Shown here: positions 1-64,000 of the stretch, in pieces
Numbering within the stretch: the first letter of the stretch is position 1
How the letters are laid out: each line of letters begins with the position of its first letter
Source: Chryseobacterium sp. VAUSW3
GTDB lineage: Bacteria > Bacteroidota > Bacteroidia > Flavobacteriales > Weeksellaceae
Assembly: GCF_002205795.1 (NCBI RefSeq)
Contig: NZ_NIUY01000002.1
Span: 806,001-870,000 of the forward strand
Direction of reading: 5' to 3'
DNA: 64,000 nucleotides
The notes under the pieces: generated by a model
Database searches by the model: none
Told to the model about the DNA's origin: nothing
Seen by the model: only the letters and a program-made list of their open reading frames with translations
Program-made: the position numbers and the translations under genes

Positions 1-394
1 ATGAACCGTCGTTTTTGGTTACTTTTACCTGAGTTGAAGATTCAAAACTTCCCACACCCTCATAAACAGTGATTTTGTTTTTATCCATCAGGAAGGTGAT
101 TCCTTTGGTTGTTTGGTCTACCACTTCGTTTTTTCTGGCAATCATTCTTGCGAGATCCGCTTTGGGCTCGTCGATGATAATGCCGTGGTTGGCGAAATTA
201 TGTTTTGCGTTTTCGAAATGTTCAGAACTGTCGAGCAAAGCTTTTGAAGGGATACATCCAACATTCAGACATGTACCGCCCATGGTAGGATATTTCTCTA
301 TAATTGCAGTTTTCAAACCTAACTGTGCGCAACGGATTGCCGCAACATAACCACCAGGACCGGAACCGATAACGGTAACATCGAATTGACTCAT
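1..394 (-). CDS. lpdA: Dihydrolipoyl dehydrogenase, N-terminal part (cut by window edge)
   Basis: E3 flavoprotein that reoxidises the lipoyl arm of 2-oxo acid dehydrogenase complexes in the cytoplasm, passing electrons via FAD to NAD+. The visible 131 residues begin MSQFDVTVIGSGPGGYVAA, the Rossmann FAD-binding GxGxxG motif, followed by the redox-active disulphide motif GGTCLNVGCIPSK (Cys-x4-Cys) at about residues 40-52. This spacing is typical of lipoamide dehydrogenase rather than glutathione or mercuric reductase, though the C-terminal interface domain lies outside the window. The start ATG at 392-394 sits exactly before the FAD motif. A Bacteroidota -7 element lies about 39 nt upstream. 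Downstream of nrdJ on the same strand, 144 nt apart, probably its own transcript. Confidence 0.9.
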   Translation of the reverse strand, partial: MSQFDVTVIGSGPGGYVAAIRCAQLGLKTAIIEKYPTMGGTCLNVGCIPSKALLDSSEHFENAKHNFANHGIIIDEPKADLARMIARKNEVVDQTTKGITFLMDKNKITVYEGVGSFESSTQVKVTKNDGS

Positions 395-432
395 TTTTAT
401 TTTTATTTGATTGATTAAAAATTAAAGGTGCA

Positions 433-440
433 CAAATTTA
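433..440 (-). promoter_or_regulatory. Candidate -7 element of lpdA promoter (TAAATTTG)
   Basis: On the minus strand the octamer TAAATTTG matches the Bacteroidota -7 consensus TAnnTTTG, 38 nt before the lpdA start codon. It lies within an inverted repeat (TGCACAAA at 429-436 pairing with 448-455). No good -33 TTTG is visible at the usual distance, so the call is moderate. Confidence 0.4.
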
Positions 441-538
441 CGGATTTTTTGTGCATTCGCGGCACGGAAATCCTGAAAATCGACTTCAGATTTAATGAGT
501 TTTCACACGAAAAAATGTTAATCAAATTCATCGTTAAA

Positions 539-3091
539 TTATCCACACTTCGAGCTTCCACAATTCTTACAAATCAGGCAGCCTTCCTGATACACCACCT
601 GATCCGATCCGCAGTTCGAACATTTGCCCGAAGCTTCAGTTCCGTCGGCGATATAGCGTTTCAAGGCCCGTGCAACACCGGCTTTCCAGTTGTTGATGGA
701 TTCAGAATCGAGTTCGAGACGGTTAATCAGTTCTACCACATTTTCAATCGGCATTCCATGTCTTAAAGTCCCGGAAATAAGTTTTGCATAATTCCAGAAT
801 TCAGGATTGAATTTATGCGAAAGCCCTTCAATGGTTGTTTTGTAGCCGCGAAGATTAGTAAATTGGAAGTCGTAACGGGATTTACCGTCTGCATCGCGGT
901 TTTTAATAATCAGTCCTTCGTTTACCCAGCGCGGAAGGGCAATACCTTCTTCATCATCGGCCAAACCGGTGAATATTTCGTAAGGTTTTTTGTCTATGAG
1001 ACCAACAAAGGCAATCCATTTGTCTTTATTATTCTGGAAACGTACCACATCAGCTTCCAGCACTTGCGGTCTTTTTGTTGGAAAAGCAGGTTGCAGGATT
1101 TCAGTTTTTTCTTCTTTTTTCTCGTCATTCGAAATCAAAACTCCGGAACGGGAACCATCACGGTAAACGGTTACACCTTTGCAACCCACTTCCCAGGCTT
1201 TGATGTACAACTGATTCACCAGTTCTTCAGTAGCATCATTCGGAACATTAATCGTCACCGAAATCGAATGATCTACCCATTTCTGGATGGCGCCCTGCAT
1301 TTCAACCTTACTCAGCCAGTCCACATCATTGGAAGTGGCTTTGTAATAAGGCGAAACTTCGATGATTTTATTAATTTCTTCCTGAGTGTATTTTTTATCG
1401 GTATCGATTCCGTTAATTTCCATCCACTGTCTGAAACGGTGGTGAAAAACAAGATATTCTTCCCAGGAATCTCCAACCTCATCTACAAAATCTACCCGTA
1501 CATCTTTGTCATTGGGATTCACTTTTCTTCTTCGCTTGTAAACCGGAAGAAACACAGGCTCAATACCAGAGGTTGTTTGCGACATCAGCGAGGTACTTCC
1601 CGTTGGGGCAATAGTTAGCAAAGCTATATTTCTTCTACCATATTTTTTTAAATCTTCATACAGTGCGGGATCCGCTTCTTTGATTCTTAAAATAAAAGGA
1701 TTTTTCTCTTCTCTTTTCGCATCGTAAATCGCGAAAGCACCTCTTTCCTTCGCCATTTCAACAGACGAGCGGTAAGCTGCAAGTGCTAAAGTTTTATGAA
1801 CCAAAGTAGAAAATTCGTTACCTTCTTTGCTTCCGTACTGAATATTCAAAGCGGCCAACATATCGCCTTCGGCGGTAATTCCTACGCCGGTTCTGCGGCC
1901 TTCAATGGTTTTTTTGCGGATTTTGATCCAGAGATTTTTTTCAGTGGCTTTAATTTCATTGCTTTCAGGATCTGAGTCTATCTTATGAATAATCGCATCG
2001 ATTTTTTCAATTTCAAGGTCGATGATATCATCCATCATTCTTTGGGCAAACCCTACATGTTCTTTGAAAAGCTCAAAATTGAATTTCGCCTTTTTGGTAA
2101 AAGGATTTTCAACGTAAGAGAATAAATTCACCGCCAAAAGTCTGCAGGAATCATACGGACACAGCGGAATTTCGCCACACGGATTGGTGGAAACCGTTTC
2201 ATAACCTAAATCTGCATAACAGTCGGGCAACGATTCTCGGATAATGGTATCCCAGAAAAGTACCCCCGGTTCCGCGGATTTCCAGGCGTTATGAATGATT
2301 TTATTCCAAAGATCGGTCGCTTTAATCTCTTTGCTGACTTTAGGATTTTTGCTGTGAATCGGATATTTCTGAACGTAATCTTCCTTCCCTACCACGGCTT
2401 GCATAAATTCATCATCAATACGTACCGAAATATTGGCGCCGGTGATTTTTCCCTGCTCAAGTTTGGCATTTACGAAATCTTCAGAATCGGGGTGATTTAC
2501 AGAAACAGAAAGCATGAGCGCTCCTCTTCTGCCATCCTGAGCCACTTCACGCGTGGAATTGGAATACCTTTCCATAAACGGCACCAAACCGGTTGAAGTA
2601 AGCGCAGAATTTTTCACGGGAGAACCTTTCGGGCGAATGTGTGACAAATCATGACCAACGCCGCCGCGCCTTTTCATCAGCTGCACCTGCTCTTCGTCAA
2701 TTTTCATAATACTTCCGTAGGAATCACTGTCGGTACCGCTGCCGATTACGAAACAGTTGGAAAGTGAAGCGATTTGAAAGTTATTACCAATCCCCGTCAT
2801 CGGGCTTCCCTGCGGAATGATATACTTAAATTTTTTAATAAGATCAAAAACTTCTTCGGCAGAAAGTGGATTTGGATACTTCGATTCGATTCTGGAGATT
2901 TCCGAAGCGATTCTGTAATGCATATCATCGGGAGTTTTCTCGTAAATATTGCCATCCGAATCTTTCAGTGCGTATTTACTCACCCAAACTTTAGCGGCGA
3001 GATCATCACCTTCGAAGTATTGTAACGTACTTTCATACGCATCTTTATAAGAATAAACCTTTTGTTTCTTAGTAATTTTTTCAGCCTCCAT
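539..3091 (-). CDS. nrdJ: Adenosylcobalamin-dependent (class II) ribonucleoside-diphosphate reductase
   Basis: Makes deoxyribonucleotides from ribonucleotides, using coenzyme B12 to generate the thiyl radical, so it needs no oxygen and no small subunit. The 850-residue protein carries the central NPCGEIPL motif (about residue 305) and IAPTGSTSLMSQTTSGIEPV (about 500), typical of the large class II enzymes, then a long C-terminal extension ending in Cys-rich CSNCGSDQVVYQEG and CKNCGSSKCG, the redox-active tail that re-reduces the active site. No nrdB-like gene is adjacent, in line with class II. The start MEAEKITKK is the first in-frame ATG. A metal-chelate binding lipoprotein at 30.2 kb could relate to cobalamin uptake, but that is inference. 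Upstream there are two 16-bp direct repeats and no visible cobalamin riboswitch. Confidence 0.93.
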   Translation of the reverse strand: MEAEKITKKQKVYSYKDAYESTLQYFEGDDLAAKVWVSKYALKDSDGNIYEKTPDDMHYRIASEISRIESKYPNPLSAEEVFDLIKKFKYIIPQGSPMTGIGNNFQIASLSNCFVIGSGTDSDSYGSIMKIDEEQVQLMKRRGGVGHDLSHIRPKGSPVKNSALTSTGLVPFMERYSNSTREVAQDGRRGALMLSVSVNHPDSEDFVNAKLEQGKITGANISVRIDDEFMQAVVGKEDYVQKYPIHSKNPKVSKEIKATDLWNKIIHNAWKSAEPGVLFWDTIIRESLPDCYADLGYETVSTNPCGEIPLCPYDSCRLLAVNLFSYVENPFTKKAKFNFELFKEHVGFAQRMMDDIIDLEIEKIDAIIHKIDSDPESNEIKATEKNLWIKIRKKTIEGRRTGVGITAEGDMLAALNIQYGSKEGNEFSTLVHKTLALAAYRSSVEMAKERGAFAIYDAKREEKNPFILRIKEADPALYEDLKKYGRRNIALLTIAPTGSTSLMSQTTSGIEPVFLPVYKRRRKVNPNDKDVRVDFVDEVGDSWEEYLVFHHRFRQWMEINGIDTDKKYTQEEINKIIEVSPYYKATSNDVDWLSKVEMQGAIQKWVDHSISVTINVPNDATEELVNQLYIKAWEVGCKGVTVYRDGSRSGVLISNDEKKEEKTEILQPAFPTKRPQVLEADVVRFQNNKDKWIAFVGLIDKKPYEIFTGLADDEEGIALPRWVNEGLIIKNRDADGKSRYDFQFTNLRGYKTTIEGLSHKFNPEFWNYAKLISGTLRHGMPIENVVELINRLELDSESINNWKAGVARALKRYIADGTEASGKCSNCGSDQVVYQEGCLICKNCGSSKCG

Positions 3092-3140
3092 AAATATTAT
3101 TATTTTCGAAATAAATTTACAGAAGATAATCTAAATAAAA

Positions 3141-3221
3141 AAAAGTTTACAAATTAAATCCTTTAAAATACTGACATTCAATATTAAAAATATTTACAAG
3201 AGGTAAAAAGTTTACAAATTA
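3141..3221. repeat. Pair of 16-bp direct repeats upstream of nrdJ
   Basis: The sequence AAAAGTTTACAAATTA occurs at 3141-3156 and again at 3206-3221, 65 bp apart start to start, in the AT-rich space between nrdJ and the upstream glycosyltransferase gene. Exact duplication in a nrdJ leader suggests binding sites for a regulator, but no NrdR-box consensus is visible and chance is possible in such AT-rich DNA. Confidence 0.4.
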
Positions 3222-3229
3222 TTAAAATT

Positions 3230-3253
3230 AACTTATGATTAAGATCATAAGTT
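3230..3253 (-). terminator. AT-rich hairpin at end of glycosyltransferase gene
   Basis: A perfect 10-bp inverted repeat (AACTTATGAT, loop TAAG, ATCATAAGTT) overlaps the stop codon of the minus-strand glycosyltransferase gene and is followed, reading leftwards, by a T-rich run. It may terminate that transcript; the low GC content makes it a weak intrinsic terminator, and it could instead be an operator of nrdJ. Confidence 0.4.
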
Positions 3254-4330
3254 ATTTAAAATTTTTTCGTAATGGCTAAGAATTTTATCTTTTGAAAAAC
3301 GAGAACGGATCGAATCACGAATTAACTCAGTTGGATGTTGTTCCTTTAAAATCTGGATCATCTTTTCGCCAAACGCTTCATGGTTTTCGATGGTGAATAT
3401 TTCACCGTTAACTTGAGGCTGAATAATTTCGTTAATGCCACCCGGACAATTATTGGCGAGTGAATAAATTCCGCATGCTCCGGCTTCCAGTAGTACATTC
3501 GGAAATCCTTCATAACGTGATGAGAGTACAAATAAATCGGCGAATTTCAGGAACTGATAAGGATTTTTCTGCTGACCGTGAAAAATTACGTTTTCCAAGC
3601 CAAATTGCTCCTTTTTCTGATGCAGCAAAACCTTGTCTCTGCCATCTCCGAGAATATGCAGCAGAATTTTTTCGTTTTTTAAATGCCCGAATACTTTTAA
3701 AAGATGATCGAAACCTTTTCTGTAAGAGAGATTTCCAATCGCAACGACATTTTTAAAATCAGATTTAAAACTTTCCGGCCGTACCGAAAGTTCCAACTGT
3801 TTTTCAATAAAACCGAAATCGACAGGATTGTTGATTTTAATGATCTTATGAGGTTTTATTTTAAAATTATCGATAATATCATTCGCCATGTCGTCGCTCT
3901 GGCAAATAATCCGGTGATAATTGCTGTAAAATCTGTAGAAAAACCGAATTTCCTTACGCTTTACATGCTGGGAAACAACATTGGTTTCTCTGGCAATGAA
4001 TTTCGTTTTCGGAAAAAGCGGAATAAATAATGAAAGATAGGCGTTGATTTCCCCAAAACCGCAGAACACGATATCTGGTTTTCTTTTCTTTATTTCGAGC
4101 AAAATCGGCTTTAAAGAATGTCGGATCCGTGGAGTTTTCAGGTCGATTACTTCTATATCATCTTTTAAGAGATCGAGATAGCCGCCTTCTTTTCTCAACA
4201 GCATTATTTTGGGCAAAAATAAGTTACGTGGAAGATGATTGGCGATGGTTGTAACAATTCGCTCCGCTCCGCCGGTTTCAAGGTCTGGAAGGATGAAAAT
4301 AATCGATTTTTTTTTGTGAACAGCTGTCAA
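3245..4330 (-). CDS. Glycosyltransferase family 4 protein
   Basis: Retaining GT-B glycosyltransferase, probably adding a sugar from a nucleotide donor during surface polysaccharide or glycolipid assembly at the inner membrane face. The 361-residue protein opens with IIFILPDLETGGAERIVTTI, the classic N-terminal GGAER acceptor-domain motif, and the second half contains VAIGNLSYRKGFDHLLKVF and the donor-site segment SSRYEGFPNVLLEAGACG with the E-x7-E pair typical of GT4. The start MTAVHKKKS lies 18 nt after the recQ stop on the same strand, so the two genes may be cotranscribed. The sugar and acceptor cannot be read from the sequence, and no other polysaccharide genes flank it. Confidence 0.88.
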   Translation of the reverse strand: MTAVHKKKSIIFILPDLETGGAERIVTTIANHLPRNLFLPKIMLLRKEGGYLDLLKDDIEVIDLKTPRIRHSLKPILLEIKKRKPDIVFCGFGEINAYLSLFIPLFPKTKFIARETNVVSQHVKRKEIRFFYRFYSNYHRIICQSDDMANDIIDNFKIKPHKIIKINNPVDFGFIEKQLELSVRPESFKSDFKNVVAIGNLSYRKGFDHLLKVFGHLKNEKILLHILGDGRDKVLLHQKKEQFGLENVIFHGQQKNPYQFLKFADLFVLSSRYEGFPNVLLEAGACGIYSLANNCPGGINEIIQPQVNGEIFTIENHEAFGEKMIQILKEQHPTELIRDSIRSRFSKDKILSHYEKILNNL

Positions 4331-4348
4331 ACCAGGATATTTTGACCG

Positions 4349-6553
4349 TTAATTTGCAACATCAGAGATGAATTTAATCCTCAACATCCGAACTTCTTCA
4401 TCACTTAAATCATCGCCAAATTCGGCCAGAAGGACTTTCATGCTGTCACTGTCGGAACCGCGCATAAATTCCATGAAATCATCTACAATGTCTTCATCAA
4501 AATTCTCATCGATATAATAATCAATATTAAGCTTCGTTCCCTGATAAACAATACTTTCCATTTCTTTCAGCAAATCCTCCATGGAAAGGTTTTTAGCTTT
4601 TGCAATATCCTCGAGATCAATTTTTTTATCCGTACTCTGAATGATGAAAACTTTGTGACTGGATTTATTTGCCACCTGTTTGATGACCATGTCCTGGGTT
4701 CGCTCTATACCGTTTTCTTCAACGTATTTTTTAATGAACTCGGCAAATTCCTTTCCGTATTTTTTCGCTTTTCCTTCGCCAACTCCGTAGGTTTTTCCGA
4801 TTTCTTCAATGGTGACCGGATACTGAACGGTCATATCTTCCAAACTTGGATCCATGAAAACCGTATAAGGCGGAATGCCATGTTTTTTGGCTACCGACTT
4901 GCGCAATTCTTTCAGCTGAACAAAAAGATTTTCGTCTAAACCACTGTTTTGCTGCACCTGTACCTGCTGCGAATCTGCTTTGGTTTGGGCAAGATCGTAT
5001 TCGCGGTCTTCAGCGATGAGAAATGGAGTTTTATCTTTTCCGTCAATAACTTTTCTGCCTTTTTCTGTTACTTTCAGCACACCGTACGTTTCGATATCTT
5101 TCTGAAGATAATCCTGTACGGTGGCCTGGCGAATAATCGATTTCCAGAAATTTTCAGCTTCATTTTTTCCGAAACCGAAATACTTGCTCGTTTCAAGTTT
5201 ATAAGATTTTGTAACCGAATTTTCTTTTCCGACAATAACCGAAATCAAATCTTTAGTCTTGAATTTCTCTTCGAGATCTTTTACCAGATTCAATACCTGA
5301 TTTAGTTCTTTGGTCGCATCTTTCAGCGTAGGTGGATTTACAGAATTATCGCACATTTGTGCACCAGCGCCGTTTATCGGATCGAACTGTTCCCCGAAAT
5401 AATAAAGAATATACTGGCGGCGGCTCATGGAAGTTTCGGCATAACCCACCACTTCATTCAGGAGCTGAAGGCCGATTTCGCGCTCAGAAACGGGTTTCTG
5501 TGCAAGAAATTTTTCAAGTTTCTCGATGTCTTTTGGATCATAAAATGCGAGACAGTAACCTTCTCCGCCATCTCTTCCGGCCCTTCCGGTTTCCTGATAA
5601 TAGCTTTCGAGAGATTTTGGAATATCGTAATGAATCACAAACCTTACATCCGGCTTATCGATTCCCATTCCGAAAGCAATGGTAGCGACAATTACATCAC
5701 ATTCTTCCATCAGGAATTTATCCTGGTTTGCAACACGGGTTTTTTGGTCAAGACCTGCGTGATACGGCAGCGCATTGATTCCGTTCACCTGCAGAAGTTG
5801 CGCAAACTCTTCAACTTTCCGCCTGCTGAGACAGTAAACAATGCCCGATTTTCCTTTATGCTGATTGATGAATTTTACAATTTCTTTGTCGATATTAACT
5901 TTCGGGCGAACTTCGTAAAAGAGGTTCGGGCGGTTAAAGCTTTCTTTAAAAACCAACGCATTCGTCATTCCCAGCGTTTTCTGGATGTCATCCTGAACTT
6001 TTGGCGTTGCGGTTGCAGTTAAAGCAATCACCGGAACATCTGCAATTTTATCGATAATAAGCTTCAGGTTTCTGTATTCCGGGCGGAAATCGTGCCCCCA
6101 TTCCGAAATACAGTGCGCTTCATCAATGGCTACAAAAGAGATTTTCACATCCCGCAGAAAATCCAGATACTCTTCCTTAATCAGTGATTCCGGGGCAACA
6201 TATAGCAGCTTGGTGCGTCCGGCTTTGATATCATCGAAAACCTGTTTGGTCTGGGTTTTATTGAGAGAAGAGTTCAAAACATGGGCAACGCCCAGATCGG
6301 AAGAAAGCCCGTTAACAGCATCTACCTGGTTTTTCATCAGCGCAATTAATGGCGAAACCACAATGGCAGTTCCTTCGGAAATAAGCGCCGGCAACTGGTA
6401 ACACAACGATTTTCCGCCCCCTGTAGGCATAAGTACAAAAATATCTTTCCCGTCGAGTAAATTTTTTATAATCGCTTCCTGCTGACCTTTAAATGTTGAG
6501 AAGCCGAAATATTTTTTGAGTTCTTTTGATAAATCGGCGTTTTTTGTTTTCAT
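4349..6553 (-). CDS. recQ: ATP-dependent DNA helicase RecQ
   Basis: 3'-5' superfamily 2 helicase acting in recombination and fork repair. Walker A is MPTGGGKSL (42-50), the DEAH box is at 144-147 within [17 protein letters not shown], motif III is ALTATAT (about 177-183), and motif VI is in the [10 protein letters not shown] segment. An RQC region follows, then an HRDC-like domain around residues 525-600 ([18 protein letters not shown]). At 734 residues it is longer than E. coli RecQ (about 610) because of a C-terminal acidic extension, a form common in Bacteroidota. The RQC zinc cysteines are reduced or rearranged: I see CDNSVNPP but not the full four-cysteine set, so zinc binding is uncertain. 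Start [10 protein letters not shown] is the first ATG. Confidence 0.94.
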
Positions 6554-6643
6554 CTTTTATTATTCATTGTATCGCTAAAGAAAGAACTTTATTTTATTAT
6601 TTGAAAATTCTTTATCTCTGGCAGTCTGTCTTAAATTCTTTAC

Positions 6644-6668
6644 TAAATTTGCATTTTACCCAAAGTTA
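6644..6668. promoter_or_regulatory. Divergent -7 elements between recQ and kdsD
   Basis: The 226-nt divergent spacer holds TAAATTTG on the plus strand (6644-6651), facing the isomerase gene, and TAACTTTG on the minus strand (6661-6668), facing recQ. Both fit TAnnTTTG. Neither has a convincing -33 TTTG, and the implied leaders would be about 100-125 nt, so these are candidates only. Confidence 0.35.
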
Positions 6669-6779
6669 GAAAATAAAAATCAAAATTAAAAAATACACCT
6701 TTAATTTTGAGCATCAGAAAAATAAAATATTTCCATATATTAATAGGATTAAAAATTTCCCTTTTTCAAATCAGCACCG

Positions 6780-7739
6780 ATGAATCATCCTGAAATTCTA
6801 CAAATAGCGAAAAATGCAATTTCCATTGAAATTAAAGAACTTGAAAATCTGAAAAACCGCCTGGATGAAAACTTTCTTAAAGCGACAGAACTCATCAACT
6901 CGGCGGCGGGAAAACTCATTATTGTCGGGATCGGAAAATCTGCCCATGTAGGCAACAAAATCGTCGCAACGCTGAATTCTACCGGAACTCCATCACAGTT
7001 TCTTCATGCTTCTGAAGCGATTCACGGAGATTTGGGCGTTATTCAGAAAACTGATGTGGTGCTTTGCATTTCCAATTCGGGAAATTCGCCGGAAATTGTA
7101 AACCTACTTCCCTTTCTGAAAGACTATTCTTCCGCATTAATAGGAATGACGGGAAATATGAACTCGAAACTGGCAGAGTTTTCGGATGTTATTTTAAATT
7201 CTTCGGTAGAAAAAGAAGCCTGCCCGATAAAACTGGCGCCAACCAGTTCCACAACAGTACAAATGGCTTTGGGCGACGCTTTGGCAGTTTGCCTTATGGA
7301 ACTGAACGGCTTTAAAGAAAATGATTTTGCAAAATTCCATCCGGGGGGCAGTTTAGGCAAAAACCTTACGGCAAAGGTAGAGCAGTTTCTTTCCTCTCAA
7401 AAGCCGCAGGTTTCTGAAAATGCCAATATCCGGGAGATTATTATTTCGGTAAGCGGTTCTTCGCACGGAATTACGGTAGTAACAGATAACGAAAAAATTA
7501 CTGGAGTAATTACCGATGGCGATCTTCGCAGAATGCTGCTCAGCGAACAGGATCTTTCTAAAATTATCGCAAAAGATATCATGAGCGCTCATCCAAAAAG
7601 TATTGATAAAAATGCACTGGCCAAAGAAGCCATGCAGATTCTGAAAGACAAAAACATCGGCCAGCTCATTGTGACCGAACAGGGCAAATACCACGGAATT
7701 ATTGACATCCACCGACTACTGGATGAAGGAATTAACTAA
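6780..7739 (+). CDS. kdsD: Arabinose-5-phosphate isomerase (KpsF/GutQ family)
   Basis: Interconverts ribulose-5-phosphate and arabinose-5-phosphate, the first committed step to Kdo for lipopolysaccharide. The 319-residue protein has an N-terminal SIS sugar-isomerase domain with GIGKSAHVGNK (50-60), SNSGNSPEIV (about 99-108) and the CPIKLAPTSSTT signature (about 148-159), followed by a tandem CBS pair (about 200-319; ITGVITDGDLRRML and YHGIIDIHRLL). Length and domain order are exactly those of KdsD. It stands alone, divergent from recQ and 136 nt ahead of tatC. The CBS pair suggests allosteric control by a nucleotide sugar, as reported in this family; the ligand is not known here. Confidence 0.92.
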   Translation: MNHPEILQIAKNAISIEIKELENLKNRLDENFLKATELINSAAGKLIIVGIGKSAHVGNKIVATLNSTGTPSQFLHASEAIHGDLGVIQKTDVVLCISNSGNSPEIVNLLPFLKDYSSALIGMTGNMNSKLAEFSDVILNSSVEKEACPIKLAPTSSTTVQMALGDALAVCLMELNGFKENDFAKFHPGGSLGKNLTAKVEQFLSSQKPQVSENANIREIIISVSGSSHGITVVTDNEKITGVITDGDLRRMLLSEQDLSKIIAKDIMSAHPKSIDKNALAKEAMQILKDKNIGQLIVTEQGKYHGIIDIHRLLDEGIN

Positions 7740-7875
7740 AATCCGGGAAAATTTGGTGCATCGCATCCACAGAAATGCTGAGATTTGAAGACGAAATAGT
7801 TTTCGCCCGGTTTCCCGTTTTACGCAATAATTCAGTAATTTCGCAATCTTGAATTTTAAATCTTGAATTTTTAAA

Positions 7876-8688
7876 ATGAGTGAGGGAAAAGAAATGTCAT
7901 TCTGGGGACACATCGGCGAATTGAGAGGACACCTGATCCGCTCCATCATTGCCATTATTATAGGCGCCATTGTAGTGGGACTGAATGTAAACTGGATCAT
8001 GGACCATATTTTTTTCGGGCCTACACGCAACGATTTCTTTACCTTTAGAGTGGTAAATCATTTTTCCCGCGAACTTATCGGCCAAGACAGTATTACCCTG
8101 CCAGAACATTTCGCGGTGCAGCAGAAGAAACTTTTCCAGCAGTTTAATGTAATGATGTCGGTTTCTATTTTCGGTGGAATTGTTGCGGCTTTTCCTTATA
8201 TCATATGGGAACTTTGGAGATTTATTTCGCCCGCACTACATCCAAACGAGCGCAAAAACTCAGTTTTCCTGATTAATTTTGTGTGGATTCTTTTTGTCGT
8301 AGGAATTCTATGCGGATATTTCCTCATCCTTCCGTTTGCGATTAATTTCGGGTTATTGTTTACGATTTCAGATTCAATCACTCAGCTATTTGATCTCAGT
8401 GACTATACTACCCTTTTTATGCAGGTTGTGCTTGGGATGGGGCTTGTGTTCCTCTTTCCGGTGATCGTTTATTTCCTGACTTCAATAGGGATTTTAACGC
8501 CACAGTTCATGCGAACTTACCGCCGACATGCGATTGTTTTAATTATGGTTGTTGCGGCAATTATTACTCCGGCTGATGTACTGAGTATGTTGATGGCAGC
8601 GTTCCCACTTCTTCTGCTGTATGAATTCAGTATTATGATGAGCGCTTACACCTACAAAAAAGTGGAGCAGCGTGCGAACCAGCAATGA
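7876..8688 (+). CDS. tatC: Sec-independent protein translocase TatC
   Basis: Inner-membrane core of the twin-arginine translocase; binds the RR signal peptide of folded exported proteins. The 270-residue protein starts MSEGKEMSFWGHIGELRGHLIRSI, the conserved cytoplasmic N-terminus (F-x-H-x-x-E-L-R) of TatC, and shows six predicted membrane segments with FPYIIWELWRFISPAL, the conserved first periplasmic and second helix region. It carries a periplasmic insertion of about 45 residues after helix 1 (HIFFGPTRNDFF onward), usual in Bacteroidota. No tatA/tatB is adjacent. Follows kdsD in the same direction with a 136-nt gap, so co-transcription is uncertain. Confidence 0.94.
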   Translation: MSEGKEMSFWGHIGELRGHLIRSIIAIIIGAIVVGLNVNWIMDHIFFGPTRNDFFTFRVVNHFSRELIGQDSITLPEHFAVQQKKLFQQFNVMMSVSIFGGIVAAFPYIIWELWRFISPALHPNERKNSVFLINFVWILFVVGILCGYFLILPFAINFGLLFTISDSITQLFDLSDYTTLFMQVVLGMGLVFLFPVIVYFLTSIGILTPQFMRTYRRHAIVLIMVVAAIITPADVLSMLMAAFPLLLLYEFSIMMSAYTYKKVEQRANQQ

Positions 8689-8779
8689 TAGACTTTAAAA
8701 TCAAACGACACCAAAAAGCTTTTTTTTATTTTTCATTAAATTTAAATTAAACATCTGCAAACATTGTTTAAAAAAACAA

Positions 8780-8801
8780 AAACACGCCTCTCGGCGTGTT
8801 T
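8780..8801 (-). terminator. Intrinsic terminator after SRPBCC gene
   Basis: Stem AACACGCC / GGCGTGTT with loop TCTC (8781-8800) preceded on the plus strand by an A-run, giving a U-run on the minus-strand transcript. It lies 20 nt beyond the stop of the SRPBCC gene and also sits between two convergent genes, so it may act for tatC as well. Confidence 0.75.
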
Positions 8802-8819
8802 CCCTCAATCAATATTAAT

Positions 8820-9245
8820 CTATTTTTCTATAAATTCTTTCAAGCTCTGCCCTAAAATTTCGTTCCATCCGTTTTCGAAATTTTCTTTCTGGAAATCTTT
8901 ACCCAAATGGTTAAAATTTTCAAGACCCTTGTGGGTGAGAGTTACTAAAGTACCTCCGTTGTCTTCTTCCAGCTCCCATCTCACAATAGTTTTCTCTTTC
9001 GAAAACTCCGGATAAGACCAGGTATGTTTAAATTTCTGATTCGGAATAACTTCCAGAATTTCACCATGATGATGGAACCTGTTTTCCCCTCCGGGTTCAA
9101 AAAAATTGAACTCATTATGAAGTCCCAGCTCGAAATCAGGGATATCAAAATACCATTCCTTCATCTGCGCTTTATCGGTCAAAGCGTTCCAAACCTTTTC
9201 TACAGGCGCGTTCACTCTTTGTTTAATGACTACATTTTCGTGCAT
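8820..9245 (-). CDS. SRPBCC (AHSA1-type) domain protein
   Basis: Small START/Bet v1-like hydrophobic-pocket protein of the Aha1 C-terminal type. I place the start at the internal ATG giving MHENVVIKQRVNAPVEKVWN, because the family begins with the V-x-A-P-x-E-x-V-W motif near its N-terminus and a longer reading frame upstream adds only a non-conserved basic peptide. Other family marks are ALTDKAQMKEWYF (about 27-39) and the C-terminal helix ENGWNEILGQSLKEF. The 141-residue length is typical. Function in bacteria is mostly unknown; ligand binding or stress roles have been proposed for relatives. It is transcribed alone and ends in a strong hairpin. Confidence 0.82.
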   Translation of the reverse strand: MHENVVIKQRVNAPVEKVWNALTDKAQMKEWYFDIPDFELGLHNEFNFFEPGGENRFHHHGEILEVIPNQKFKHTWSYPEFSKEKTIVRWELEEDNGGTLVTLTHKGLENFNHLGKDFQKENFENGWNEILGQSLKEFIEK

Positions 9246-9341
9246 AATTTTTAATTTTTTTGATTGTATTAAAGTTAACACTTATTTCAATGATAGATAA
9301 AATTATTCCCATGATTTTAAGCATTCCTTTAATTTTAATTT

Positions 9342-9349
9342 ACATTTGC
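9342..9349 (+). promoter_or_regulatory. Candidate -7 element (TACATTTG) for metallo-hydrolase gene
   Basis: TACATTTG fits TAnnTTTG, 64 nt before the start codon at 9414. No clear -33 TTTG; a T-rich segment fills that position. Confidence 0.35.
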
Positions 9350-9413
9350 AGGCGTTTGTAAAATAAATTCCATACTGGTTACTCGACTTAACACCAGTGA
9401 AACCCGAATAAAA

Positions 9414-10526
9414 ATGAAGATTCTAAAGAAACTTATGATTATAATTCTTATGCTGGCGGTTGCTGTAATGGTGACAGCTTATATTGTCTTAAGACAGGCA
9501 AAATTTGGTAAAGCTCCTTCCGGTGAACGACTGGAAAGAATTTTAAAATCTCCTCATTATAAAAATGGACGCTTCGACAACTTAAATGCTACTCCGCAAT
9601 TGGCAGAAGATACCTCGATGCCGGAAGTAATGTTCCGCTTTCTTTTTGGAAAATTTCCCAATAAAATTCCGCAAAGACCTTTTAACTTTGAAAAGACAGA
9701 TTTGAAATCTTTGGATCCCAACGAAAATGTATTCATCTGGATGGGGCACTCGTCCTATTTCCTACAAATTGACGGTAAAAAAATCCTCGTGGATCCCGTT
9801 TTCAGCGGTAATGCGTCGCCCTTCTCTTTTACAACAAAGGCTTTTAAGGGAACAGACCTTTATACCACAGATGACTTTTCGGAATTGGATTATTTGATTA
9901 TCACTCACGATCATTGGGACCATCTGGATTACGAAACTGTTCTTAAGCTTTTTCCGAAAACCAAAAAGATTATTACCGGCCTTGGTACCGGTGAACACCT
10001 AGAGTATTGGGGATACAATCCGAAAAACATCGTTGAACTCGACTGGTTTGAAAGTTCAAATTTAGGTGAAGGATTTAAAGTTACTGCAGAACCGGCAAGG
10101 CATTTTTCCGGGCGTGGTTTAAAGCGTGATCAGGCGATTTGGGCAAGTTTTGTATTTGAAACACCAAACCAAAGAGTGTACATCGGTGGCGACAGCGGTT
10201 ACGATAATCATTTTAAAAAGATTGGTGAGAAATACGGAAGTTTTGATTTGGCAATTCTTGAAAACGGACAATACAACAAAGATTGGCGGTACATCCACAT
10301 GATGCCCGGAGACCACATCAAGGCGATGGAAGATCTCAATGCCAAAAGAATGATTCCGGTCCACAACTCGAAATTCGCTCTGGCAACACATCCATGGAAG
10401 GAACCACTTGAAAAAATAATGGAACTTAATACCGAAAATAAGAGAATCCTCATTCCGAAAATTGGCGAAAAAACAGATTATCTGAATGATGATGAAAACT
10501 ATGAACAATGGTGGAAATCCTATTAA
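9414..10526 (+). CDS. MBL-fold metallo-hydrolase (NAPE-PLD / UlaG-like)
   Basis: Metallo-beta-lactamase-fold hydrolase anchored by an N-terminal membrane helix (about residues 8-25). The zinc ligands are visible: THDHWDHLD (164-172), an H at ARHFSGRG, GGDSGYDNHF with the bridging Asp, and a final H in PVHNSKFALATHP. The segment GHSSYFLQIDGKKILVDPVF (111-130) is characteristic of the branch containing N-acyl-phosphatidylethanolamine phospholipase D and UlaG. A periplasmic or membrane-surface phosphodiesterase is plausible; the substrate is not known. The hydrophobic N-terminus is followed by an Arg-rich stretch and could be an uncleaved anchor. Ends 10 nt before a terminator hairpin, so monocistronic. 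Confidence 0.85.
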   Translation: MKILKKLMIIILMLAVAVMVTAYIVLRQAKFGKAPSGERLERILKSPHYKNGRFDNLNATPQLAEDTSMPEVMFRFLFGKFPNKIPQRPFNFEKTDLKSLDPNENVFIWMGHSSYFLQIDGKKILVDPVFSGNASPFSFTTKAFKGTDLYTTDDFSELDYLIITHDHWDHLDYETVLKLFPKTKKIITGLGTGEHLEYWGYNPKNIVELDWFESSNLGEGFKVTAEPARHFSGRGLKRDQAIWASFVFETPNQRVYIGGDSGYDNHFKKIGEKYGSFDLAILENGQYNKDWRYIHMMPGDHIKAMEDLNAKRMIPVHNSKFALATHPWKEPLEKIMELNTENKRILIPKIGEKTDYLNDDENYEQWWKSY

Positions 10527-10535
10527 CAGACTGAT

Positions 10536-10563
10536 AAAAAAAGGGTCGTTCGCGACTCTTTTT
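10536..10563 (+). terminator. Intrinsic terminator after metallo-hydrolase gene
   Basis: Stem AAAAGGGTCG / CGACTCTTTT with TTCG loop and a following T-run; one G-U pair. It separates this gene from the next on the same strand. Confidence 0.75.
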
Positions 10564-10570
10564 AATTATG

Positions 10571-10578
10571 TATTTTTG
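10571..10578 (+). promoter_or_regulatory. -7 element (TATTTTTG) for alpha/beta hydrolase gene
   Basis: TATTTTTG matches TAnnTTTG and lies 17 nt before the ATG at 10596, directly after the preceding terminator, so the next gene has its own promoter with a very short leader. Confidence 0.5.
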
Positions 10579-10595
10579 TAAAAAACGTTTTCGAA

Positions 10596-11597
10596 ATGAA
10601 ATTAGCATCCATTTTTTCTTCCATTTTCTTGATTTTCAGTACATTTTTCAACGCACAAATTCAGCCAAAAATTGAGGCTTTGGATTCAGAACTATCTACA
10701 GTGCAATATCCTTTTCCGGTTGCTTTTAAAAAATTGAAAACACAAGGACAGGATTTGAAAATGGCTTTCATGGATGCCAAACCTGCGAAACCGAACGGTA
10801 AGACCATCGTTTTGCTTCATGGCAAAAATTTTAACGGATACTATTTCGAGCAAACTGCAAAAGTCCTTTTAAAAGAAGGTTTCAGGGTGATTATGCCGGA
10901 TCAGATCGGTTTCGGAAAATCATCAAAACCTCAGCAGTATCAGTTCAGTTTTCAGCAATTGGCAGAGAATACTAAGGCTATTGTGGATGATTTAAAAATA
11001 GAAAAATTCATTCTTTTAGGACATTCGATGGGTGGAATGCTCGCCACGAAAATGGCCGTTATGTATCCCAACAGCATCGAAAAGCTGATTTTGGAAAACC
11101 CAATAGGTCTGGAAGATTACCGGAAATTTTCACCTTATCAAAACATCGATAAACTCTACGCTTCCGAACTGAAAAACACCTATCAGTCCTACAAAGAATA
11201 TCAGTTAAAATTTTACTACGACGGAAAATGGAAACCTGAATATGACAAATGGCTGAATTTGCTCGCAGGGTGGACGATTCATCCGGATTTCGCGAAAACC
11301 GCTTGGAATGCAGCACTTACGACCGATATGGTATATACACAACCCGTAGTTTACGACTTTGAAAACATCATTGCTCCCACTCTACTTATCATAGGAACGC
11401 GCGACAGAACAGCAATTGGAAAGCCAAATGCACCGACAGAATTACAACCTTTGATGGGACTTTACCAAAATTTAGGTAAAGAAACCCAAAAGAAAATCAA
11501 AAATTCAAAATTGGTGGAACTTGAAAACGTGGGACATTCGCCCCATATCGAGGTTTTTGATCGGTTCATTGTTCCTTTGCTCGAATTTGTTCATTAA
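10596..11597 (+). CDS. Exported alpha/beta-hydrolase
   Basis: Serine hydrolase with a signal peptide (MKLASIFSSIFLIFSTFFNAQ) directing it out of the cytoplasm. The oxyanion motif LLHGKNF (73-79), the nucleophile elbow GHSMGG with Ser144, an acidic residue in LIIGTRDRTA and the C-terminal His in NVGHSPHIE complete the triad. At 333 residues it has the size of the epoxide-hydrolase/prolyl-iminopeptidase-like group. The substrate cannot be told from the sequence; a secreted esterase or peptidase are both possible. Own promoter, no operon partner; a 299-nt spacer follows before the thiolase gene. Confidence 0.82.
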   Translation: MKLASIFSSIFLIFSTFFNAQIQPKIEALDSELSTVQYPFPVAFKKLKTQGQDLKMAFMDAKPAKPNGKTIVLLHGKNFNGYYFEQTAKVLLKEGFRVIMPDQIGFGKSSKPQQYQFSFQQLAENTKAIVDDLKIEKFILLGHSMGGMLATKMAVMYPNSIEKLILENPIGLEDYRKFSPYQNIDKLYASELKNTYQSYKEYQLKFYYDGKWKPEYDKWLNLLAGWTIHPDFAKTAWNAALTTDMVYTQPVVYDFENIIAPTLLIIGTRDRTAIGKPNAPTELQPLMGLYQNLGKETQKKIKNSKLVELENVGHSPHIEVFDRFIVPLLEFVH

Positions 11598-11896
11598 AAT
11601 TCTAATATCTTTTGAAAGAAAATAATTTCCCTATTCCTAAATTTTCAGTTTTTAGCGATTGATCTTGATTGAAAAGTCCGAAGATGGTAATATTGAACCT
11701 ATAGAATGCTTTGTTACTGTTTCAGCGGACGGACGCTTCATTGCGATATTGGTTACCATCATTTCTTTGTCCTTCATTAAGTTTTTCAAAAAGCAAATCT
11801 TAAAATGGTAATACTGAAATTCCACAAAAACAGGAGGACGTTTATCAAAAATAAATAAAAAGCGTATCTTTTTACCCATAAAAAAATGAACTTAAA
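11598..11896. other. Intergenic stretch with a possible tiny membrane peptide
   Basis: This spacer holds no recognised gene. On the plus strand an open frame 11659-11811 could start at TTG and encode 50 residues with one hydrophobic stretch (FIAILVTIISLSFIKFF) and a basic tail; a 75-residue frame lies opposite. Neither has a family or a clear start, and I treat both as unproven. Just before the thiolase gene, TATCTTTT (7 of 8 to TAnnTTTG) could be its -7 element. Confidence 0.25.
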
Positions 11897-13114
11897 ATGA
11901 GTAAAGAAGCATACATTATAGATGGAACTCGCAGTGCAATCGGAAACTTTAAAGGTAGCCTCGCCGCCGTGAGAACTGACGATTTAATAGCTTCCGTCAT
12001 CAAAAATCTTACCGCAAAAAATCCGGAATTGCCTTTGGACAGAATAGATGATGTGATCATAGGATGCGCCAACCAAGCCGGGGAAGACAACCGAAATATC
12101 GCAAGAATGGCTTTGCTTTTGGCCGGACTGCCGCAAAATGTCCCGGGAGAAACGGTAAACCGACTTTGCGCCTCGGGGATGAGTGCGGTGGCACAGGCAA
12201 TGCGGGCGATAAAATCCGGTGAAGGCGATCTCTTCATCGCGGGAGGCGTGGAAGGAATGTCCAGAGGTCCGTTTGTGATTTCTAAGGCGGAGAGCGGGTT
12301 CGCGACCGATCAGAAAATGTACGATTCCAGCTTCGGATGGCGTTTTGTAAATCCGGAAATGGAAAAAACATACGGCGTAGAAGCGATGGGAAAAACCGCT
12401 GAAAACCTCGCTGAAATGTATAAAATCACGAGAAAGGAACAGGATGAATTTGCCTTGAATTCTCAAATGAAAGCCACAAAAGCACAGGAATCCGGGAGAT
12501 TGGCGGAGGAAATTTCCGACATCCAAATTCCACAAAGAAAAGGCGACCCGATTCTGGTAAACAAAGATGAATTCATCAAACCGAACAGTAGCTTAGAAAT
12601 TTTAGGGAAACTTAAACCTGCATTCGTGAAAGAAAATGGAACGGTAACGGCAGGAAATGCTTCCGGACTGAACGACGGAGCTGCTGCAATGATCATCGCT
12701 TCGGGGGATGCAGTGAAAAATTATGGTTTAAAACCCTTGGCGAAAATTGTTTGTTCTGCTGTAGTCGGTGTAGAACCGAGAATTATGGGAATTGGTCCGG
12801 TTGATGCAACAAAATTAGCTTTAAAAAGAGCGGGCTTAACATTGGATCAAATTGATATCATTGAACTTAATGAAGCCTTTGCCGCACAAAGTATAGCGTG
12901 CTTGAAAGAACTCGGAATTGCGAACGACGATACAAGAGTGAATGTAAACGGTGGCGCTATCGCATTGGGGCATCCACTGGGAATGAGTGGATCACGAATA
13001 ACCTATTCCGCAGCGTTGGAACTGCATAAAACCGGCAAAAAATATGCATTGGCAACGATGTGTGTTGGCGTCGGACAAGGCTATGCGGTGATTTTGGAAA
13101 ATGTAAATATTTAA
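11897..13114 (+). CDS. Thiolase (acetyl-CoA acyltransferase, 3-oxoadipyl-CoA thiolase-like)
   Basis: Condensing or degradative thiolase that exchanges an acyl group between CoA and an active-site cysteine. The nucleophile is Cys91 in NRLCASGMSAVAQA; the GHP motif is in GGAIALGHPLGMSGSR and the second catalytic Cys in TMCVGVGQG near the end. The segment SSFGWRFVNPEM closely resembles the PcaF/PaaJ branch acting on 3-oxoadipyl-CoA, but flavobacterial fatty-acid thiolases share it. Length (405) is normal. No phenylacetate, adipate or fatty-acid partner genes are next to it, so the pathway is open. Note the less common CASG in place of the usual CGSG. Ends 30 nt ahead of a strong hairpin. Confidence 0.88.
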   Translation: MSKEAYIIDGTRSAIGNFKGSLAAVRTDDLIASVIKNLTAKNPELPLDRIDDVIIGCANQAGEDNRNIARMALLLAGLPQNVPGETVNRLCASGMSAVAQAMRAIKSGEGDLFIAGGVEGMSRGPFVISKAESGFATDQKMYDSSFGWRFVNPEMEKTYGVEAMGKTAENLAEMYKITRKEQDEFALNSQMKATKAQESGRLAEEISDIQIPQRKGDPILVNKDEFIKPNSSLEILGKLKPAFVKENGTVTAGNASGLNDGAAAMIIASGDAVKNYGLKPLAKIVCSAVVGVEPRIMGIGPVDATKLALKRAGLTLDQIDIIELNEAFAAQSIACLKELGIANDDTRVNVNGGAIALGHPLGMSGSRITYSAALELHKTGKKYALATMCVGVGQGYAVILENVNI

Positions 13115-13144
13115 TGATTTGCGAATAATTAGAGGCCTAAAAAT

Positions 13145-13172
13145 AAAAACCCTTTCAGTTGAAAAGGTTTTT
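13145..13172 (+). terminator. Intrinsic terminator after thiolase gene
   Basis: Twelve-base arms AAAAACCCTTTC / GAAAAGGTTTTT around AGTT with one mismatch, followed by a T-run. Confidence 0.8.
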
Positions 13173-13230
13173 ATTTTTTTATAATCGCTGCTGATTTTTG
13201 AAATCTATGATAAACACCTGGAATGCTATT

Positions 13231-13320
13231 TTAGCCCCGATTGGAGCGATTGTTTGAGCTCTTTTCGGCGGCGGCTTCGCCGCCGCCGAAAAAGCGAGTG
13301 CGGAAAGCGGGACGGGTTTT
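13231..13320. repeat. GC-rich palindromic interspersed repeat, copy A
   Basis: A 14-bp hairpin arm (TTTTCGGCGGCGGC, 13262-13275) pairs with 13279-13292 around a TTC loop, flanked by conserved TTTGAGCTC on the left and GCGAGT..GGAAAGC on the right. The same arrangement and flanks recur in the same orientation at 32217-32310. The GC content is far above the surroundings. It lies between two convergent genes. Probably a REP-like dispersed element of this lineage. Confidence 0.75.
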
Positions 13321-13355
13321 CGGAAGAGCTACGAGTTTTCTTGCTCCGAAAAAAA

Positions 13356-13799
13356 TTAGTGCTGTTGCTTTGCCGGGTCGTCGTAATTCACCATCCAATT
13401 GATGCCAAATTTGTCGGTCCACATCCCGAAATAAGCGCCCCAAAAGGTTTCAGCAAGAGGCATGGTGACTACTCCACCTTCGGAAAGTCCGCTGAAAAGC
13501 CGGTCGGCTTCTTCCCTGGAATCGGTGTTGATGGAGAGGGAAATGTTGTTGCCCGCATTGAATTGGGAAGCCCATTCGCCGGCGGTATCGCTGCCCATAA
13601 GCACGGTTTCCTGAGAAATAGGAAGCGTTACGTGCATGATTTTATTTTTGTCGGCTTCCGGAACGTCTTTACCATCCGCGGGCGGCATATCTCCGAAACG
13701 CCCCATATAAGGAAATTCTCCGCCGAATACGGATTTGTAAAAATTGAAAGCTTCTTCGCAGTTTCCATTGAAGGTTAAGTACGCATTTACCTGTGCCAT
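13356..13799 (-). CDS. VOC-family (PhnB-like) protein
   Basis: Small vicinal-oxygen-chelate fold protein of 147 residues, two beta-alpha-beta-beta-beta units. It starts MAQVNAYLTFNGNCEEAFNFYKS, the hallmark of the PhnB/3-demethylubiquinone-methyltransferase-like branch, and continues with SVFGGEFP and a second half ending GAYFGMWTDKFGINWMVNY, the W-x-D-x-F-G-x-x-W motif of the family. Members often lack a proven reaction; relatives are linked to antibiotic resistance or phosphonate genes, neither of which is nearby. The start ATG is at the conserved N-terminus. It follows a secreted hypothetical gene on the same strand by 24 nt, so the two or three small minus-strand genes here may form one transcript. 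Confidence 0.85.
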   Translation of the reverse strand: MAQVNAYLTFNGNCEEAFNFYKSVFGGEFPYMGRFGDMPPADGKDVPEADKNKIMHVTLPISQETVLMGSDTAGEWASQFNAGNNISLSINTDSREEADRLFSGLSEGGVVTMPLAETFWGAYFGMWTDKFGINWMVNYDDPAKQQH

Positions 13800-13823
13800 T
13801 TGTTTAATTTTCGAAGTTAAAAA

Positions 13824-14294
13824 TCAATTTTTCCAGTTGGTTTTATAAGTTAAAGTTCCATCGTAGCTTTTCCAGTTCCCTATGAATTCGATGAACTGGT
13901 TTTCGATTTTCTGGGTCTTTTTATTCCACATAAAAGTGTAAATAAATTTACCGGTGAAGATGCCAGAATGCTGTCCTTTCGGTTCTTCTGCCAATTCATA
14001 TTCACCGAAAACGGTGCTGCGCTTTTTACCGTCCCGGTATTGGTTTATTTTAAGTTTACCTTCAAATTTTGAATTTGTATTTTCCACCACAGAATAGCCG
14101 GAAAGAAAATATTCCTGATCATTCTTTTTGTTCTGCTCGGAAATATTAACTTTCACTTTTATTTCCTGTTTCCCGTTGCCAATCACTCCTGTGTAAGGCT
14201 GCGATTTATTCATCCACACCTGTTCGATATTCGGCATTTGGGGAAATGCGAAACCCGACATAAAAAGAAATAAGAGAAGAAATTTTTTCATCAT
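13824..14294 (-). CDS. Exported hypothetical protein
   Basis: I do not recognise a domain. The 156-residue product has a signal peptide (MMKKFLLLFLFMSGFAFPQ) and a small beta-rich mature part with repeated 'GK' turns (GKLKINQYRDGKK, FTGKFIYTFMWNKK) ending YKTNWKN. Such profiles suit a periplasmic or surface lipocalin-like barrel, but that is only a guess. Either of the two adjacent ATG codons could be used. It lies 14 nt after the DUF1569 gene and 24 nt before the VOC gene, all on the minus strand, which suggests co-transcription. Confidence 0.7.
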   Translation of the reverse strand: MMKKFLLLFLFMSGFAFPQMPNIEQVWMNKSQPYTGVIGNGKQEIKVKVNISEQNKKNDQEYFLSGYSVVENTNSKFEGKLKINQYRDGKKRSTVFGEYELAEEPKGQHSGIFTGKFIYTFMWNKKTQKIENQFIEFIGNWKSYDGTLTYKTNWKN

Positions 14295-14308
14295 GTGTAT
14301 TTTTAAGG

Positions 14309-14764
14309 TTAAACGCCAAACTGATCAAGGTGATGATTGAGGTGTTTCGCCAACATATTGTTCCATTCCTGAGCCGTAAGTTTACCGAAAGAATGCGACA
14401 TTTTACCGTCGAAAGCTTCTTTACCAAGCTGCTGGGTTTTCTGTATGAAACCAATCAATCGTTTTTTTTCTTCATCAAAGTTTTTATTTCCCTTAATGAT
14501 GAACATTGGACCGGTCGGTAGATTCTGTTTATACGGTAGCTCGTTCACGGTTTTTGCTTTCACGAAATTTTTCAGTAAAAATCCTGCGATGAACCCCGGT
14601 TTCGGATGTTTTTCGGGTTCGTAAATCGTTTCGTAGGCCACATTAAGGTGCGCCAAAACCTGATCAACGCTCATTTTGCCCCATTTTCTTTGGGTTTCTG
14701 GTGTTAAATTATTGATTCTGTTGATGTATTCTTGCGCAACTTTTGCATCAAATATATTTTGCAT
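14309..14764 (-). CDS. DUF1569 (DinB-like) protein
   Basis: Four-helix DinB-superfamily protein of 151 residues. Recognised from the N-terminal INNLTPETQRKWGKMSVDQV with the HLN (residues about 53-55) and the C-terminal helix NNMLAKHLNHHLDQFGV, whose histidines together would form the usual three-His metal site. The superfamily includes bacillithiol and mycothiol transferases; no activity is known for DUF1569 members. First gene of the small minus-strand group. The start ATG at 14762-14764 is the only one before the conserved region. Confidence 0.82.
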   Translation of the reverse strand: MQNIFDAKVAQEYINRINNLTPETQRKWGKMSVDQVLAHLNVAYETIYEPEKHPKPGFIAGFLLKNFVKAKTVNELPYKQNLPTGPMFIIKGNKNFDEEKKRLIGFIQKTQQLGKEAFDGKMSHSFGKLTAQEWNNMLAKHLNHHLDQFGV

Positions 14765-14872
14765 TGATTTTATTTTAAGAGGAATATAAAATTAAATGAA
14801 ATTTCTAAAACCTCAGCCAAAACAGGATAAAAAAATATAATAAAATTGGGAAGATGTGAACATCGTTTAAAT

Positions 14873-15433
14873 TTAAATATCACTTCTAATTCGGCTTAAA
14901 GTTTCTTGGGAAATACCCAAATATGAAGCAATCATTCCGAGTGGAGCTCTGAGAATAATATTAGGGTTTTCTTCTAAAAGTTGGATGTACTTTTCTTTTG
15001 CCGTCATAAATTGCAGCGACGAAATTCTGCGTGACATCTCGATCATTAAATTTCCTAAAATATATCTGCTGAAATTTGCCGCAGTAAGCGAAAGCGAACA
15101 TAATTCTTCTAATTTTTTAAAATTACAAGTGGTAATGACCGATTTTTCTAATGTTTCAATGTTATTTCGAGTAGGTTGGTTTTTAAAAAGCGTATCAATA
15201 TTGGCCGTAATCTTGCCTTCCGAATAAAAATTGGTGGTGATATCTTTTCCGTTTTCGTAGTAAAACATTCTCAGCAAACCATCATCTACAAAGAAAACAG
15301 TATGGTTGTATTGATTTTGCTTGCTCAATATTTCTCCTTTTTCAAAGACTTTTGTTTCACATTCTTCATTTAGAAAACGCTCTATTTCGGCATCTACCTT
15401 AATGTGCTTATTAAGTTCTTGAATTAGTTTCAT
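14873..15433 (-). CDS. Crp/Fnr-family transcriptional regulator
   Basis: cNMP-binding-fold regulator of 186 residues from the chosen start MKLIQELNKHIKV. The N-terminal beta-barrel (about 25-115; KVFEKGEILSKQNQYNH, VFFVDDGLLRMFYYENGKD) lacks the GELAL-R phosphate-binding cassette of CRP, so cAMP binding is unlikely, and there is no Fnr iron-sulphur cysteine set. The C-terminal part ends in a helix-turn-helix (APLGMIASYLGISQETLSRIRSDI). A longer frame upstream runs through the terminator hairpin of the export operon and is unlikely to be translated. Its position directly downstream of the TolC/HlyD/ABC operon hints at control of that operon, without proof. Confidence 0.83.
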   Translation of the reverse strand: MKLIQELNKHIKVDAEIERFLNEECETKVFEKGEILSKQNQYNHTVFFVDDGLLRMFYYENGKDITTNFYSEGKITANIDTLFKNQPTRNNIETLEKSVITTCNFKKLEELCSLSLTAANFSRYILGNLMIEMSRRISSLQFMTAKEKYIQLLEENPNIILRAPLGMIASYLGISQETLSRIRSDI

Positions 15434-15466
15434 GAAGACTGGATTTCCTACAAAAGTAAACAAAAA

Positions 15467-15494
15467 AAGGCGCCTCAGTAAACTGAAACGCCTT
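15467..15494 (-). terminator. Intrinsic terminator at end of export operon
   Basis: Arms AAGGCG..TCAG / CTGA..CGCCTT with TAAA loop and a 2x2 internal bulge; the minus strand then reads a T-run. It lies 23 nt past the permease stop and separates the operon from the Crp-type gene. Confidence 0.75.
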
Positions 15495-15516
15495 CTCCTA
15501 AACATTAAAAAAAAAA

Positions 15517-16722
15517 CTATATTGATTTATCGAAATTTTCCTCTTCATAATCTTCGGGCAGATTATATTCTTTGAACAGCATTTTAATTTTGATTTTCAA
15601 AGCTATCCAACCTAAAAGAAAATAAACCCAACCGAGAATAAATAAGTGCCAGAAATATTTTTGAGTTAAATAATCGGAACCTTTTTCTACCACCATTATT
15701 TTCAGCGCTTCCAAATATGGAGTTAAAGGAATAATTTTGGTAAAGTAGGTAATGAAATCCGGCATGGCATAACTAGGCCATGTAAATCCACTGATGATGA
15801 ACGCAGGCGAAGCAATTACCATTAAAATCTGAGTGGCCTTCAATGCATCTGGAACTAAAATACTTACCAAAACGCCTAAATTGGTTGCTGCTACTACAAA
15901 AATTGAAGTTACCAAAAAGAAATTCAGTACATTTTCGGGAGCTGGAATTTTAAAATACAAGCTGCACAAGTAAAAGAATAAAATGTGTAAATTGGATAAA
16001 ATCCAAACAGGTAAACATTTAATCGCCATTACCAAAATTGCATATTTGTGTTTCCCTGCGAAATCTTTAATGAAAGAATCCCGCTTAAATTCTTCCGAAA
16101 ACGTAACCGCCATTGCCAACAGAATCACTTGCTGTAAAACCACCGCCATCATTGCCGGCCACATAAAAATCAGGTAATTACTGGTGGTATTAAAAAGCGT
16201 TATATAATTCGCTTTAAAGGGCTCGATATTGGCTTTGGCTTGGTCGGCATTCATTCCTTTTTTTTGCAAAGCTTTCATTTCGGCACCTGCAGAAAAAGTT
16301 CCTAAGGTAAGCTGAATTGCTTTTGACGCGAAATTAGCCGTCAACACATTCGACGTATTGACATAGACGTTGATTTCGGGATATTTCTTTTGCAACATAT
16401 TGGCTTCGAAACGCTCTGGAATAATCACTACTGCTCCTGCTTCTGTTTTGATGACCTCATCTTTCAATATCGCTGGTTCTTCTACATAATTCAGCACCTT
16501 CAGGGTATTATTATCTCCTAACATGTCTACAATTTGGTTAGACAAAGGAGTTTGGTCATGATTAATTACAATCACAGGAATATCCGTTACTTTTCCCTTT
16601 TCGTAAGTAAAACCCAAGAGCAGCGCGTAGAAGATGGGCGCCATAAAAAATACAGAAAGCATGGTTCTGTTCGTGAAGAACAAGTGAAACTCTCTTTTTA
16701 AAAGGTATCTTAACTGTTTCAT
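15517..16722 (-). CDS. ABC-2 type permease (YhhJ/DrrB-like exporter membrane subunit)
   Basis: Inner-membrane subunit of an ABC-2 exporter, 401 residues. One N-terminal helix (about 20-40) is followed by a large periplasmic domain (about 45-180) and five C-terminal helices including the ABC-2 segment SPAFIISGFTWPSYAMPDFI. This layout is that of YhhJ and of drug or polysaccharide exporters. Together with the upstream HlyD and TolC genes it would form a tripartite pump across both membranes. There is no ATP-binding gene in the operon or next to it, so an ATPase from elsewhere must be recruited. Start ATG is 24 nt after the HlyD stop. Confidence 0.87.
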   Translation of the reverse strand: MKQLRYLLKREFHLFFTNRTMLSVFFMAPIFYALLLGFTYEKGKVTDIPVIVINHDQTPLSNQIVDMLGDNNTLKVLNYVEEPAILKDEVIKTEAGAVVIIPERFEANMLQKKYPEINVYVNTSNVLTANFASKAIQLTLGTFSAGAEMKALQKKGMNADQAKANIEPFKANYITLFNTTSNYLIFMWPAMMAVVLQQVILLAMAVTFSEEFKRDSFIKDFAGKHKYAILVMAIKCLPVWILSNLHILFFYLCSLYFKIPAPENVLNFFLVTSIFVVAATNLGVLVSILVPDALKATQILMVIASPAFIISGFTWPSYAMPDFITYFTKIIPLTPYLEALKIMVVEKGSDYLTQKYFWHLFILGWVYFLLGWIALKIKIKMLFKEYNLPEDYEEENFDKSI

Positions 16723-16745
16723 TTTTATAAATTTTTAAGTCAAGA

Positions 16746-17705
16746 CTATTTTAAAGTTACGCTGGAATTCACCAAAATATTATTCACTTTTGCTCGATCT
16801 GTAGGAATTACTTTAATTTCATACACTGCATCTTCAGGTTGATAATCTGGGAATGCCGTGGTAATATCTGCATATTTTGTCAATTGTTTGATGGAAACTA
16901 CCTTCCCCGCAAACTCCTGATTACCGTAAATAGATTTCATATCGACGGTCATTCCCTTTTGGTATTTAGATATTTTACTTTCCGGAATGGTAAATCTAAA
17001 ATAAGTAGTATTCGGAATATAACCGTTGAAAAGAGCATAACCGGCAGTTGCCAATTCACCTACATTTAGAGAGATGGTTTCAATTTCCATATCATTGGTT
17101 GCGATGATATATCTTTCAGAATAGGCAACATTAGCTTCCTGGAGAACTCCTCTCGCTTGATTTTCCTGGCCAATTGCCATTTCTATTTTTTCTAATCTTG
17201 TACCAACCTCTACATCGTGGAGTTCTGCATTCACAGCGTCGTATTGGGCTTTTGCACCTTGTAATTTTGCGAACGCCTCATCGTAATTTTGTGGAGAAAG
17301 CAAACTGTCTTTATACATATTTTGGGCTCTTCTAAAGGATTTTTGGGCGTACTGATATTGTTCTGCTAAACCCTTTTGTTTGGCTCGTAACTGACGAAGT
17401 TGGTCTGCAGTTGCACCATTTTTCGCCATTTGGGCTTGTGCGGCGGCAGCAGCAGTTGCTCCCCTTGCTTGAGCAATTTTCGCTGTAACTTCGGGAACGT
17501 CTAACATTGCGAGGGTATCTCCTGCTTTTACGGTTTGTCCTTCTTCTACATAAATTTTTAAAATTCTACCGGTAACTTTAGGTGCGAAAGAAACAATTTC
17601 CTTTTTGGTTTTACCTTCGGTTAACTTTTGCGGAGTTTCATTTTTACAAGCTCCCAGAGAAAGTAGGGTTACTAAAAATAAAGATATTGCAATATAGTTT
17701 TTCAT
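16746..17705 (-). CDS. HlyD-family periplasmic adaptor lipoprotein
   Basis: Membrane-fusion protein linking an inner-membrane exporter to TolC. The 319-residue product has a lipoprotein signal with lipobox LSLGACK (Cys20), so it is acylated at the inner or outer membrane, then a biotinyl-lipoyl-like half (GRILKIYVEEGQTVKAGDTL), a long alpha-helical hairpin rich in Ala, Gln and Lys (about 75-185), the second lipoyl half, and a beta-barrel domain (VGELATAGYALFNG). This order defines the family. Middle gene of the operon: 36 nt after tolC and 23 nt before the permease. Confidence 0.88.
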   Translation of the reverse strand: MKNYIAISLFLVTLLSLGACKNETPQKLTEGKTKKEIVSFAPKVTGRILKIYVEEGQTVKAGDTLAMLDVPEVTAKIAQARGATAAAAAQAQMAKNGATADQLRQLRAKQKGLAEQYQYAQKSFRRAQNMYKDSLLSPQNYDEAFAKLQGAKAQYDAVNAELHDVEVGTRLEKIEMAIGQENQARGVLQEANVAYSERYIIATNDMEIETISLNVGELATAGYALFNGYIPNTTYFRFTIPESKISKYQKGMTVDMKSIYGNQEFAGKVVSIKQLTKYADITTAFPDYQPEDAVYEIKVIPTDRAKVNNILVNSSVTLK

Positions 17706-17741
17706 CGGATTAATATATTTATTTGTTTAATGTTTATCGTT

Positions 17742-19148
17742 TTATAGTTTTTCTGCGTTTAATTTTTGTGTAGACTTCATCAGTTCAATCGCTGCCCTTC
17801 TTTGGTTGAAAATAGCGGTTTGATAGTCTAATTCTGCAACTTCCAAATCGTTTTCAGCTTCAATTAATTGGGTTGCTTTAATCAAACCATATCTGAATTC
17901 TTTTTCGGCTTGTGTCAATGCATTTTTAGCAATTTTTTTCGCAGTCGCTTTTAGATCAACCTGGGCATTTGCGATGTTATAATTGGTTTGGTTATTCGCT
18001 AAATTGAGTTGCAATTTTCTTTCGGCATCAGATTTTTTACTTTCTAAAATTTCTCTGTCAATTTTTGCTTTTTCTACTTCATGTTTTCCTTCATTTCCAT
18101 CAAAAACATCCCATTTAAAACCAATTCCCGCTTGAAAAATGGGCAGTAAATTAAGATTTGTCAAGTCATTATCTAACTTTGCACCAGTTCCCGGCATTAA
18201 TACTTTAGAGGAAGAAATATTGGTGTTATAAAATCCCATGTAGGAAAGCGACGTCATCGCTTGAACTTTCGGAATCCACCACGTTTTTTCTGCTTTAATT
18301 TTCGCATCAATCGCTTTCATACCAAAATCCAAAGCTTTCAGTTCCGCTCTGTTGTCGATGGTTTCATCGGTTACCAAATACTCAATTTTTTCTAGATTCG
18401 GGTTGATTAAGGCTATTCGCTCTTTATCAATTCCTGTTAAAAGATGCAATTGCGTTATCAGCAACTCTTTTTTGCCTTCGTATTCTACCATTTTAGAATC
18501 CAAAGTAGCTTGTGCCAACTCTATTTTTTTGTAGTCGTAAGGGGTGATTAATCCATAACCAAGAGCTTTTTCAGCTGTTTTTTTATTGGCATCCAGACGT
18601 TTTTTGCTTTCATCCAACACCTTTTTTGATTCTGCTACCAGTGCAAACTGATCATACGCTTTAGAGATCTGCGTAATCACTTCGTCTTCATTTTTAACCT
18701 GCAAAGCTTTGTTGGCATTGTCTTTTTCAATCAAAGCTTGCTTCAGATACTTTACTTTTCCGCCAGAATACAGAACCGCGGTTGCTTCGATTTTTGCCGC
18801 GGCATCAAAACCTGACAAATTAAAATTATTGTTAAAAGTTCCTTCCGGGAAAACTGCACCGGGAAAAAGAGGGGTAATTGCAGGTATGGCAATTTCTGGT
18901 GAGACTACCTTTGCCGTAGCGTTTAAGTATCCAGCTTTACCAGAAATCTCCACAGTTGGCAAGAAAATATCTTTAAGTTTTTCTTGATCTAATTCATTTG
19001 CTTTAGACTCTAAATTTTGTTGTTCTATGGCCGCATCTTTAGTCATCGCAGCGTCTACTAATTCCTGGAAGGAAGGAGCAGTTTGCGCTGAGAAGGACAA
19101 AGGAAAGCCCATCATTGCTGTAAAAATTAATGTTTTATAGTTTTTCAT
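17742..19148 (-). CDS. TolC-family outer-membrane efflux protein
   Basis: Trimeric outer-membrane channel with a long periplasmic alpha-barrel. The 468-residue protein has a signal peptide (MKNYKTLIFTAMMGFPLSFSAQ), two repeats each with long coiled-coil helices (ALIEKDNANKALQVKNEDEV, KAKIDREILESKKSDAERK) and the FRYGLIKATQLIEAENDLEVAE segment that marks the second OEP repeat. First gene of the export operon; a weak -7 element (minus-strand CAACTTTG at 19171-19178, 7 of 8) precedes it. Cargo unknown. Confidence 0.88.
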   Translation of the reverse strand: MKNYKTLIFTAMMGFPLSFSAQTAPSFQELVDAAMTKDAAIEQQNLESKANELDQEKLKDIFLPTVEISGKAGYLNATAKVVSPEIAIPAITPLFPGAVFPEGTFNNNFNLSGFDAAAKIEATAVLYSGGKVKYLKQALIEKDNANKALQVKNEDEVITQISKAYDQFALVAESKKVLDESKKRLDANKKTAEKALGYGLITPYDYKKIELAQATLDSKMVEYEGKKELLITQLHLLTGIDKERIALINPNLEKIEYLVTDETIDNRAELKALDFGMKAIDAKIKAEKTWWIPKVQAMTSLSYMGFYNTNISSSKVLMPGTGAKLDNDLTNLNLLPIFQAGIGFKWDVFDGNEGKHEVEKAKIDREILESKKSDAERKLQLNLANNQTNYNIANAQVDLKATAKKIAKNALTQAEKEFRYGLIKATQLIEAENDLEVAELDYQTAIFNQRRAAIELMKSTQKLNAEKL

Positions 19149-19263
19149 TTTTGATGTTTGTTTACAGATGCAAAGTTGCTACGATTGAAAAACTATTCCT
19201 TTGACATTTGTCAAAAAATAAAATCGCCCACAAATTTTTCTGGACGAGCTATATATTTATGTT

Positions 19264-19316
19264 TTGGCTAAAGCCTTGACATTTCCGACTAAAAAAGTCG
19301 GGCTAAAGCCCGACTC
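19264..19316. repeat. Cluster of GGCTAAAGCC-type hairpins (terminator or REP-like)
   Basis: Three nested hairpins stand in the spacer after the alpha-2-macroglobulin gene: GGCTAAAGCC (19266-19275), GACT..AGTC (19287-19299) and a perfect 8-bp stem AGTCGGGC / GCCCGACT with TAAA loop (19296-19315). The strongest can stop the minus-strand transcript ending at 19340. The reuse of the TAAA loop and the high GC suggest a dispersed repeat of this lineage rather than a simple terminator. Confidence 0.55.
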
Positions 19317-19339
19317 TATTGATATTTTAGAATTATAAA

Positions 19340-22300
19340 TTATTCATTTATGGAAACTTTTGTTCCCTGTGTATGAGCGTTCATTTGCGGCGCGTAATAA
19401 TTCTGCAAAGTGGTAATTCCGTTGCTGAAAGTTCCCGCAGCATTACAAATATAATCATACTCAAAAACGTATTTTCCTTTCGGCATGTATTCGATGTAGA
19501 AATTGGTAGAAGCATCTTTGGTGACTTGATAATAGCCCAAACTATTTTTCCATTGATAACCAGAAAGCACATCAACCGGTTCAAAACCTGCTGCTCTCAT
19601 ATCTTTAAGGTGAATAAATTCCATATTTCTGTCGGTGTTCAGAATCATTCTTACCGTTACTTTATCGCCGATTTTTAAAGGTGAATTTTCTGTAATTTTC
19701 TGCAATTCTTCACCATTTACGGTTTTTACTTTTTTGTACAATTCTTTGGTGATGGAAATATAACTTTCAGAAGATTTAATTTTGTCTAGATCCTCATAAT
19801 ATTGCCAGAATAAACCACCTTGTACAATTCCAGCTCCTGGTTTTGTAATGGTTACTGTGGCTAAATTTTTATCTATTTTATCTGAATTCACCGCTGACTT
19901 CACATAACCCGTTGCTTTTGTATCAGGATTTACCAAATCTTTTCCGCCCCATATTATTGTGGCTTTATCGCTTTCCGCTGAAGTCCAGGATTTTCCAGAA
20001 TTGAGAATCGTGTAAATCACTTCGGCTGTACTTCTGGAAGTATCCCAATTAGATACTTCTTTTTGGGTGATGAGCCAAATTTTCATTTCTTCTACAAAAT
20101 TTTGATCAGTTGTCAATTTATTGAAGGCTTCCAAAGCACCAGCATGATTTACGGTTTTAGAAGAATACCAACCCCAATCATTGAGATTTTGTTTCCAATA
20201 CACCCCTTGCGTTTCGCTTTGGACGGAAGTTTCTTTCAAATAAGTCATCAATTTTTTAGAAATATCTTTCAAATTGTAAGCATCAAAAAGCAACGCTGCT
20301 CTATGCAAACCAAAGAAAGTAAAATCAGTAATTTTTGCAGTTTTAGCTTTTGAAATCACTAAATCTTTCATTTTCTTTCCATCACCTTTCAATGGATATT
20401 CTTTTTCCCAATAATGACGGGTATCCAAATAATCTAACACATAATTGCTCCAGACATTTTCTTTTTTCACTTCAAAATATCTGCTCACTTCCTTGTCCAC
20501 ATATCTCACCAACTGAGAAACCATTTCTTTTTGTTCGGTAGATTGATAATCTGCTAAATTTCCTTTCAACCATTCATTAATTCTACCTAAATTTTTCAAA
20601 ATATAAAGCGAGTTGTAGTAAGAACTTGGGTAACCAGCGTACCAAGAGAAACCACCATCAGGATTTTGCAGTTTTTTCAGTTCGCTCCAATCATCGTTGA
20701 TTGAATTTCGCATGGTATTCGCATCGAACAATCTTGCCAATTTTGCCATTTGTTCTGTTTCGTTTTTAGAATCCAAAACCCAAGGTGTTTCTTCCAACAA
20801 CAACTGTTTCAATTCCTGGTTTTTTTCCAAATTTGAATTGAGTAAACCTTTAGATTGATATTCATCAAAAACGGTTTTCATTTTCGGATTGGCTTTGAAA
20901 ATTTCAGACGCCAAAACATCGGCAAACCACTTATTGAAAACCACATCCGCAGAAAGATTGTTATCATTCTTAAGACTTGGCAACGCAAAAATCACTTCCC
21001 AAATTGGATTGGTAGTGAGTTCTAATTTATTGGAAACATTGGTCGCTGTTTTAGAAGAATTATTTTTCAGATTTTCTAAAACAAAAGTTTTGGTTTGACC
21101 TTCCTTCACAAAAACCGGAACGGCATCAGTCACCAACATTCTGTTTGGAAGAACCGCAATTGCTTTTTGTTCGCCATCTGAAAATTGACCAGCTTTAGCT
21201 ACGTTTTTAATGATGATAGAAGAAACTCCATTCGGAACTTTTACCTTCCATTGTACAGTTGTGCTTCCGTTTTCTTTTAATGTAAATGATTTTTGAATCT
21301 CTTTTAAATCAAATTGAGAAGAAATATCTTCGTTGGTAAAAGCATCTAATATTTGCAAATTCGCAAAACCGTTGAGTTGTTGATTTGTTAAATTGCTCAA
21401 TTTAGATTTGAAAACCAGTTCATCGCCTTCACGCAAAAATCTAGGATAATTAGGTGTTACCGAAAATTCTTTCTGAGTAACCACTTCTTTCTCCAAAAGC
21501 GCCGCTCTCGCATCTTTGGTATGCGCTAGAAACATCAATTTCCATTGGGTTAAAGCTTCCGGAGAAGTAAATTCAAATGTGACATTTCCTTCTTTATCTG
21601 TCATTAAATTTGGATAGAAAAACGCGGTTTCATTGAGATTTTGACGAACCTGAATATCGTCTAAATTTTCCTTACTATTTGGAGGCGGAGGTGTTTCAAC
21701 TTTTGGCGCTTTAACAGGTTCAGGAACTATATTTTGAACAACTTTCATTGCAGAATCCGAAAGTGATCTCACTCCTCTGATAACTACATTACTTTTTTCC
21801 ATTTTCGCTTCTTCAGCATAAGCCGTAACCATTTGCTCACGAACAATTCTTCCATAAATTCCACCGTCAAACCAATTAAAATTTGGGAAATTCACACTTT
21901 TCTGCTCTAAATACGGAACTCGCCTGTTGTAAAATTCCTGAGCGAGATTTTCATTGATTCCGTAAGAATTCATAAGAAAATATCGCTGATACAACTGTTG
22001 CCACGAATAAGAATTGGCCGCAAACTGATCCAAAGATTTGTCGTACATATTGGCCAAAACTTCAGCATTGATTTTCTCTTTATCTTCCCCGAGAATTTTT
22101 ACCGTCCATTTTTCTTTTGAACCAGGTTGCAGTTTATCGCGGAAAGTCACCGTTTCAATTCTCAAAGGTTTTTTATCAGAGATAATTTTTAGATTCACCG
22201 ATTCGGTTTGCACATCGTTGAAAGCTACCAACTGAAACTGAACATTGATCTGGTCGATGTTTTCGTCTTTCGGGAACGATACTTCGTACTGTAAAACTCC

Positions 22301-25237
22301 ATTTTTGAAAGTTTTCTGTTCGGTTACCGTCTTTCCATTTCCATTCTGCACATAAATGTTGACCAACGCATTCGGAATTGCCGAATAAGCATAGATGGTC
22401 GCCTTTTCATTTCGGTGAAATTCCAATTTTGGTTGAATGATTTTCAGGAAAGGTTTTTGAAAATCGGTGAGGAATCTTTTATCGAAAACCTCGAAAGTTT
22501 TTTCGGTTTTTATAGTGTCTTTTCCTTCGATATTAAAGAGTTCAAGTTTATACTTTCCTGCTGATAAAGAGCCAAGATTCAAGACACTAGAATCAAGATT
22601 TTTTGATTCCGAAGCATCGGTTTTCGGTTCTTGATTTTTTTCAAAAATTACTTTTTCAACTCTATTCTCTTTCTCTTCCTTTGAAAAATAATCATGCGGG
22701 AATTTCTGAATGAATTCCGCCTTCGTAAACTTAGGTAAGTCCTGAATTTCACCTTTAAAATTATCCCTGAAAATCCTTTCATCAGGGGTCAATTTGAAAA
22801 GTTTTACGGTGTAAGGCTTCTTTAAATTCTGGTCGTTGTAATTTTTGGTTTCGACTTTAATTTTAAGATTTTCATCGGTAAAAGTATCTTTGATATCGTC
22901 GGTCTTAATATAATGAGAAACCGAAGCCACTTTCAAATTGGTTTGATCGGATTGTGTTTCTCCGTTAATATCGGTAACCGAAGCATTAATTTGATAATTA
23001 TCAATCTGAATTCCTTCTAAAGTTTCATCTTTTTTAAAGTCAATTTTTATGGTGAATTCACCTTTTTCATTCGTTTTTACTTCGCCGAGAATTGAGTTTT
23101 CATTGTCATTTCCACGAGGATACCACCAGAAATATCTCCAACGAATATTTTGTTTTTTAATTTCATAATTTACGGTTGCATTAATCAATGCAACTCCGGA
23201 AAACATCATTGCTTTTCCTTTCAGCTCAATGGTTTGCCCGTACTTATATTCATCTTTAACTGGCTCGAAAGTAACTTCAAATTTCGGCCTTTTGTATTCT
23301 TCAACTCTGAAATATTTCATTCCATCGATTATGTAGTCCGAATCTTCATCATCATTATCCACCTCAATGCTGAATTCACCATTCAGTTTACCTTGAGGCA
23401 AGGTGAAACTTCCATTAACAGAGCCAAATTCATTGGTAACCAATTGCTGTTTACTCAATTCTTCACCGTTAGCATCATTTAAAATAATATTGAGTTTAGA
23501 TTGGGAAACCACATTTTCTTTTTTGGATTCTCCGTTGAAAGCAGTGGCAACTACTTTAAAATAAACGGTTTGTCCAGGTCTGTAAATCGCTCTATCTAGG
23601 AAAATTTGTGCCTGTTCTCTGTCTTCAATTTTATTTTCTCCGTAGTATTGATTTCCATAAGCTTGAATCAAATTGAAATCATTGGTCTTCGGTTGTTGTA
23701 CCAAAAAATAGCGGTAATACTCTTTATCTTTAGAAAGAGGAAATTTGAAATTCGCAGCATTATCGGAAGTGATGTCATAGGTATTGACGGTTTTTCCACG
23801 AGAATATTCGAAGATTTTCAAACCTTCATTAGAAATCGGTTTTCCGTTTTCTCGTTGGACTAATTTTAGGCGATCTTCAATGGATTTTCTCTCATCTTTT
23901 TGGTCATAAATCAATCTAGAAGAAGTTGCAATAAAATAAAAATGGTCTTGAATTCCGTTCTCTACAACATATTCCACCAAATAAATTCCCGACGGAAGTG
24001 GCTTTATTTCTAATGAAGTTTGGTGATTTTGAAAATCATTCAAGTTCGGAAGTTTGAAAATCTCCTTTCTAGCCAACGATTTTTTAATTGCTGAAAAATT
24101 ATTTTTATCATAAGAGTTTGAAACGTATTTCAGGAAGTTGGTTACATCATCTTTCACTTCATAAATATTCAACGAAAACTGATTTACATTTTTCCCTGCA
24201 GCAAGCAAATGAATCGGCAAATTTGCCTGCGTATGTTTCTCATATTTTATGGTTAAAGTTGGATTGAGAATCTGATTCTTTCTGTTTTCCAAATTGTTAT
24301 AAAACTGCGATTTTGAATATTGTTTTTTCCCATCTTCAATCCATTGCAGCGCTTCTGCGAATTTTTTATCTGCCGTTAAAAGATCCACAATATCCGCAAT
24401 AATCATTAACTTGTAATCCCCTTCAATATTGGATTTCGCAAGGTTTTGCAGCTGCAAAAGTTGGTTTTTGCAATTCGTAAATCCGCATTGATCATTCAGT
24501 TTTTTATGCTGAAAATAGAGTTTTGAATTCCCGGAATTTTTAGAAATCAATTCCTCATAAGTTGATAAAATTCTGGCTTGATTTTGCTTTAATTCGTTCG
24601 GTGTGAAAAGATCATTGCTTTTTAAAAATTCAATTTCATTAGAAAAACTCCAATCCAATACTGTCGGAAAATATTCCAAATCATTTTTATTTTCGAAAAT
24701 TCCTTTAATATCCGAAGTTTTTATTTTTTTTAAATGATCTTTTTCTGCATTTAAAATCGAAAAATTTTTAGTTAAAAAATTTTTAAAATCCAATTTGCTC
24801 CAGGTTTCGATTTGTGCAAAATCTTGGTTATCAAAATTCGTTCGTTGGTTGATTTCCCAAGAATTATTCTGGTAATAATCCCAAAAAAACTCTCCCAATA
24901 AAACCTGAAAAACCAATTTCTGATCACCTTTCAGTGTTTCGCCGAATGCTGAAAGTTTCTTGAAAAAACGGCTCGTAGCATCATTGTCACCATCATCATA
25001 CGTTTGGTTGGAAATACTGAATTCCGCCTTCAGCGAGCGAATCAATTGGTTAATATTTTCATCTTTCATAGCTTGTTTTTGGATTTCTAAAATAATGGGA
25101 AGATTGGATTTGTACTTTCCGGTTTTGTAATTATCGCTGACTTTTTTCCACTGGTCATCATAATATTTTTGACCAAGAAGCGGCGCAAAGAACATTATCA
25201 AAAGAAAAAAACTGAAGATTTTGGTGAGATTTTTCAT
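19340..25237 (-). CDS. Giant alpha-2-macroglobulin family protein, thioester motif absent
   Basis: At 1965 residues this is the largest gene of the window. A signal peptide (MKNLTKIFSFFLLIMFFAPLLGQ) exports it. An all-helical N-terminal region (about 25-330) is followed by macroglobulin beta-domains: GKPISNEGLKIFEY, IYRPGQTVYFKVVATAFNG (the MG2 motif, about 565-583), and the A2M segment LTQWKLMFLAHTKDARA (about 1215-1231). A helical alpha-6/alpha-6 toroid then occupies the C-terminal third (NPDGGFSWYAGYPSSYYNSL). The thioester signature CxEQ, expected just before the toroid, is replaced around ALPSLKNDNNLSADVVFN, so covalent trapping of proteases is not possible; it may trap sterically or work as a structural or surface protein. 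No pbpC partner is adjacent. Confidence 0.85.
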   Translation of the reverse strand: MKNLTKIFSFFLLIMFFAPLLGQKYYDDQWKKVSDNYKTGKYKSNLPIILEIQKQAMKDENINQLIRSLKAEFSISNQTYDDGDNDATSRFFKKLSAFGETLKGDQKLVFQVLLGEFFWDYYQNNSWEINQRTNFDNQDFAQIETWSKLDFKNFLTKNFSILNAEKDHLKKIKTSDIKGIFENKNDLEYFPTVLDWSFSNEIEFLKSNDLFTPNELKQNQARILSTYEELISKNSGNSKLYFQHKKLNDQCGFTNCKNQLLQLQNLAKSNIEGDYKLMIIADIVDLLTADKKFAEALQWIEDGKKQYSKSQFYNNLENRKNQILNPTLTIKYEKHTQANLPIHLLAAGKNVNQFSLNIYEVKDDVTNFLKYVSNSYDKNNFSAIKKSLARKEIFKLPNLNDFQNHQTSLEIKPLPSGIYLVEYVVENGIQDHFYFIATSSRLIYDQKDERKSIEDRLKLVQRENGKPISNEGLKIFEYSRGKTVNTYDITSDNAANFKFPLSKDKEYYRYFLVQQPKTNDFNLIQAYGNQYYGENKIEDREQAQIFLDRAIYRPGQTVYFKVVATAFNGESKKENVVSQSKLNIILNDANGEELSKQQLVTNEFGSVNGSFTLPQGKLNGEFSIEVDNDDEDSDYIIDGMKYFRVEEYKRPKFEVTFEPVKDEYKYGQTIELKGKAMMFSGVALINATVNYEIKKQNIRWRYFWWYPRGNDNENSILGEVKTNEKGEFTIKIDFKKDETLEGIQIDNYQINASVTDINGETQSDQTNLKVASVSHYIKTDDIKDTFTDENLKIKVETKNYNDQNLKKPYTVKLFKLTPDERIFRDNFKGEIQDLPKFTKAEFIQKFPHDYFSKEEKENRVEKVIFEKNQEPKTDASESKNLDSSVLNLGSLSAGKYKLELFNIEGKDTIKTEKTFEVFDKRFLTDFQKPFLKIIQPKLEFHRNEKATIYAYSAIPNALVNIYVQNGNGKTVTEQKTFKNGVLQYEVSFPKDENIDQINVQFQLVAFNDVQTESVNLKIISDKKPLRIETVTFRDKLQPGSKEKWTVKILGEDKEKINAEVLANMYDKSLDQFAANSYSWQQLYQRYFLMNSYGINENLAQEFYNRRVPYLEQKSVNFPNFNWFDGGIYGRIVREQMVTAYAEEAKMEKSNVVIRGVRSLSDSAMKVVQNIVPEPVKAPKVETPPPPNSKENLDDIQVRQNLNETAFFYPNLMTDKEGNVTFEFTSPEALTQWKLMFLAHTKDARAALLEKEVVTQKEFSVTPNYPRFLREGDELVFKSKLSNLTNQQLNGFANLQILDAFTNEDISSQFDLKEIQKSFTLKENGSTTVQWKVKVPNGVSSIIIKNVAKAGQFSDGEQKAIAVLPNRMLVTDAVPVFVKEGQTKTFVLENLKNNSSKTATNVSNKLELTTNPIWEVIFALPSLKNDNNLSADVVFNKWFADVLASEIFKANPKMKTVFDEYQSKGLLNSNLEKNQELKQLLLEETPWVLDSKNETEQMAKLARLFDANTMRNSINDDWSELKKLQNPDGGFSWYAGYPSSYYNSLYILKNLGRINEWLKGNLADYQSTEQKEMVSQLVRYVDKEVSRYFEVKKENVWSNYVLDYLDTRHYWEKEYPLKGDGKKMKDLVISKAKTAKITDFTFFGLHRAALLFDAYNLKDISKKLMTYLKETSVQSETQGVYWKQNLNDWGWYSSKTVNHAGALEAFNKLTTDQNFVEEMKIWLITQKEVSNWDTSRSTAEVIYTILNSGKSWTSAESDKATIIWGGKDLVNPDTKATGYVKSAVNSDKIDKNLATVTITKPGAGIVQGGLFWQYYEDLDKIKSSESYISITKELYKKVKTVNGEELQKITENSPLKIGDKVTVRMILNTDRNMEFIHLKDMRAAGFEPVDVLSGYQWKNSLGYYQVTKDASTNFYIEYMPKGKYVFEYDYICNAAGTFSNGITTLQNYYAPQMNAHTQGTKVSINE

Positions 25238-25286
25238 AAAAAATTGGTGCTAAATTAGCTTTAGGATGGCGAAACAATTTATTGGT

Positions 25287-25294
25287 TAAATTTG
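25287..25294 (+). promoter_or_regulatory. -7 element (TAAATTTG) close to start of UbiA-like gene
   Basis: TAAATTTG fits TAnnTTTG and ends only 5 nt before the ATG at 25300, so the message would start at or almost at the start codon. Confidence 0.5.
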
Positions 25295-25299
25295 CGCAG

Positions 25300-26055
25300 A
25301 TGCAGATTCTAAATTTACTGAAAAAATATATCATCGACAGCCAAACTTTTGTTTCATTGATGGGAACGCTTTTGGCAGTGTTTTTTATGCTCGAGCAAAA
25401 CTTGTTCCGCTTGCCTACGGTGATTTTAATTTTCATCACTTATTTCAGCGGCTATCTTTACACCAAATACCAACAGCATAGGTTTTTCTGGAAAATTTTT
25501 GTCTTCAATGTACTTTGCGGAATTTTTTCTGCCTTGCTGATTTTGGCGAATCATAACGAAATCCGGCTTGTAAAATGGGCAGTCATCGTATTTTTGGGAT
25601 TGCTCTATAATTCATCATTTTTAGAAAATCAAATCCGGAAAATTCCGCTTTTAAAAGCTTTTTACGTGGGTTTCACCTGGGCACTGATCAATTCGTGGCT
25701 GATTGTACCTGAATTTCATCCGGAGATTTTTACCATCAGTCTTTTATTTGTTACCGCTTTGGTTCTCCCTTTCGATATCCGCGATATGAAAAATGATAAA
25801 ATCGTGACATTTCCCAAATTAATTGGCGTTCAGAAAACTAAATACCTCGCCTATCTCATGGTGTTTGCAAGTGTTGTAATTGCAACATTTGTTTTAAAAA
25901 CAGATTTTTCGGTTTCCTTTTTCCTGACTTCATTGGTAACTTTTATTTTCATTTATTCTTCTGAGAAAAGCAACAGAGACACATACTTTTCTTTATGGGT
26001 AGAAAGCTGTTCTGGGCTTCCGCTTTTATTTCTGATTTTAATGAAGTATTTTTGA
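25300..26055 (+). CDS. UbiA-like polytopic membrane protein
   Basis: Integral inner-membrane protein of 251 residues with about eight hydrophobic segments. The segment LPFDIRDMKNDK (about 167-178) is the second Asp-rich motif (D-x-R-D-x-x-x-D) of UbiA prenyltransferases, which bind isoprenyl diphosphate through Mg2+. The first Asp-rich motif (NDxxDxxxD) is not clear: I see YNSSFLENQI and similar only. It may therefore be a diverged or inactive prenyltransferase-like protein. I start it at ATG (MQILNLLKKYI) rather than the upstream TTG, because the TTG lies inside the -7 element. It ends 3 nt before recF, pointing to one operon. Confidence 0.62.
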   Translation: MQILNLLKKYIIDSQTFVSLMGTLLAVFFMLEQNLFRLPTVILIFITYFSGYLYTKYQQHRFFWKIFVFNVLCGIFSALLILANHNEIRLVKWAVIVFLGLLYNSSFLENQIRKIPLLKAFYVGFTWALINSWLIVPEFHPEIFTISLLFVTALVLPFDIRDMKNDKIVTFPKLIGVQKTKYLAYLMVFASVVIATFVLKTDFSVSFFLTSLVTFIFIYSSEKSNRDTYFSLWVESCSGLPLLFLILMKYF

Positions 26056-26058
26056 CAA

Positions 26059-27144
26059 ATGATTATCCAGAAACTTCATTTAATCAATTTCAAAAACCAT
26101 CCGGAAAAAACCTTTGAATTTTCACCACAAATCAACTGTTTTGTAGGCAACAACGGCGTGGGGAAAACAAATGTGGTAGATGCGCTGCATTATCTTTCGG
26201 TGGCCAAAAGTTTTCTGGGAAATACTGATCTCAATAACATAAAAACCGGGGAAGATTTTTTCACAATCGAAGGTGAAATTTCTGATGGTGAAAAGCAAAA
26301 TATCATTAAAATCCAGATGCCGAAAGAGGCGAAGAAAATCATCAAAAAGAATGACAAGTCTTACGACAGGCTGGCGGATCACATCGGTTTTTTGCCGAGT
26401 GTCATTATTTCTCCTTACGATTCCAATTTAATTTCCGATTCGGGTGAAAGCAGGAGAAGATTTCTGGATGCCATGATTTCTCAGACGGATGCCGATTATC
26501 TTTTTAATCTGATTCAGTACCAAAAAACCGTGCAGCAGCGAAATGCCTTATTGAAAAACTTTGCTAAAAACAGGTATTTTGATGCCGAAAATCTGGAGAT
26601 TTACAATGAACCTTTAATTAAATTCGGAACGCGGATTTTTGAAAAAAGACAACAGTTTACAGACTCCATCGTGCCGCTGATTCAGAATTATTACGAAATA
26701 ATTTCGAACGGGAATGAAAAAGTATCGGTACATTACCACTCAGATTTACAGGAAGACAGTTTCGATAATCTTCTGCACCACAATAGCGAAAAAGACCGGA
26801 TGCTTACATATACGTCGAAAGGCATTCATAAAGATGATCTTATTTTTGAAATGAATGGTAATTCGCTAAAAAAAACCGGAAGCCAAGGACAGCAGAAATC
26901 TTTTTTAATCGCACTGAAACTATCACAGATGAACAGAATTAAAGAACTTACGGGAAAAACACCGGTTCTTCTGCTGGATGATATTTTTGATAAACTCGAT
27001 GACACGCGGGTTTCACAATTAATAGAACTTGTTAACCAGGAGCATTTCGGCCAGATTTTTATCACCGACACGAACAGGGAACGTACGGAAAAAGTGGTGA
27101 AAAAAATTAATGAAGAAAGCAGAATTTTTGAAATTGAACCATGA
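26059..27144 (+). CDS. recF: DNA replication and repair protein RecF
   Basis: SMC-like ATPase that helps RecR/RecO load RecA at single-strand gaps. Walker A is VGNNGVGKT (29-37), the ABC signature is GSQGQQKSFLIALKL (about 274-288), and Walker B is LLLDDIFDKLDD (about 306-317). Length 361 is standard. Here it is not in a dnaA-dnaN-gyrB group but between a UbiA-like gene and a DUF721 gene, an order frequent in Flavobacteriia. The downstream gene overlaps by four bases (ATGA). Confidence 0.95.
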   Translation: MIIQKLHLINFKNHPEKTFEFSPQINCFVGNNGVGKTNVVDALHYLSVAKSFLGNTDLNNIKTGEDFFTIEGEISDGEKQNIIKIQMPKEAKKIIKKNDKSYDRLADHIGFLPSVIISPYDSNLISDSGESRRRFLDAMISQTDADYLFNLIQYQKTVQQRNALLKNFAKNRYFDAENLEIYNEPLIKFGTRIFEKRQQFTDSIVPLIQNYYEIISNGNEKVSVHYHSDLQEDSFDNLLHHNSEKDRMLTYTSKGIHKDDLIFEMNGNSLKKTGSQGQQKSFLIALKLSQMNRIKELTGKTPVLLLDDIFDKLDDTRVSQLIELVNQEHFGQIFITDTNRERTEKVVKKINEESRIFEIEP

Positions 27145-27434
27145 GAAAGAAAAAACGCGAATTTCAGTCATCAGAACTGGTGAAATCATTTGCCCGAATT
27201 TATGGTTTTGAGGATAAGCTGCTGGCTTTTGAGATCAAGGATTTTCTGCATGAATATCTTAATGACGCCTTGTTCAGCGAAATTGAATCGGTAAATCTGA
27301 ATAGGAAAATTTTAGAAATCCGCATTAAATCGCCACTGCTTAAAAATGATTTCCGGATGCGTAAAACCTTCTTCCTGAATAAATTTAAAGAGAAATTCGG
27401 CGAAGAAAATATCAGCGATCTTCAGATTTCGTAG
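27141..27434 (+). CDS. DUF721 (DciA-like) protein
   Basis: A 97-residue protein with the compact KH-like DUF721 domain: SSELVKSFARIYGFEDKLLA, then FEIKDFLHEYLND and LEIRIKSPLLKNDFRMRKTF with the C-terminal helix. DUF721 proteins include DciA, the loader of replicative helicase DnaB in bacteria lacking DnaC, so a role at replication initiation or restart fits its coupling to recF by an ATGA overlap. Experimental proof for flavobacterial members is not implied. Its last 23 nt overlap the convergent gcr-type gene. Confidence 0.82.
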   Translation: MRKKKREFQSSELVKSFARIYGFEDKLLAFEIKDFLHEYLNDALFSEIESVNLNRKILEIRIKSPLLKNDFRMRKTFFLNKFKEKFGEENISDLQIS

Positions 27435-29445
27435 CTACCGTATTTTCTACCATTTCCTTTGCGCTGCTGTCGAGTTCTGAACGGATGGGCAGGAAAAACT
27501 GTAAAGGATTTTTCATAAAATACCTGAAAATTTCTTTGTAAATTTCAGTCACTTCCCCAAAATTTACTTTTCGGGACCGGAAAGCCAGAACCATAGAAAG
27601 TCCGAAACTCACCGCAAAATTAAAGAATCCAATCAAAAATACGGTGATTACAGAAATCACTACGGTGTAGGTATCCACCTCAAATCCTTTTCCATAAAAG
27701 CCCAGTGCGATATTCCCGGCGGCAAATGTAATGTGTCGGATGTCCAGATCCAGACCCAGAAAAAGGCCAACAGGACCGGTAATTCCAAGGAACACCCCAA
27801 ACCAGAAGTTCGAAATAATTCCGGCGGCGTTTTTTGCGTAATAGTCTGAAATATTTTGCGCTGATTTTTTGCCAAGAAAATAATTCAGAAAAGGATTTTT
27901 GGCAATTCTTTTCGGAATATGGTAAAACACCGAACTGTTTCCGATATTTCCCGAAATAATTCCCGAAATGAAAAGGAAAAAGCCTGCAATACACGCATGG
28001 AAGATGGCTTTTGATTTGAAAGGATCGTGATCCTGAAGTATGTTGGAGGCTTTTTCTGCCGCAAAATTTTGCTGAAAAAGCACATCAAGACCGTAAATAA
28101 TGGCAAGCGCTACAGGAAAAGCCAGCGCTACATTTCCCATAAATGCGATAAACTGAGAGCGGAAAACTTTAGAAACCAGATGCGCAAAATCCACATAATT
28201 TTTCTGGGTATTTTCGCCTTCAGAAAGTACTTTGGCCATGGTTGCGGCCGTCATTGCCGGCTGTTTTGTGGCTAAAGTAAAACTCATCAGATAAATCATA
28301 ATGAATCCCATCGCGTAATTAAAGGCGTATAAGATTCCGTGAGAAAAATCGCTGCCCGGAAGTGATCCGTAAAAAAGCTTTAATACCACCAGACAGCCCA
28401 CGATAATTCCGCCGCCACTGGCTTTCAGGAACATGCTCATATAATCCCGACGGGAATTGGTGATATAATGCGTTCCTGTTTCTGCCGTATGGTTGGTAAT
28501 TAGGTGCGACATCAGCCGGGTGCTGTCAGAAACCAAATCCAGCAGGTTATTCTTGTGAGATTTATAATTCAGGATATTGAAAAACAGCTGTTTAGATTTA
28601 CGCACCACATCATCTTCCTCATCAATCACCATCACCTGATGAATATCGCTCATCCGGTTCAGCTGCTGCCTGATCTTGAGCAGCGACTGGTTAATTTTAC
28701 TCGATATTCCGTATTTCGCTGAGTTTTTAAAGGCTAAAGTCACAAAATCAAGACATTGCTCGAGATACACTTTAATCTGCTTATAATGTACGTCTTTGGA
28801 ATTCAGGATAAAATCAGGATTTTCAGCGAAATTTTCATTCAGGCGGTCGAGTTCATTCTGTAGGGCCAGAAAAGGATTATCGAATTTGCGGTATTCCGGC
28901 GCCATATTTACCACTTCCACGTCCATTGCATTTCCGATGACGCGCCAGGCAAGAATATTCATGGAAAAAAGCAGCTCATTTTTCACCTTAGGACGGATGA
29001 TTATATCATCGATCCTTAGCAGCTGGAAAAATTCGGTGAGCTGTTCCTCCGGGATACTTTGGAAGTACTGTAGGTCTTTGCCCGTTCTTACTGAAATCGC
29101 ATCGACCAGAAACCATACCGTATTTTCGTGTTCTACTGCAGGCAGAATTTTGTTCAGGAGTCTTTTTTTGAATTCCGGAAAAAAAGCGTTTTCAGATAAA
29201 ATATTAGCTTCTGTAAGCGAAAGATTAAAGGGTTTACCTTCGAAAAGATGGTTGATATAGTACCCGAAATTTTCTGTCACATCAGGATTAGTACGCAAAA
29301 AATCAAGAATTTCCTCAAAATCTGATTCCCGAAGATTCATCAGCAGCTCAGAAAGAGGTTCCAAAGATTTCGTTTCGTTCCGGAAACTGAAATATTTGGA
29401 AAGTACGGTGTTAAAACCTGTCTTATTTCTTTTGTACAAAGGCAT
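27412..29445 (-). CDS. Gcr-type 'site-specific recombinase' family membrane protein
   Basis: This 677-residue protein belongs to the family named after Neisseria Gcr. It has a helical N-terminal half (about 1-330) and about six to eight membrane spans in the C-terminal half (GGGIIVGCLVVLKLFYGSLP, ITGPVGLFLGLDLDIRHITF). I see no catalytic serine, tyrosine or DDE recombinase signature, so the name should not be read as a recombination activity; a membrane role is more likely. It converges on the DUF721 gene with 23-nt overlap and lies upstream of nothing obvious; mtgA is 18 nt further out on the same strand and presumably precedes it in an operon. A TATCTTTG -7 element lies 8 nt before the ATG. 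Confidence 0.72.
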   Translation of the reverse strand: MPLYKRNKTGFNTVLSKYFSFRNETKSLEPLSELLMNLRESDFEEILDFLRTNPDVTENFGYYINHLFEGKPFNLSLTEANILSENAFFPEFKKRLLNKILPAVEHENTVWFLVDAISVRTGKDLQYFQSIPEEQLTEFFQLLRIDDIIIRPKVKNELLFSMNILAWRVIGNAMDVEVVNMAPEYRKFDNPFLALQNELDRLNENFAENPDFILNSKDVHYKQIKVYLEQCLDFVTLAFKNSAKYGISSKINQSLLKIRQQLNRMSDIHQVMVIDEEDDVVRKSKQLFFNILNYKSHKNNLLDLVSDSTRLMSHLITNHTAETGTHYITNSRRDYMSMFLKASGGGIIVGCLVVLKLFYGSLPGSDFSHGILYAFNYAMGFIMIYLMSFTLATKQPAMTAATMAKVLSEGENTQKNYVDFAHLVSKVFRSQFIAFMGNVALAFPVALAIIYGLDVLFQQNFAAEKASNILQDHDPFKSKAIFHACIAGFFLFISGIISGNIGNSSVFYHIPKRIAKNPFLNYFLGKKSAQNISDYYAKNAAGIISNFWFGVFLGITGPVGLFLGLDLDIRHITFAAGNIALGFYGKGFEVDTYTVVISVITVFLIGFFNFAVSFGLSMVLAFRSRKVNFGEVTEIYKEIFRYFMKNPLQFFLPIRSELDSSAKEMVENTVATKSEDR

Positions 29446-29453
29446 ATTCCCTG

Positions 29454-29461
29454 CAAAGATA
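29454..29461 (-). promoter_or_regulatory. -7 element (TATCTTTG) just before Gcr-type gene
   Basis: Minus-strand TATCTTTG fits TAnnTTTG and ends 8 nt before the start codon at 29445, and lies in the 18-nt gap after mtgA. It implies an internal, almost leaderless promoter. Confidence 0.4.
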
Positions 29462-29463
29462 AT

Positions 29464-30108
29464 TTATTTTAAATTGACATTGTTCATCTGCCGCATGATC
29501 CAGCTGTGTTTCCGCTTGAGGTAAGAAGATGGATTTTTAGGATCATATTTTTTTGGATTAGGTAGAATGGCGGCAATCCACGCGGCTTCACTTTTGGTTA
29601 AGTTTTTTGCATTTTTATTGAAATAATACTCAGAAGCAGCCTCTACTCCGAAAACGCCGCGGCCCATTTCAATGGAATTCAGGTATCTTTCCAGGATTAC
29701 ATCTTTACCCCAAACAAGTTCGATGATGAAAGTGTAAACAGCTTCCAGCCCTTTACGGATCCAGCTTCGGCCCTGCCAGAGAAACACATTTTTAGCGGTT
29801 TGTTGGGAAATGGTGCTTCCGCCTCGCAGTTTTTTGCCCTGTTCGTTATGTTTCATGGCTTTTTCAATCGCCTTATAATCGAAACCGTTATGACTGAAAA
29901 ATGCCTGGTCTTCAGATGCTATCACCGCCTTTTTCACATTGCTACCCATTTCCTCATACGACACATAATTTCTTTTGAGCTTGCCGTACTGCATCAAACC
30001 GCCAATCTGTGTAATCGTTACGGGCGGATTAAAGAATTTTCCCCATACGATGAAAAGTATATTCGCGAGAATGAGTATAAAGATGAGTTTTTTGATTTTC
30101 TTCCACAT
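29464..30108 (-). CDS. mtgA: Monofunctional peptidoglycan transglycosylase
   Basis: Polymerises lipid II into glycan strands in the periplasm; GT51 family without the transpeptidase domain. After an N-terminal anchor helix (LIFILILANILFIVWG) the five GT51 motifs follow: VIASEDQAFFSHNGFD (catalytic Glu), GGSTISQQTAKNVFLW, a KGLEAVYTFIIE segment, ERYLNSIEMGRGVFGVEAAS and AAWIAAILPNPKKYDP. Length 214 is typical. A candidate -7 element TATTTTTG (minus strand, 30132-30139) precedes the start at 30106-30108. Confidence 0.93.
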   Translation of the reverse strand: MWKKIKKLIFILILANILFIVWGKFFNPPVTITQIGGLMQYGKLKRNYVSYEEMGSNVKKAVIASEDQAFFSHNGFDYKAIEKAMKHNEQGKKLRGGSTISQQTAKNVFLWQGRSWIRKGLEAVYTFIIELVWGKDVILERYLNSIEMGRGVFGVEAASEYYFNKNAKNLTKSEAAWIAAILPNPKKYDPKNPSSYLKRKHSWIMRQMNNVNLK

Positions 30109-30131
30109 ATTTTATTAGAGATAATAGGCTG

Positions 30132-30139
30132 CAAAAATA
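30132..30139 (-). promoter_or_regulatory. -7 element (TATTTTTG) for mtgA
   Basis: Minus-strand TATTTTTG fits TAnnTTTG, 23 nt before the mtgA ATG. Confidence 0.4.
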
Positions 30140-30149
30140 GAAATATTAA

Positions 30150-31196
30150 TTATTTAAGGGGCTTCAGGTATGTTAAATTATAATTGGGCAGCAATTCGGG
30201 ATGAAAAATTTTGATGTAATCTTTCAGAATTAAATCAGAACGGACTACTCCGCTTTCGAAAAAATCATTCGCACTTCCCTTCTCTCTCCCGCTCACGGTG
30301 TAGAGTTTTCCGTGATGGTATACATTCATTTTCGTGTAATTCGGGTTGATCTGCAATAGTTCTTTCTTTGTCTTATGGTTTCCCACATTCACCCAAAATT
30401 CAGCATTCTGAGATTTTGCAAAAACTTCTTCAAAACTTAAAGGAACTGCTTTGGAATCGGAGTTTGCAGCGTTAATATATTTTGCATTTGCATCTGCAAT
30501 CAAAGTTGCTAAATTTGTTTTTCCGCCGGGTAAGAACCATTGGTTTCCGTACATTTCATTGGCAAGAACAACAGGTTTGTACTGTCCTTTTTGTGCCAAA
30601 GCTTTCAGTGAATCATAGGAACTCTGAATCTCGTTAAAACGCACAACTGAAGCTTCTTCGGGCCCTAAAAGTCTTCCGAAAACCATAAGATATTTGGATT
30701 TTTCCAAAGGATTCTGCTCCAAATATTCATCTAGAAAAATAATTTCGATTCCGTTTTTTCTAATGAGATCGTAGGTATTATCGAAACTTGCAATATAATT
30801 CGTAAAGACCGCGTCGGGTTTTAATGCGATAATTTTTTCGATATCATATTTCTGCTCGTTTCCGATGTTCTGAATTTTTCCCTCTGAAATGAGACTATGA
30901 ATTTTCTCCGAATAAACATATTCCGGACTGGAGATTCCGATGATTTTATCTTCTAAACTCAATTCTGTAAAGTACCCTACCAGACTTGCATTAAGCAACA
31001 TTACTTTTTTAAAAGGCAGTTTCGAAACAGGAATATTGTAATTAAATTTACCCGATTTTAACTTTACAAAATCGCCGACACTTTTGAATGCGACATTTTC
31101 CGAAATTTTTTGCCAGTCGTTAAGCGTATATTTTTCCTCCTTTTTACACGAAAAAAGCAGAAATACAAATAAAAATGCAAAAAAAGTACGTTTCAT
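30150..31196 (-). CDS. Periplasmic metal-chelate binding lipoprotein (BtuF/FhuD-like)
   Basis: Substrate-binding protein of a class II (TroA/BtuF-fold) ABC importer, 348 residues. The signal peptide ends in a lipobox (LLFSCKK, Cys17), so it is a lipoprotein. Conserved segments include VMLLNASLVGYFTELSLEDK, IIALKPDAVFTNY (the 'PDlV' motif), NGIEIIFLDEYLEQNPLEKSKYLMVFGRLLG, and the C-terminal ANDFFESGVVRSDLILKDYIKIFHPEL, which is characteristic of iron-siderophore or cobalamin binders. No permease or ATPase gene is adjacent. Cobalamin would fit with nrdJ, but iron-chelate is equally likely. Starts 53 nt from the tRNA gene, divergent. Confidence 0.82.
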   Translation of the reverse strand: MKRTFFAFLFVFLLFSCKKEEKYTLNDWQKISENVAFKSVGDFVKLKSGKFNYNIPVSKLPFKKVMLLNASLVGYFTELSLEDKIIGISSPEYVYSEKIHSLISEGKIQNIGNEQKYDIEKIIALKPDAVFTNYIASFDNTYDLIRKNGIEIIFLDEYLEQNPLEKSKYLMVFGRLLGPEEASVVRFNEIQSSYDSLKALAQKGQYKPVVLANEMYGNQWFLPGGKTNLATLIADANAKYINAANSDSKAVPLSFEEVFAKSQNAEFWVNVGNHKTKKELLQINPNYTKMNVYHHGKLYTVSGREKGSANDFFESGVVRSDLILKDYIKIFHPELLPNYNLTYLKPLK

Positions 31197-31198
31197 TT

Positions 31199-31228
31199 TT
31201 TGAAAGGAATAAAAAAGTGTTATATTTG
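31199..31228 (+). promoter_or_regulatory. Promoter of tRNA-Arg gene
   Basis: A complete Bacteroidota promoter: TTTG at 31199-31202, 18-nt spacer, TATATTTG at 31221-31228, 14 nt before the mature tRNA 5' end. Confidence 0.75.
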
Positions 31229-31242
31229 CAGACCTAAAAAAA

Positions 31243-31316
31243 GGCCTCGTGGCGCAACTGAATAGCGCATCTGATTACGGCTCAGAAGGTTACAGGTTTG
31301 AATCCTGTCGAGGTCA
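31243..31316 (+). tRNA. tRNA-Arg (anticodon ACG)
   Basis: Full cloverleaf over 74 nt: acceptor stem GGCCTCG / CGAGGTC (one G-U pair), D arm GCGC..GCGC, anticodon stem TCTGA / TCAGA with loop TTACGGC giving anticodon ACG (read as ICG after deamination, decoding CGU/CGC/CGA), a 5-nt variable loop, and T arm ACAGG TTTGAAT CCTGT. CCA is not encoded. It has its own promoter and a terminator directly behind. Confidence 0.95.
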
Positions 31317-31320
31317 CAGA

Positions 31321-31352
31321 AACCCTGCATTGCGCAGGGTTTTTTATTTTTC
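31321..31352 (+). terminator. Intrinsic terminator after tRNA-Arg
   Basis: Stem AACCCTGC / GCAGGGTT (31321-31328 with 31334-31341) followed by a T-run, 5 nt past the tRNA 3' end; the prmA stop lies inside its tail from the other strand. Confidence 0.85.
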
Positions 31353-32171
31353 CAGAAGCAGGGAAACCCATTCTTCGCGCTGCAGTTTTCTTTTTAACGT
31401 GAGTTTCTGCTCATTACAAACCTCCAGGATATCATCAAAATCAAAGAAACATAATCCGGAAAGCACGAGCTGTCCGCCGTTATTTAAAACGGAAACATAA
31501 GTCGGAATGTCTGAAATTAGAATATTCCGGTTGATATTCGCCAGAATAATATCGAAATTTTCGTTGCCTAAGTTATCGGCGGTTCCCTGCGAAATCTCAA
31601 GTTCTACATTGTTTCTTGCTGCATTTTCTTTTGAATTTTCTACCGACCATTCGTCGATATCGATGGCAACGGTTTTTCCGGCTCCTTTTTGTTTCGCGAA
31701 AATGGCAAGAACCGAAGTTCCGCAGCCCATATCGAGCACGGTTTTGTTTTCAAAATCCATGTCGAGCATCTGCTGAATCATGAGATAGGTCGTTGCGTGA
31801 TGACCAGTTCCAAAGGACATTTTCGGCTGAATGATGATTTCGTGCGGAAGATTTTGGTTTTCGTGAAATTCTGCCCGGATCGACACCTGATTTTCTACAT
31901 TAATCGGCTCGAAATTCTTCTCCCACTCTTCATTCCAGTTGATATTGGGCATTTCGCGGTAAGTGTAGAAAATTTCTACAGCTTCATTTGAAAACATACT
32001 GATTTCCTGAAGTTGCTTTTCATCAAAAAGGTTTTTCTGAATATAGGCCAGAATTCCCTCGTGTTCCTCCGTAAAACTGTCGAAACCGATTTCGATGAGT
32101 TCTGCCATCAGGATTTCGTTCCAAGGCTGAAGCGGCGATATCGTGAAGTTGAATTCTAAATAATTGTTCAT
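31344..32171 (-). CDS. prmA: Ribosomal protein L11 methyltransferase
   Basis: SAM-dependent enzyme trimethylating lysines and the N-terminus of ribosomal protein L11. The 275-residue protein shows the short N-terminal L11-recognition domain, NWNEEWEKNFEPI, the FGTGHHATT motif (about 137-145), SAM motif I VLDMGCGTSVLAIFAKQKGA, and the post-motif ILANINRNILI. This combination is specific to PrmA. The start ATG at 32169-32171 (MNNYLEFNFTI) is the first available. Lies after a repeat element on the same strand as the glycosyltransferase upstream. Confidence 0.93.
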   Translation of the reverse strand: MNNYLEFNFTISPLQPWNEILMAELIEIGFDSFTEEHEGILAYIQKNLFDEKQLQEISMFSNEAVEIFYTYREMPNINWNEEWEKNFEPINVENQVSIRAEFHENQNLPHEIIIQPKMSFGTGHHATTYLMIQQMLDMDFENKTVLDMGCGTSVLAIFAKQKGAGKTVAIDIDEWSVENSKENAARNNVELEISQGTADNLGNENFDIILANINRNILISDIPTYVSVLNNGGQLVLSGLCFFDFDDILEVCNEQKLTLKRKLQREEWVSLLLEK

Positions 32172-32216
32172 GATGAATTTTTTGTAAAAATAACTATTTT
32201 TCTATTGATAAGGGAA

Positions 32217-32310
32217 CTGCGCCCCGGATTGAACGGCATGTTTGAGCTCTTTTTCCAGCGGCGGCTTCGCCGCCGCCGGAAAAAAGCGAGTAGTGAAAGC
32301 CGGAAATGTG
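32217..32310. repeat. GC-rich palindromic interspersed repeat, copy B
   Basis: Second copy of the element at 13231-13320, same orientation. The core arm is GCGGCGGC (32258-32265) with GCCGCCGC (32269-32276) around TTC; the stem continues as TTTTCC..GGAAAA with one A-C mismatch. Shared flanks are GCCCCGGATTG..CG, TTTGAGCTC and GCGAGT..GAAAGC. It occupies the gap between two minus-strand genes. Confidence 0.75.
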
Positions 32311-32318
32311 CGCCCAAA

Positions 32319-33404
32319 TTAATTCCTGTGAAAATGAGAAGGAAATGCGTCCTCCGGTTTCTGACGGAAAATATTGAGCAGAATCCACGATTTCAGAAAG
32401 CCATAACCGTAAGAAAACATCTGGATATAGGTGGAAATTACCGCAAATGAAGCGATGCTGATATTTTTGGTCTTATACAGCGCATGAAAAAACACAAGCA
32501 CAGTATACAACCCGTACATCGTAAGGAAAAGTCCTTTCTGAAAGAGAAAGTATTCAATAAAACCCAAAATGTAACCGATGAGAAAAACTGAGGGAAATGC
32601 AAACGAAATCTTCACATATTTCGGGTGACGCTGGTTAAGAATAGGTCTCGCGCAACCGAATTGGTAGACCTGTTTTGAGAATTTCCCGAAATCGACGCGC
32701 CGCTTATGGTAAACCCCAATATCATCAAAAAAGGCCGTTGTAAAACCGTTTTCCCAAAGCGTCATCGAGAGATCCGGATCTTCGCCAATCCGCATTTCTG
32801 AAAATCCGCCAACGGCCTGGAACGCTGATTTTCTCACGCCCATGTTAAAACTGCGGGGCTGAAATTTGGTGACCGCTTTCTTGTTTCCGCGAATTCCGCC
32901 TGTAGTGAAAACTGAGGTCATCGAATAGGAAATCGCCTTCTGCATCAGGTTGAAACCTTTGTGGGCTTTATCGGCCCCGCCAAAAGCGTCGCAGGGAATT
33001 TCCGTAATATTTTTTTTGATGTTTTCGATGTAATCTTTTTCGACAATCACATCGGAATCTACAAAGACAAGCCAGTCGTTCTTGGCTCTTCTGGCACCAT
33101 AATTCCTGCTCAAACCTGGTCCGGAATTGTCTTTTCGGTAAAACTGAATATCTAAACTTTCCTTAAAAAGTGCTGTCGTCGGTCGCAGATCAATCTTGGA
33201 ACCATCATCAACAATGATGATTTCAAAATCTTTATCGGTTTGATGAGACAATGAATTGAGCAACTCGAAAAGTTCGTCTTTCCGGTTATAAATAGCGATG
33301 ATGAGCGAGATGGAATTCAATGGACCGATTTCTGAATGATTTAGCGAGAAACTTTTACTGATTTTCGAGTTTATGAATTTTCTTTGTGCCTTCATACATT
33401 TCAA
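32319..33404 (-). CDS. Glycosyltransferase family 2 protein
   Basis: Inverting GT-A glycosyltransferase, 361 residues in the longest frame. The fold begins at ISLIIAIYNRKDEL (about 33-46), with EIIIVDDGS, NSGPGLSRNYGARRAKNDW and the metal-binding DSD in VFVDSDVIVEKDYI; GGFSEMRIGEDPDLSMTLW holds the acceptor-site ED. Two C-terminal hydrophobic segments (about 275-325) anchor it to the inner membrane. The ATG at 33404 makes the gene overlap the upstream methyltransferase gene by 50 nt; a TTG at 33320, directly before the GT-A domain (L29), is a possible alternative start. Sugar and acceptor are unknown. Confidence 0.85.
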   Translation of the reverse strand: MKCMKAQRKFINSKISKSFSLNHSEIGPLNSISLIIAIYNRKDELFELLNSLSHQTDKDFEIIIVDDGSKIDLRPTTALFKESLDIQFYRKDNSGPGLSRNYGARRAKNDWLVFVDSDVIVEKDYIENIKKNITEIPCDAFGGADKAHKGFNLMQKAISYSMTSVFTTGGIRGNKKAVTKFQPRSFNMGVRKSAFQAVGGFSEMRIGEDPDLSMTLWENGFTTAFFDDIGVYHKRRVDFGKFSKQVYQFGCARPILNQRHPKYVKISFAFPSVFLIGYILGFIEYFLFQKGLFLTMYGLYTVLVFFHALYKTKNISIASFAVISTYIQMFSYGYGFLKSWILLNIFRQKPEDAFPSHFHRN

Positions 33405-34518
33405 ACTGTAGGAAACGGCATTCTAATTTTCCGTTGAAAAGTTTGATTCTTCGGGAAGGTCTTAATCCAACTTTCTTCGCTGCATCGAGGTCTGAAGAAA
33501 TAAACCACGCCAAAGTATTTGGATAATTTTTCTTGAAAGTGTCGCCGATTTTTTTGTAAAATTCATCATCCTGAATTTCAATTCTCTCGTCATAAGGCGG
33601 ATTGAAAACCATCATCAGCGGGAACATATCTTTTTTCGATTCGAAGAAATCCTGCCTTCTCACTTCAATTACATCTTCCATTTCTGCTGCTTCTATGTTG
33701 AGATGAGCCGCGTTCAACATTTGATTATCTAAATCGTAACCTACAATTTTTCCTGTGAATTCTTTGATTCGGTTGATTCTTACTTCTTTTATTTTCTGGA
33801 AAAGTTCTGCATCATAATTTTTCCAGTTTTGAAAAGCGAATTTTTTACGGAAAATCTGTGCCGGCAAATCCATGGCAATCATGGCAGCTTCAATAAGAAT
33901 CGTTCCCGATCCGCACATGGGGTCCAGAAAATTACCTTTTCCGTCCCAGCCTGCAAGCTGTAGCATTCCACTGGCCAACACTTCATTAATCGGCGCTTCG
34001 CCTTGTTCTTTACGGTAACCTCTTTTAAAAAGCGGATCTCCACAGGAATCCAATGAAATCGTTACCAATTCCCTGTCGATATGCAGGTGGAATTTAATAT
34101 CCGGATCCTGAACATCTACATTCGGTCTTTTGCGGTGATGAAATTTGAAATAATCTACAATCGCGTCCTTCATTTTCTGGGACATGAACTGCGAATGGCG
34201 GAACCGGTCCGAATATACCGTGGCATCGATGGCAAAGGTTTGGTCAACATCCATATATTCGTCCCACGGGAACGCAAAAAGCTTATCGTAGAAGCGGCTT
34301 TCGTCCCAGGCTTTGAAAGTGAGCACCGGAATCATTATTTTGAGCGCAGTTCTGGAGGAATAATTAATCTTGTAAAGAAAACCTAGATCGCCTTCGCAGT
34401 TTACCGCGCGGTTTTTGATCTCAACCTTCTTACCGCCCAGTTTTTTAATTTCTTCTGCCAATACTTCTTCGAGTCCGAAAAAAGTTTTAATCTGTATCTG
34501 TAAGTTCTCTGTATTCAT
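33355..34518 (-). CDS. THUMP-domain class I rRNA methyltransferase (RlmL N-half / YpsC type)
   Basis: Probably methylates a guanine of 23S rRNA (m2G2445-type) using SAM. The 387-residue protein has an N-terminal ferredoxin-like/THUMP RNA-binding part (about 1-155, IQIKTFFGLEEVLAEEIKKL), then the methyltransferase domain with FLDPMCGSGTILIEAAMIA (motif I, about 202-220) and NPPYDERI (motif IV, catalytic NPPY). It matches the N-terminal half of E. coli RlmKL and B. subtilis YpsC; the RlmK half is absent. Its 3' end overlaps the start region of the glycosyltransferase gene. Confidence 0.87.
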   Translation of the reverse strand: MNTENLQIQIKTFFGLEEVLAEEIKKLGGKKVEIKNRAVNCEGDLGFLYKINYSSRTALKIMIPVLTFKAWDESRFYDKLFAFPWDEYMDVDQTFAIDATVYSDRFRHSQFMSQKMKDAIVDYFKFHHRKRPNVDVQDPDIKFHLHIDRELVTISLDSCGDPLFKRGYRKEQGEAPINEVLASGMLQLAGWDGKGNFLDPMCGSGTILIEAAMIAMDLPAQIFRKKFAFQNWKNYDAELFQKIKEVRINRIKEFTGKIVGYDLDNQMLNAAHLNIEAAEMEDVIEVRRQDFFESKKDMFPLMMVFNPPYDERIEIQDDEFYKKIGDTFKKNYPNTLAWFISSDLDAAKKVGLRPSRRIKLFNGKLECRFLQFEMYEGTKKIHKLENQ

Positions 34519-34639
34519 ATGAGTTTAGGTATTCAACCTTAATAATTTATTGGTGTGATTCTCATGCAAAACTCTATTCGCCTTTGTCATTTAATAAGAA
34601 ATCTTTTGTGATTTGTAGTTTAAGAAATGCAAATTTAGT

Positions 34640-34647
34640 TATTTTTG
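34640..34647 (+). promoter_or_regulatory. -7 element (TATTTTTG) at start of methyltransferase gene
   Basis: TATTTTTG fits TAnnTTTG and ends 4 nt before the ATG at 34652; the message would be leaderless or nearly so. Confidence 0.5.
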
Positions 34648-34651
34648 CACA

Positions 34652-35389
34652 ATGGCATGGTTTGAAACGTGGTTTAATACCCCTTATTATCATATTCTTT
34701 ACAAGGACAGAAATTTCGAAGAAGCAGAAAATTTCATATCGCTGCTAATCAACGATTTGCAGATCCCGAAACATTCAAAAATTATTGATTTAGCCTGTGG
34801 AAAAGGCCGGCATTCTGTTTTTCTGAATAAAATGGGTTTTGAAGTTTTAGGACTCGATCTTTCTGAAGAAAGTATTTCACAGAACAAAATTTTCGAAAAC
34901 GAAACTTTAAAGTTTAAGGTTCATGATATGCGGCACCCCATATATCCGGAAATCTCGAAGATGAAAGTTGACGCAGTTTGTAATCTTTTTACAAGCTTCG
35001 GATATTTCGAAAGTGAAGATGATGACAAAAAAGTCTTTAGATCTGTTGCTGATGTGCTGGAAGATAACGGATTTTTCGTTCTTGATTTCCTGAACGAGAA
35101 GTGGGTGAAAAATACTTTGGTCGCGGAAGCGGTAACCACAAAAGGCAACATCGATTTTCATATTTCCAAAAGAATCGAAGACCAACATGTTATTAAAGAT
35201 ATTGTTTTTAAAGATCAGGGCGAGGATTTCCACTTCTACGAAAAGGTGAAACTTCACACCTTGGAAGAGATTGGTTCTTATGCCGCGGAATTTGGATTTG
35301 AAAGGGTAAAAACTTACGGAGATTATAATCTCGGAACTTTCGATCGGGATACTTCTCCGCGTTGTATTAACGTTTTCAGAAAACTTTAA
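34652..35389 (+). CDS. Class I SAM-dependent methyltransferase
   Basis: Cytoplasmic 245-residue methyltransferase of unknown substrate. The SAM fold is clear: IIDLACGKGRHSVFLNKMGFE (motif I, about 44-64), VLGLDLSEESI (acidic loop), and VCNLFTSFGYFE (motif IV region, about 109-120). The N-terminus MAWFETWFNTPYYHILYKDR is conserved among flavobacterial relatives annotated only as methyltransferases. The last part ends in a beta-hairpin (CINVFRKL). Small molecule, such as a lipid or quinone intermediate, is more likely than protein or RNA, but nothing proves it. Monocistronic between divergent and codirectional neighbours. Confidence 0.83.
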   Translation: MAWFETWFNTPYYHILYKDRNFEEAENFISLLINDLQIPKHSKIIDLACGKGRHSVFLNKMGFEVLGLDLSEESISQNKIFENETLKFKVHDMRHPIYPEISKMKVDAVCNLFTSFGYFESEDDDKKVFRSVADVLEDNGFFVLDFLNEKWVKNTLVAEAVTTKGNIDFHISKRIEDQHVIKDIVFKDQGEDFHFYEKVKLHTLEEIGSYAAEFGFERVKTYGDYNLGTFDRDTSPRCINVFRKL

Positions 35390-35451
35390 AAAGATTTCGG
35401 ACTAAAAATTTTTAGCGGTAATTTTATCACAAACCACAATCAGAAAGATTC

Positions 35452-36141
35452 ATGATTATTTTTCTTTTAATATTAAGTGTTCTGGCCGGAGTATTTCTCG
35501 GAAAATATTTTGGTGGGAAACAGAAATTTGCAAAAAATCTCCTGATTTTAAGTGCCGGTTTTCTAATTACCATCTGTCTTAATGATGTTTTCCCGGAAGT
35601 GTATGCCGAAGGAAATTCCAACATCGGTATTTTTGTAATCGCCGGAGTGCTTTTGCAAATGCTGCTTGAAAATCTCACAAAAGGATTCGAGCACGGCCAT
35701 TTTCACCATCATCACGAAGAGAAAAACATTTTACCGGTAGCACTTATGATCGGGATGTTTATTCATGCCTTTTTGGAAGGAATTCCTCTGGCAAACGAAA
35801 CCGATGTTTTCAATCCTTATTTAATGGGAATTCTTTTTCACAACCTTCCGATTTCCTTTGTTTTGGGCGCATTTCTGATTCAGAAACAGAAATTTACGAC
35901 TTCCTGGCTGATCATTGCCTTTTTTGCAATTGCGTCACCTCTGGGATTAATTACCGGAAATTATTTTAACCCCGATTTTAAAGTCTATTTTCTGGCCCTG
36001 GTAGGTGGAATCTTTCTTCACATTTCCTCGGTTATAATCTTCGAAAGCAACAAAAATCACAATATTGACTGGTGGAAAATCCTCATGGTGATTTGCGGTG
36101 TAATTTTAGCGCTGGTGGGACATTTGTTCCATGATCATTAA
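35452..36141 (+). CDS. ZIP-family divalent metal transporter
   Basis: Inner-membrane metal transporter moving zinc or iron into the cytoplasm. The 229-residue protein has about seven to eight membrane helices, a histidine-rich loop between helices 3 and 4 (GHFHHHHEEKN, residues about 82-92), and the ZIP signature helices IGMFIHAFLEGIPLANE and GILFHNLPISFVLGAFL with the metal-site histidines and glutamate. The metal cannot be told apart by sequence. No Zur or Fur site is obvious. A hairpin follows at 36151. Confidence 0.88.
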   Translation: MIIFLLILSVLAGVFLGKYFGGKQKFAKNLLILSAGFLITICLNDVFPEVYAEGNSNIGIFVIAGVLLQMLLENLTKGFEHGHFHHHHEEKNILPVALMIGMFIHAFLEGIPLANETDVFNPYLMGILFHNLPISFVLGAFLIQKQKFTTSWLIIAFFAIASPLGLITGNYFNPDFKVYFLALVGGIFLHISSVIIFESNKNHNIDWWKILMVICGVILALVGHLFHDH

Positions 36142-36150
36142 TAAATAAAA

Positions 36151-36174
36151 AGGCTCCGGATTTCTCCGAAGCCT
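36151..36174. terminator. Bidirectional terminator between ZIP and FadL-like genes
   Basis: Arms AGGCTCCGGA / TCCGAAGCCT around TTTC with one mismatch, A-rich on the left side; it lies between convergent genes. Confidence 0.65.
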
Positions 36175-36204
36175 CCCATCATTATTTCACTTAATTCCGG
36201 AAAT

Positions 36205-37605
36205 TTAGAATTTCCAGCCTAGTGTTATAAAGAAATTATCTTTAGTATTTTTTACGTTTGAAACTACTGATGCATCAGATTCAACAATATAATTGTTTGA
36301 AAAATATCCCGTATTAGTTGCTCCAGAACCCCGCAAAAACGGGCTGCTGTATTCTGAATTTACATTCTGGTAAGCCGCATCGATAAAGAATGATTTGAAA
36401 TCATAACCAATCCCAGCACCCACAGTATTTCTTTTTCCTAAAATCAAATTGTCGTAAGATGTATTTGCTGATGTTCCGGTATCCGATAATGTACTGATCG
36501 ACATCGAATCAAACGGACTTGACGCAAATCCGTAACCTCCTCTAAGTCTGAAAGCAGCAATTCGGTATTCTGCACCAACTTTTACCTCTGACAGATTTTT
36601 AGAGTTTTGATCAAAAAAGCTGTTTAATTCCGTTTCAGCATCGCCATACACTTTATATTTAGGTTTTGTAAGTCCCAAAGAGTAATCTAAGTTGATAGCA
36701 AAATTTTTGTTGGGTACGTACGCTGCACTCAAAGTTGCTTTCATAGGTGAAGAAAGTCTGCGGTCTTCGGTATACGTTCCGTCTACTGGATTTTCATATT
36801 CGCTGTAAATTCTTGCAATGCTCCACCAGGTTGGCGTTTCCAGTGACGCCCCTAATCTGAACTGTGGATTAATCTTACCGATTACTCCGACAGAAGCCGA
36901 GAAACCGTTGGCAGACTCTGAAAAAGGCGTATACTGTTTGTCGTAAACATCAGTAACATTGTCATTACCTGTAAAAGCTGCAGAATCATACTGATCGAGA
37001 ACCGAGTTGTGGAAATTCAATCCGGCACCTACATAAATTCTGTTGTCGTAATTCCCACCTACACCAATGCTTGTTTTGGAGAGGTTGCCATATCGGTTAT
37101 ACGCATGACCGGCAAATGCAAGCTCATCAACGAGCACATTGTCCGCATCTCTGATTTCATATATGAGATTGCTGTTTCCGGGAGTTTCGGAGTAATTCTC
37201 AATCGACTGATTCGAATAGCTTACACCTACATTCACAAATTTCCATGGCGTAGAGCCGCTCACAGGAAAAACGGCCACACCTCCAACATTTCCTAAATCA
37301 GTATTATTGACCTTGTAATCTGCAGATTTGCCTGCATATGTAGTGGTATTTTTATTGGCTTCTATCCCTAATGTTCCCGAAAATTCACTGGCGATACTCA
37401 CACCAATACCCGCAGGGTTAGAAGCAAGTGTCGAAAAATCTCCTCCCAATGCTCCCATAGAACCTGCCATAGCATTGTATTTTGATGAACCGTTCAGTGA
37501 GCTGTTTGAATACACTTCAACTGTGTTTCTAAGGGTTGAAACATCCTGCGCTTTTGCAAAATATGCAGCAGAAAGGCTTAAAACTATTAAAGAATTTTTA
37601 ATCAT
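36205..37605 (-). CDS. FadL/OmpP1-like outer-membrane protein
   Basis: Outer-membrane beta-barrel of 466 residues with a signal peptide (MIKNSLIVLSLSAAYFAKAQ). The N-terminal hatch has the FadL family mark AMAGSMGALGGDFSTLASNPAGIGV (residues about 45-69, 'NPAG'). The rest is alternating amphipathic strands ending ITLGWKF, with the aromatic C-terminal residue that the BAM complex recognises. Family members transport long-chain fatty acids or other hydrophobic compounds; in some annotations this group is called hemin receptor, which I see no reason to accept. Next upstream is a Tyr/Gly-rich lipoprotein gene 24 nt away on the same strand, likely one operon. Confidence 0.82.
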   Translation of the reverse strand: MIKNSLIVLSLSAAYFAKAQDVSTLRNTVEVYSNSSLNGSSKYNAMAGSMGALGGDFSTLASNPAGIGVSIASEFSGTLGIEANKNTTTYAGKSADYKVNNTDLGNVGGVAVFPVSGSTPWKFVNVGVSYSNQSIENYSETPGNSNLIYEIRDADNVLVDELAFAGHAYNRYGNLSKTSIGVGGNYDNRIYVGAGLNFHNSVLDQYDSAAFTGNDNVTDVYDKQYTPFSESANGFSASVGVIGKINPQFRLGASLETPTWWSIARIYSEYENPVDGTYTEDRRLSSPMKATLSAAYVPNKNFAINLDYSLGLTKPKYKVYGDAETELNSFFDQNSKNLSEVKVGAEYRIAAFRLRGGYGFASSPFDSMSISTLSDTGTSANTSYDNLILGKRNTVGAGIGYDFKSFFIDAAYQNVNSEYSSPFLRGSGATNTGYFSNNYIVESDASVVSNVKNTKDNFFITLGWKF

Positions 37606-37629
37606 TTTAAAATATGAGTTTTTTTTAAG

Positions 37630-38592
37630 TTATCTTCTGAAACCGCCGCCTGACCGGGTTGATCCTGAACTTGTATTGGATGAACCGCTGTTGAATCCGC
37701 CACCGCTGCTTCCTGAACGGAAGCCCCCGTCATTTGAATTGCTTCTAATTCTCGGCTCACTATAGCTCGGAGAGCTTTGTCTCGGAGTAGTCTGTCTTGG
37801 AGTTGAATCAGGCCTTGGAGTTGCTCTCAATCGTGGCTGAGTACTATTTTCAGGCTGGTTGTATCTCGGATTGTTGGGTTGTGTAGAATTCATTCTTGGC
37901 GTATCGTTTCTGAAGCCGGAATTATAATTATTATTTCTGATGGTAGAATTTGGCGTGGAGTTTCTCAAAGAATTCCTGAAACCACCGTCTGCACCGCTTC
38001 TCTTATAGGTAAATCCTCCATTATAGCTGTTATATCCCATTCCGTAACCATATCCGTAAGGGGAATAATATCCGTAAGGACTGTAACCGTAATAAGGATT
38101 ATAATACCCGTAATAAGGACTGTAGTATCCATACCATGGGCTGTAATAACCGTACCACGGATTATATCCCATGCCCCATGGACTGTAATAACCTCCGTAA
38201 CCCCAGTAAGGTCCGAAACCGAAATTCAGTCCCCAACCTGAATACATTCCGTACGGATAGCCCCATGTATCATTATAAAAAACATCGGTACCTGCATAAT
38301 TGCCCCAATCGGAATTCTGGTCTTTCCAGCTTTCATTTCTGTTTTCAGAATTGAGGTATTTATTCTGATCATCTGTTGACTGATAATCATAATATTCACC
38401 TACCCTGTTGCCACTGTTCATCACAGTACCTTCAGGCAGTGTATCTCTGTTTGGGTCGTAATATACTCCGTCGGTTTCGCTGTAACCACCCATCTGCGAA
38501 CCGCAGGACATTAAAATTAAACCTCCGGCAAGCGCTAAAACCACTTTAGATTTCAGGATCTGAGGTAAATTTTTATAAGTAATTTTTTCCAT
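37630..38592 (-). CDS. Tyr/Gly/Pro-rich low-complexity lipoprotein
   Basis: No domain is recognised. The 320-residue product begins with a lipoprotein signal (LAGGLILMSCGS, Cys30). Residues about 115-195 are a run of short repeats built on YYSPWYG and YYGYYNPYYGY, with almost only Tyr, Gly, Pro, Ser and Trp; the remainder is rich in Asn, Ser, Thr, Arg and Pro and ends in GGGFNSGSSN and SGGGFRR. Such composition is that of an extended, sticky surface polymer or of phase-separating sequence. It shares an operon with the FadL-like gene (24 nt), and diverges from proS. The internal DNA repeats will favour length variation. Confidence 0.75.
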   Translation of the reverse strand: MEKITYKNLPQILKSKVVLALAGGLILMSCGSQMGGYSETDGVYYDPNRDTLPEGTVMNSGNRVGEYYDYQSTDDQNKYLNSENRNESWKDQNSDWGNYAGTDVFYNDTWGYPYGMYSGWGLNFGFGPYWGYGGYYSPWGMGYNPWYGYYSPWYGYYSPYYGYYNPYYGYSPYGYYSPYGYGYGMGYNSYNGGFTYKRSGADGGFRNSLRNSTPNSTIRNNNYNSGFRNDTPRMNSTQPNNPRYNQPENSTQPRLRATPRPDSTPRQTTPRQSSPSYSEPRIRSNSNDGGFRSGSSGGGFNSGSSNTSSGSTRSGGGFRR

Positions 38593-38619
38593 GATAAGGT
38601 GAAAAGTTTTAATTTGAAT

Positions 38620-38627
38620 TATATTTG
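38620..38627 (+). promoter_or_regulatory. -7 element (TATATTTG) for proS
   Basis: TATATTTG fits TAnnTTTG, about 110 nt before the proS start. A -33 TTTG is not well placed, so the assignment is tentative; the transcript leader would be about 100 nt. Confidence 0.4.
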
Positions 38628-38737
38628 CACTTTATACCAAAATTATACCATTAACAGTGGTAAATTTTTGAGTAAAAATACACTTTTTAGAATTAGATAC
38701 AAGTACTACACAAAAGTTAAATCAAAGATATAATATA

Positions 38738-40213
38738 ATGGCAAAATTAACTTCAAGAGCCGAAGATTACAGTAAATGGTATAATGAATTGGTCGTGAAA
38801 GCTGATCTGGCAGAAAATTCCGGAGTTCGCGGCTGCATGGTAATTAAACCTTATGGCTATGCAATCTGGGAAAAAATGCGCGACGAGATGGACCGTAAAT
38901 TCAAGGAAACAGGTCACGAAAATGCTTACTTCCCTATCTTTATCCCGAAAAGTTTATTTGAAGCTGAAGAAAAAAATGCCGAAGGTTTCGCAAAAGAATG
39001 CGCTGTAGTTACCCACTACAGACTGAAAACCGATCCTGAAGATCCTAAAAAACTCATCGTTGATCCCGAAGCTAAACTCGAGGAAGAGCTTATCGTACGG
39101 CCAACTTCCGAAGCCATCATCTGGAATACTTATAAAAATTGGATCCAGTCCTACCGTGATCTGCCTATTCTCATCAATCAGTGGGCGAATGTTGTGCGTT
39201 GGGAAATGAGAACGCGTCTGTTTTTAAGAACTGCAGAATTCCTCTGGCAGGAAGGCCATACTGCGCACGCCACCAAAGATGAGGCAATTGAAGAGACCGA
39301 AAAAATGCTCCATGTATATGCGGACTTTGCTGAAAATTTCATGGCAATCCCAGTAATCAAGGGAATAAAAACTGAATCAGAAAGATTTGCCGGTGCCGAT
39401 GAAACCTACTGTATCGAAGCCCTAATGCAGGATGGGAAAGCCCTTCAGGCAGGAACATCTCACTTCCTTGGCCAGAATTTCGGGAAAGCTTTCGATGTGA
39501 AATTCACCAACAGAGAAGGGAAAATCGAACACGCCTGGGGAACTTCCTGGGGAACTTCTACCAGATTAATGGGGGCATTGATCATGACGCATTCCGATGA
39601 TTTAGGTTTGGTTTTACCACCAACTCTAGCACCGATTCAGGTAGTAATTGTACCGATTTTCAAAGGAGAAGAACAGCTACAGCAAATTGACGAAGTTGCT
39701 TATGAAATTCAGGCTAAACTGAAAGCTAAAGGAATCTCAGTAAAATATGATAACCGTACAGAGAACAAACCAGGCTGGAAATTTGCCGAGTACGAACTGA
39801 AAGGTGTACCCGTTCGCATCGCGTTAGGCGCCCGTGATCTGGAAAACAAAACGGTGGAGATTGCCCGACGAGATAATTTAACTAAGGAAACTAAACCGCT
39901 TGAAAATCTTGATATCTATATCGAAAATCTGCTGAAAATCATTCAGGAAGATATCTATACAAAGGCAGCAACCTACCGCGACGAACATATTACAAAAGTA
40001 GATTCTTACGAAGAGTTCAAGCAGGTTCTGGAGAAAAAAGGTGGATTTATTTCTGCTCATTGGGACGGTACTGCGGAAGAAGAAGAGCAGATTAAAAATG
40101 AAACCAAAGCGACCATCAGATGTATTCCTTTAGACAATCAAATGGAAGAAGGTATTTCAATGATTTCGGGAAAACCATCAAATCAGCGGGTAATATTTGC
40201 AAAATCATACTAG
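38738..40213 (+). CDS. proS: Prolyl-tRNA synthetase (archaeal/eukaryal type)
   Basis: Charges tRNA-Pro with proline. The 491-residue length and architecture without the bacterial editing insertion define the 'archaeal-type' enzyme common in Bacteroidota. Visible class II marks: [18 protein letters not shown], the motif-2 loop [25 protein letters not shown], and motif 3 [17 protein letters not shown] small C-terminal zinc-type domain is reduced (IRCIPLD..GISMISG). Start [18 protein letters not shown] is conserved. Confidence 0.95.
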
Positions 40214-40338
40214 TTCTTCGGTTTATTTTTAATAATGATGTAATAGAATGTTAATTTTAATATAAACAAAATAAAATACAACTCCTTTGGATTGATATTT
40301 GCTTCTGTTGTTAAAGTTAAATTTAAAAATAAACTATT

Positions 40339-41625
40339 ATGTCACTAAACGTTATCGATCTTATTAAGGGACAATTGGGTCCGGCATTAGTTTCTCAGGC
40401 TGCCACGCAGTACGGAGAAAGCGAATCTGGTATTTCCAAAGCAATAAGCGGTTTGTTGCCGGCGGTTGTAGGCGGAATGGCCAATAATGCTAATCAGCCA
40501 GCCTTGCTGGATGCAATTACTGGGTCGCAATCCACAGGCTTGTTGGGAAACCTTTTAGGAGGCTCTTCTAATAATTCATTGGTTAGCAGTGTACTGTCTG
40601 CAATTTTTGGAGATAAAATCAATGGACTGATTAATGCGGTATCAGGCTATTCAGGGGTAAGCAATTCAACTTCCAGTTCATTATTGAATATGGTTGCTGG
40701 TGCTGCCTTAGGCTCATTGGGCAAATATGCTGCAGATCATAATCTCGACAGAAACAGCTTGTCAGGCCTGCTTTCGGATCAGAAAGGAATAGTGTCTTCT
40801 TTACTTCCGGCTGGACTGTCGTTAGCTTCACTTGGTTTAGGAAACTGGGGAGGTACTCCCGATGTTGCCACTGAAAAAGTGAAGGTAACTTCTTATGATG
40901 AACCGAAAGTGGAGGTAAACAGAGGAGGCAACACCCACGTAAATGTTGACCGTAAAGATGATAACGAAGCGGGATCTATCTGGAAATGGCTTCTGCCTTT
41001 ATTGCTGCTGGCACTTGCCGCGTGGTTCCTTTGGAAACAGTGCAACAAACCTGCAGAACAGACAACCGCAACGACAGATTCAACAGCTGTTGTAACAGAT
41101 TCTGTTTCCACGATGATGCCTACAGATTCCGCAATGGTTAGCACAAACAAAGTTGATGAAGATATTGATCTGAATGGTGTTGCACTGAAAGGATACAGAG
41201 GCGGGATGGAAGATTCAATGATTTCTTTCCTTAAATCCGGCGGATACACCAATGCCGCAGATGATGCTGTACTGAAAGACACGTGGTATACTTTCGACAA
41301 AGTAAATTTCAAAATGGGCTCTTCTACAGAACTTGAAGCGGGCTCGCAGGTTCAGCTGGATAACCTTGTAGCAATTTTGAAAGCGTATCCCGATGCAAAA
41401 ATTAAAGTGGGCGGGTATACAGATAAAGTTGGCGACGAAGCAAATAATGTAAAACTTTCTACTGCAAGAGCAAATTATATAAAATCTGCTCTGGAGAAAG
41501 CTGGTGTTGGCGCTCAGGTGATTGGTGCTGAAGGTTACGGAAGTAAATTCGCTACCGTTGCAGCTACTGCATCTGACGCTGAAAGAGCAATCGACAGAAA
41601 AATGGCGGTGAGATTTGCGAAATAA
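40339..41625 (+). CDS. DUF937 + OmpA-domain membrane protein
   Basis: A fusion of 428 residues. Residues 1-165 form a DUF937 domain (VIDLIKGQLGPALVSQAA, SGLLPAVVGGMAN), rich in Gly, Leu and Ser, followed by a charged linker, one membrane helix (about 216-232, WLLPLLLLALAAWFLW), a Thr/Ser/Asp linker, and an OmpA-C peptidoglycan-binding domain (about 305-428; YTFDKVNFKMGSSTEL, VGGYTDKVGDEANNVKLSTARA, GAEGYGSKFA). There is no signal peptide, so the DUF937 part would face the cytoplasm and OmpA-C the periplasm. Function unknown; a link between envelope and cytoplasm is suggested by topology. Follows proS by 125 nt. Confidence 0.83.
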   Translation: MSLNVIDLIKGQLGPALVSQAATQYGESESGISKAISGLLPAVVGGMANNANQPALLDAITGSQSTGLLGNLLGGSSNNSLVSSVLSAIFGDKINGLINAVSGYSGVSNSTSSSLLNMVAGAALGSLGKYAADHNLDRNSLSGLLSDQKGIVSSLLPAGLSLASLGLGNWGGTPDVATEKVKVTSYDEPKVEVNRGGNTHVNVDRKDDNEAGSIWKWLLPLLLLALAAWFLWKQCNKPAEQTTATTDSTAVVTDSVSTMMPTDSAMVSTNKVDEDIDLNGVALKGYRGGMEDSMISFLKSGGYTNAADDAVLKDTWYTFDKVNFKMGSSTELEAGSQVQLDNLVAILKAYPDAKIKVGGYTDKVGDEANNVKLSTARANYIKSALEKAGVGAQVIGAEGYGSKFATVAATASDAERAIDRKMAVRFAK

Positions 41626-41645
41626 TCTTCCTCAAATTATACCAA

Positions 41646-41673
41646 ATCCCGGCAACTTGTCGGGATCTTTTTT
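41646..41673 (+). terminator. Intrinsic terminator after DUF937-OmpA gene
   Basis: Nine-base stem ATCCCGGCA / TGTCGGGAT (one G-U pair) with ACT loop and a T-run. Confidence 0.8.
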
Positions 41674-41681
41674 ATTCCAGG

Positions 41682-41712
41682 TTTGGAAATTAGATATATT
41701 TATGTAATTTTG
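41682..41712 (+). promoter_or_regulatory. mntH promoter (TTTG-N19-TAATTTTG)
   Basis: Full Bacteroidota promoter: -33 TTTG at 41682-41685, 19-nt spacer, -7 TAATTTTG at 41705-41712, 20 nt before the start codon. Its -7 element overlaps a metal-regulator operator. Confidence 0.7.
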
Positions 41713-41728
41713 TTAGCCTAATCTAACA
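41708..41728 (+). promoter_or_regulatory. DtxR/MntR-type operator overlapping mntH promoter
   Basis: TTTTGTTAGCCTAATCTAA matches the DtxR/IdeR consensus TTAGGTTAGSCTAACCTAA at 16 of 19 positions, and contains the perfect 6-bp dyad TGTTAG / CTAACA (41711-41716, 41723-41728). It covers the -7 element and start site, so a metal-bound repressor would block mntH transcription. No DtxR-family gene is in the window. Confidence 0.6.
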
Positions 41729-41731
41729 TTT

Positions 41732-43063
41732 GTGAAAAACATCAATAAAGGCTGGCAAAGAGAAAAATACTCAAACTCGCTCCCAGAAGTATTTTCAAGT
41801 ATAAATATTCCAAAAGATGCCGGTTTTTGGCGTAAGCTTTTCGCCTTTGCAGGGCCGGGACTTATGGTCGCAGTAGGCTATATGGATCCGGGAAACTGGG
41901 CGACCGATATCGCCGGAGGTGCTCAGTTTGGTTACACTTTATTATCAGTGATCCTTATTTCCAATTTATTTGCCATCGTTCTTCAGCATCTTTCTTTGAA
42001 GTTGGGAATTGTTGCGGAGCGGGACCTCGCACAAGCGTGCCGGGATCATTTTAATCCTACTACCAATTTTATACTGTGGGTGTTTTGTGAAATAGCCATC
42101 GCTGCGTGTGATCTTGCAGAAGTCATTGGCTCCGCAATCGCACTGAATCTGCTTTTCGGCATTCCGCTCACCTGGGGTGTTGTAATTACAGTAATTGATG
42201 TATTTCTGATATTATTTCTCCAGGCAAAAGGATTCCGGTATCTGGAAAGCATTGTGGCAGGATTAATATTCGTTATTCTCGGCTGTTTTATTTATGAAAT
42301 CATTTTAAGTAAACCGGATATTTTCCCGATTCTGAGCAGCCTTGTTCCGCAAAAAGAGATCGTTACCAATCCCTCGATGCTTTATATTGCCATTGGAATT
42401 TTGGGTGCAACGGTTATGCCTCATAACTTGTATTTGCACAGCAGCATCATCCAGACCCGGAATTACGAACGCACGTCTTTCGGAAAAAAAGAAGCAATAA
42501 AATTCGCCACCATCGACAGTACAGCGTCGCTATTCCTGGCATTTTTCATCAATGCAGCAATTTTAATCGTAGCGGCGGCGACTTTTCATACCACCGGAAA
42601 CCAGGATGTAGCAGATATTCATGATGCCCATAAAATGCTCGCGCCAATTTTAGGAACCACATTTGCGAGTATTTTCTTTGCAGTTGCGCTGCTGGCATCT
42701 GGACAGAATTCAACTTTAACAGGAACGCTGGCTGGTCAGATTGTGATGGAAGGATTCCTGAATATCCGCCTCAACCCTTGGTTACGAAGACTGATTACGA
42801 GGTTGATTGCTGTTATTCCTGCCCTTATTGTTACAATAATTTACGGCGAACAGGGCACCACAGATCTCTTGGTTCTCAGTCAGGTAATTCTGTCAATGCA
42901 GCTGAGTTTTGCGGTTGTTCCTTTGGTAATGTTTACAGGATCTAAATTAAAAATGGGCGAATTTGTAAACAAACCCTGGCTGCAAATCTCAGTTTGGATC
43001 ATTGCCGCCATCATTATTGCATTGAATTTGTATTTACTCGTAGAAACATTTTTTGGATCATGA
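41732..43063 (+). CDS. mntH: Nramp-family Mn2+/Fe2+ transporter
   Basis: Proton-coupled divalent metal importer of the inner membrane, 443 residues and 11 predicted helices. The signature segments are present: [20 protein letters not shown] in helix 1 (metal-binding Asp and Asn), and [20 protein letters not shown] in helix 6 (metal-binding MPH). The start is GTG at 41732 ([13 protein letters not shown]), because the DPGN helix needs this N-terminus and there is no upstream ATG in frame. It is preceded by a promoter with a DtxR-type operator and overlaps the next gene by four bases (ATGA), so the two are coupled. Confidence 0.93.
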
Positions 43064-43806
43064 AAAAACGATATTCATCACTGCTTCTAATCGTTACTCA
43101 GGTTCTATATGCTCAGGAAACCATCCAGACCGACAGACCCGATCAAACAGAATCAACATCAATCACACCTAAAAGCAATCTTCAGCTGGAATCAGGATTT
43201 TTTTATGAAAAAACTGATACTGAATCAAGAAATATTTCTCAACCCACTTTATTGATAAAATATGGGGTGAATAAAAATTTAGAACTTAGGGTAGGCACCG
43301 ATTATAATTCAGAAACAGTATACCATGAGAGAAATTCCGGAATTTCACCCGTTACGTTAGGATTTAAAGCGAAAATCATGGAGGAAAAAAAATTTATGCC
43401 GGCAATCGCTTTTCTGGGGCAACTGACATTGAACAGACTGGCTTCTAGAAATTTTAAAACTCCATATACTGCACCATCTTTCAGGTTACTTTTTAATCAC
43501 ACACTATCGGATAAAGTGAATCTTGGCTACAACTTAGGTGCGGAATGGAATGGTGTTACACCAGATGTTAAAGGAGTTTACACAGCTTCAACTTCATATT
43601 CATTTGATGAAAAGATGGGCATGTTTGCTGAATTTTATGGATACCTGAATAAATTTGAAAAAGCTGACCACCGTTTCGATGCGGGCTTCACTTATCTCAT
43701 CAGCAACAATTTTCAGGTAGATACCTCTGCCGGGGTAGGAATTTCTGAAATCTCACCAGACTATTTTGTATCTGCAGGTGTCTCATACCGCTTCAGTACA
43801 AAGTAA
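43060..43806 (+). CDS. Outer-membrane transporter-like protein (phenol meta-pathway 'MetA' family)
   Basis: Beta-barrel of 248 residues with signal peptide [19 protein letters not shown]. It has [20 protein letters not shown], the RPDxT/S motif near the N-terminus that defines the family called 'MetA-pathway of phenol degradation', followed by alternating strands ending in VSYRFSTK. Despite the family name, no phenol genes are here. The ATG overlaps the mntH stop in ATGA, so translation is coupled, and a role in metal entry across the outer membrane is a reasonable inference. A longer frame starting at 42994 lies inside mntH and lacks a signal peptide at its start, so I reject it. Confidence 0.8.
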
Positions 43807-43879
43807 GAAACTGACTAATTGTCCTAAAACCCTATTTGGCAAAATCTTTGTGAATTGATGAGTACTAAAATGTAGTATT

Positions 43880-44419
43880 ATGTCGGAAAATCAAGATATA
43901 CACGAAGAAAATGCAAATCTTCAGGAAGAAAACATTCAAAACCCTGAAACTGAATCTAACGAGAATGTGACAGCCGCTCCCTCTGCAGAGGAACTTTTGG
44001 CAGAAGAAAGAGACCGTTACGTACGTCTTTTCGCAGAATTCGAAAACTATAAAAAAAGAACCACCAAAGAGAAGATGGAGTTCTTCCAGTATGCCAATCA
44101 GGACATGATGATTTCCATGCTGGCTATCCTGGATGATTTCGAAAGAGCTTTGAAAGAAATCGCGAAAACCGGCAACGAAGCAGATTTACAGGGGGTAGAA
44201 CTTATTTATCAGAAATTCAAAGGAAAGCTCACCGAAAAAGGTTTGAAAGCCATGGAGGTAAAGCCAGGTGACAGTTTCGATGTAGATTTTCATGAAGCCA
44301 TTACACAGATTCCTGCACCTTCAGAAGACCTGAAAGGCAAAATTGTAGATGTCATCGAAACCGGATACACACTGCACGACAAGGTAATCCGTTTCGCAAA
44401 AGTGGTTACTGGAAACTAA
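43880..44419 (+). CDS. grpE: Nucleotide exchange factor GrpE
   Basis: Releases ADP from DnaK. The 179-residue protein has an acidic, disordered N-terminus (about 1-45), a long coiled coil (AEELLAEERDRYVRLFAEFENYKKRTTKEK, given in parts: LLAEERDRYVRLFAEFENYK), and the C-terminal beta-domain VKPGDSFDVDFHEAITQIPA and GYTLHDKVIRFAKVVT, the strongly conserved GrpE end. It precedes dnaJ by 69 nt with a hairpin between; dnaK is not in the window. Confidence 0.95.
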   Translation: MSENQDIHEENANLQEENIQNPETESNENVTAAPSAEELLAEERDRYVRLFAEFENYKKRTTKEKMEFFQYANQDMMISMLAILDDFERALKEIAKTGNEADLQGVELIYQKFKGKLTEKGLKAMEVKPGDSFDVDFHEAITQIPAPSEDLKGKIVDVIETGYTLHDKVIRFAKVVTGN

Positions 44420-44432
44420 AACATTCATAAAA

Positions 44433-44464
44433 AAAAGGTAATTGAAAACACTCAGTTATCTTTT
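44433..44464 (+). terminator. Hairpin between grpE and dnaJ
   Basis: Arms AAAAGGTAATTGA / TCAGTTATCTTTT with two G-U pairs and a following T-rich run. It could attenuate transcription from grpE into dnaJ. Confidence 0.55.
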
Positions 44465-44488
44465 TATCTTTATTAATCATACTATAAA

Positions 44489-45595
44489 ATGTCAAAAAGA
44501 GATTACTACGAAGTACTGGGAGTTGCTAAAAATGCTTCGGCCGACGAAATAAAAAAAGCGTACCGAAAAATGGCGCTGAAATATCATCCCGACAAAAATC
44601 CGGGGGATAAAAGTGCTGAAGAAAAATTTAAGGAAGCGGCAGAAGCGTACGAAGTTTTAAGCGACGATAATAAAAAAGCACGTTACGACCAGTTCGGACA
44701 TGCCGGAATGAATGGAGGTGGAGGTTTTGGCGGCGGTTTCGGTGGCGGAATGAATATGGAAGATATCTTCAGCCAGTTTGGTGATATTTTCGGCGGACAT
44801 TTCGGCGGCGGCGGCGCGCAGAGACAGCAGCAGCGTGGCAGCAACCTTCGCGTAAGAATAAAACTCAATCTTGAGGAAATGGTGAACGGAACCCAGAAAA
44901 CCATTAAGGTCAAGAAAATGAAAATGGCGCCGGGCGCTACTTCCAAAACCTGCCCAACATGTAATGGAAGCGGTGTTCAGGTAAAAGTAATGAACACCAT
45001 GTTCGGCCAGATGCAGACGCAGACGCACTGTTCTACCTGTCAGGGAATTGGCAGAATTGCAGATAAAATTCCTGCAGGCGCAAATGCCCAGGGATTGATC
45101 AAAGAAGATGAAGAAGTCACCATCAACATTCCGGCAGGCGCAAGAGAAGGAATTCAGCTGAATGTACGGGGCAAAGGTAACGATGCACCGTTTGGAGGAA
45201 ATCCTGGTGATCTGTTGGTTGTGGTGGAAGAAGAAGTGGATGCTGCGATTAAGCGTGAAGGCGATAATCTGCACCAGGAACTCTACATTTCTTTCGCTGA
45301 AGCTGCCTTGGGAACACAGAAAGAAATCCCAACCGTGGGCGGAAAAGTAAAAATAAAAGTTGATGCAGGCACACAGTCAGGAAAAATCCTCAGATTAAGC
45401 GGCAAAGGATTACCAAGCATCGACAGTTATGGCAAAGGGGATATGTTTGTTCATATCAATGTTTGGACACCGCAACATTTGTCAGCAGAACAGCGGGAAT
45501 TTTTCGAAAAGCAAATTAAAAACGGGGACATGATCGCAGAACCTTCAGGAAAAGAAAAAACTTTTTTTGATAAAGTGCGGGACTTGTTCAATTGA
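44489..45595 (+). CDS. dnaJ: Chaperone DnaJ with a two-motif zinc domain
   Basis: Hsp40 co-chaperone that delivers substrates to DnaK and stimulates its ATPase. The J-domain (1-70) has HPD at 33-35; a Gly/Phe linker follows (about 74-110). The zinc domain holds only two CxxCxGxG motifs, CPTCNGSG (154-161) and CSTCQGIG (180-187); the outer two are missing and replaced by [12 protein letters not shown] and [10 protein letters not shown]. They correspond to zinc centre II, which in E. coli is the one needed for working with DnaK. The C-terminal substrate-binding beta-domains are intact ([15 protein letters not shown]). Reduction to two motifs is known in Flavobacteriia relatives to my recollection. 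Length 368. Confidence 0.94.
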
Positions 45596-45601
45596 ATACA
45601 T

Positions 45602-45623
45602 AAGAGATTTTTTTAAATCTCTT
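45602..45623 (+). terminator. Intrinsic terminator after dnaJ
   Basis: Nine-base stem AAGAGATTT / AAATCTCTT with TTTT loop and T-run, 7 nt past the dnaJ stop. Confidence 0.75.
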
Positions 45624-45695
45624 TTTTTTATTTGATACATAACGGAAAGACATTCAAATATTCATGATGGCTCGAAATTTTCACACTCACCGGCA

Positions 45696-46550
45696 ATGAG
45701 AAAATCTGTAATTCTTCAGCTTATCTTTACCGCTTTGCTTTTTGCTTTGTTGAATTCCTGTTCCACACGCTACAGGATAAAAAACGACGGAAATTTTGGA
45801 AAGAAAATTTACAATGTAAAATACGGCGAAAACAAAAGGAATGTGATGGATGTTTTTCTGCCTGCAGAATACAGACCCGATACGCCATTAATCATGATGG
45901 TTCATGGCGGAGCCTGGATTTTTGGCAGCAAACTACATCTTCGAAAAGTGCAGAAATTCCTTTACCGGAATAATTTTCCCACCGTAAACATCAATTACCG
46001 GCTGGTAAACAAAACGACAACCTACAAGGCTGCTTTAGAAGACATTTCTAAAGCTGTTCAGTACACCGGCAATTCTGGTAAAGACTGGAATCTAGCTTCT
46101 GACAAAATAATCCTTCTGGGCGAAAGTGCGGGTGGGCATTTGGCCCTACTCTATGGATACAAAAATGAAGACCAGGTTCAGAAAATAATCTCTTTGAGCG
46201 GTCCTGCCGACTTTTATTCTCAGCGTTACAGGAATTCAAAATATTTCAAAAGATCACACCGTATTTTTCAAAAGGTAGTGGGCGAGAAATATAATTCAGC
46301 AACCGCAGAAGCATTTAAACAAGCCAGCCCGATGTATCAGGCTTCAAATGTCCCTACGCTGCACTTTCAGGGCAACAGGGATTTTTTAGTCGATGTTAAC
46401 CAGGGCCTAGCACTCGATTCGGCATTGACCAGTAAAAATATTGAGCACAGATTTGTTCTGATGAAAAAAACTGGTCACGCCCCAAGATTTTCGAAGAAAA
46501 AGAGAGACAGTCTCATTTATCCAAACATACTGGACTTTATAAAGCAATAA
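45696..46550 (+). CDS. Alpha/beta-hydrolase lipoprotein (BD-FAE-like esterase)
   Basis: Secreted carboxylesterase-like protein of 284 residues, lipobox LLNSCSTR (Cys22). The hormone-sensitive-lipase type oxyanion motif is MVHGGAWIFGSK (about 68-79), the nucleophile elbow is GESAGG (about 146-151), Asp is in GNRDFLVDVNQGLALD, and the His in KKTGHAPRF. The group includes bifunctional feruloyl and acetylxylan esterases; whether this one acts on plant-wall or on other esters is unknown. No polysaccharide-utilisation genes are adjacent. Confidence 0.85.
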   Translation: MRKSVILQLIFTALLFALLNSCSTRYRIKNDGNFGKKIYNVKYGENKRNVMDVFLPAEYRPDTPLIMMVHGGAWIFGSKLHLRKVQKFLYRNNFPTVNINYRLVNKTTTYKAALEDISKAVQYTGNSGKDWNLASDKIILLGESAGGHLALLYGYKNEDQVQKIISLSGPADFYSQRYRNSKYFKRSHRIFQKVVGEKYNSATAEAFKQASPMYQASNVPTLHFQGNRDFLVDVNQGLALDSALTSKNIEHRFVLMKKTGHAPRFSKKKRDSLIYPNILDFIKQ

Positions 46551-46567
46551 TTCTATCTGAATAAGAA

Positions 46568-46597
46568 AAAAAAGCAACCTGTTTTCAGATTGCTTTT
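46568..46597. terminator. Bidirectional terminator between esterase and DedA genes
   Basis: AAAAGCAA..CTG / CAG..TTGCTTTT around TTTT, A-rich left side and T-rich right side, so it can work on both strands of these convergent genes. Confidence 0.8.
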
Positions 46598-46616
46598 TAT
46601 ATTGATGATTTAGATT

Positions 46617-47300
46617 TTACTCTTCGATTTGCTCTTCTTCTTTTTTCTTTCCGAAGAAAAATTTCATGATAATGGGAACTGTAGTGATCAGTACGATAAT
46701 TATGATGATCATCTCCAGATGCGATTTCAGATCAATCCCGAACTGGTCCATGAAAAGCCGGTCGAGATAATGTCCTGCAAAAATCAGCGAAAAAGACCAA
46801 AGGAACGCCCCGATGATATTATCGATCAAAAAGCGGGTTTTGTCCATCTTTACAATCCCTGCAACAATCGGGGTAAATGTTCTCACCACAGGCAGAAATC
46901 TCGCCATAATTACAGCAAGAGCGCCATGTTCTTCGAAGAAATCGTGAGCCTGAAACAGATATTTTTTCTTGAAGAGGAATGTATCCTCTTTTTTATAAAG
47001 CGCAGGCCCCGTTTTTCTGCCAAACCAGTAGCCCACTTCATTTCCTATCACCGCAGCAATCGCAATGGCCGTAGCCAGTATCGTAGTATCTAAAAAATCA
47101 CTTCCGGTGGAGCCGATCGCCTGATCTACAATCTCTACTGCATAAATTCCTGATACAAAGAGCAAACTGTCACCTGGAAGAAAAAAACCCACAAACAACC
47201 CTGTCTCCGCGAAAATAATAAACAAAATGAGCCAGAAACCGCCCATTTTTATATAAAATTCAGGATTAAGTAAATCCTTCCAACTCTCAAAATGTTCCAT
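46617..47300 (-). CDS. DedA-family membrane protein
   Basis: Inner-membrane protein of 227 residues in the DedA/VTT (SNARE-associated) superfamily, proposed to flip phospholipids or undecaprenyl phosphate. Conserved marks: FVGFFLPGDSLLFVSGIYAV (E-x-x-x-P-x-P-G-D variant, residues about 33-53), GRKTGPALYKKEDTFLFKKK and ARFLPVVRTFTPIVAGIVKM (the functional Arg motif). Four to five helices; the C-terminus is charged (KKKEEEQIEE). A minus-strand TATCTTTG ends 5 nt before the ATG. Confidence 0.88.
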   Translation of the reverse strand: MEHFESWKDLLNPEFYIKMGGFWLILFIIFAETGLFVGFFLPGDSLLFVSGIYAVEIVDQAIGSTGSDFLDTTILATAIAIAAVIGNEVGYWFGRKTGPALYKKEDTFLFKKKYLFQAHDFFEEHGALAVIMARFLPVVRTFTPIVAGIVKMDKTRFLIDNIIGAFLWSFSLIFAGHYLDRLFMDQFGIDLKSHLEMIIIIIVLITTVPIIMKFFFGKKKEEEQIEE

Positions 47301-47305
47301 ATTCG

Positions 47306-47313
47306 CAAAGATA
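47306..47313 (-). promoter_or_regulatory. -7 element (TATCTTTG) at DedA start
   Basis: Minus-strand TATCTTTG fits TAnnTTTG, 5 nt before the start codon at 47298-47300. Confidence 0.5.
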
Positions 47314-47364
47314 ATAAAAGAGGGGTTTTTATAAGATTAATAATTTGTTAAAGTTTCCCAAAAC

Positions 47365-48477
47365 TTACAGGTCGAAATCATCGGCTCCCGCAGCGGTTCC
47401 GTCGGCCATCAGGAAGGCTTTAAGGAATGGAGTCAGGTCTCCGTTCATCACACCGTCTACATCCGAAGTTTCGTAACCGGAGCGCACATCTTTCACGAGT
47501 TTGTAAGGGTGCATCACGTAATTTCGGATTTGGCTGCCCCACTCGATTTTCATTTTCCCGGCTTCAATTTCGTTTCGCGCTTTCATCCGTTCTTCAAGTT
47601 CCATCTCATAAAGTCTTGAGCGTAAAAGCTGCATCGCCTTTTCTTTATTCTGAAGCTGGGAGCGACTTTCGGAGTTTTCGATGATAATGCCTGTAGGCGC
47701 GTGACGCAGACGTACTGCTGTTTCCACCTTGTTTACGTTCTGCCCTCCTGCCCCACTCGAACGCATGGTTTCAAAGGAAATATCCGCCGGATTGATGTTG
47801 ATTTCTATCGTATCGTCAACCAAAGGATAAACATACACAGAGACAAAACTGGTGTGTCTTTTTGCGTTGGAATCGAAAGGTGAAATCCTTACCAAACGGT
47901 GAACCCCATTTTCACCGCGCAGATAACCGAAAGCAAATTCACCGTCGATTTCCAGCGTTACCGTTTTCACACCGGCAACATCACCTTCCTGATAATTCAG
48001 CTCCCGGATCTTGTAACCCTGCTTTTCAGCCCACATCGTGTACATTCTCATCAACATCGATGCCCAGTCGCAGGATTCTGTTCCGCCTGCGCCGGCGGTA
48101 ATCTGCAGCACCGCCGAAAGCTCGTCACCTTCATTGGAAAGCATATTTCTGAATTCCAGGTCTTCAACTTTTTGAACCAAAAGCGGGAAAGCTTCCTCCA
48201 GTTCCTTTTCGGAATCGGGGTCTTCTTTCGCAAAATCCATCAGAACCTGCAAATCTTCATACCGTGTGAAGATTTCTTCATAATCACTCACCCATTTTTT
48301 CTTGGAGCGAAGCTGTTTCATAAACGCTTCGGCTTCTTTCGGGTTGTCCCAAAATTCCGGTGAAACAGTTTTTTCTTCATCATTGAAGATTTCGATCTTC
48401 TTTTTTTCGATCTGAAGATATTTATACAAATCCTCGATTCTGGATTTGATGTCTTTAACCTGGTCGCTGTTAATCAT
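47365..48477 (-). CDS. prfB: Peptide chain release factor 2, continuous frame
   Basis: Releases peptides at UGA and UAA. The 370-residue protein contains the SPF codon-recognition tripeptide ([15 protein letters not shown]) and the catalytic GGQ ([18 protein letters not shown]). The N-terminus aligns with other RF2 proteins across the usual frameshift point: residues 18-22 are YKYLQ, encoded TAT AAA TAT CTT CAG, where most bacteria have CTT TGA C needing a +1 shift. So the autoregulatory frameshift is absent. The CTT is retained; there is no Shine-Dalgarno-like stretch before it. A -7 element lies 4 nt before the ATG. Confidence 0.95.
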
Positions 48478-48481
48478 GATG

Positions 48482-48489
48482 CAAATATA
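48482..48489 (-). promoter_or_regulatory. -7 element (TATATTTG) at prfB start
   Basis: Minus-strand TATATTTG fits TAnnTTTG, 4 nt before the prfB start codon; indicates a leaderless or near-leaderless message. Confidence 0.5.
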
Positions 48490-48581
48490 AGATTTTGATG
48501 CGCAAAATTGATTGTTAAAAATCTTAAAAACTTTTTTAAAACTGTTCGGAATGACTACTTTTATGACAGAAAATTTTTGAT

Positions 48582-49367
48582 ATGATTATTGATTTGGCCG
48601 GAAAAAAAGCTTTGGTCGGCGCAGCTTCAGACGGAATAGGAAAAGCAGTTGCACTGCAGTTCGCACAACTGGGTGCTGAAGTGACCATTGTTTCCCGAAA
48701 TGAAAATAAACTTAAAAACGTTCTTGAAGAACTGGATTCCTCTAACGGCCAGAAACATCAGTATCTCGTGACAGATTACATGGATTTTGAAGGAACAAAA
48801 AAGGTTTATGATGATTATTTCAAACTAAACTCCATCGACATTCTGGTTAACAATACCAACGGGCCCAAAACCGGAAATTCACTCCAAAATTCCACTGAAG
48901 ATTTTCAGCAGGCGTTCGATTTGCTCTTTCAGAACACGGTTTATCTAACACAGGCAGCCCTTCCGGAAATGCAGAAAAATAAGTTTGGAAGAATCATCAA
49001 TGTGGCCTCAAAATATGTGAAACAACCTTCAGATCATTTGGTTTTGAGCAACACGATGCGGATTGCGGTAGTAAGCTGGATGAAAACGCTTTCGAAAATG
49101 GTTGCTGAAGAAAATATTACCGTCAATACAGTGCTTACCGGACTTTTTGATACCGAAAGAATGAAAAGCCTATACAGCGGAAATGCCGAAACACTAAATA
49201 TTACTACCGAGGAAACCAAAAAAAGAATGCTGGGCCAGACTCCGATGAAACGCGCGGGAAAACCCGAAGAATATGGTTATCTTGCTGCTTTTCTGGCTTC
49301 AGACCTTGCAGGCTATCTTACCGGAGCCACCATTCCGCTGGATGGCGGACATTCAGATTTTATTTAG
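48582..49367 (+). CDS. SDR-fold protein lacking the usual catalytic set
   Basis: Short-chain dehydrogenase/reductase-like protein, 261 residues. The nucleotide motif is VGAASDGIG (12-20) instead of TGxxxGIG, and the NNAG region reads NNTNGP. The catalytic YxxxK is missing: after [14 protein letters not shown] the helix begins [10 protein letters not shown] where Tyr and Lys should lie. This matches an SDR subgroup resembling beta-ketoacyl-ACP reductases but without a perfect catalytic tetrad. The C-terminal part ([29 protein letters not shown]) is typical SDR. It may be a non-oxidoreductase or use another mechanism. Confidence 0.85.
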
Positions 49368-49380
49368 CTACCCAACAAAC

Positions 49381-49408
49381 AAAATCCGGGAAGTTTTTCC
49401 CGGATTTT
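49381..49408. terminator. Bidirectional terminator between SDR and phosphorylase genes
   Basis: AAAATCCGGG..A / T..CCCGGATTTT, 10-base arms; it lies 13 nt past the SDR stop and before the convergent phosphorylase stop. Confidence 0.8.
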
Positions 49409-49437
49409 AATATTGAATTTTTGGATAACCTCAGCGG

Positions 49438-51108
49438 TTATGCGTAAATCTGTTTGTAATATTCGTCTGCCATACGGTCGCTGTTGAAATCTCTTTTAAC
49501 ATCTTCCATCGCGTTGTGCTGAATTTTTCTCCATTCATCAGGTCGGTCGTAATACATCGGCAGGATTTCATTTTCCAGAACATTATACAGGTTTTCCAGA
49601 TCGAAGTTATCCTGATCGTACACGCTGGCATTTTTGTAATCTGCCTGCGGAACTACGAACCCGTTTACGCCGTTTTTAGCAAACTCCGGAATCCAGCCGT
49701 CATCGGTAGAAAGGTTCACTGATCCGTTCATCGAAGCCGTCATTCCCGAAGTTCCCGAAGCTTCCCGCGGAACTCTTGGATTATTCAGCCACAGATCAGA
49801 ACCCTGCTTCAGTGATTTACTCAAAGCCAGTTCGTAGCCGGTAAGTACCGCCATATTTTTATAGTATTTGCTTTCTTCAACCAGGGTATTGAAGGTTGAA
49901 ATCGCACTGTAATCCATTGGATATGGTTTCCCTGCCCAGATAATCTGAACCGGATATTTCGGGTTGTTCAGAAGCCTTTCGAAACGTTCTTTGTCGTGAA
50001 GAAGCAAATCGGCTCTTTTATAACCTGCAAATCTTCTGGCCCACACGATGGTGAAAACATTGGGATCGAAGAGATTTCCGGTTTGGTCGGCTACAATTCT
50101 GAACATTCTTTTCTTCAGATGTTTTTTTCTGAAATCGAAAAGCATATCATCATTCTCGTCTTTGGCGTCGTAAAGCGGTTTATCTGCCCAGTATTTAAAT
50201 TCCTGTGCGTTGGTAATGGCTTTGATTTCACAAATTTTAGAATACTTGCTCCACATTTCTCTCGAAACAACACCGTGCAGCTGCGAAACACCGTTGGCCA
50301 CTCTTGCCATTCTTAAAGCGCAAAGTGAATGGTTAAAACGGTCATCTTCCACTCCTTCAATAGATTTCACTTCTTCCGTCGTAAGACCAGAGAAATACGA
50401 CATATCGTGGCATAAATGAAGGTTGTGTTTTTCGTTTCCGGCTTCTTCCGGGGTGTGGGTGGTGAATACCAGTTTTTCTCTTACTTTCTCTAAATCGCCG
50501 CCAAATTTTTTCAGCAGATAGAATGCTGCCGGAAGCCCGTGTGCTTCATTCAGATGGTAAACATCTCTTTCAAAATTCATCATATCGAGCAACTTCGCGC
50601 CGCCTTTACCCAAAAGAATATACTGCGCCAATTTTGTAGATTCGTTGGCATCGTAAAGTCTGTGGCAAATAGTTTTTGAAACGTGATCGTTTTCCGGAAC
50701 ATCTGTGGAAAGTAAAAACATGGGTGCCGTATGGAAAGTTTCGGGATCCAGATACCAAACTTTTACCCAAACCGGCGCAGAGTGAATCTCAATCTGGAAT
50801 TTGATTCCGGTATCCTGAAGAAACGAATACATTTTTTTAGTCCATGTAGGCTGTAAAGTTTGGTCGTGGTTTCTGGCCTGATCATAATAACCGAACTTCC
50901 ATAAAATTCCGATCCCCACAAGATTCTGTTTCAGATTATAGGCACTTCTCATGTGCGAGCCTGCTAAAAACCCAAGTCCGCCGGAGTATATTTTCAGCGC
51001 CTGATCAATCGCAAATTCCATGGAGAAATAAGCTACTTTTTTAGAATATTCAGGGTTAATGCTGAAGGGCATTGTAAAATTTTTAAAATCCATAATATCT
51101 CTTTTCAT
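49438..51108 (-). CDS. Alpha-glucan phosphorylase family protein, PLP lysine replaced by Thr
   Basis: GT35-like protein, 556 residues, of the short alpha-glucan phosphorylase branch. Visible marks: KVAYFSMEFAIDQALKIYSGGLGFLAGSH (parts: YFSMEFAIDQALKIYSGG), NEAHGLPAAFYLLKK, FTTHTPEEAGNEKHN, RRFAGYKRADLLLHD and REASGTSGMTASMNGS. In phosphorylases the last motif reads GTSGMKA or GTxNMKL, where the Lys carries pyridoxal phosphate; here residue 457 is Thr (codon ACG, 49738-49740). It may be inactive, use a different mechanism or act as a glucan-binding regulator. Likely glycogen-linked by family. No other glycogen genes are adjacent. Start is M1 or the ATG four codons on. Confidence 0.82.
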   Translation of the reverse strand: MKRDIMDFKNFTMPFSINPEYSKKVAYFSMEFAIDQALKIYSGGLGFLAGSHMRSAYNLKQNLVGIGILWKFGYYDQARNHDQTLQPTWTKKMYSFLQDTGIKFQIEIHSAPVWVKVWYLDPETFHTAPMFLLSTDVPENDHVSKTICHRLYDANESTKLAQYILLGKGGAKLLDMMNFERDVYHLNEAHGLPAAFYLLKKFGGDLEKVREKLVFTTHTPEEAGNEKHNLHLCHDMSYFSGLTTEEVKSIEGVEDDRFNHSLCALRMARVANGVSQLHGVVSREMWSKYSKICEIKAITNAQEFKYWADKPLYDAKDENDDMLFDFRKKHLKKRMFRIVADQTGNLFDPNVFTIVWARRFAGYKRADLLLHDKERFERLLNNPKYPVQIIWAGKPYPMDYSAISTFNTLVEESKYYKNMAVLTGYELALSKSLKQGSDLWLNNPRVPREASGTSGMTASMNGSVNLSTDDGWIPEFAKNGVNGFVVPQADYKNASVYDQDNFDLENLYNVLENEILPMYYDRPDEWRKIQHNAMEDVKRDFNSDRMADEYYKQIYA

Positions 51109-51121
51109 AAAAATTAAGCTA

Positions 51122-51129
51122 CAAAGGTA
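51122..51129 (-). promoter_or_regulatory. -7 element (TACCTTTG) for phosphorylase gene
   Basis: Minus-strand TACCTTTG fits TAnnTTTG, 13 nt before the ATG at 51106-51108. Confidence 0.45.
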
Positions 51130-51308
51130 AATATTTAAATTGCTGCTGAAAATTATTCAGGTTTAAATTTTCTTAATCATAATTCTTATCATATTTCTTT
51201 GAATATTACGGGAACGGAAACAGATTTCCCGTACGGATTAAGCTCATCATGCTTTTGGTTTGGAAATATTCCGTAATTTTGATTCAGGGCCGTTCAAAAA
51301 GACACCCC

Positions 51309-51899
51309 ATGAAAGAATTATTTATCAAACGTTTTCTTTACTACAAAGCTCTGGGCGATGAAACCTTTGCACAGCTGAGTGATGAACAGCTGTTTTGGCA
51401 GCCGAATCAGGAGAGCAATTCCATTGCGGTAATCGTAAAGCATATTTCGGAAAACATAATTTCGCGCTGGACAGATTTTCTTACCGAAGACGGCGATAAA
51501 TCCTGGCGCAACCGCGATGCGGAATTCCTCATTGAACTACAGTCCAGAGAAGAAATGCTCAAATGTTGGGAAAATGGCTGGGCGGTACTTTTGGAAGCTT
51601 TAAATCAAATCACCGAAGGGAATATTCACAACAGCATTTCAATCCGCGGAGAGAAACATACCGTGTTGGATGCGGTTCTCCAGCAGCTGGCACATTATAC
51701 GTATCATATCGGGCAGATTATTTACGCGGCTAAAATCCTTAAAAACGACGACTGGAAAAACCGCTTTATCCCGAAATCCAAATCAGGTAAACATCATAGT
51801 GAAATGCTGAAGAAACAAGAACCTGAAGAAATCCCTCAGAATTCATCTCCGGTGTGTTACGCAAAGGATCCGGAAGTGCGCGATGAATATAAAAATTAA
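51309..51899 (+). CDS. DinB-like (DUF1572) protein
   Basis: Four-helix metal-binding-like protein of 196 residues. The start is ATG at 51309 (MKELFIKRFLYYKALGDETF); the frame open further upstream has no conserved residues. Marks: LSDEQLFWQPNQESNSIAVIVKHISENI with the first His, the segment EGDKSWRNRDAEF (given as SWRNRDAEF), and the second His pair LAHYTYHIGQIIYAAKIL. These three histidines would bind a metal. Members are related to bacillithiol transferase; the actual reaction is unknown. Alone on its strand between divergent genes. Confidence 0.83.
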   Translation: MKELFIKRFLYYKALGDETFAQLSDEQLFWQPNQESNSIAVIVKHISENIISRWTDFLTEDGDKSWRNRDAEFLIELQSREEMLKCWENGWAVLLEALNQITEGNIHNSISIRGEKHTVLDAVLQQLAHYTYHIGQIIYAAKILKNDDWKNRFIPKSKSGKHHSEMLKKQEPEEIPQNSSPVCYAKDPEVRDEYKN

Positions 51900-51993
51900 A
51901 CGAGTGATAAAAGTCAGCGTTGATATAAATCACATCTGATTTTCAGCGCTTAAGATTTTGGGTACGTAACTTTACGGTATCAAATTTTAAGTG

Positions 51994-52575
51994 ATGAAAA
52001 CTCCATTCGATGATCCCGGTTTAAGCCATGTTCTCGATGATCTAAGGATCAAGAAGCGGCTGAATTTTAACGAAATCTGTGATCTGCTCTTTACGTTTTC
52101 CTACAGCGATTTTGATTCAGTTTTTCACCTTTCCGAAAGAAAAGTTAGCGAAGAAATTTTTATCAGAATCCCTGTTTTCGAAGATGACCCGTTTGCTGTA
52201 CTTACCGTTTGGGGAAGCGACAGCTGTACTGCGATTCACGATCACGGAAACTACGACGGCAGAATAAAAATCCTCAAGGGCAGCCTCGGGGTTGTTAACT
52301 ACCGGGAAAACTCAAATTTCATCGAATTCAATTCCCTGTCGGTAGGCGGCGAAGGCGACATTTTTACGGAGGAACTCGCGGGCATCCACTCCATTATTAA
52401 CAATGAAGACGATACTTCGGTAAGCCTTCACCTCTACAGAAGCGACCAACTTAATCTGGAAGGCGTAAGGATTTTCGATACAGAACACCGCAAAATCGCT
52501 TATCTGTCCCACGAAGCAAAATCGTGTGCATGGGGTTTAGAAGCCGAGGCGTATACCAAAATCATTCAGGTATAA
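51994..52575 (+). CDS. Cysteine dioxygenase-type cupin
   Basis: Mononuclear-iron thiol dioxygenase fold, 193 residues. The iron ligands are visible as His82 and His84 in AIHDHGNYDGR, and His132 in LAGIHSIIN. The cysteine that forms the Cys-Tyr cofactor in mammalian CDO (in the sequence after the HxH pair) is absent here, as in many bacterial thiol dioxygenases, so the substrate may be cysteine or another thiol. I use the ATG (MKTPFDDPGL) rather than the GTG one codon earlier. It precedes mtaB on the same strand, with a terminator between. Confidence 0.83.
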   Translation: MKTPFDDPGLSHVLDDLRIKKRLNFNEICDLLFTFSYSDFDSVFHLSERKVSEEIFIRIPVFEDDPFAVLTVWGSDSCTAIHDHGNYDGRIKILKGSLGVVNYRENSNFIEFNSLSVGGEGDIFTEELAGIHSIINNEDDTSVSLHLYRSDQLNLEGVRIFDTEHRKIAYLSHEAKSCAWGLEAEAYTKIIQV

Positions 52576-52626
52576 TAGACTTTAAAGTAACTTTTTCATA
52601 ATTTTTCATAATTTTTTCATTCAGTT

Positions 52627-52652
52627 AAAACCACAAAGCCTTTGTGGTTTTT
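52627..52652 (+). terminator. Intrinsic terminator after thiol dioxygenase gene
   Basis: Stem AAAACCACAAA / TTTGTGGTTTT around GCC with a T-run. Confidence 0.85.
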
Positions 52653-52691
52653 TCTGTATCCCGACTTCTGAAGTGGGTTAAAAAAAAATCG

Positions 52692-52699
52692 TAAATTTG
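52692..52699 (+). promoter_or_regulatory. -7 element (TAAATTTG) for mtaB
   Basis: TAAATTTG fits TAnnTTTG, 12 nt before the ATG at 52712, and rules out the TTG that lies inside the element as a start. Confidence 0.55.
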
Positions 52700-52711
52700 C
52701 ACCCTCATATT

Positions 52712-54061
52712 ATGGAACATTCAACCCCCAAAACCGCTGCTTTTCACACCCTTGGCTGCAAATTAAATTTCGCAGAAACCTCAACCATTGCCCGCCAGCT
52801 AACCGGCGCAGGCTATGAAAAGGTAAGCTTTGATGAGAAAGCCAGTGTATATGTCATCAACACCTGTTCGGTGACCGAAAACGCAGACCGCGAATGTAAA
52901 TTTCACGTAAAGCGGGCCATGAAAGCTAATCCCGACGGATTGGTGGTGATTTTGGGCTGCTACGCCCAGCTGAAACCTGAGGAGATTTCTGCGATTGAAG
53001 GCGTAGACCTGGTCTTGGGAGCCAAAGAGAAATTCAACATCCTGAGTTATCTTGATGACTTGCAGAAAACCGAAAGCCACGGCCTCATTCACTCCTGCGA
53101 AATCGATGAAGCTGATTTCTTCATCGGAAGCTACTCGATTGGCGACCGTACCCGTGCCTTCCTTAAAGTTCAGGATGGCTGCGATTACAAATGCACCTAC
53201 TGCACCATTCCTTTGGCGCGTGGAATCTCCCGTTCCGATACCATTGAAAATGTCGTGAAAAATGCTATGGAAATCGCCAGCAAAGGAATTAAGGAAATCG
53301 TTTTAACCGGTGTAAATATCGGCGATTACGGTAAAGGTGAATTCGGGAATAAAAAACACGAACATACGTTTCTTGACCTTATTTCAGAACTGGATAAGGT
53401 GGAAGGGATTGAAAGAATAAGGATTTCTTCCATTGAGCCGAACCTTCTAAAGGACGAAAGCATTGAACTGGTTGCAAAAAGCAAAAGCTTTGTACCCCAC
53501 TTCCACATTCCGTTACAGAGCGGAAGCGATGACCTGCTGAAGCTCATGAAACGACGTTATCTTACCAAATTGTATACCGACAGAATTGCAAAAATCCGAG
53601 AAGTAATGCCGGACTCGTGTATTGGCGTCGATGTAATTGTAGGATTTCCGGGGGAAACCGAAGAGAAGTTTTTGGAAACCTATAATTTCCTGAATGAACT
53701 TCCGATCTCTTATCTGCACGTCTTCACCTACTCTGAGAGAGAAAACACGGAAGCTGCTGAAATGCAGGGCGTGGTACCAATTCCTGAAAGAAAACAGCGC
53801 AGCAAGATGCTCAGAATCCTTTCCGAGAAAAAGAAAATGGCCTTCTACCGCACCCAAATAGGCAAAACCTTACCCGTTCTTTGGGAACACGAAAACAAAA
53901 ATGGGGTGATGTATGGCTTTACAGAAAATTATGTCCGGGTTCAGAAACCTTTCGATGAAAATTCTATCAACACCATAGAAACCTTAAAGCTCAACAAAAT
54001 TGAGAGCGACGGTACAGTATCTGCAATACCCGTTTTTGAAGAGTTTCTCGCTAAAATTTAG
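52712..54061 (+). CDS. mtaB: tRNA t6A37 methylthiotransferase
   Basis: Radical-SAM enzyme adding a methylthio group to threonylcarbamoyl-adenosine 37 of tRNA. The 449-residue protein has the N-terminal UPF0004 cluster cysteines (Cys16 in LGCKLN, Cys52 in INTCSVT, Cys83 in LGCYAQ) and the radical-SAM cluster C-x3-C-x2-C (Cys157, Cys161, Cys164 in QDGCDYKCTYCTIPLARG). The segment SIEPNLLKDE is typical of this e-MTTase group, and a small C-terminal domain follows. Length suits MtaB better than MiaB (which has a longer TRAM domain). Its stop codon overlaps by 4 nt with the small gene on the other strand. Confidence 0.92.
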   Translation: MEHSTPKTAAFHTLGCKLNFAETSTIARQLTGAGYEKVSFDEKASVYVINTCSVTENADRECKFHVKRAMKANPDGLVVILGCYAQLKPEEISAIEGVDLVLGAKEKFNILSYLDDLQKTESHGLIHSCEIDEADFFIGSYSIGDRTRAFLKVQDGCDYKCTYCTIPLARGISRSDTIENVVKNAMEIASKGIKEIVLTGVNIGDYGKGEFGNKKHEHTFLDLISELDKVEGIERIRISSIEPNLLKDESIELVAKSKSFVPHFHIPLQSGSDDLLKLMKRRYLTKLYTDRIAKIREVMPDSCIGVDVIVGFPGETEEKFLETYNFLNELPISYLHVFTYSERENTEAAEMQGVVPIPERKQRSKMLRILSEKKKMAFYRTQIGKTLPVLWEHENKNGVMYGFTENYVRVQKPFDENSINTIETLKLNKIESDGTVSAIPVFEEFLAKI

Positions 54062-54213
54062 TTCGTAACCGGCTGTACTTCGCCGGTCGGCAGGGCCTGA
54101 AAAAGATCCGGGAATATGGCAAGCAGTACAAAATAGAAGATAATCAGCAGTGCGATTACGGCAACAGCAATGATGATAAGTGTTGCCGGTCTGTTTCGTT
54201 TGTTAGGTTCCAT
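54058..54213 (-). CDS. Small single-helix membrane protein (51 residues)
   Basis: Below the usual length cut-off, but well-formed: MEPNKRNRPATLIIIAVAVI onward, a hydrophilic basic N-terminus, one membrane helix of about 24 residues (LIIIAVAVIALLIIFYFVLL), then FPDLFQALPTGEVQPVTN outside. ATG start, TAA stop (overlapping the mtaB stop), normal codon use. Neighbours on the minus strand are 58 nt away (DUF1684 protein). No family is recognised; it resembles short subunits of membrane complexes in shape only. Confidence 0.6.
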   Translation of the reverse strand: MEPNKRNRPATLIIIAVAVIALLIIFYFVLLAIFPDLFQALPTGEVQPVTN

Positions 54214-54271
54214 CGTTTATTTTCTTTTTAATTATGGGATGGAAAAGCCATTTCTATGCCATGAAAAATCC

Positions 54272-54886
54272 TTAGTGATGGTAAACATCTTCATATTTCA
54301 CCCCAGCCTCAATTTTCACAGGTAAAAAATTCTCTTCAGGAACAATCGGGCAACTGTAATCGTAGGCATTGTAAGCACAGTAAGGTTGGTACGACTGGTT
54401 AAAATCAATAACGATCTCCTTCCCTTTCGGGATTCTTAAATCAAGATATTTTCCGCCGCCATAGGTATCGGTCCCGTTGGTTTCATCGCGGAACGGCAGG
54501 AAGAGATAATCCTCATAGCCGGGCGTCTTCACCAGATCCAGACTTTGGTAAATACTCAAAATGTAAGTAGCGCCGTTCAGTGCAAAAGTTGCTTTCCCAT
54601 ATTCTTTGTACGGCATTGTTTTTCCGGAAGACGTCGGCAGATCGAAAGGAACAGCATTTTCTGTTTTCGCAAACTGCGCGTTAATCCTGTATTTTAAATC
54701 GATCGGAAAGAACGGATGTTTAGTGAATTTGGTGTAATTATCGCCCCGCAAAGGAGTCTCTTTTTTATTCGTATACCCATCGTTGAGTTCTTTCTGGAAT
54801 TTTCTGATCTCCGCAATCTGTTTCTTTTCGGATTGGGAAAAGGCGAAGGTGGATATCAGCAGCAGGATTACCGTAAGTTTTTTCAT
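54272..54886 (-). CDS. DUF1684 exported protein
   Basis: Exported protein of 204 residues with signal peptide MKKLTVILLLISTFAFSQ. DUF1684 marks: FFPIDLKYRINAQF, LFLPFRDETNGTDTYGGGKYLD, and the C-terminal NQSYQPYCAYNAYDYSCPIVPEENFL with a cysteine pair, followed by LPVKIEAGVK. I start at the ATG directly before the signal peptide (54884-54886), nine codons after the longest frame. The family's activity is unknown. Adjacent to the small membrane-protein gene and a hypothetical gene on the same strand. Confidence 0.84.
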   Translation of the reverse strand: MKKLTVILLLISTFAFSQSEKKQIAEIRKFQKELNDGYTNKKETPLRGDNYTKFTKHPFFPIDLKYRINAQFAKTENAVPFDLPTSSGKTMPYKEYGKATFALNGATYILSIYQSLDLVKTPGYEDYLFLPFRDETNGTDTYGGGKYLDLRIPKGKEIVIDFNQSYQPYCAYNAYDYSCPIVPEENFLPVKIEAGVKYEDVYHH

Positions 54887-54954
54887 AATAAGCGAGGGTT
54901 TGGCATTCAGCACAGGAGATGGAATATGGCGTTAGGTTTTTTAAATTTTAGTCT

Positions 54955-55344
54955 TCACGAAATCTTTACACGGTACACATCGGTCGCGTTTCTCTTGATG
55001 TTTTTCACCAGGAAACCGCCTTCTTCAGGAATCTCTTCTCTTAAATCGAAGCTTCTGCATTCTTTCGGAAGTCCGGAAAAGATAAGGGTGAACCAGAAAT
55101 CTTTCAAAGGTGGCACGGGAGTCCAGTACGGGAAGAGGCTGATGTTTTCCTGATGAATAAGGTGGCTCTTGTGATGTAAGCGCTCATCAACCAGAAAAGT
55201 CGACTGCCAGATGCGGATTAAATTGCCAACATAAAAAGTTGCGGGATAACAGCAGTGCACAATCACCTGCTTCTCTTCCTGCACTTCGGTCTGAAGGGCT
55301 TCCAGTATTTCCTGGCAGATTTCGGGTTTGGTGATGGTGGGCAT
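54955..55344 (-). CDS. Hypothetical protein, 129 residues
   Basis: No domain is recognised. The protein is cytoplasmic in appearance: no signal, no membrane helix. It begins MPTITKPEICQEILEALQTE, a helix with acidic character, then VIVHCCYPATFYVGNLIRIW (two adjacent cysteines) and an Ile/Phe-rich centre ISLFPYWTPVPPLKDFWFTL, and ends FLVKNIKRNATDVYRVKIS. Compact single-domain size. It lies between the DUF1684 gene and mqo on the same strand (52 nt after mqo stop), with no clear operon partner. Confidence 0.6.
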   Translation of the reverse strand: MPTITKPEICQEILEALQTEVQEEKQVIVHCCYPATFYVGNLIRIWQSTFLVDERLHHKSHLIHQENISLFPYWTPVPPLKDFWFTLIFSGLPKECRSFDLREEIPEEGGFLVKNIKRNATDVYRVKIS

Positions 55345-55395
55345 TGGTGAAATTGATGAGTGATGAGCAGACGACAGTTAAATTAGTGGTTAAAC

Positions 55396-56901
55396 TTAAT
55401 AATCAAGCTCCAGTTTTTCTTTGGTGTAACTGCGTACCTGCGCGGTAAGTTCCGGATTGTCGGTCAGTTTCTGTCCGTAAGTGGGAATGATTTCGAGCAG
55501 CTTCTCTCTCCATTCATTCTGCAGCTTGTCGGGAAAACATTTCTCCAGCACCTGAATCATAGCATGTGCTGCAGTGGATGCACCGGGTGATGCGCCCAAA
55601 AGTGATGCAATGGTCCCGTTATGATTCACCACCACTTCAGTACCGAACTCGAGTTTTCCACCAAGTTCTTCGTCTTTCTTGATGATCTGCACGCGTTGTC
55701 CGGCTACTTTCAGCTCCCAGTCTTTTTCATTGGCATCCTTAATGAATTCCCTCAGATGCTGTACCCGCTGGGCTTTGGTCATGGCGACCTGTCTCACGAG
55801 GTACTGGGTTAAAGGCAGGTTATGCCACCACGCGCCAAACAGCGAGCGGATATTTTTGAAGTTAATACTTTCCGGTAGATCTAGGTAACTGCCTTCTTTT
55901 AGGAATTTCGTTGAAAAGCCAGCGAAAGGCCCGAAGAGCAAGGCTTTCTTGCCGTCGATTACCCGTAAGTCCAGATGCGGAACGCTCATTGGCGGTGCAT
56001 CTACGGAAGCCAGGGTGTACACTTTTGCGTGATGTTTTTCTACAAGTTCCGGATTATGGGACACCAGCCATTCTCCGGAAACCGGAAAACCACCGTAGCC
56101 TTCACTTTCAGGAATATCAGAACTTTCCAGCAGCGGCAATGCATAACCGCCGGCGCCGATAAATACAAAATCGGCCACTACTTCCTGGCTGTGCTGGTGA
56201 AGCCTGTCGCGCACTTCTACGGCCCATTTTCCGTCATCACGCAGTTCGAGTTCTTTGGCTTCATGATAAAGAAACACATCCACATTGGAATCATCTGCCA
56301 GAAAACGTCCCAGCTTTCTGGTAAGCGTGCCGAAATTCACATCGGTGCCCATATCCATTTTGGTAGCAGCCAGTATTTCGTGGCTGTTTCTTTTCTGCAT
56401 CACCAGAGGAATCCATTCGCGGAGCTGGTCGTGATTGGCAGTAAACTCCATCCCCTGAAAGAGGTGCGACTTAGTTATGGCTTCATGGCGTTTCTTCAGG
56501 AATTCTACATCCGAAGGCCCAAATACGAGACTCATGTGCGGGCACGATGTGATAAACTGTTTCGGACTCTGGATATATTCTTTCTTTACCAGATAAGCCC
56601 AGAACTGTTTGGAGATTTCAAACTGTTCTGCAATCTCTTCAGCTTTGGAAATATCGATACTGCCGTCTTCTTTTATGGGGGTATAATTAAGTTCACAGAA
56701 GGCGGAATGTCCTGTACCGGCGTTGTTCCACGCAGCTGAACTTTCCTGAGCAAAACGCCCCAGCCTTTCGAAAATAGCAATTTTAAGCCCCGGTTCGAAT
56801 TCGTGAAGCAGGGTTGCCAGCGTTGCACTCATAATTCCACCTCCAATAAGGATTACATCGTATTTGGGCTTGGGTGTTTTTTTGGTAAGAGAATCTGGCA
56901 T
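55396..56901 (-). CDS. mqo: Malate:quinone oxidoreductase
   Basis: Membrane-bound FAD enzyme that oxidises malate to oxaloacetate and reduces quinone, feeding the respiratory chain. The 501-residue protein begins with the FAD motif VILIGGGIMSATLATLLHEF (about 15-34). Other marks: SSAAWNNAGTGHSAFCELNY, FIGAGGYALPLLESSDI, and the C-terminal LLGASPGASTAAHAMIQVLE, all conserved in Mqo. It replaces or supplements malate dehydrogenase. Start MPDSLTKKTPKPKYD is the only ATG before the FAD motif. Confidence 0.95.
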   Translation of the reverse strand: MPDSLTKKTPKPKYDVILIGGGIMSATLATLLHEFEPGLKIAIFERLGRFAQESSAAWNNAGTGHSAFCELNYTPIKEDGSIDISKAEEIAEQFEISKQFWAYLVKKEYIQSPKQFITSCPHMSLVFGPSDVEFLKKRHEAITKSHLFQGMEFTANHDQLREWIPLVMQKRNSHEILAATKMDMGTDVNFGTLTRKLGRFLADDSNVDVFLYHEAKELELRDDGKWAVEVRDRLHQHSQEVVADFVFIGAGGYALPLLESSDIPESEGYGGFPVSGEWLVSHNPELVEKHHAKVYTLASVDAPPMSVPHLDLRVIDGKKALLFGPFAGFSTKFLKEGSYLDLPESINFKNIRSLFGAWWHNLPLTQYLVRQVAMTKAQRVQHLREFIKDANEKDWELKVAGQRVQIIKKDEELGGKLEFGTEVVVNHNGTIASLLGASPGASTAAHAMIQVLEKCFPDKLQNEWREKLLEIIPTYGQKLTDNPELTAQVRSYTKEKLELDY

Positions 56902-56988
56902 AACGGTATTCTTTTATTTTAAAAGCAAAGGATTAATTTTTAAAAAGTGTTGAAATATAAAAAAATCGGGGTTTATTGGTGATCAGTG

Positions 56989-57996
56989 TCAGTTCAGTTT
57001 CGTCGTGAGTTTGCGGAACTGTTTCTCGGCGTTTTTCCCTTCGTAAAGGATGGCGTAAATCGTATCGATAATCGGCGTCTTCATCTTCTTCTCTTTTGCC
57101 GTTTTGTAAATGGAATCTGCTGCGTAATACCCTTCAGCAATCATGTTCATCGACTGGATGGCCGATTTTACGGTATAGCCTTTCCCGATCAGGTTCCCCA
57201 AACTTCGGTTTCTTGAAAACAGCGAGTAAGCAGTTACCAGTAAGTCGCCCAGATAGGCACTTTCATTCACATCACGCGGCATCTCATGGATTCCTTCCAG
57301 AAACACTTCCATTTCGCGGATGGCATTGGATACAAAAACCGCGGTGAAGTTGTCGCCATATCCCAGTCCGCTCGCGATACCGGCACCGATGGCATAAATA
57401 TTTTTAAGAATCGCGCTGTACTCATTCCCCAGGATATCGCAACTGCAGTTCACTTTGATAAAATGGGAGGCGAACTTATTGTGAAGCATCTTTTTATGAT
57501 CCTCTACCGTAGCAATGGTAAGGTAAGAAAGCCTTTCCATGGCCACCTCTTCTGCATGACACGGCCCTGCAATTACAGCCTGGTTGCGGAACCCAATCTT
57601 GAATTCATCGCGCAGATAATGGGCCACTACATCATTTACTTTCGGTACGATACCCTTGATGGCGGAAACGAAGATTTTGTCGCTGTAATCGCAGGTCATT
57701 TTCTCTAAGGTATCCGACAGGTAAATGGAGGGTGTTGCCAACACTATAATATCACAGGCTGAGACCAGTTCGTTGATATCGGTGGTAAGTTTCAGGGATT
57801 TAATATCAAACCTTACCGCGGTAAGATAATTGGGGTTGTGGTGCCGCAGCTCTATCGCTCCTTTTACAAATTCGTTACGTACACACCAGTGCACCACTTT
57901 GCAGTTTTCTGTAAGCATCTTCACAATAGCAGTCGCAAAACTGCCGCTCCCTACCACGCCTACCACCTGTTCAGGCGTTTCTTCTTTTTTAGCCAT
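56989..57996 (-). CDS. gpsA: Glycerol-3-phosphate dehydrogenase (NAD(P)+)
   Basis: Makes sn-glycerol-3-phosphate from dihydroxyacetone phosphate for phospholipids. The 335-residue protein has the Rossmann motif VGVVGSGSFATAIVKML (about 11-27), the catalytic-Lys region FVSAIKGIVP and the C-terminal NEYSAILKNIYAIGAGIASG with the substrate lysine. The start is the ATG at 57994-57996 (MAKKEETPEQ): the longer frame upstream begins at a TTG beyond the promoter that I identify at 58014-58043, so it cannot be translated from that message. Length of 335 is normal for GpsA. Confidence 0.95.
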   Translation of the reverse strand: MAKKEETPEQVVGVVGSGSFATAIVKMLTENCKVVHWCVRNEFVKGAIELRHHNPNYLTAVRFDIKSLKLTTDINELVSACDIIVLATPSIYLSDTLEKMTCDYSDKIFVSAIKGIVPKVNDVVAHYLRDEFKIGFRNQAVIAGPCHAEEVAMERLSYLTIATVEDHKKMLHNKFASHFIKVNCSCDILGNEYSAILKNIYAIGAGIASGLGYGDNFTAVFVSNAIREMEVFLEGIHEMPRDVNESAYLGDLLVTAYSLFSRNRSLGNLIGKGYTVKSAIQSMNMIAEGYYAADSIYKTAKEKKMKTPIIDTIYAILYEGKNAEKQFRKLTTKLN

Positions 57997-58013
57997 AATG
58001 ATCAGTTGATTTA

Positions 58014-58043
58014 CAAAGATACGAAAGTGCGGAACTAAACAAA
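58014..58043 (-). promoter_or_regulatory. gpsA promoter (TTTG-N18-TATCTTTG)
   Basis: On the minus strand, TTTG (58040-58043) and TATCTTTG (58014-58021) with an 18-nt spacer, 17 nt before the start codon. Confidence 0.6.
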
Positions 58044-58158
58044 AGATTTGCAACGAAAATAAAACCGGTCATTTTTTATTAAATCATTAACATTTTCTTC
58101 AGAATCTTTAATAATAGATTGACATCTAAAGCTTTATATGCGATTAAATATTTTTATT

Positions 58159-58166
58159 TATTTTTG
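58159..58166 (+). promoter_or_regulatory. -7 element (TATTTTTG) for M23 peptidase gene
   Basis: TATTTTTG fits TAnnTTTG, 41 nt before the ATG at 58208, within an AT-rich divergent spacer shared with gpsA. Confidence 0.4.
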
Positions 58167-58207
58167 CATCCGAAAAATTAAGAATTAAAGTACCCCAACT
58201 CTAAAGA

Positions 58208-59122
58208 ATGAAGAATTTTTTAAGCAACAAAAAGAAAGTAAACGTGCTTTTAGGCGCATTTTTACTCATTATTTTTGGACAGGCACTGTTTATTGGCAAA
58301 CTCTACTCAGAGAAAGATGATAAATCCTATGAAGTGAATCTGGTAAAGATCAATACCCAGAAAGACAGTGTGGATTACCTGGAAATGAAGAACAACCTCG
58401 CCCTGGTAGATTATACGGTAAGAGAACTGAACTCATTTCTTGCTGCCAAAGACATTACCGACGGTAAAATTGCCACCCTGGCGCAGGACAGCATCTCGAA
58501 TGCCGTATATCTTGCCAAGCAGACCAACCGCTATAGCCAATACCTGATGGATCTGCAGAACAAACTGCAGCAGGTGCCGCTGGGTAACCCAACCGAAGGT
58601 TATATTTCCTCGAATTTCGGGAAAAGAATCAACCCGATCCCGGTAAGAAATATTCTGCTCGCATCGTTACCGCCCGCGAAAAAAGAAACCACCGCTGAAC
58701 CGCAGTACACTGAGGAAAAAGACAGCGCCGGAAACATCATTAGAAAAACACTGGTAAAAGCACCGGAAGCGAAGAACGAAAAGAATAACCCACCTGCTGA
58801 ACCGGAGCAGATTCAGTTCCACAAAGGGATGGATTTTGCGGTGGCGTACGGCACCGATGTACGTGCTGCGGCAAGAGGCACCGTGATTTTCGCAGGCCAG
58901 AAAGGCGGATACGGAAACTGCGTGATCCTTTCCCACGGCAACGGTCTTGCCACGCTATACGGACACCTTTCAACCATCAGCGTGAAAGCCAACGAAACGG
59001 TAGAAGTAAATCAGGTAATCGCGAAGTCTGGTAATTCCGGACGTTCTACAGGACCTCATCTTCACTACGAAGTGCACAAAAACAATACACCGGTAAATCC
59101 AAAACTCTTCATGAGTCTTTAG
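58208..59122 (+). CDS. M23-family (LytM) metallopeptidase
   Basis: Membrane-anchored peptidoglycan endopeptidase or its regulator, 304 residues. An N-terminal helix (VNVLLGAFLLIIFGQALFIG, about 10-29) anchors it facing the periplasm, followed by a coiled-coil region (about 38-125) and the LytM domain: HKGMDFAVAYGTDVRAAARG with the zinc His and Asp, VILSHGNGLATLYGHLSTIS and HLHYEVHKN, i.e. all zinc ligands. So catalysis is possible, unlike degenerate EnvC-type members. Domain order (anchor, coiled coil, LytM) resembles septum or envelope regulators. Own promoter; a terminator follows. Confidence 0.87.
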   Translation: MKNFLSNKKKVNVLLGAFLLIIFGQALFIGKLYSEKDDKSYEVNLVKINTQKDSVDYLEMKNNLALVDYTVRELNSFLAAKDITDGKIATLAQDSISNAVYLAKQTNRYSQYLMDLQNKLQQVPLGNPTEGYISSNFGKRINPIPVRNILLASLPPAKKETTAEPQYTEEKDSAGNIIRKTLVKAPEAKNEKNNPPAEPEQIQFHKGMDFAVAYGTDVRAAARGTVIFAGQKGGYGNCVILSHGNGLATLYGHLSTISVKANETVEVNQVIAKSGNSGRSTGPHLHYEVHKNNTPVNPKLFMSL

Positions 59123-59139
59123 AAAATACCCATACTGCT

Positions 59140-59170
59140 AAAACGCTCTGCACCTGCAGGGCGTTTTTTT
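59140..59170 (+). terminator. Intrinsic terminator after M23 gene
   Basis: Arms AAAACGCTCTGC / GCAGGGCGTTTT (one G-U pair) around ACCT with T-run, 18 nt past the stop. Confidence 0.8.
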
Positions 59171-59387
59171 ATTGCGCTACTTTTAGGAGAGCTGTTAAAA
59201 TAAAGGCTCTAACAACAAAAAATGTTTACAACCGACAAATATTTATTATTTTTACACTTCCTGATTTCACAGCAGCTGATGTTTTCATCATCATTCCCAA
59301 AACTGCTGTTTTCTGCCCATTAAATCCTTGAAAACGACTTACAGCAAAGACTTAGCTGAGGTTGAGCCGTAGTTGACCTATAATCTG

Positions 59388-59464
59388 TATATCCTATCTA
59401 TATCCTTTCTATATCCTTTCTATATCCATTGTATATCCACTGTATATCCACTGTTCGTATACTG
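59388..59464. repeat. 11-bp tandem repeat (TATATCCxxxx)
   Basis: Six consecutive 11-mers sharing TATATCC: 59388 (TATATCCTATC), 59399 and 59410 (TATATCCTTTC), 59421 (TATATCCATTG), 59432 and 59443 (TATATCCACTG), then a degenerate seventh (TTCGTATACTG). The period of about one helical turn puts all units on the same DNA face. It is not a multiple of three and lies outside convincing coding sequence. Confidence 0.8.
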
Positions 59465-59661
59465 TTCGATGTTGGAGGGTTTTTCAGACTCAGTAAATCC
59501 GGTTGAGACGGCTGAGAATTTCTTCCGTTTTTGAGCTTGTTGCAGTCATCCATCACCCATAAAGATTCAATATCCCTAAATTTTTTGCACGCTTTTGACC
59601 AGCTTTCACCCGTCAGCCTTTTGTTCCTTTTGCGGTAAACGTTCGGCAGCGTCAGTTGATG
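59398..59661 (-). pseudogene. Possible remnant reading frame, 87 codons without a usable start
   Basis: A minus-strand open frame of 87 codons reads protein-like at its N-terminal part (LPNVYRKRNKRLTGESWSK, CKKFRDIESLWVMDDCNK) but has no ATG until codon 37 and runs into the 11-bp tandem repeat at its 3' end. Composition fits a decayed gene or a repeat-associated frame. I recognise no family; it could also be chance. Confidence 0.25.
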
Positions 59662-59737
59662 TCAGGCGTTACGGTTTGCCTTTTTGCAGGATTCGGCAAA
59701 ATGAGTATCTTTAAAACTTACATTTTAAAAATTATTT

Positions 59738-60703
59738 ATGTCCTTAACATTTTTACTTCTTGTCCTCATCGCCCTTGTGGTGACCATCGGAATCATTACC
59801 AAAAAACTTGATATCCTCACCTACTCCCCGCCCGATAAAAACGGGAAACAGATGCCCAACGGCGTGAAATGGAAGCCCGTCACCTTTATTCTGCTCGCAG
59901 CCCTCGCGGCACTCATACAGCCCATGAATTACGACGTGATCAGCGTGGGACACAAAGGCCTGCTCATCAACTTACTCGGCGACCGGAGAGGCGTTTCCGA
60001 TACCGAAGAAGTTTCGGGGGTGGTGTTCTACAACAAATACACCCAGGAAATTCAGGAAATTCCGCTCGACCAGCGACATATCGAATATCCGGAATCCATT
60101 ATTGTTGCCAAAGGCGGGTTCCCCTGCCCGATCAAGCCTTCGTTCAACTATTCGGTGAAGGAATCTACGGCCTCGGATATGTTTACGAACCTGAGGTCTA
60201 CCTACAAGAAAGGCGGACTGGAAGCCATTCAGGACGGGTGGCTGAACAATGCCATCATCGGGGCCATCAATGATGTGGCGAACCGGCATTCGATTGATTA
60301 CCTTTTCAACAACCGCGAAACTTATGAAGCGGAAATCCTGTCGGAAGTGAATAAAAGAATCGGAAAATGGTTTATGGTTTCGCAGCTGAAAACCAATATC
60401 CAGCCTCCGAAAGCCATCCGCCAGTCGATTGAAGACAAGGCAACTGCCGATGCTGATGCGATTAAAGCGGAAGCACAGGCACGTGTCGCGCAGGCCGATG
60501 CACAGCGTAAAATCCAGCTGGCGAAAGGAGATTCAGCCTCTATTGTGATCCGGGCGCAGGCCGATGCCAAGGCGATCAGCCTGAAGCAGCAGGAAATTAC
60601 GCCCACTTATGTGGAATACCAGCGCGTCCTGAAATGGGACGGCGTAATGCCGACGACTACGCTTGGAAGCGGGAGTGGGACGTTGTTAAATTTGGGGAAA
60701 TAG
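59738..60703 (+). CDS. SPFH/Band 7 (prohibitin-like) membrane protein
   Basis: Membrane-anchored scaffold protein of 321 residues. Two hydrophobic N-terminal segments (about 3-20 and 47-62) are followed by the SPFH domain (about 65-240; VGHKGLLINLLGDRRGVSDT, FNYSVKESTASDMFTNL) and a helical tail rich in Ala, Asp and Lys (AEAQARVAQADAQRKIQLAK) that forms coiled coil, then a Gly-rich end. This layout is that of flotillin/prohibitin-type proteins that form rings in the membrane, often with proteases or lipid domains. No NfeD partner gene is adjacent. Codon use is more GC-rich than neighbours on both sides. Confidence 0.85.
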   Translation: MSLTFLLLVLIALVVTIGIITKKLDILTYSPPDKNGKQMPNGVKWKPVTFILLAALAALIQPMNYDVISVGHKGLLINLLGDRRGVSDTEEVSGVVFYNKYTQEIQEIPLDQRHIEYPESIIVAKGGFPCPIKPSFNYSVKESTASDMFTNLRSTYKKGGLEAIQDGWLNNAIIGAINDVANRHSIDYLFNNRETYEAEILSEVNKRIGKWFMVSQLKTNIQPPKAIRQSIEDKATADADAIKAEAQARVAQADAQRKIQLAKGDSASIVIRAQADAKAISLKQQEITPTYVEYQRVLKWDGVMPTTTLGSGSGTLLNLGK

Positions 60704-60790
60704 GCGCAATTTGAAAAAACTAAGCGCAGAGAAGATTCGATGCAGTCAGATTTGAGTAGCGAGATATGTTTATTACATTCAAAACATGCT

Positions 60791-60833
60791 AACTATAGTC
60801 TGTTGCTCATTCTGTATACTACGATTAGCTTTA
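60791..60833 (+). promoter_or_regulatory. Candidate controller operator and promoter of the restriction operon
   Basis: AACTATAGTC (60791-60800) is an 8-bp palindrome (ACTATAGT) like known C-protein boxes. Downstream lie GTATAC (60814-60819) and TAGCTTTA (60826-60833), 7 of 8 to the -7 consensus, with TTG at 60802-60804 as a weak -33. The palindrome lies just upstream of the promoter, where a controller could activate its own operon. Confidence 0.5.
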
Positions 60834-60850
60834 CAAATCAACCATAAAGA

Positions 60851-61063
60851 ATGGACGACACAAAAAAAATACTTATAGACTTTGGAAATAAAGTTAGACA
60901 ACTCCGAAAGATTAAGAATATTTCGCAGGAGGAACTAGCGCACAAGGCCGATTTACATAGAACGTATATTGGGATGATTGAAAGAGCAGAAAAAAATATC
61001 ACTCTTATAAATGTGCAAAAAATGGCCAATGCTCTGGAGGTGGATATTAAAGAATTATTTTAA
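60851..61063 (+). CDS. Small XRE-family regulator (putative restriction-modification controller, C protein)
   Basis: A 70-residue helix-turn-helix protein: KVRQLRKIKNISQEELAHKA and DLHRTYIGMIERAEKNITL, whose turn and the ending ALEVDIKELF match C-protein regulators of type II restriction-modification systems in size and in the HRTYIGMIERAEKNIT helix. C proteins bind as dimers and give a delay so that methylation precedes cutting. It overlaps the next gene by one base (TAATG), and its palindromic candidate operator lies 50-60 nt upstream. The start is the ATG at 60851. Confidence 0.85.
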   Translation: MDDTKKILIDFGNKVRQLRKIKNISQEELAHKADLHRTYIGMIERAEKNITLINVQKMANALEVDIKELF

Positions 61064-62175
61064 TGGCATTATCAAATATTTTTAAGTTTACGCAAGGATT
61101 AGGACAGGGAGGTCATCAGATTGGCAGAAAGGTGGGAGATGCCATCGAAATTCTAATTTTGGGACTACTACACAGCAACAGCGATCTTACTCGTTTTCTA
61201 GTTGTTGAAGATGGGGTTGAAGGAGCAACATCAGCAAAACACAAAGTAGAATTCTCTTTCTACAATTTAGATACCGAGGGAACACCTTTAAAAAGCACAT
61301 CTGAGCAACTTTTTGGCATAATAGAATGTAAAAAGGTTGGAGTTGAACAAACTATAAAACAAAGCTTCAAAGTATTTAATGCTGCGAATCCTCAATTTGA
61401 TATTTCCGAAGGTTATAGTTTCGTAATGTCTCCAACTTGTCGCTCATACAAATGGCTTATCCATGTCAATGCCATCAACGATGGGTCAGAGAATAACATC
61501 AAAATAAAGGTTAATAAAATAATTTCCCCAGAACACATTGAAACCACAGAGCACATAATACAAGTTGAGGCAGGAACTCAAATTTTATTTGCGACGGATA
61601 TTTCGAATAACTTCCATCTGAAATTCTCAAATGAATCGCTCTCAGAAATAGAAGACCCATTAAATAAATGTATAATTCTTCAGATAATAACGGTTACAGA
61701 TAATCAGATAAAGAAAATTAATGTAAACGAGGCACTTGCAGGTCCCCAAACCCCAGAGAAAGCAAAACAAGCTAGCTTTGTATCATTAGACGTACGCAAA
61801 AAGGTGCTCGGTTCATTTGATAAAAATGGTGATGATAGCTTCATCTCCGTACTAGTAATAGGGGAAGCAGGTCACTGGGAAGAGAAATCCCGCTCAATGG
61901 TTAGATTGTGTAACGATCATAATTTATACATTCCAGATGAAATCATAGTTTCTTTATTTACATCATTTAAAGAAAAATTTGGAGATCGGTACCAATCATT
62001 AATCACAAAATCAAACTATCTTTTTAATGACGACGTGAAAAATGCGGTAGATGAATTACTTACAGCAAACGATTTCAAAATTTTAAGAGAACTAGACACA
62101 GACTCATATGTTAAATTTGCTTATTTAAATTCAGACGGAAAAAACAAACTCAGAATAATTCCTTTTGAAAATTAA
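61063..62175 (+). CDS. Putative type II restriction endonuclease (PD-(D/E)xK-like)
   Basis: I do not recognise a named family. The 370-residue protein has an N-terminal helix (GRKVGDAIEILILGLLHS), then KHKVEFSFYNLD (Glu63) and LFGIIECKKVGVEQ (Glu88-x-Lys90), spaced as in PD-(D/E)xK nucleases: an acid on one strand and E-x-K on the next. The remainder is beta-rich (residues 130-240) with a helical end, possibly the DNA-recognition part. Position after a C-protein gene and opposite a methyltransferase gene, with 1-nt overlap at the start and 4-nt overlap at the end, supports a restriction enzyme. Low-GC codon use unlike the SPFH neighbour suggests transfer. Confidence 0.68.
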   Translation: MALSNIFKFTQGLGQGGHQIGRKVGDAIEILILGLLHSNSDLTRFLVVEDGVEGATSAKHKVEFSFYNLDTEGTPLKSTSEQLFGIIECKKVGVEQTIKQSFKVFNAANPQFDISEGYSFVMSPTCRSYKWLIHVNAINDGSENNIKIKVNKIISPEHIETTEHIIQVEAGTQILFATDISNNFHLKFSNESLSEIEDPLNKCIILQIITVTDNQIKKINVNEALAGPQTPEKAKQASFVSLDVRKKVLGSFDKNGDDSFISVLVIGEAGHWEEKSRSMVRLCNDHNLYIPDEIIVSLFTSFKEKFGDRYQSLITKSNYLFNDDVKNAVDELLTANDFKILRELDTDSYVKFAYLNSDGKNKLRIIPFEN

Positions 62176-62762
62176 TCATTAGTAAACTGCAAAGTCAAAT
62201 TATTATCAATACCTATTGGTAAATCTCTCAGAGGCCTTATATCTATAACAGCTCCATACTTTAAAAAATGATTAAAGAAATCATCATATCTTTCACCCCA
62301 ATAAATTAAGCAACAAGACATTGGCGCACCCTTTCCAGTATCTTTACCATCTTCCAAAAATTTAAGTCTTGTATCGTATAATAAGCAAATCGCCGATGCT
62401 TTAGGGTACACATAGTTTTTCCAATGTCCAGTATTAGTAGCAACCGGCACTAATGCTATTACTTCAGACCCATGTATTTCTGAAGCATCACTACATCTTT
62501 TCAACCAATTTTTTATCGTGGTCTTTCGTACCTTATCCGAACCGTATGGCGGATTGACATAGATTGTAGGAAAATTCCACGAATCAAATAAGCCATCATT
62601 TTGCGGCAGAATGTATTCTACATTAGCATTTACTATCGAATATTTGTTAGAACATGGATCCAATGCAATATTCCCATTAAAAAAATCCTTCACGGCTTTA
62701 ACATACTTTTTCGGTGTGCCCCAACTCTGACTTTGTGTATTTTGTGTTCTTCCTGCACTCAT
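62172..62762 (-). CDS. Phage-type DNA N6-adenine methyltransferase
   Basis: SAM-dependent adenine methyltransferase, 196 residues, of the compact phage Dam-like group. Motifs: SWGTPKKYVKAVKDFF at the start, LDPCS (34-38, SAM site), and the catalytic NPPYG (70-74) in IYVNPPYGSDKVRKTTIKNW. Other family marks are VIALVPVATNTGHWKNYVY and RLKFLEDGKDTGKGAP. It converges on the nuclease gene with a 4-nt overlap and has its own promoter, so both can be tuned separately. I use the ATG at 62760-62762 (MSAGRTQNTQ); the TTG upstream lies in the -7 element. Recognition sequence unknown. Confidence 0.86.
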   Translation of the reverse strand: MSAGRTQNTQSQSWGTPKKYVKAVKDFFNGNIALDPCSNKYSIVNANVEYILPQNDGLFDSWNFPTIYVNPPYGSDKVRKTTIKNWLKRCSDASEIHGSEVIALVPVATNTGHWKNYVYPKASAICLLYDTRLKFLEDGKDTGKGAPMSCCLIYWGERYDDFFNHFLKYGAVIDIRPLRDLPIGIDNNLTLQFTND

Positions 62763-62774
62763 AACAAAAATGAT

Positions 62775-62818
62775 AATTATAGTATGCAAATATAATTAAA
62801 ATATTCTGACAATACAAA
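62775..62818 (-). promoter_or_regulatory. Methyltransferase promoter with C-box-like site
   Basis: On the minus strand, TTTG (62815-62818), 20-nt spacer, TATATTTG (62787-62794), an ideal Bacteroidota promoter. Just after the -7 element lies AATTATAGTA (62775-62784, plus-strand reading), sharing TATAGT with the site at 60791, so the same controller may repress here. Confidence 0.6.
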
Positions 62819-62960
62819 ATTGTTTTTAAAAGTAAATAGCAGTCAAAAGCATAGAAATCACCCCCAGCTGCGCAAAGTCCCCGGTGAGCAAAGTCTCCTG
62901 ACTTTTCGCCCACCATGTAAAACCACAGACTTTGAACCTTCTAAAAAATCATATTAGCAT

Positions 62961-63416
62961 ATGAAGAAAAACATAAAGTCTCTACTAAGAAAGACTTTAA
63001 TCACCTTATTGATCGTCTTTGGTTTAACCGACTTTTACTGCCAGAATACCTTACTGAAAGATATAGAGGCCGCGAAGCTTCTTTCAAGAAGTGTTACCCA
63101 GGATTTCCGGGATAATAAAATTGAAGAAGCCTTCAATATCCTCAGTCCGTATTGGCCACTGCCGGTGAATGAAATTAATAACCTGAAGACCCAAACCATA
63201 CAGTCTGTTAATCTGATTTCCGAGCGTTACGGGAAAGCGGAATCTATTGTAAAAGTTTCGGAACAAAATATTAAAGATGCAGGGTTTCGGGAAACTTACC
63301 TGGTGAAATTTGAATATACTGCCATCAGATTAATATTTACCTACTACAAAAACAGCAAAGGCTGGCTAATTAACGGTTTCAAATGGGATTCGGATTTTGA
63401 TGAGGAATTTAAATAA
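62961..63416 (+). CDS. Exported hypothetical protein (NTF2/DUF3887-like shape)
   Basis: A 151-residue exported protein with signal peptide KTLITLLIVFGLTDFYCQ (residues about 11-28; the Cys before Gln is not a convincing lipobox). The mature part has SRSVTQDFRDNKIEEAFNIL, LPVNEINNLKTQTIQSVNLI and a beta-rich end FEYTAIRLIFTYYKNSKGWL, a helix-then-strand order like NTF2-fold DUF3887 proteins. Function unknown. First gene right of the restriction island; the spacer before it contains a small inverted repeat. Confidence 0.65.
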   Translation: MKKNIKSLLRKTLITLLIVFGLTDFYCQNTLLKDIEAAKLLSRSVTQDFRDNKIEEAFNILSPYWPLPVNEINNLKTQTIQSVNLISERYGKAESIVKVSEQNIKDAGFRETYLVKFEYTAIRLIFTYYKNSKGWLINGFKWDSDFDEEFK

Positions 63417-63452
63417 TCACGTTGGCAAACCCATCCAATCTTATTTCATTAG

Positions 63453-63809
63453 ATGAAAGATTCAAAAGAAAACACCCACACCCCCAATCATATTTCAGAA
63501 GAGGAAAGAATGAAATGCATCCTCTTTGCGGCTGCACTGCTTATATACGGCACCTACGGATGGTTTAATGATGATATTTATATTCCCGGAAAACGCGGGA
63601 GGGGCATACACTTCCACGGTGCTGCCTGCACGCTGATTTACGGTGCTTTTATTTTTGGTGCGGCTAATTTTATTTCGGTTATCGTAGATCACTACGATAA
63701 AAGGAATAACGAAACGAACTATCAGAAGTTTGCAAAAGTGACCAGAATCATTGGGCTTACCTTACTGTTCCTGGGATTTATTGTTTCGTTTGTTGCATCG
63801 TGGGATTGA
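63453..63809 (+). CDS. Hypothetical membrane protein, 118 residues
   Basis: No family is recognised. Three hydrophobic stretches (about 20-38, 55-76 and 98-115: CILFAAALLIYGTYGW, ACTLIYGAFIFGAANFISV, LTLLFLGFIVSFVASW) with a His-containing RGIHFHGAAC between. A polytopic inner-membrane protein is likely. Gap of 36 nt to the previous gene on the same strand suggests co-transcription. Its 3' end overlaps by 32 nt with the opposite gene. Confidence 0.65.
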   Translation: MKDSKENTHTPNHISEEERMKCILFAAALLIYGTYGWFNDDIYIPGKRGRGIHFHGAACTLIYGAFIFGAANFISVIVDHYDKRNNETNYQKFAKVTRIIGLTLLFLGFIVSFVASWD

Positions 63810-64000
63810 TGTTTTCAATGAACTTTCTCCCCTTTTTATATCTTTTATAGGCAATTCTATTGGAGACGACAAAGGTGATCACCACCATTACAGCGCTAAT
63901 CTTCGGAAACAGACGGTCAGCAGGAAAGGCAGACATAGCGAGAATAAATACGAAATAGATGATGCCTGCGGCCTGCCATAGGCGGTCCGGATCGGGGTAT
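63778..64000 (-). CDS. Hypothetical membrane protein, C-terminal part (cut by window edge)
   Basis: The minus strand carries 73 in-frame codons up to a TAA at 63778-63780, reading YPDPDRLWQAAGIIYFVFIL, then PKISAVMVVITFVVSNRIAY, and ending in a basic tail (KRYKKGRKFIENINPT). Two membrane helices are visible. The gene runs off the window. Overlaps the end of the convergent gene by 32 nt. No family recognised. Confidence 0.55.
   Translation of the reverse strand, partial: YPDPDRLWQAAGIIYFVFILAMSAFPADRLFPKISAVMVVITFVVSNRIAYKRYKKGRKFIENINPTMQQTKQ

Follow-up and report, generated by a model that had tools for sequence, protein, structure and literature searches.

A putative C-controlled Type II restriction-modification cassette of Chryseobacterium sp. 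VAUSW3 with a BspHI-family nuclease and a small PF05869 methyltransferase

Introduction

The controller-regulated restriction-modification (R-M) systems closest to the locus described here are Esp1396I and the system of plasmid pBspH1. In Esp1396I, the genes of the controller (C) and the restriction endonuclease (R) form an operon convergent with the methyltransferase gene (M), the operators OL and OR lie before C, and C represses M at the M start, as set out in PMC4041747. Plasmid pBspH1 comes from the BspHI source strain, Acinetobacter sp. NEB 394, and has the layout of our locus, with C and R in one direction and M facing them. According to PMC8259958, this strain, Acinetobacter sp. H, used to be classified as Bacillus sp. 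H, its systems carry the names BspHI and so on, and BspHIII and BspHIV are Type III; PMC12707154 lists M.BspHII as the BREX enzyme. Because the other names are taken by Type III and BREX systems, BspHI can be assigned to pBspH1 by elimination, and the pBspH1 R-M system is probably BspHI itself. In the open-licence literature we found nothing on R.BspHI and nothing on PF05869-type enzymes as cognate R-M methyltransferases.

Here we analyze a three-gene locus in a 64,000-nt stretch of Chryseobacterium sp. VAUSW3 DNA (contig NZ_NIUY01000002.1, positions 806,001 to 870,000), hereafter the window. An earlier note, made from the sequence alone, had read it as a compact restriction island with an unassignable nuclease.

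Results

The three open reading frames named in that note, of 70, 370 and 196 residues, are all present with the 1-nt and 4-nt overlaps claimed for them (Table 1). The C stop codon ends on the first base of the R start codon (TAATG, at 61063), and R and M meet tail to tail, with the R stop at 62175 and the M stop at 62172. The description of tight packing was thus correct and was silent on one point: C and R are read in the same direction, and M runs towards R from the opposite strand. The M start was taken as the ATG at 62762 (MSAGR..., also found in the Flavobacterium humi locus L003), not as the longer TTG start of the open reading frame list.

Table 1. Positions of the genes, predicted catalytic codons and candidate regulatory sites in the window
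Feature	Position	Strand	Description
C	60851-61063	+	70-aa controller protein (XRE/HTH_3)
R	61063-62175	+	370-aa restriction endonuclease (predicted), homologous to the pBspH1 (probable BspHI) nuclease
M	62172-62762	-	196-aa PF05869 adenine methyltransferase (predicted), NPPY motif
Cassette	60710-62878	.	part without match in relative G027; G027 flanks match at 92%
V62-E63 codons, first catalytic acidic residue (predicted; HKVEF)	61246-61251	+	invariant in 10 aligned sequences
E88-C89-K90 codons (E-x-K)	61324-61332	+	invariant in 10 aligned sequences; within strand 83-91 of the model
Insert, codons 98-229, between strand 3 and helix B	61354-61749	+	strand-rich in the model
Operator-like C-box, OL position	60787-60802	+	TGCTAACTATAGTCTG, directly upstream of the C/R promoter
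Operator-like C-box, OM position	62771-62786	+ (strand of pattern match)	just upstream of the M start codon, downstream of the M -7 element
Candidate C/R promoter	60803-60832	+	TTG-N20-TAGCTTT, Bacteroidota type; position-only support
Possible weak second operator, OR position	60815-60830	-	overlaps the -7 element; four mismatches to the box pattern by eye
Candidate M promoter	62787-62818	-	TTTG-N20-TATATTTG, Bacteroidota type; position-only support

The GC content of the C, R and M genes (0.333-0.352) is lower than that of the adjacent SPFH gene (0.511), as had been noted, and the window as a whole stands at 0.396. Across the 64-kb window, 28 of 619 sliding windows of cassette length have a GC content as low as the cassette's or lower, which makes GC alone mild evidence of transfer. 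Transfer is better supported by relatives within the genus that carry other genes at this site. G027 matches the flanks at 92%, as far as 60709 on one side and from 62879 on the other, and has other genes in between, one of them for an LRR protein; yet other genes follow the SPFH gene in G019 (including an AAA_15 ATPase), G022 (including a T5orf172/DUF4041 protein) and G032 (including a KAP NTPase). No exact repeats of at least 9 bases, direct or inverted, were found between 60641-60760 and 62801-62960. Lateral acquisition of the cassette is supported by these sequence comparisons, and the cassette is probably mobile. The position after the SPFH gene (window 60710-62878; L027, L028, L030, L031) is variable in the genus and may be a defence hotspot. 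Around the F. humi cassette, similar direct-orientation sequences are visible by eye (L003:5400-5440 and 8158-8200), possibly reflecting how that cassette moved.

C matched HTH_3 at 1.7e-15 and the PADLOC model Control_protein at 1.1e-23, and its best solved-chain matches were C.AhdI (4.2e-15) and C.BclI (1.3e-13). Operator-like boxes, which the earlier note did not mention, precede both transcription units. Two 16-mers of the F. humi locus, one before C and one before M, picked after both loci had been seen, matched 444 kb of the window's genome with up to two mismatches only at 60787-60802 and 62771-62786. A pattern built from both loci returned these as its only matches in the window with up to three mismatches, against 1.14 expected by chance; the OR candidate at 60815-60830 was not among them. 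The 60787 box abuts the C/R promoter-like site from upstream, and the 62771 box lies directly after the M promoter-like site. Both candidate promoters follow the Bacteroidota-type consensus. The C/R pattern occurs seven times in the window against 8.2 expected by chance, and the M pattern has seven exact matches against 3.3; as this is no clear excess, only the positions of the two elements speak. Boxes ahead of the C/R promoter and at the start of M are where C-protein logic would place operators; activation from the first and repression from the second would reproduce the Esp1396I arrangement given in PMC4041747.

R proved assignable after all. A profile search of the 370-residue protein, one of the checks the earlier note had proposed, matched it to the PADLOC REase_II model PDLC03437 (E 1.1e-61), which gives the pBspH1 nuclease a score of 893 bits, and R is 36.7% identical to that nuclease over 98% of its length. 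Pfam and NCBIfam profiles left R unnamed. Glu63, Glu88 and Lys90 lie where the note had placed them and do not vary among 10 aligned sequences, that of the window among them. The predicted structure (pLDDT 81.3) is consistent with the proposed fold, its elements running in PD-(D/E)XK order: helix-strand-strand-strand-(insert)-helix-strand, with the acidic residue on strand 2 and E-x-K on strand 3, as judged by element order against the canonical PD-(D/E)XK core. With this model, Foldseek returned no solved structure at E 0.001, and VIA-align no clear relative among the families listed. We propose that R is a PD-(D/E)XK nuclease with E63, E88 and K90 as its predicted active site. When R is compared with its eight aligned relatives apart from L003, identity falls to 16-26% in residues 98-224, against 43-64% in residues 1-97 and 225-300; on account of this low identity and its position, the insert at 98-229 is likely to be the DNA-recognition region.

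The R family of the window is rare, as R was absent at E 0.001 from the other 99 genomes of one sample and from 394 of another. R had no match in phage records, and R alone was found in none of the viral contigs. Searches of 131 candidate stretches of genome contigs and 49 of viral contigs gave eight and three R-family loci, respectively, which with pBspH1 makes 12 besides the window. L003 of F. humi has the same trio in the same layout, with C 64%, R 57% and M 66% identical to those of the window. In nine of the 12 (L002, L005, L006, L007, L008, L009, L011, L012, L013), the same convergent position is held by a methyltransferase of 405-447 aa that is either the pBspH1 enzyme itself (L002) or 37-56% identical to it. 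L003 is the one other locus with the small M, and no M was seen in L004, which ends at the locus border, or in L010, where R is truncated. The large M has no BLASTP similarity to the window M, so a BspHI-type methyltransferase was not recovered as the partner of the window R.

A tree of the conserved R core blocks places the window and L003 as sisters (100/99) inside a six-row group (91/90) whose other four rows have the large M; R2, a second nuclease-type protein described below, falls outside, and L008 is a long branch. L012, which gives matches identical to those of L007, was omitted from the alignments, and the split or cut R of L009 and L010 from the trees. Because the window and L003 nest among large-M rows, replacement of the large M by the small one in their branch is favoured, with moderate support from the tree. 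The window and L003 Ms are not sisters in either M tree; the C-R-M trio may therefore not have travelled as one unit, and M may have been exchanged more than once. Separately, L007:5149-7101 and L013:5746-7101 contain R frames of 650 and 451 aa, which extend upstream of the usual start and might be fusions, for example with a controller.

M was assigned by profile to PF05869 (3.5e-13; 50.0 bits, gathering score 28.1) and to phrog_111 (3.2e-26), and its 24.9 bits against TIGR01712, the phage N6A methylase equivalog, lie below the cut-off of 97.05. The NPPY motif is conserved with the L003 M. The M model (pLDDT 69.3) gave weak structural matches, among those listed RlmJ, M.TaqI, METTL3-METTL14 or Dam chains, with a best E of 1.2e-3. 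A non-specific methyltransferase of the M.EcoGII type, which belongs to a different class, was considered as the identity of M and set aside.

These assignments bear on an alternative in which R and C are the remnant of a BspHI-family system that lost its own methyltransferase, and M is an unrelated phage-type orphan that landed beside them by chance. The nearest PADLOC model of M is indeed an orphan methyltransferase (oMTase, 1.1e-14), phages often encode PF05869-like proteins (M matches 165 of 50,697 phage records), and the separate placement of the window and L003 Ms in the trees points the same way. Against it stand the recurrence of the R-M pair in F. humi, the C-box-like site at the M start, and the company that M keeps elsewhere.

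At E 0.001, M has relatives in 12 of 395 Bacteroidota genomes, its own included: five strong (E <1e-20) and seven weak. A profile of five M rows, applied at 1e-15, found members in 1 of 395 genomes of the window's order (its own), 3 of 98 of the order of G294 (G294 included) and 8 of 123 of the order of G254 (G254 included); three further M loci came from 24 stretches of viral contigs. The weak relatives in L039-L043 were covered only by a tblastn screen with our query proteins. Eleven of the 14 distinct open small Ms lie beside a nuclease-type gene: two beside R (window and L003) and nine beside R2 (L046, L049, L050, L107, L108, L111, L112, L113, L120). Among these, L108 is truncated by the contig start, L112 and L113 are from one genus, and L120 recurs identically in L121 and L122. 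In the phylum sample R2 was found in 2 of 395 genomes, adjoining M in both. The twelfth open M, in L110 (1495-2397), follows a C-like gene and the last ~41 residues of R2; this locus appears to have lost its nuclease and kept its controller and methyltransferase. For the remaining two, in viral contigs L047 (where M is a shorter frame of 178 aa) and L048, none of the query nucleases lay beside the open M. Four further cases were not counted as open: L117/L114, which has R2 but an M divided over two contigs; L051/L115, with a split M; and L116 (M cut) and L052 (M degraded), in neither of which a nuclease was seen.

With the long-branched Calothrix and Paenarthrobacter plasmid proteins dropped, as in the second M tree, 13 of the 14 Ms (all except that of L120) separate at 100/99 from the phage, plasmid and distant Bacteroidota proteins in the sample. 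The first tree keeps the two plasmid rows, and the split stands at 87/89, with a program warning that long branches meet. The M of L120, the R2 of L108 and L120, and the split or cut M of L051/L044/L115, L052, L114, L116 and L117 were omitted from the trees. Chance arrival of a phage orphan is, on this evidence, very improbable. Judged by gene neighbourhoods and trees, the small-M clade is an R-M-associated lineage and not a set of stray phage enzymes; the pairing, which the earlier note had called unusual for a usually solitary enzyme type, is no one-off.

R2 and R look like distant relatives in sequence comparison. In a two-sequence search, the R profile matched the R2 of L049 at 8.7e-14 (38.1 bits) and that of L050 at 1.1e-9 (24.6 bits); hhalign gave 93% over 62 columns, and both proteins contain, in the same order, GR..G..E, H.VE[FY], ECK.[VI]G[VI]E and GPQ..EKAKQ. 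Against kinship, the R2 profile at E 0.001 did not find the window R in its genome, and PDLC03437 at E 0.1 did not list the R2 proteins. Two R2 proteins scanned against PADLOC, Pfam and NCBIfam had no convincing match. HVE and ECK are 18-39 residues apart in 10 R proteins, as against 93-96 in the six R2 proteins measured, and the ECK-to-GPQ distance is 128-141 in R and 13 in R2, with a seventh R2 in agreement; these spacings put the long insert at two different positions within an apparently common core.

Several neighbouring arrangements were also observed. The split small M of L051 (two frames, near the contig end) adjoins a different nuclease, at L051:5850-7324, which matches PADLOC REase_II PDLC03414 at 1.1e-60 and had no match in solved chains or plasmids. 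In L050, a gene 59% identical to E. coli YhdJ (4580-5386) directly precedes R2 and M, and that operon may have two methyltransferases. YhdJ of E. coli recognizes ATGCAT; the gene was set aside as a clue to the R2-M site, since none lies beside R2 in L049. The R2-M pair of L120-L122, three identical viral-contig stretches, lies near an integrase-like gene, which suggests phage or prophage carriage. In two Bacteroidota genomes, more distant PF05869 methyltransferases (L053:6764-7561, L054:2424-3194) follow a ~260-aa gene, which in L053 matches HARE-HTH below threshold and REase_II weakly (3.5e-6); this is perhaps another methyltransferase-nuclease pairing.

Members of these families do decay, as seen in the split or degraded M of L051 and L052, the split R of L009 and the R2 reduced to its last residues in L110. 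That the window cassette is likewise decayed and no longer functional is nevertheless very improbable: its three frames are uninterrupted, and it retains the catalytic residues, NPPY and both boxes.

The frequencies of 16 four-base and 64 six-base palindromes were compared between 447.8 kb of the genome's own DNA and 400 kb from two relatives. No clear avoidance of a six-base palindrome particular to this genome emerged, and no site was derived from the counts. TCATGA stood at 0.98 of expectation in its own DNA; the largest contrast among the 14 lowest listed was TGTACA (0.82 against 1.01 in the relatives, z -1.7), and GATC and CATG were under-represented alike in this genome and the relatives. 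This lack of avoidance counts against an R-M reading, but a recent or inactive system would look the same. By homology, the target might be TCATGA, which the missing avoidance would still allow and which we offer as a guess that is somewhat less probable than its opposite. The absence of avoidance would also suit a nuclease that reads some other mark and forms no classical pair with M, a highly improbable reading given that R and M stand together under one controller, that R cutting M-marked DNA should be lethal, and that the probable BspHI nuclease, a member of the R family, has an M of its own.

Discussion

We conclude that the locus is very probably a C-controlled Type II R-M cassette with an R of the BspHI family and a small M. 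The earlier reading as a C-regulated, laterally acquired Type II cassette is supported, its function still deduced from sequence. Homology identifies separate, adjacent restriction endonuclease and DNA methyltransferase genes, as in Type II systems, and the pairing is kept across genomes, both in the F. humi trio and in the M clade beside nuclease-type genes. The new part is the methyltransferase partner and its wider clade; the nuclease family was already known.

In the proposed mechanism, R would cut unmodified target sites, and M, as an N6-adenine methyltransferase, would methylate the same sites on host DNA. On entry into a new cell, M would be transcribed at once from its own promoter, and C would accumulate slowly, bind the 60787 box and activate the C/R operon; C bound to the 62771 box, over the expected M start, would damp M. 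Compared with most R-family loci, the cassette has a non-homologous M gene and has kept C, R and the convergent layout. The genes, their homologies and layout, the placement of the boxes and the repeated pairing are observed; cutting, methylation, the common target, the timing and the direction of exchange are here all inferred from sequence.

A broader proposal, which we put forward tentatively and hold to be somewhat less probable than not, is that the small PF05869 clade is a dedicated R-M lineage common to the distantly related R and R2, that both nucleases read the same sequence with relocated inserts, and that the window cassette is an M exchange between them under conserved C control. 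The reason for a shared target would be that R and R2 are served by one kind of M. A Type II system can, on the preferred reading, retain its controller, nuclease and layout with a methyltransferase of a non-homologous kind. The results also suggest that cognate R-M enzymes are to be found among methyltransferases classed as phage-type or orphan (PADLOC oMTase). The R-M and R2-M pairings would escape annotation, as Pfam and NCBIfam do not name R and the two R2 proteins scanned have no convincing profile match. Two nuclease lineages with differently placed inserts would be useful for studying how the specificity of restriction enzymes is preserved or altered.

Compared with known systems, M resembles the PF05869 phage Dam-like methyltransferases in its PF05869 and phrog_111 matches and NPPY motif, and differs from them in scoring below the TIGR01712 cut-off, in being accompanied by R and C, and in its separation from the sampled phage and plasmid members in the tree. 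The R2-M pairs, which occur in Bacteroidota genomes and viral contigs, have an M of the same clade and an R2 with motifs common to R; they differ in their tandem order (R2 then M), in a C-like gene seen only in L110, and in the long insert, which lies between HVE and ECK in R2 and between ECK and GPQT in R. With Esp1396I, the cassette has in common a C/R operon convergent with M, a small XRE controller gene that precedes R on the same strand, and C operators, here predicted boxes, upstream of C/R and at the M start; in contrast, the window C resembles C.AhdI and C.BclI more closely, a second C/R operator is only weakly visible, and the promoter-like elements look Bacteroidota-type. The pBspH1 system differs in its M, of 411 aa and without BLASTP similarity to the window M (best E 5.8), and agrees in a homologous C (33% over 61 aa), an R homologous over its length with conserved catalytic residues, and the same gene order with a convergent M.
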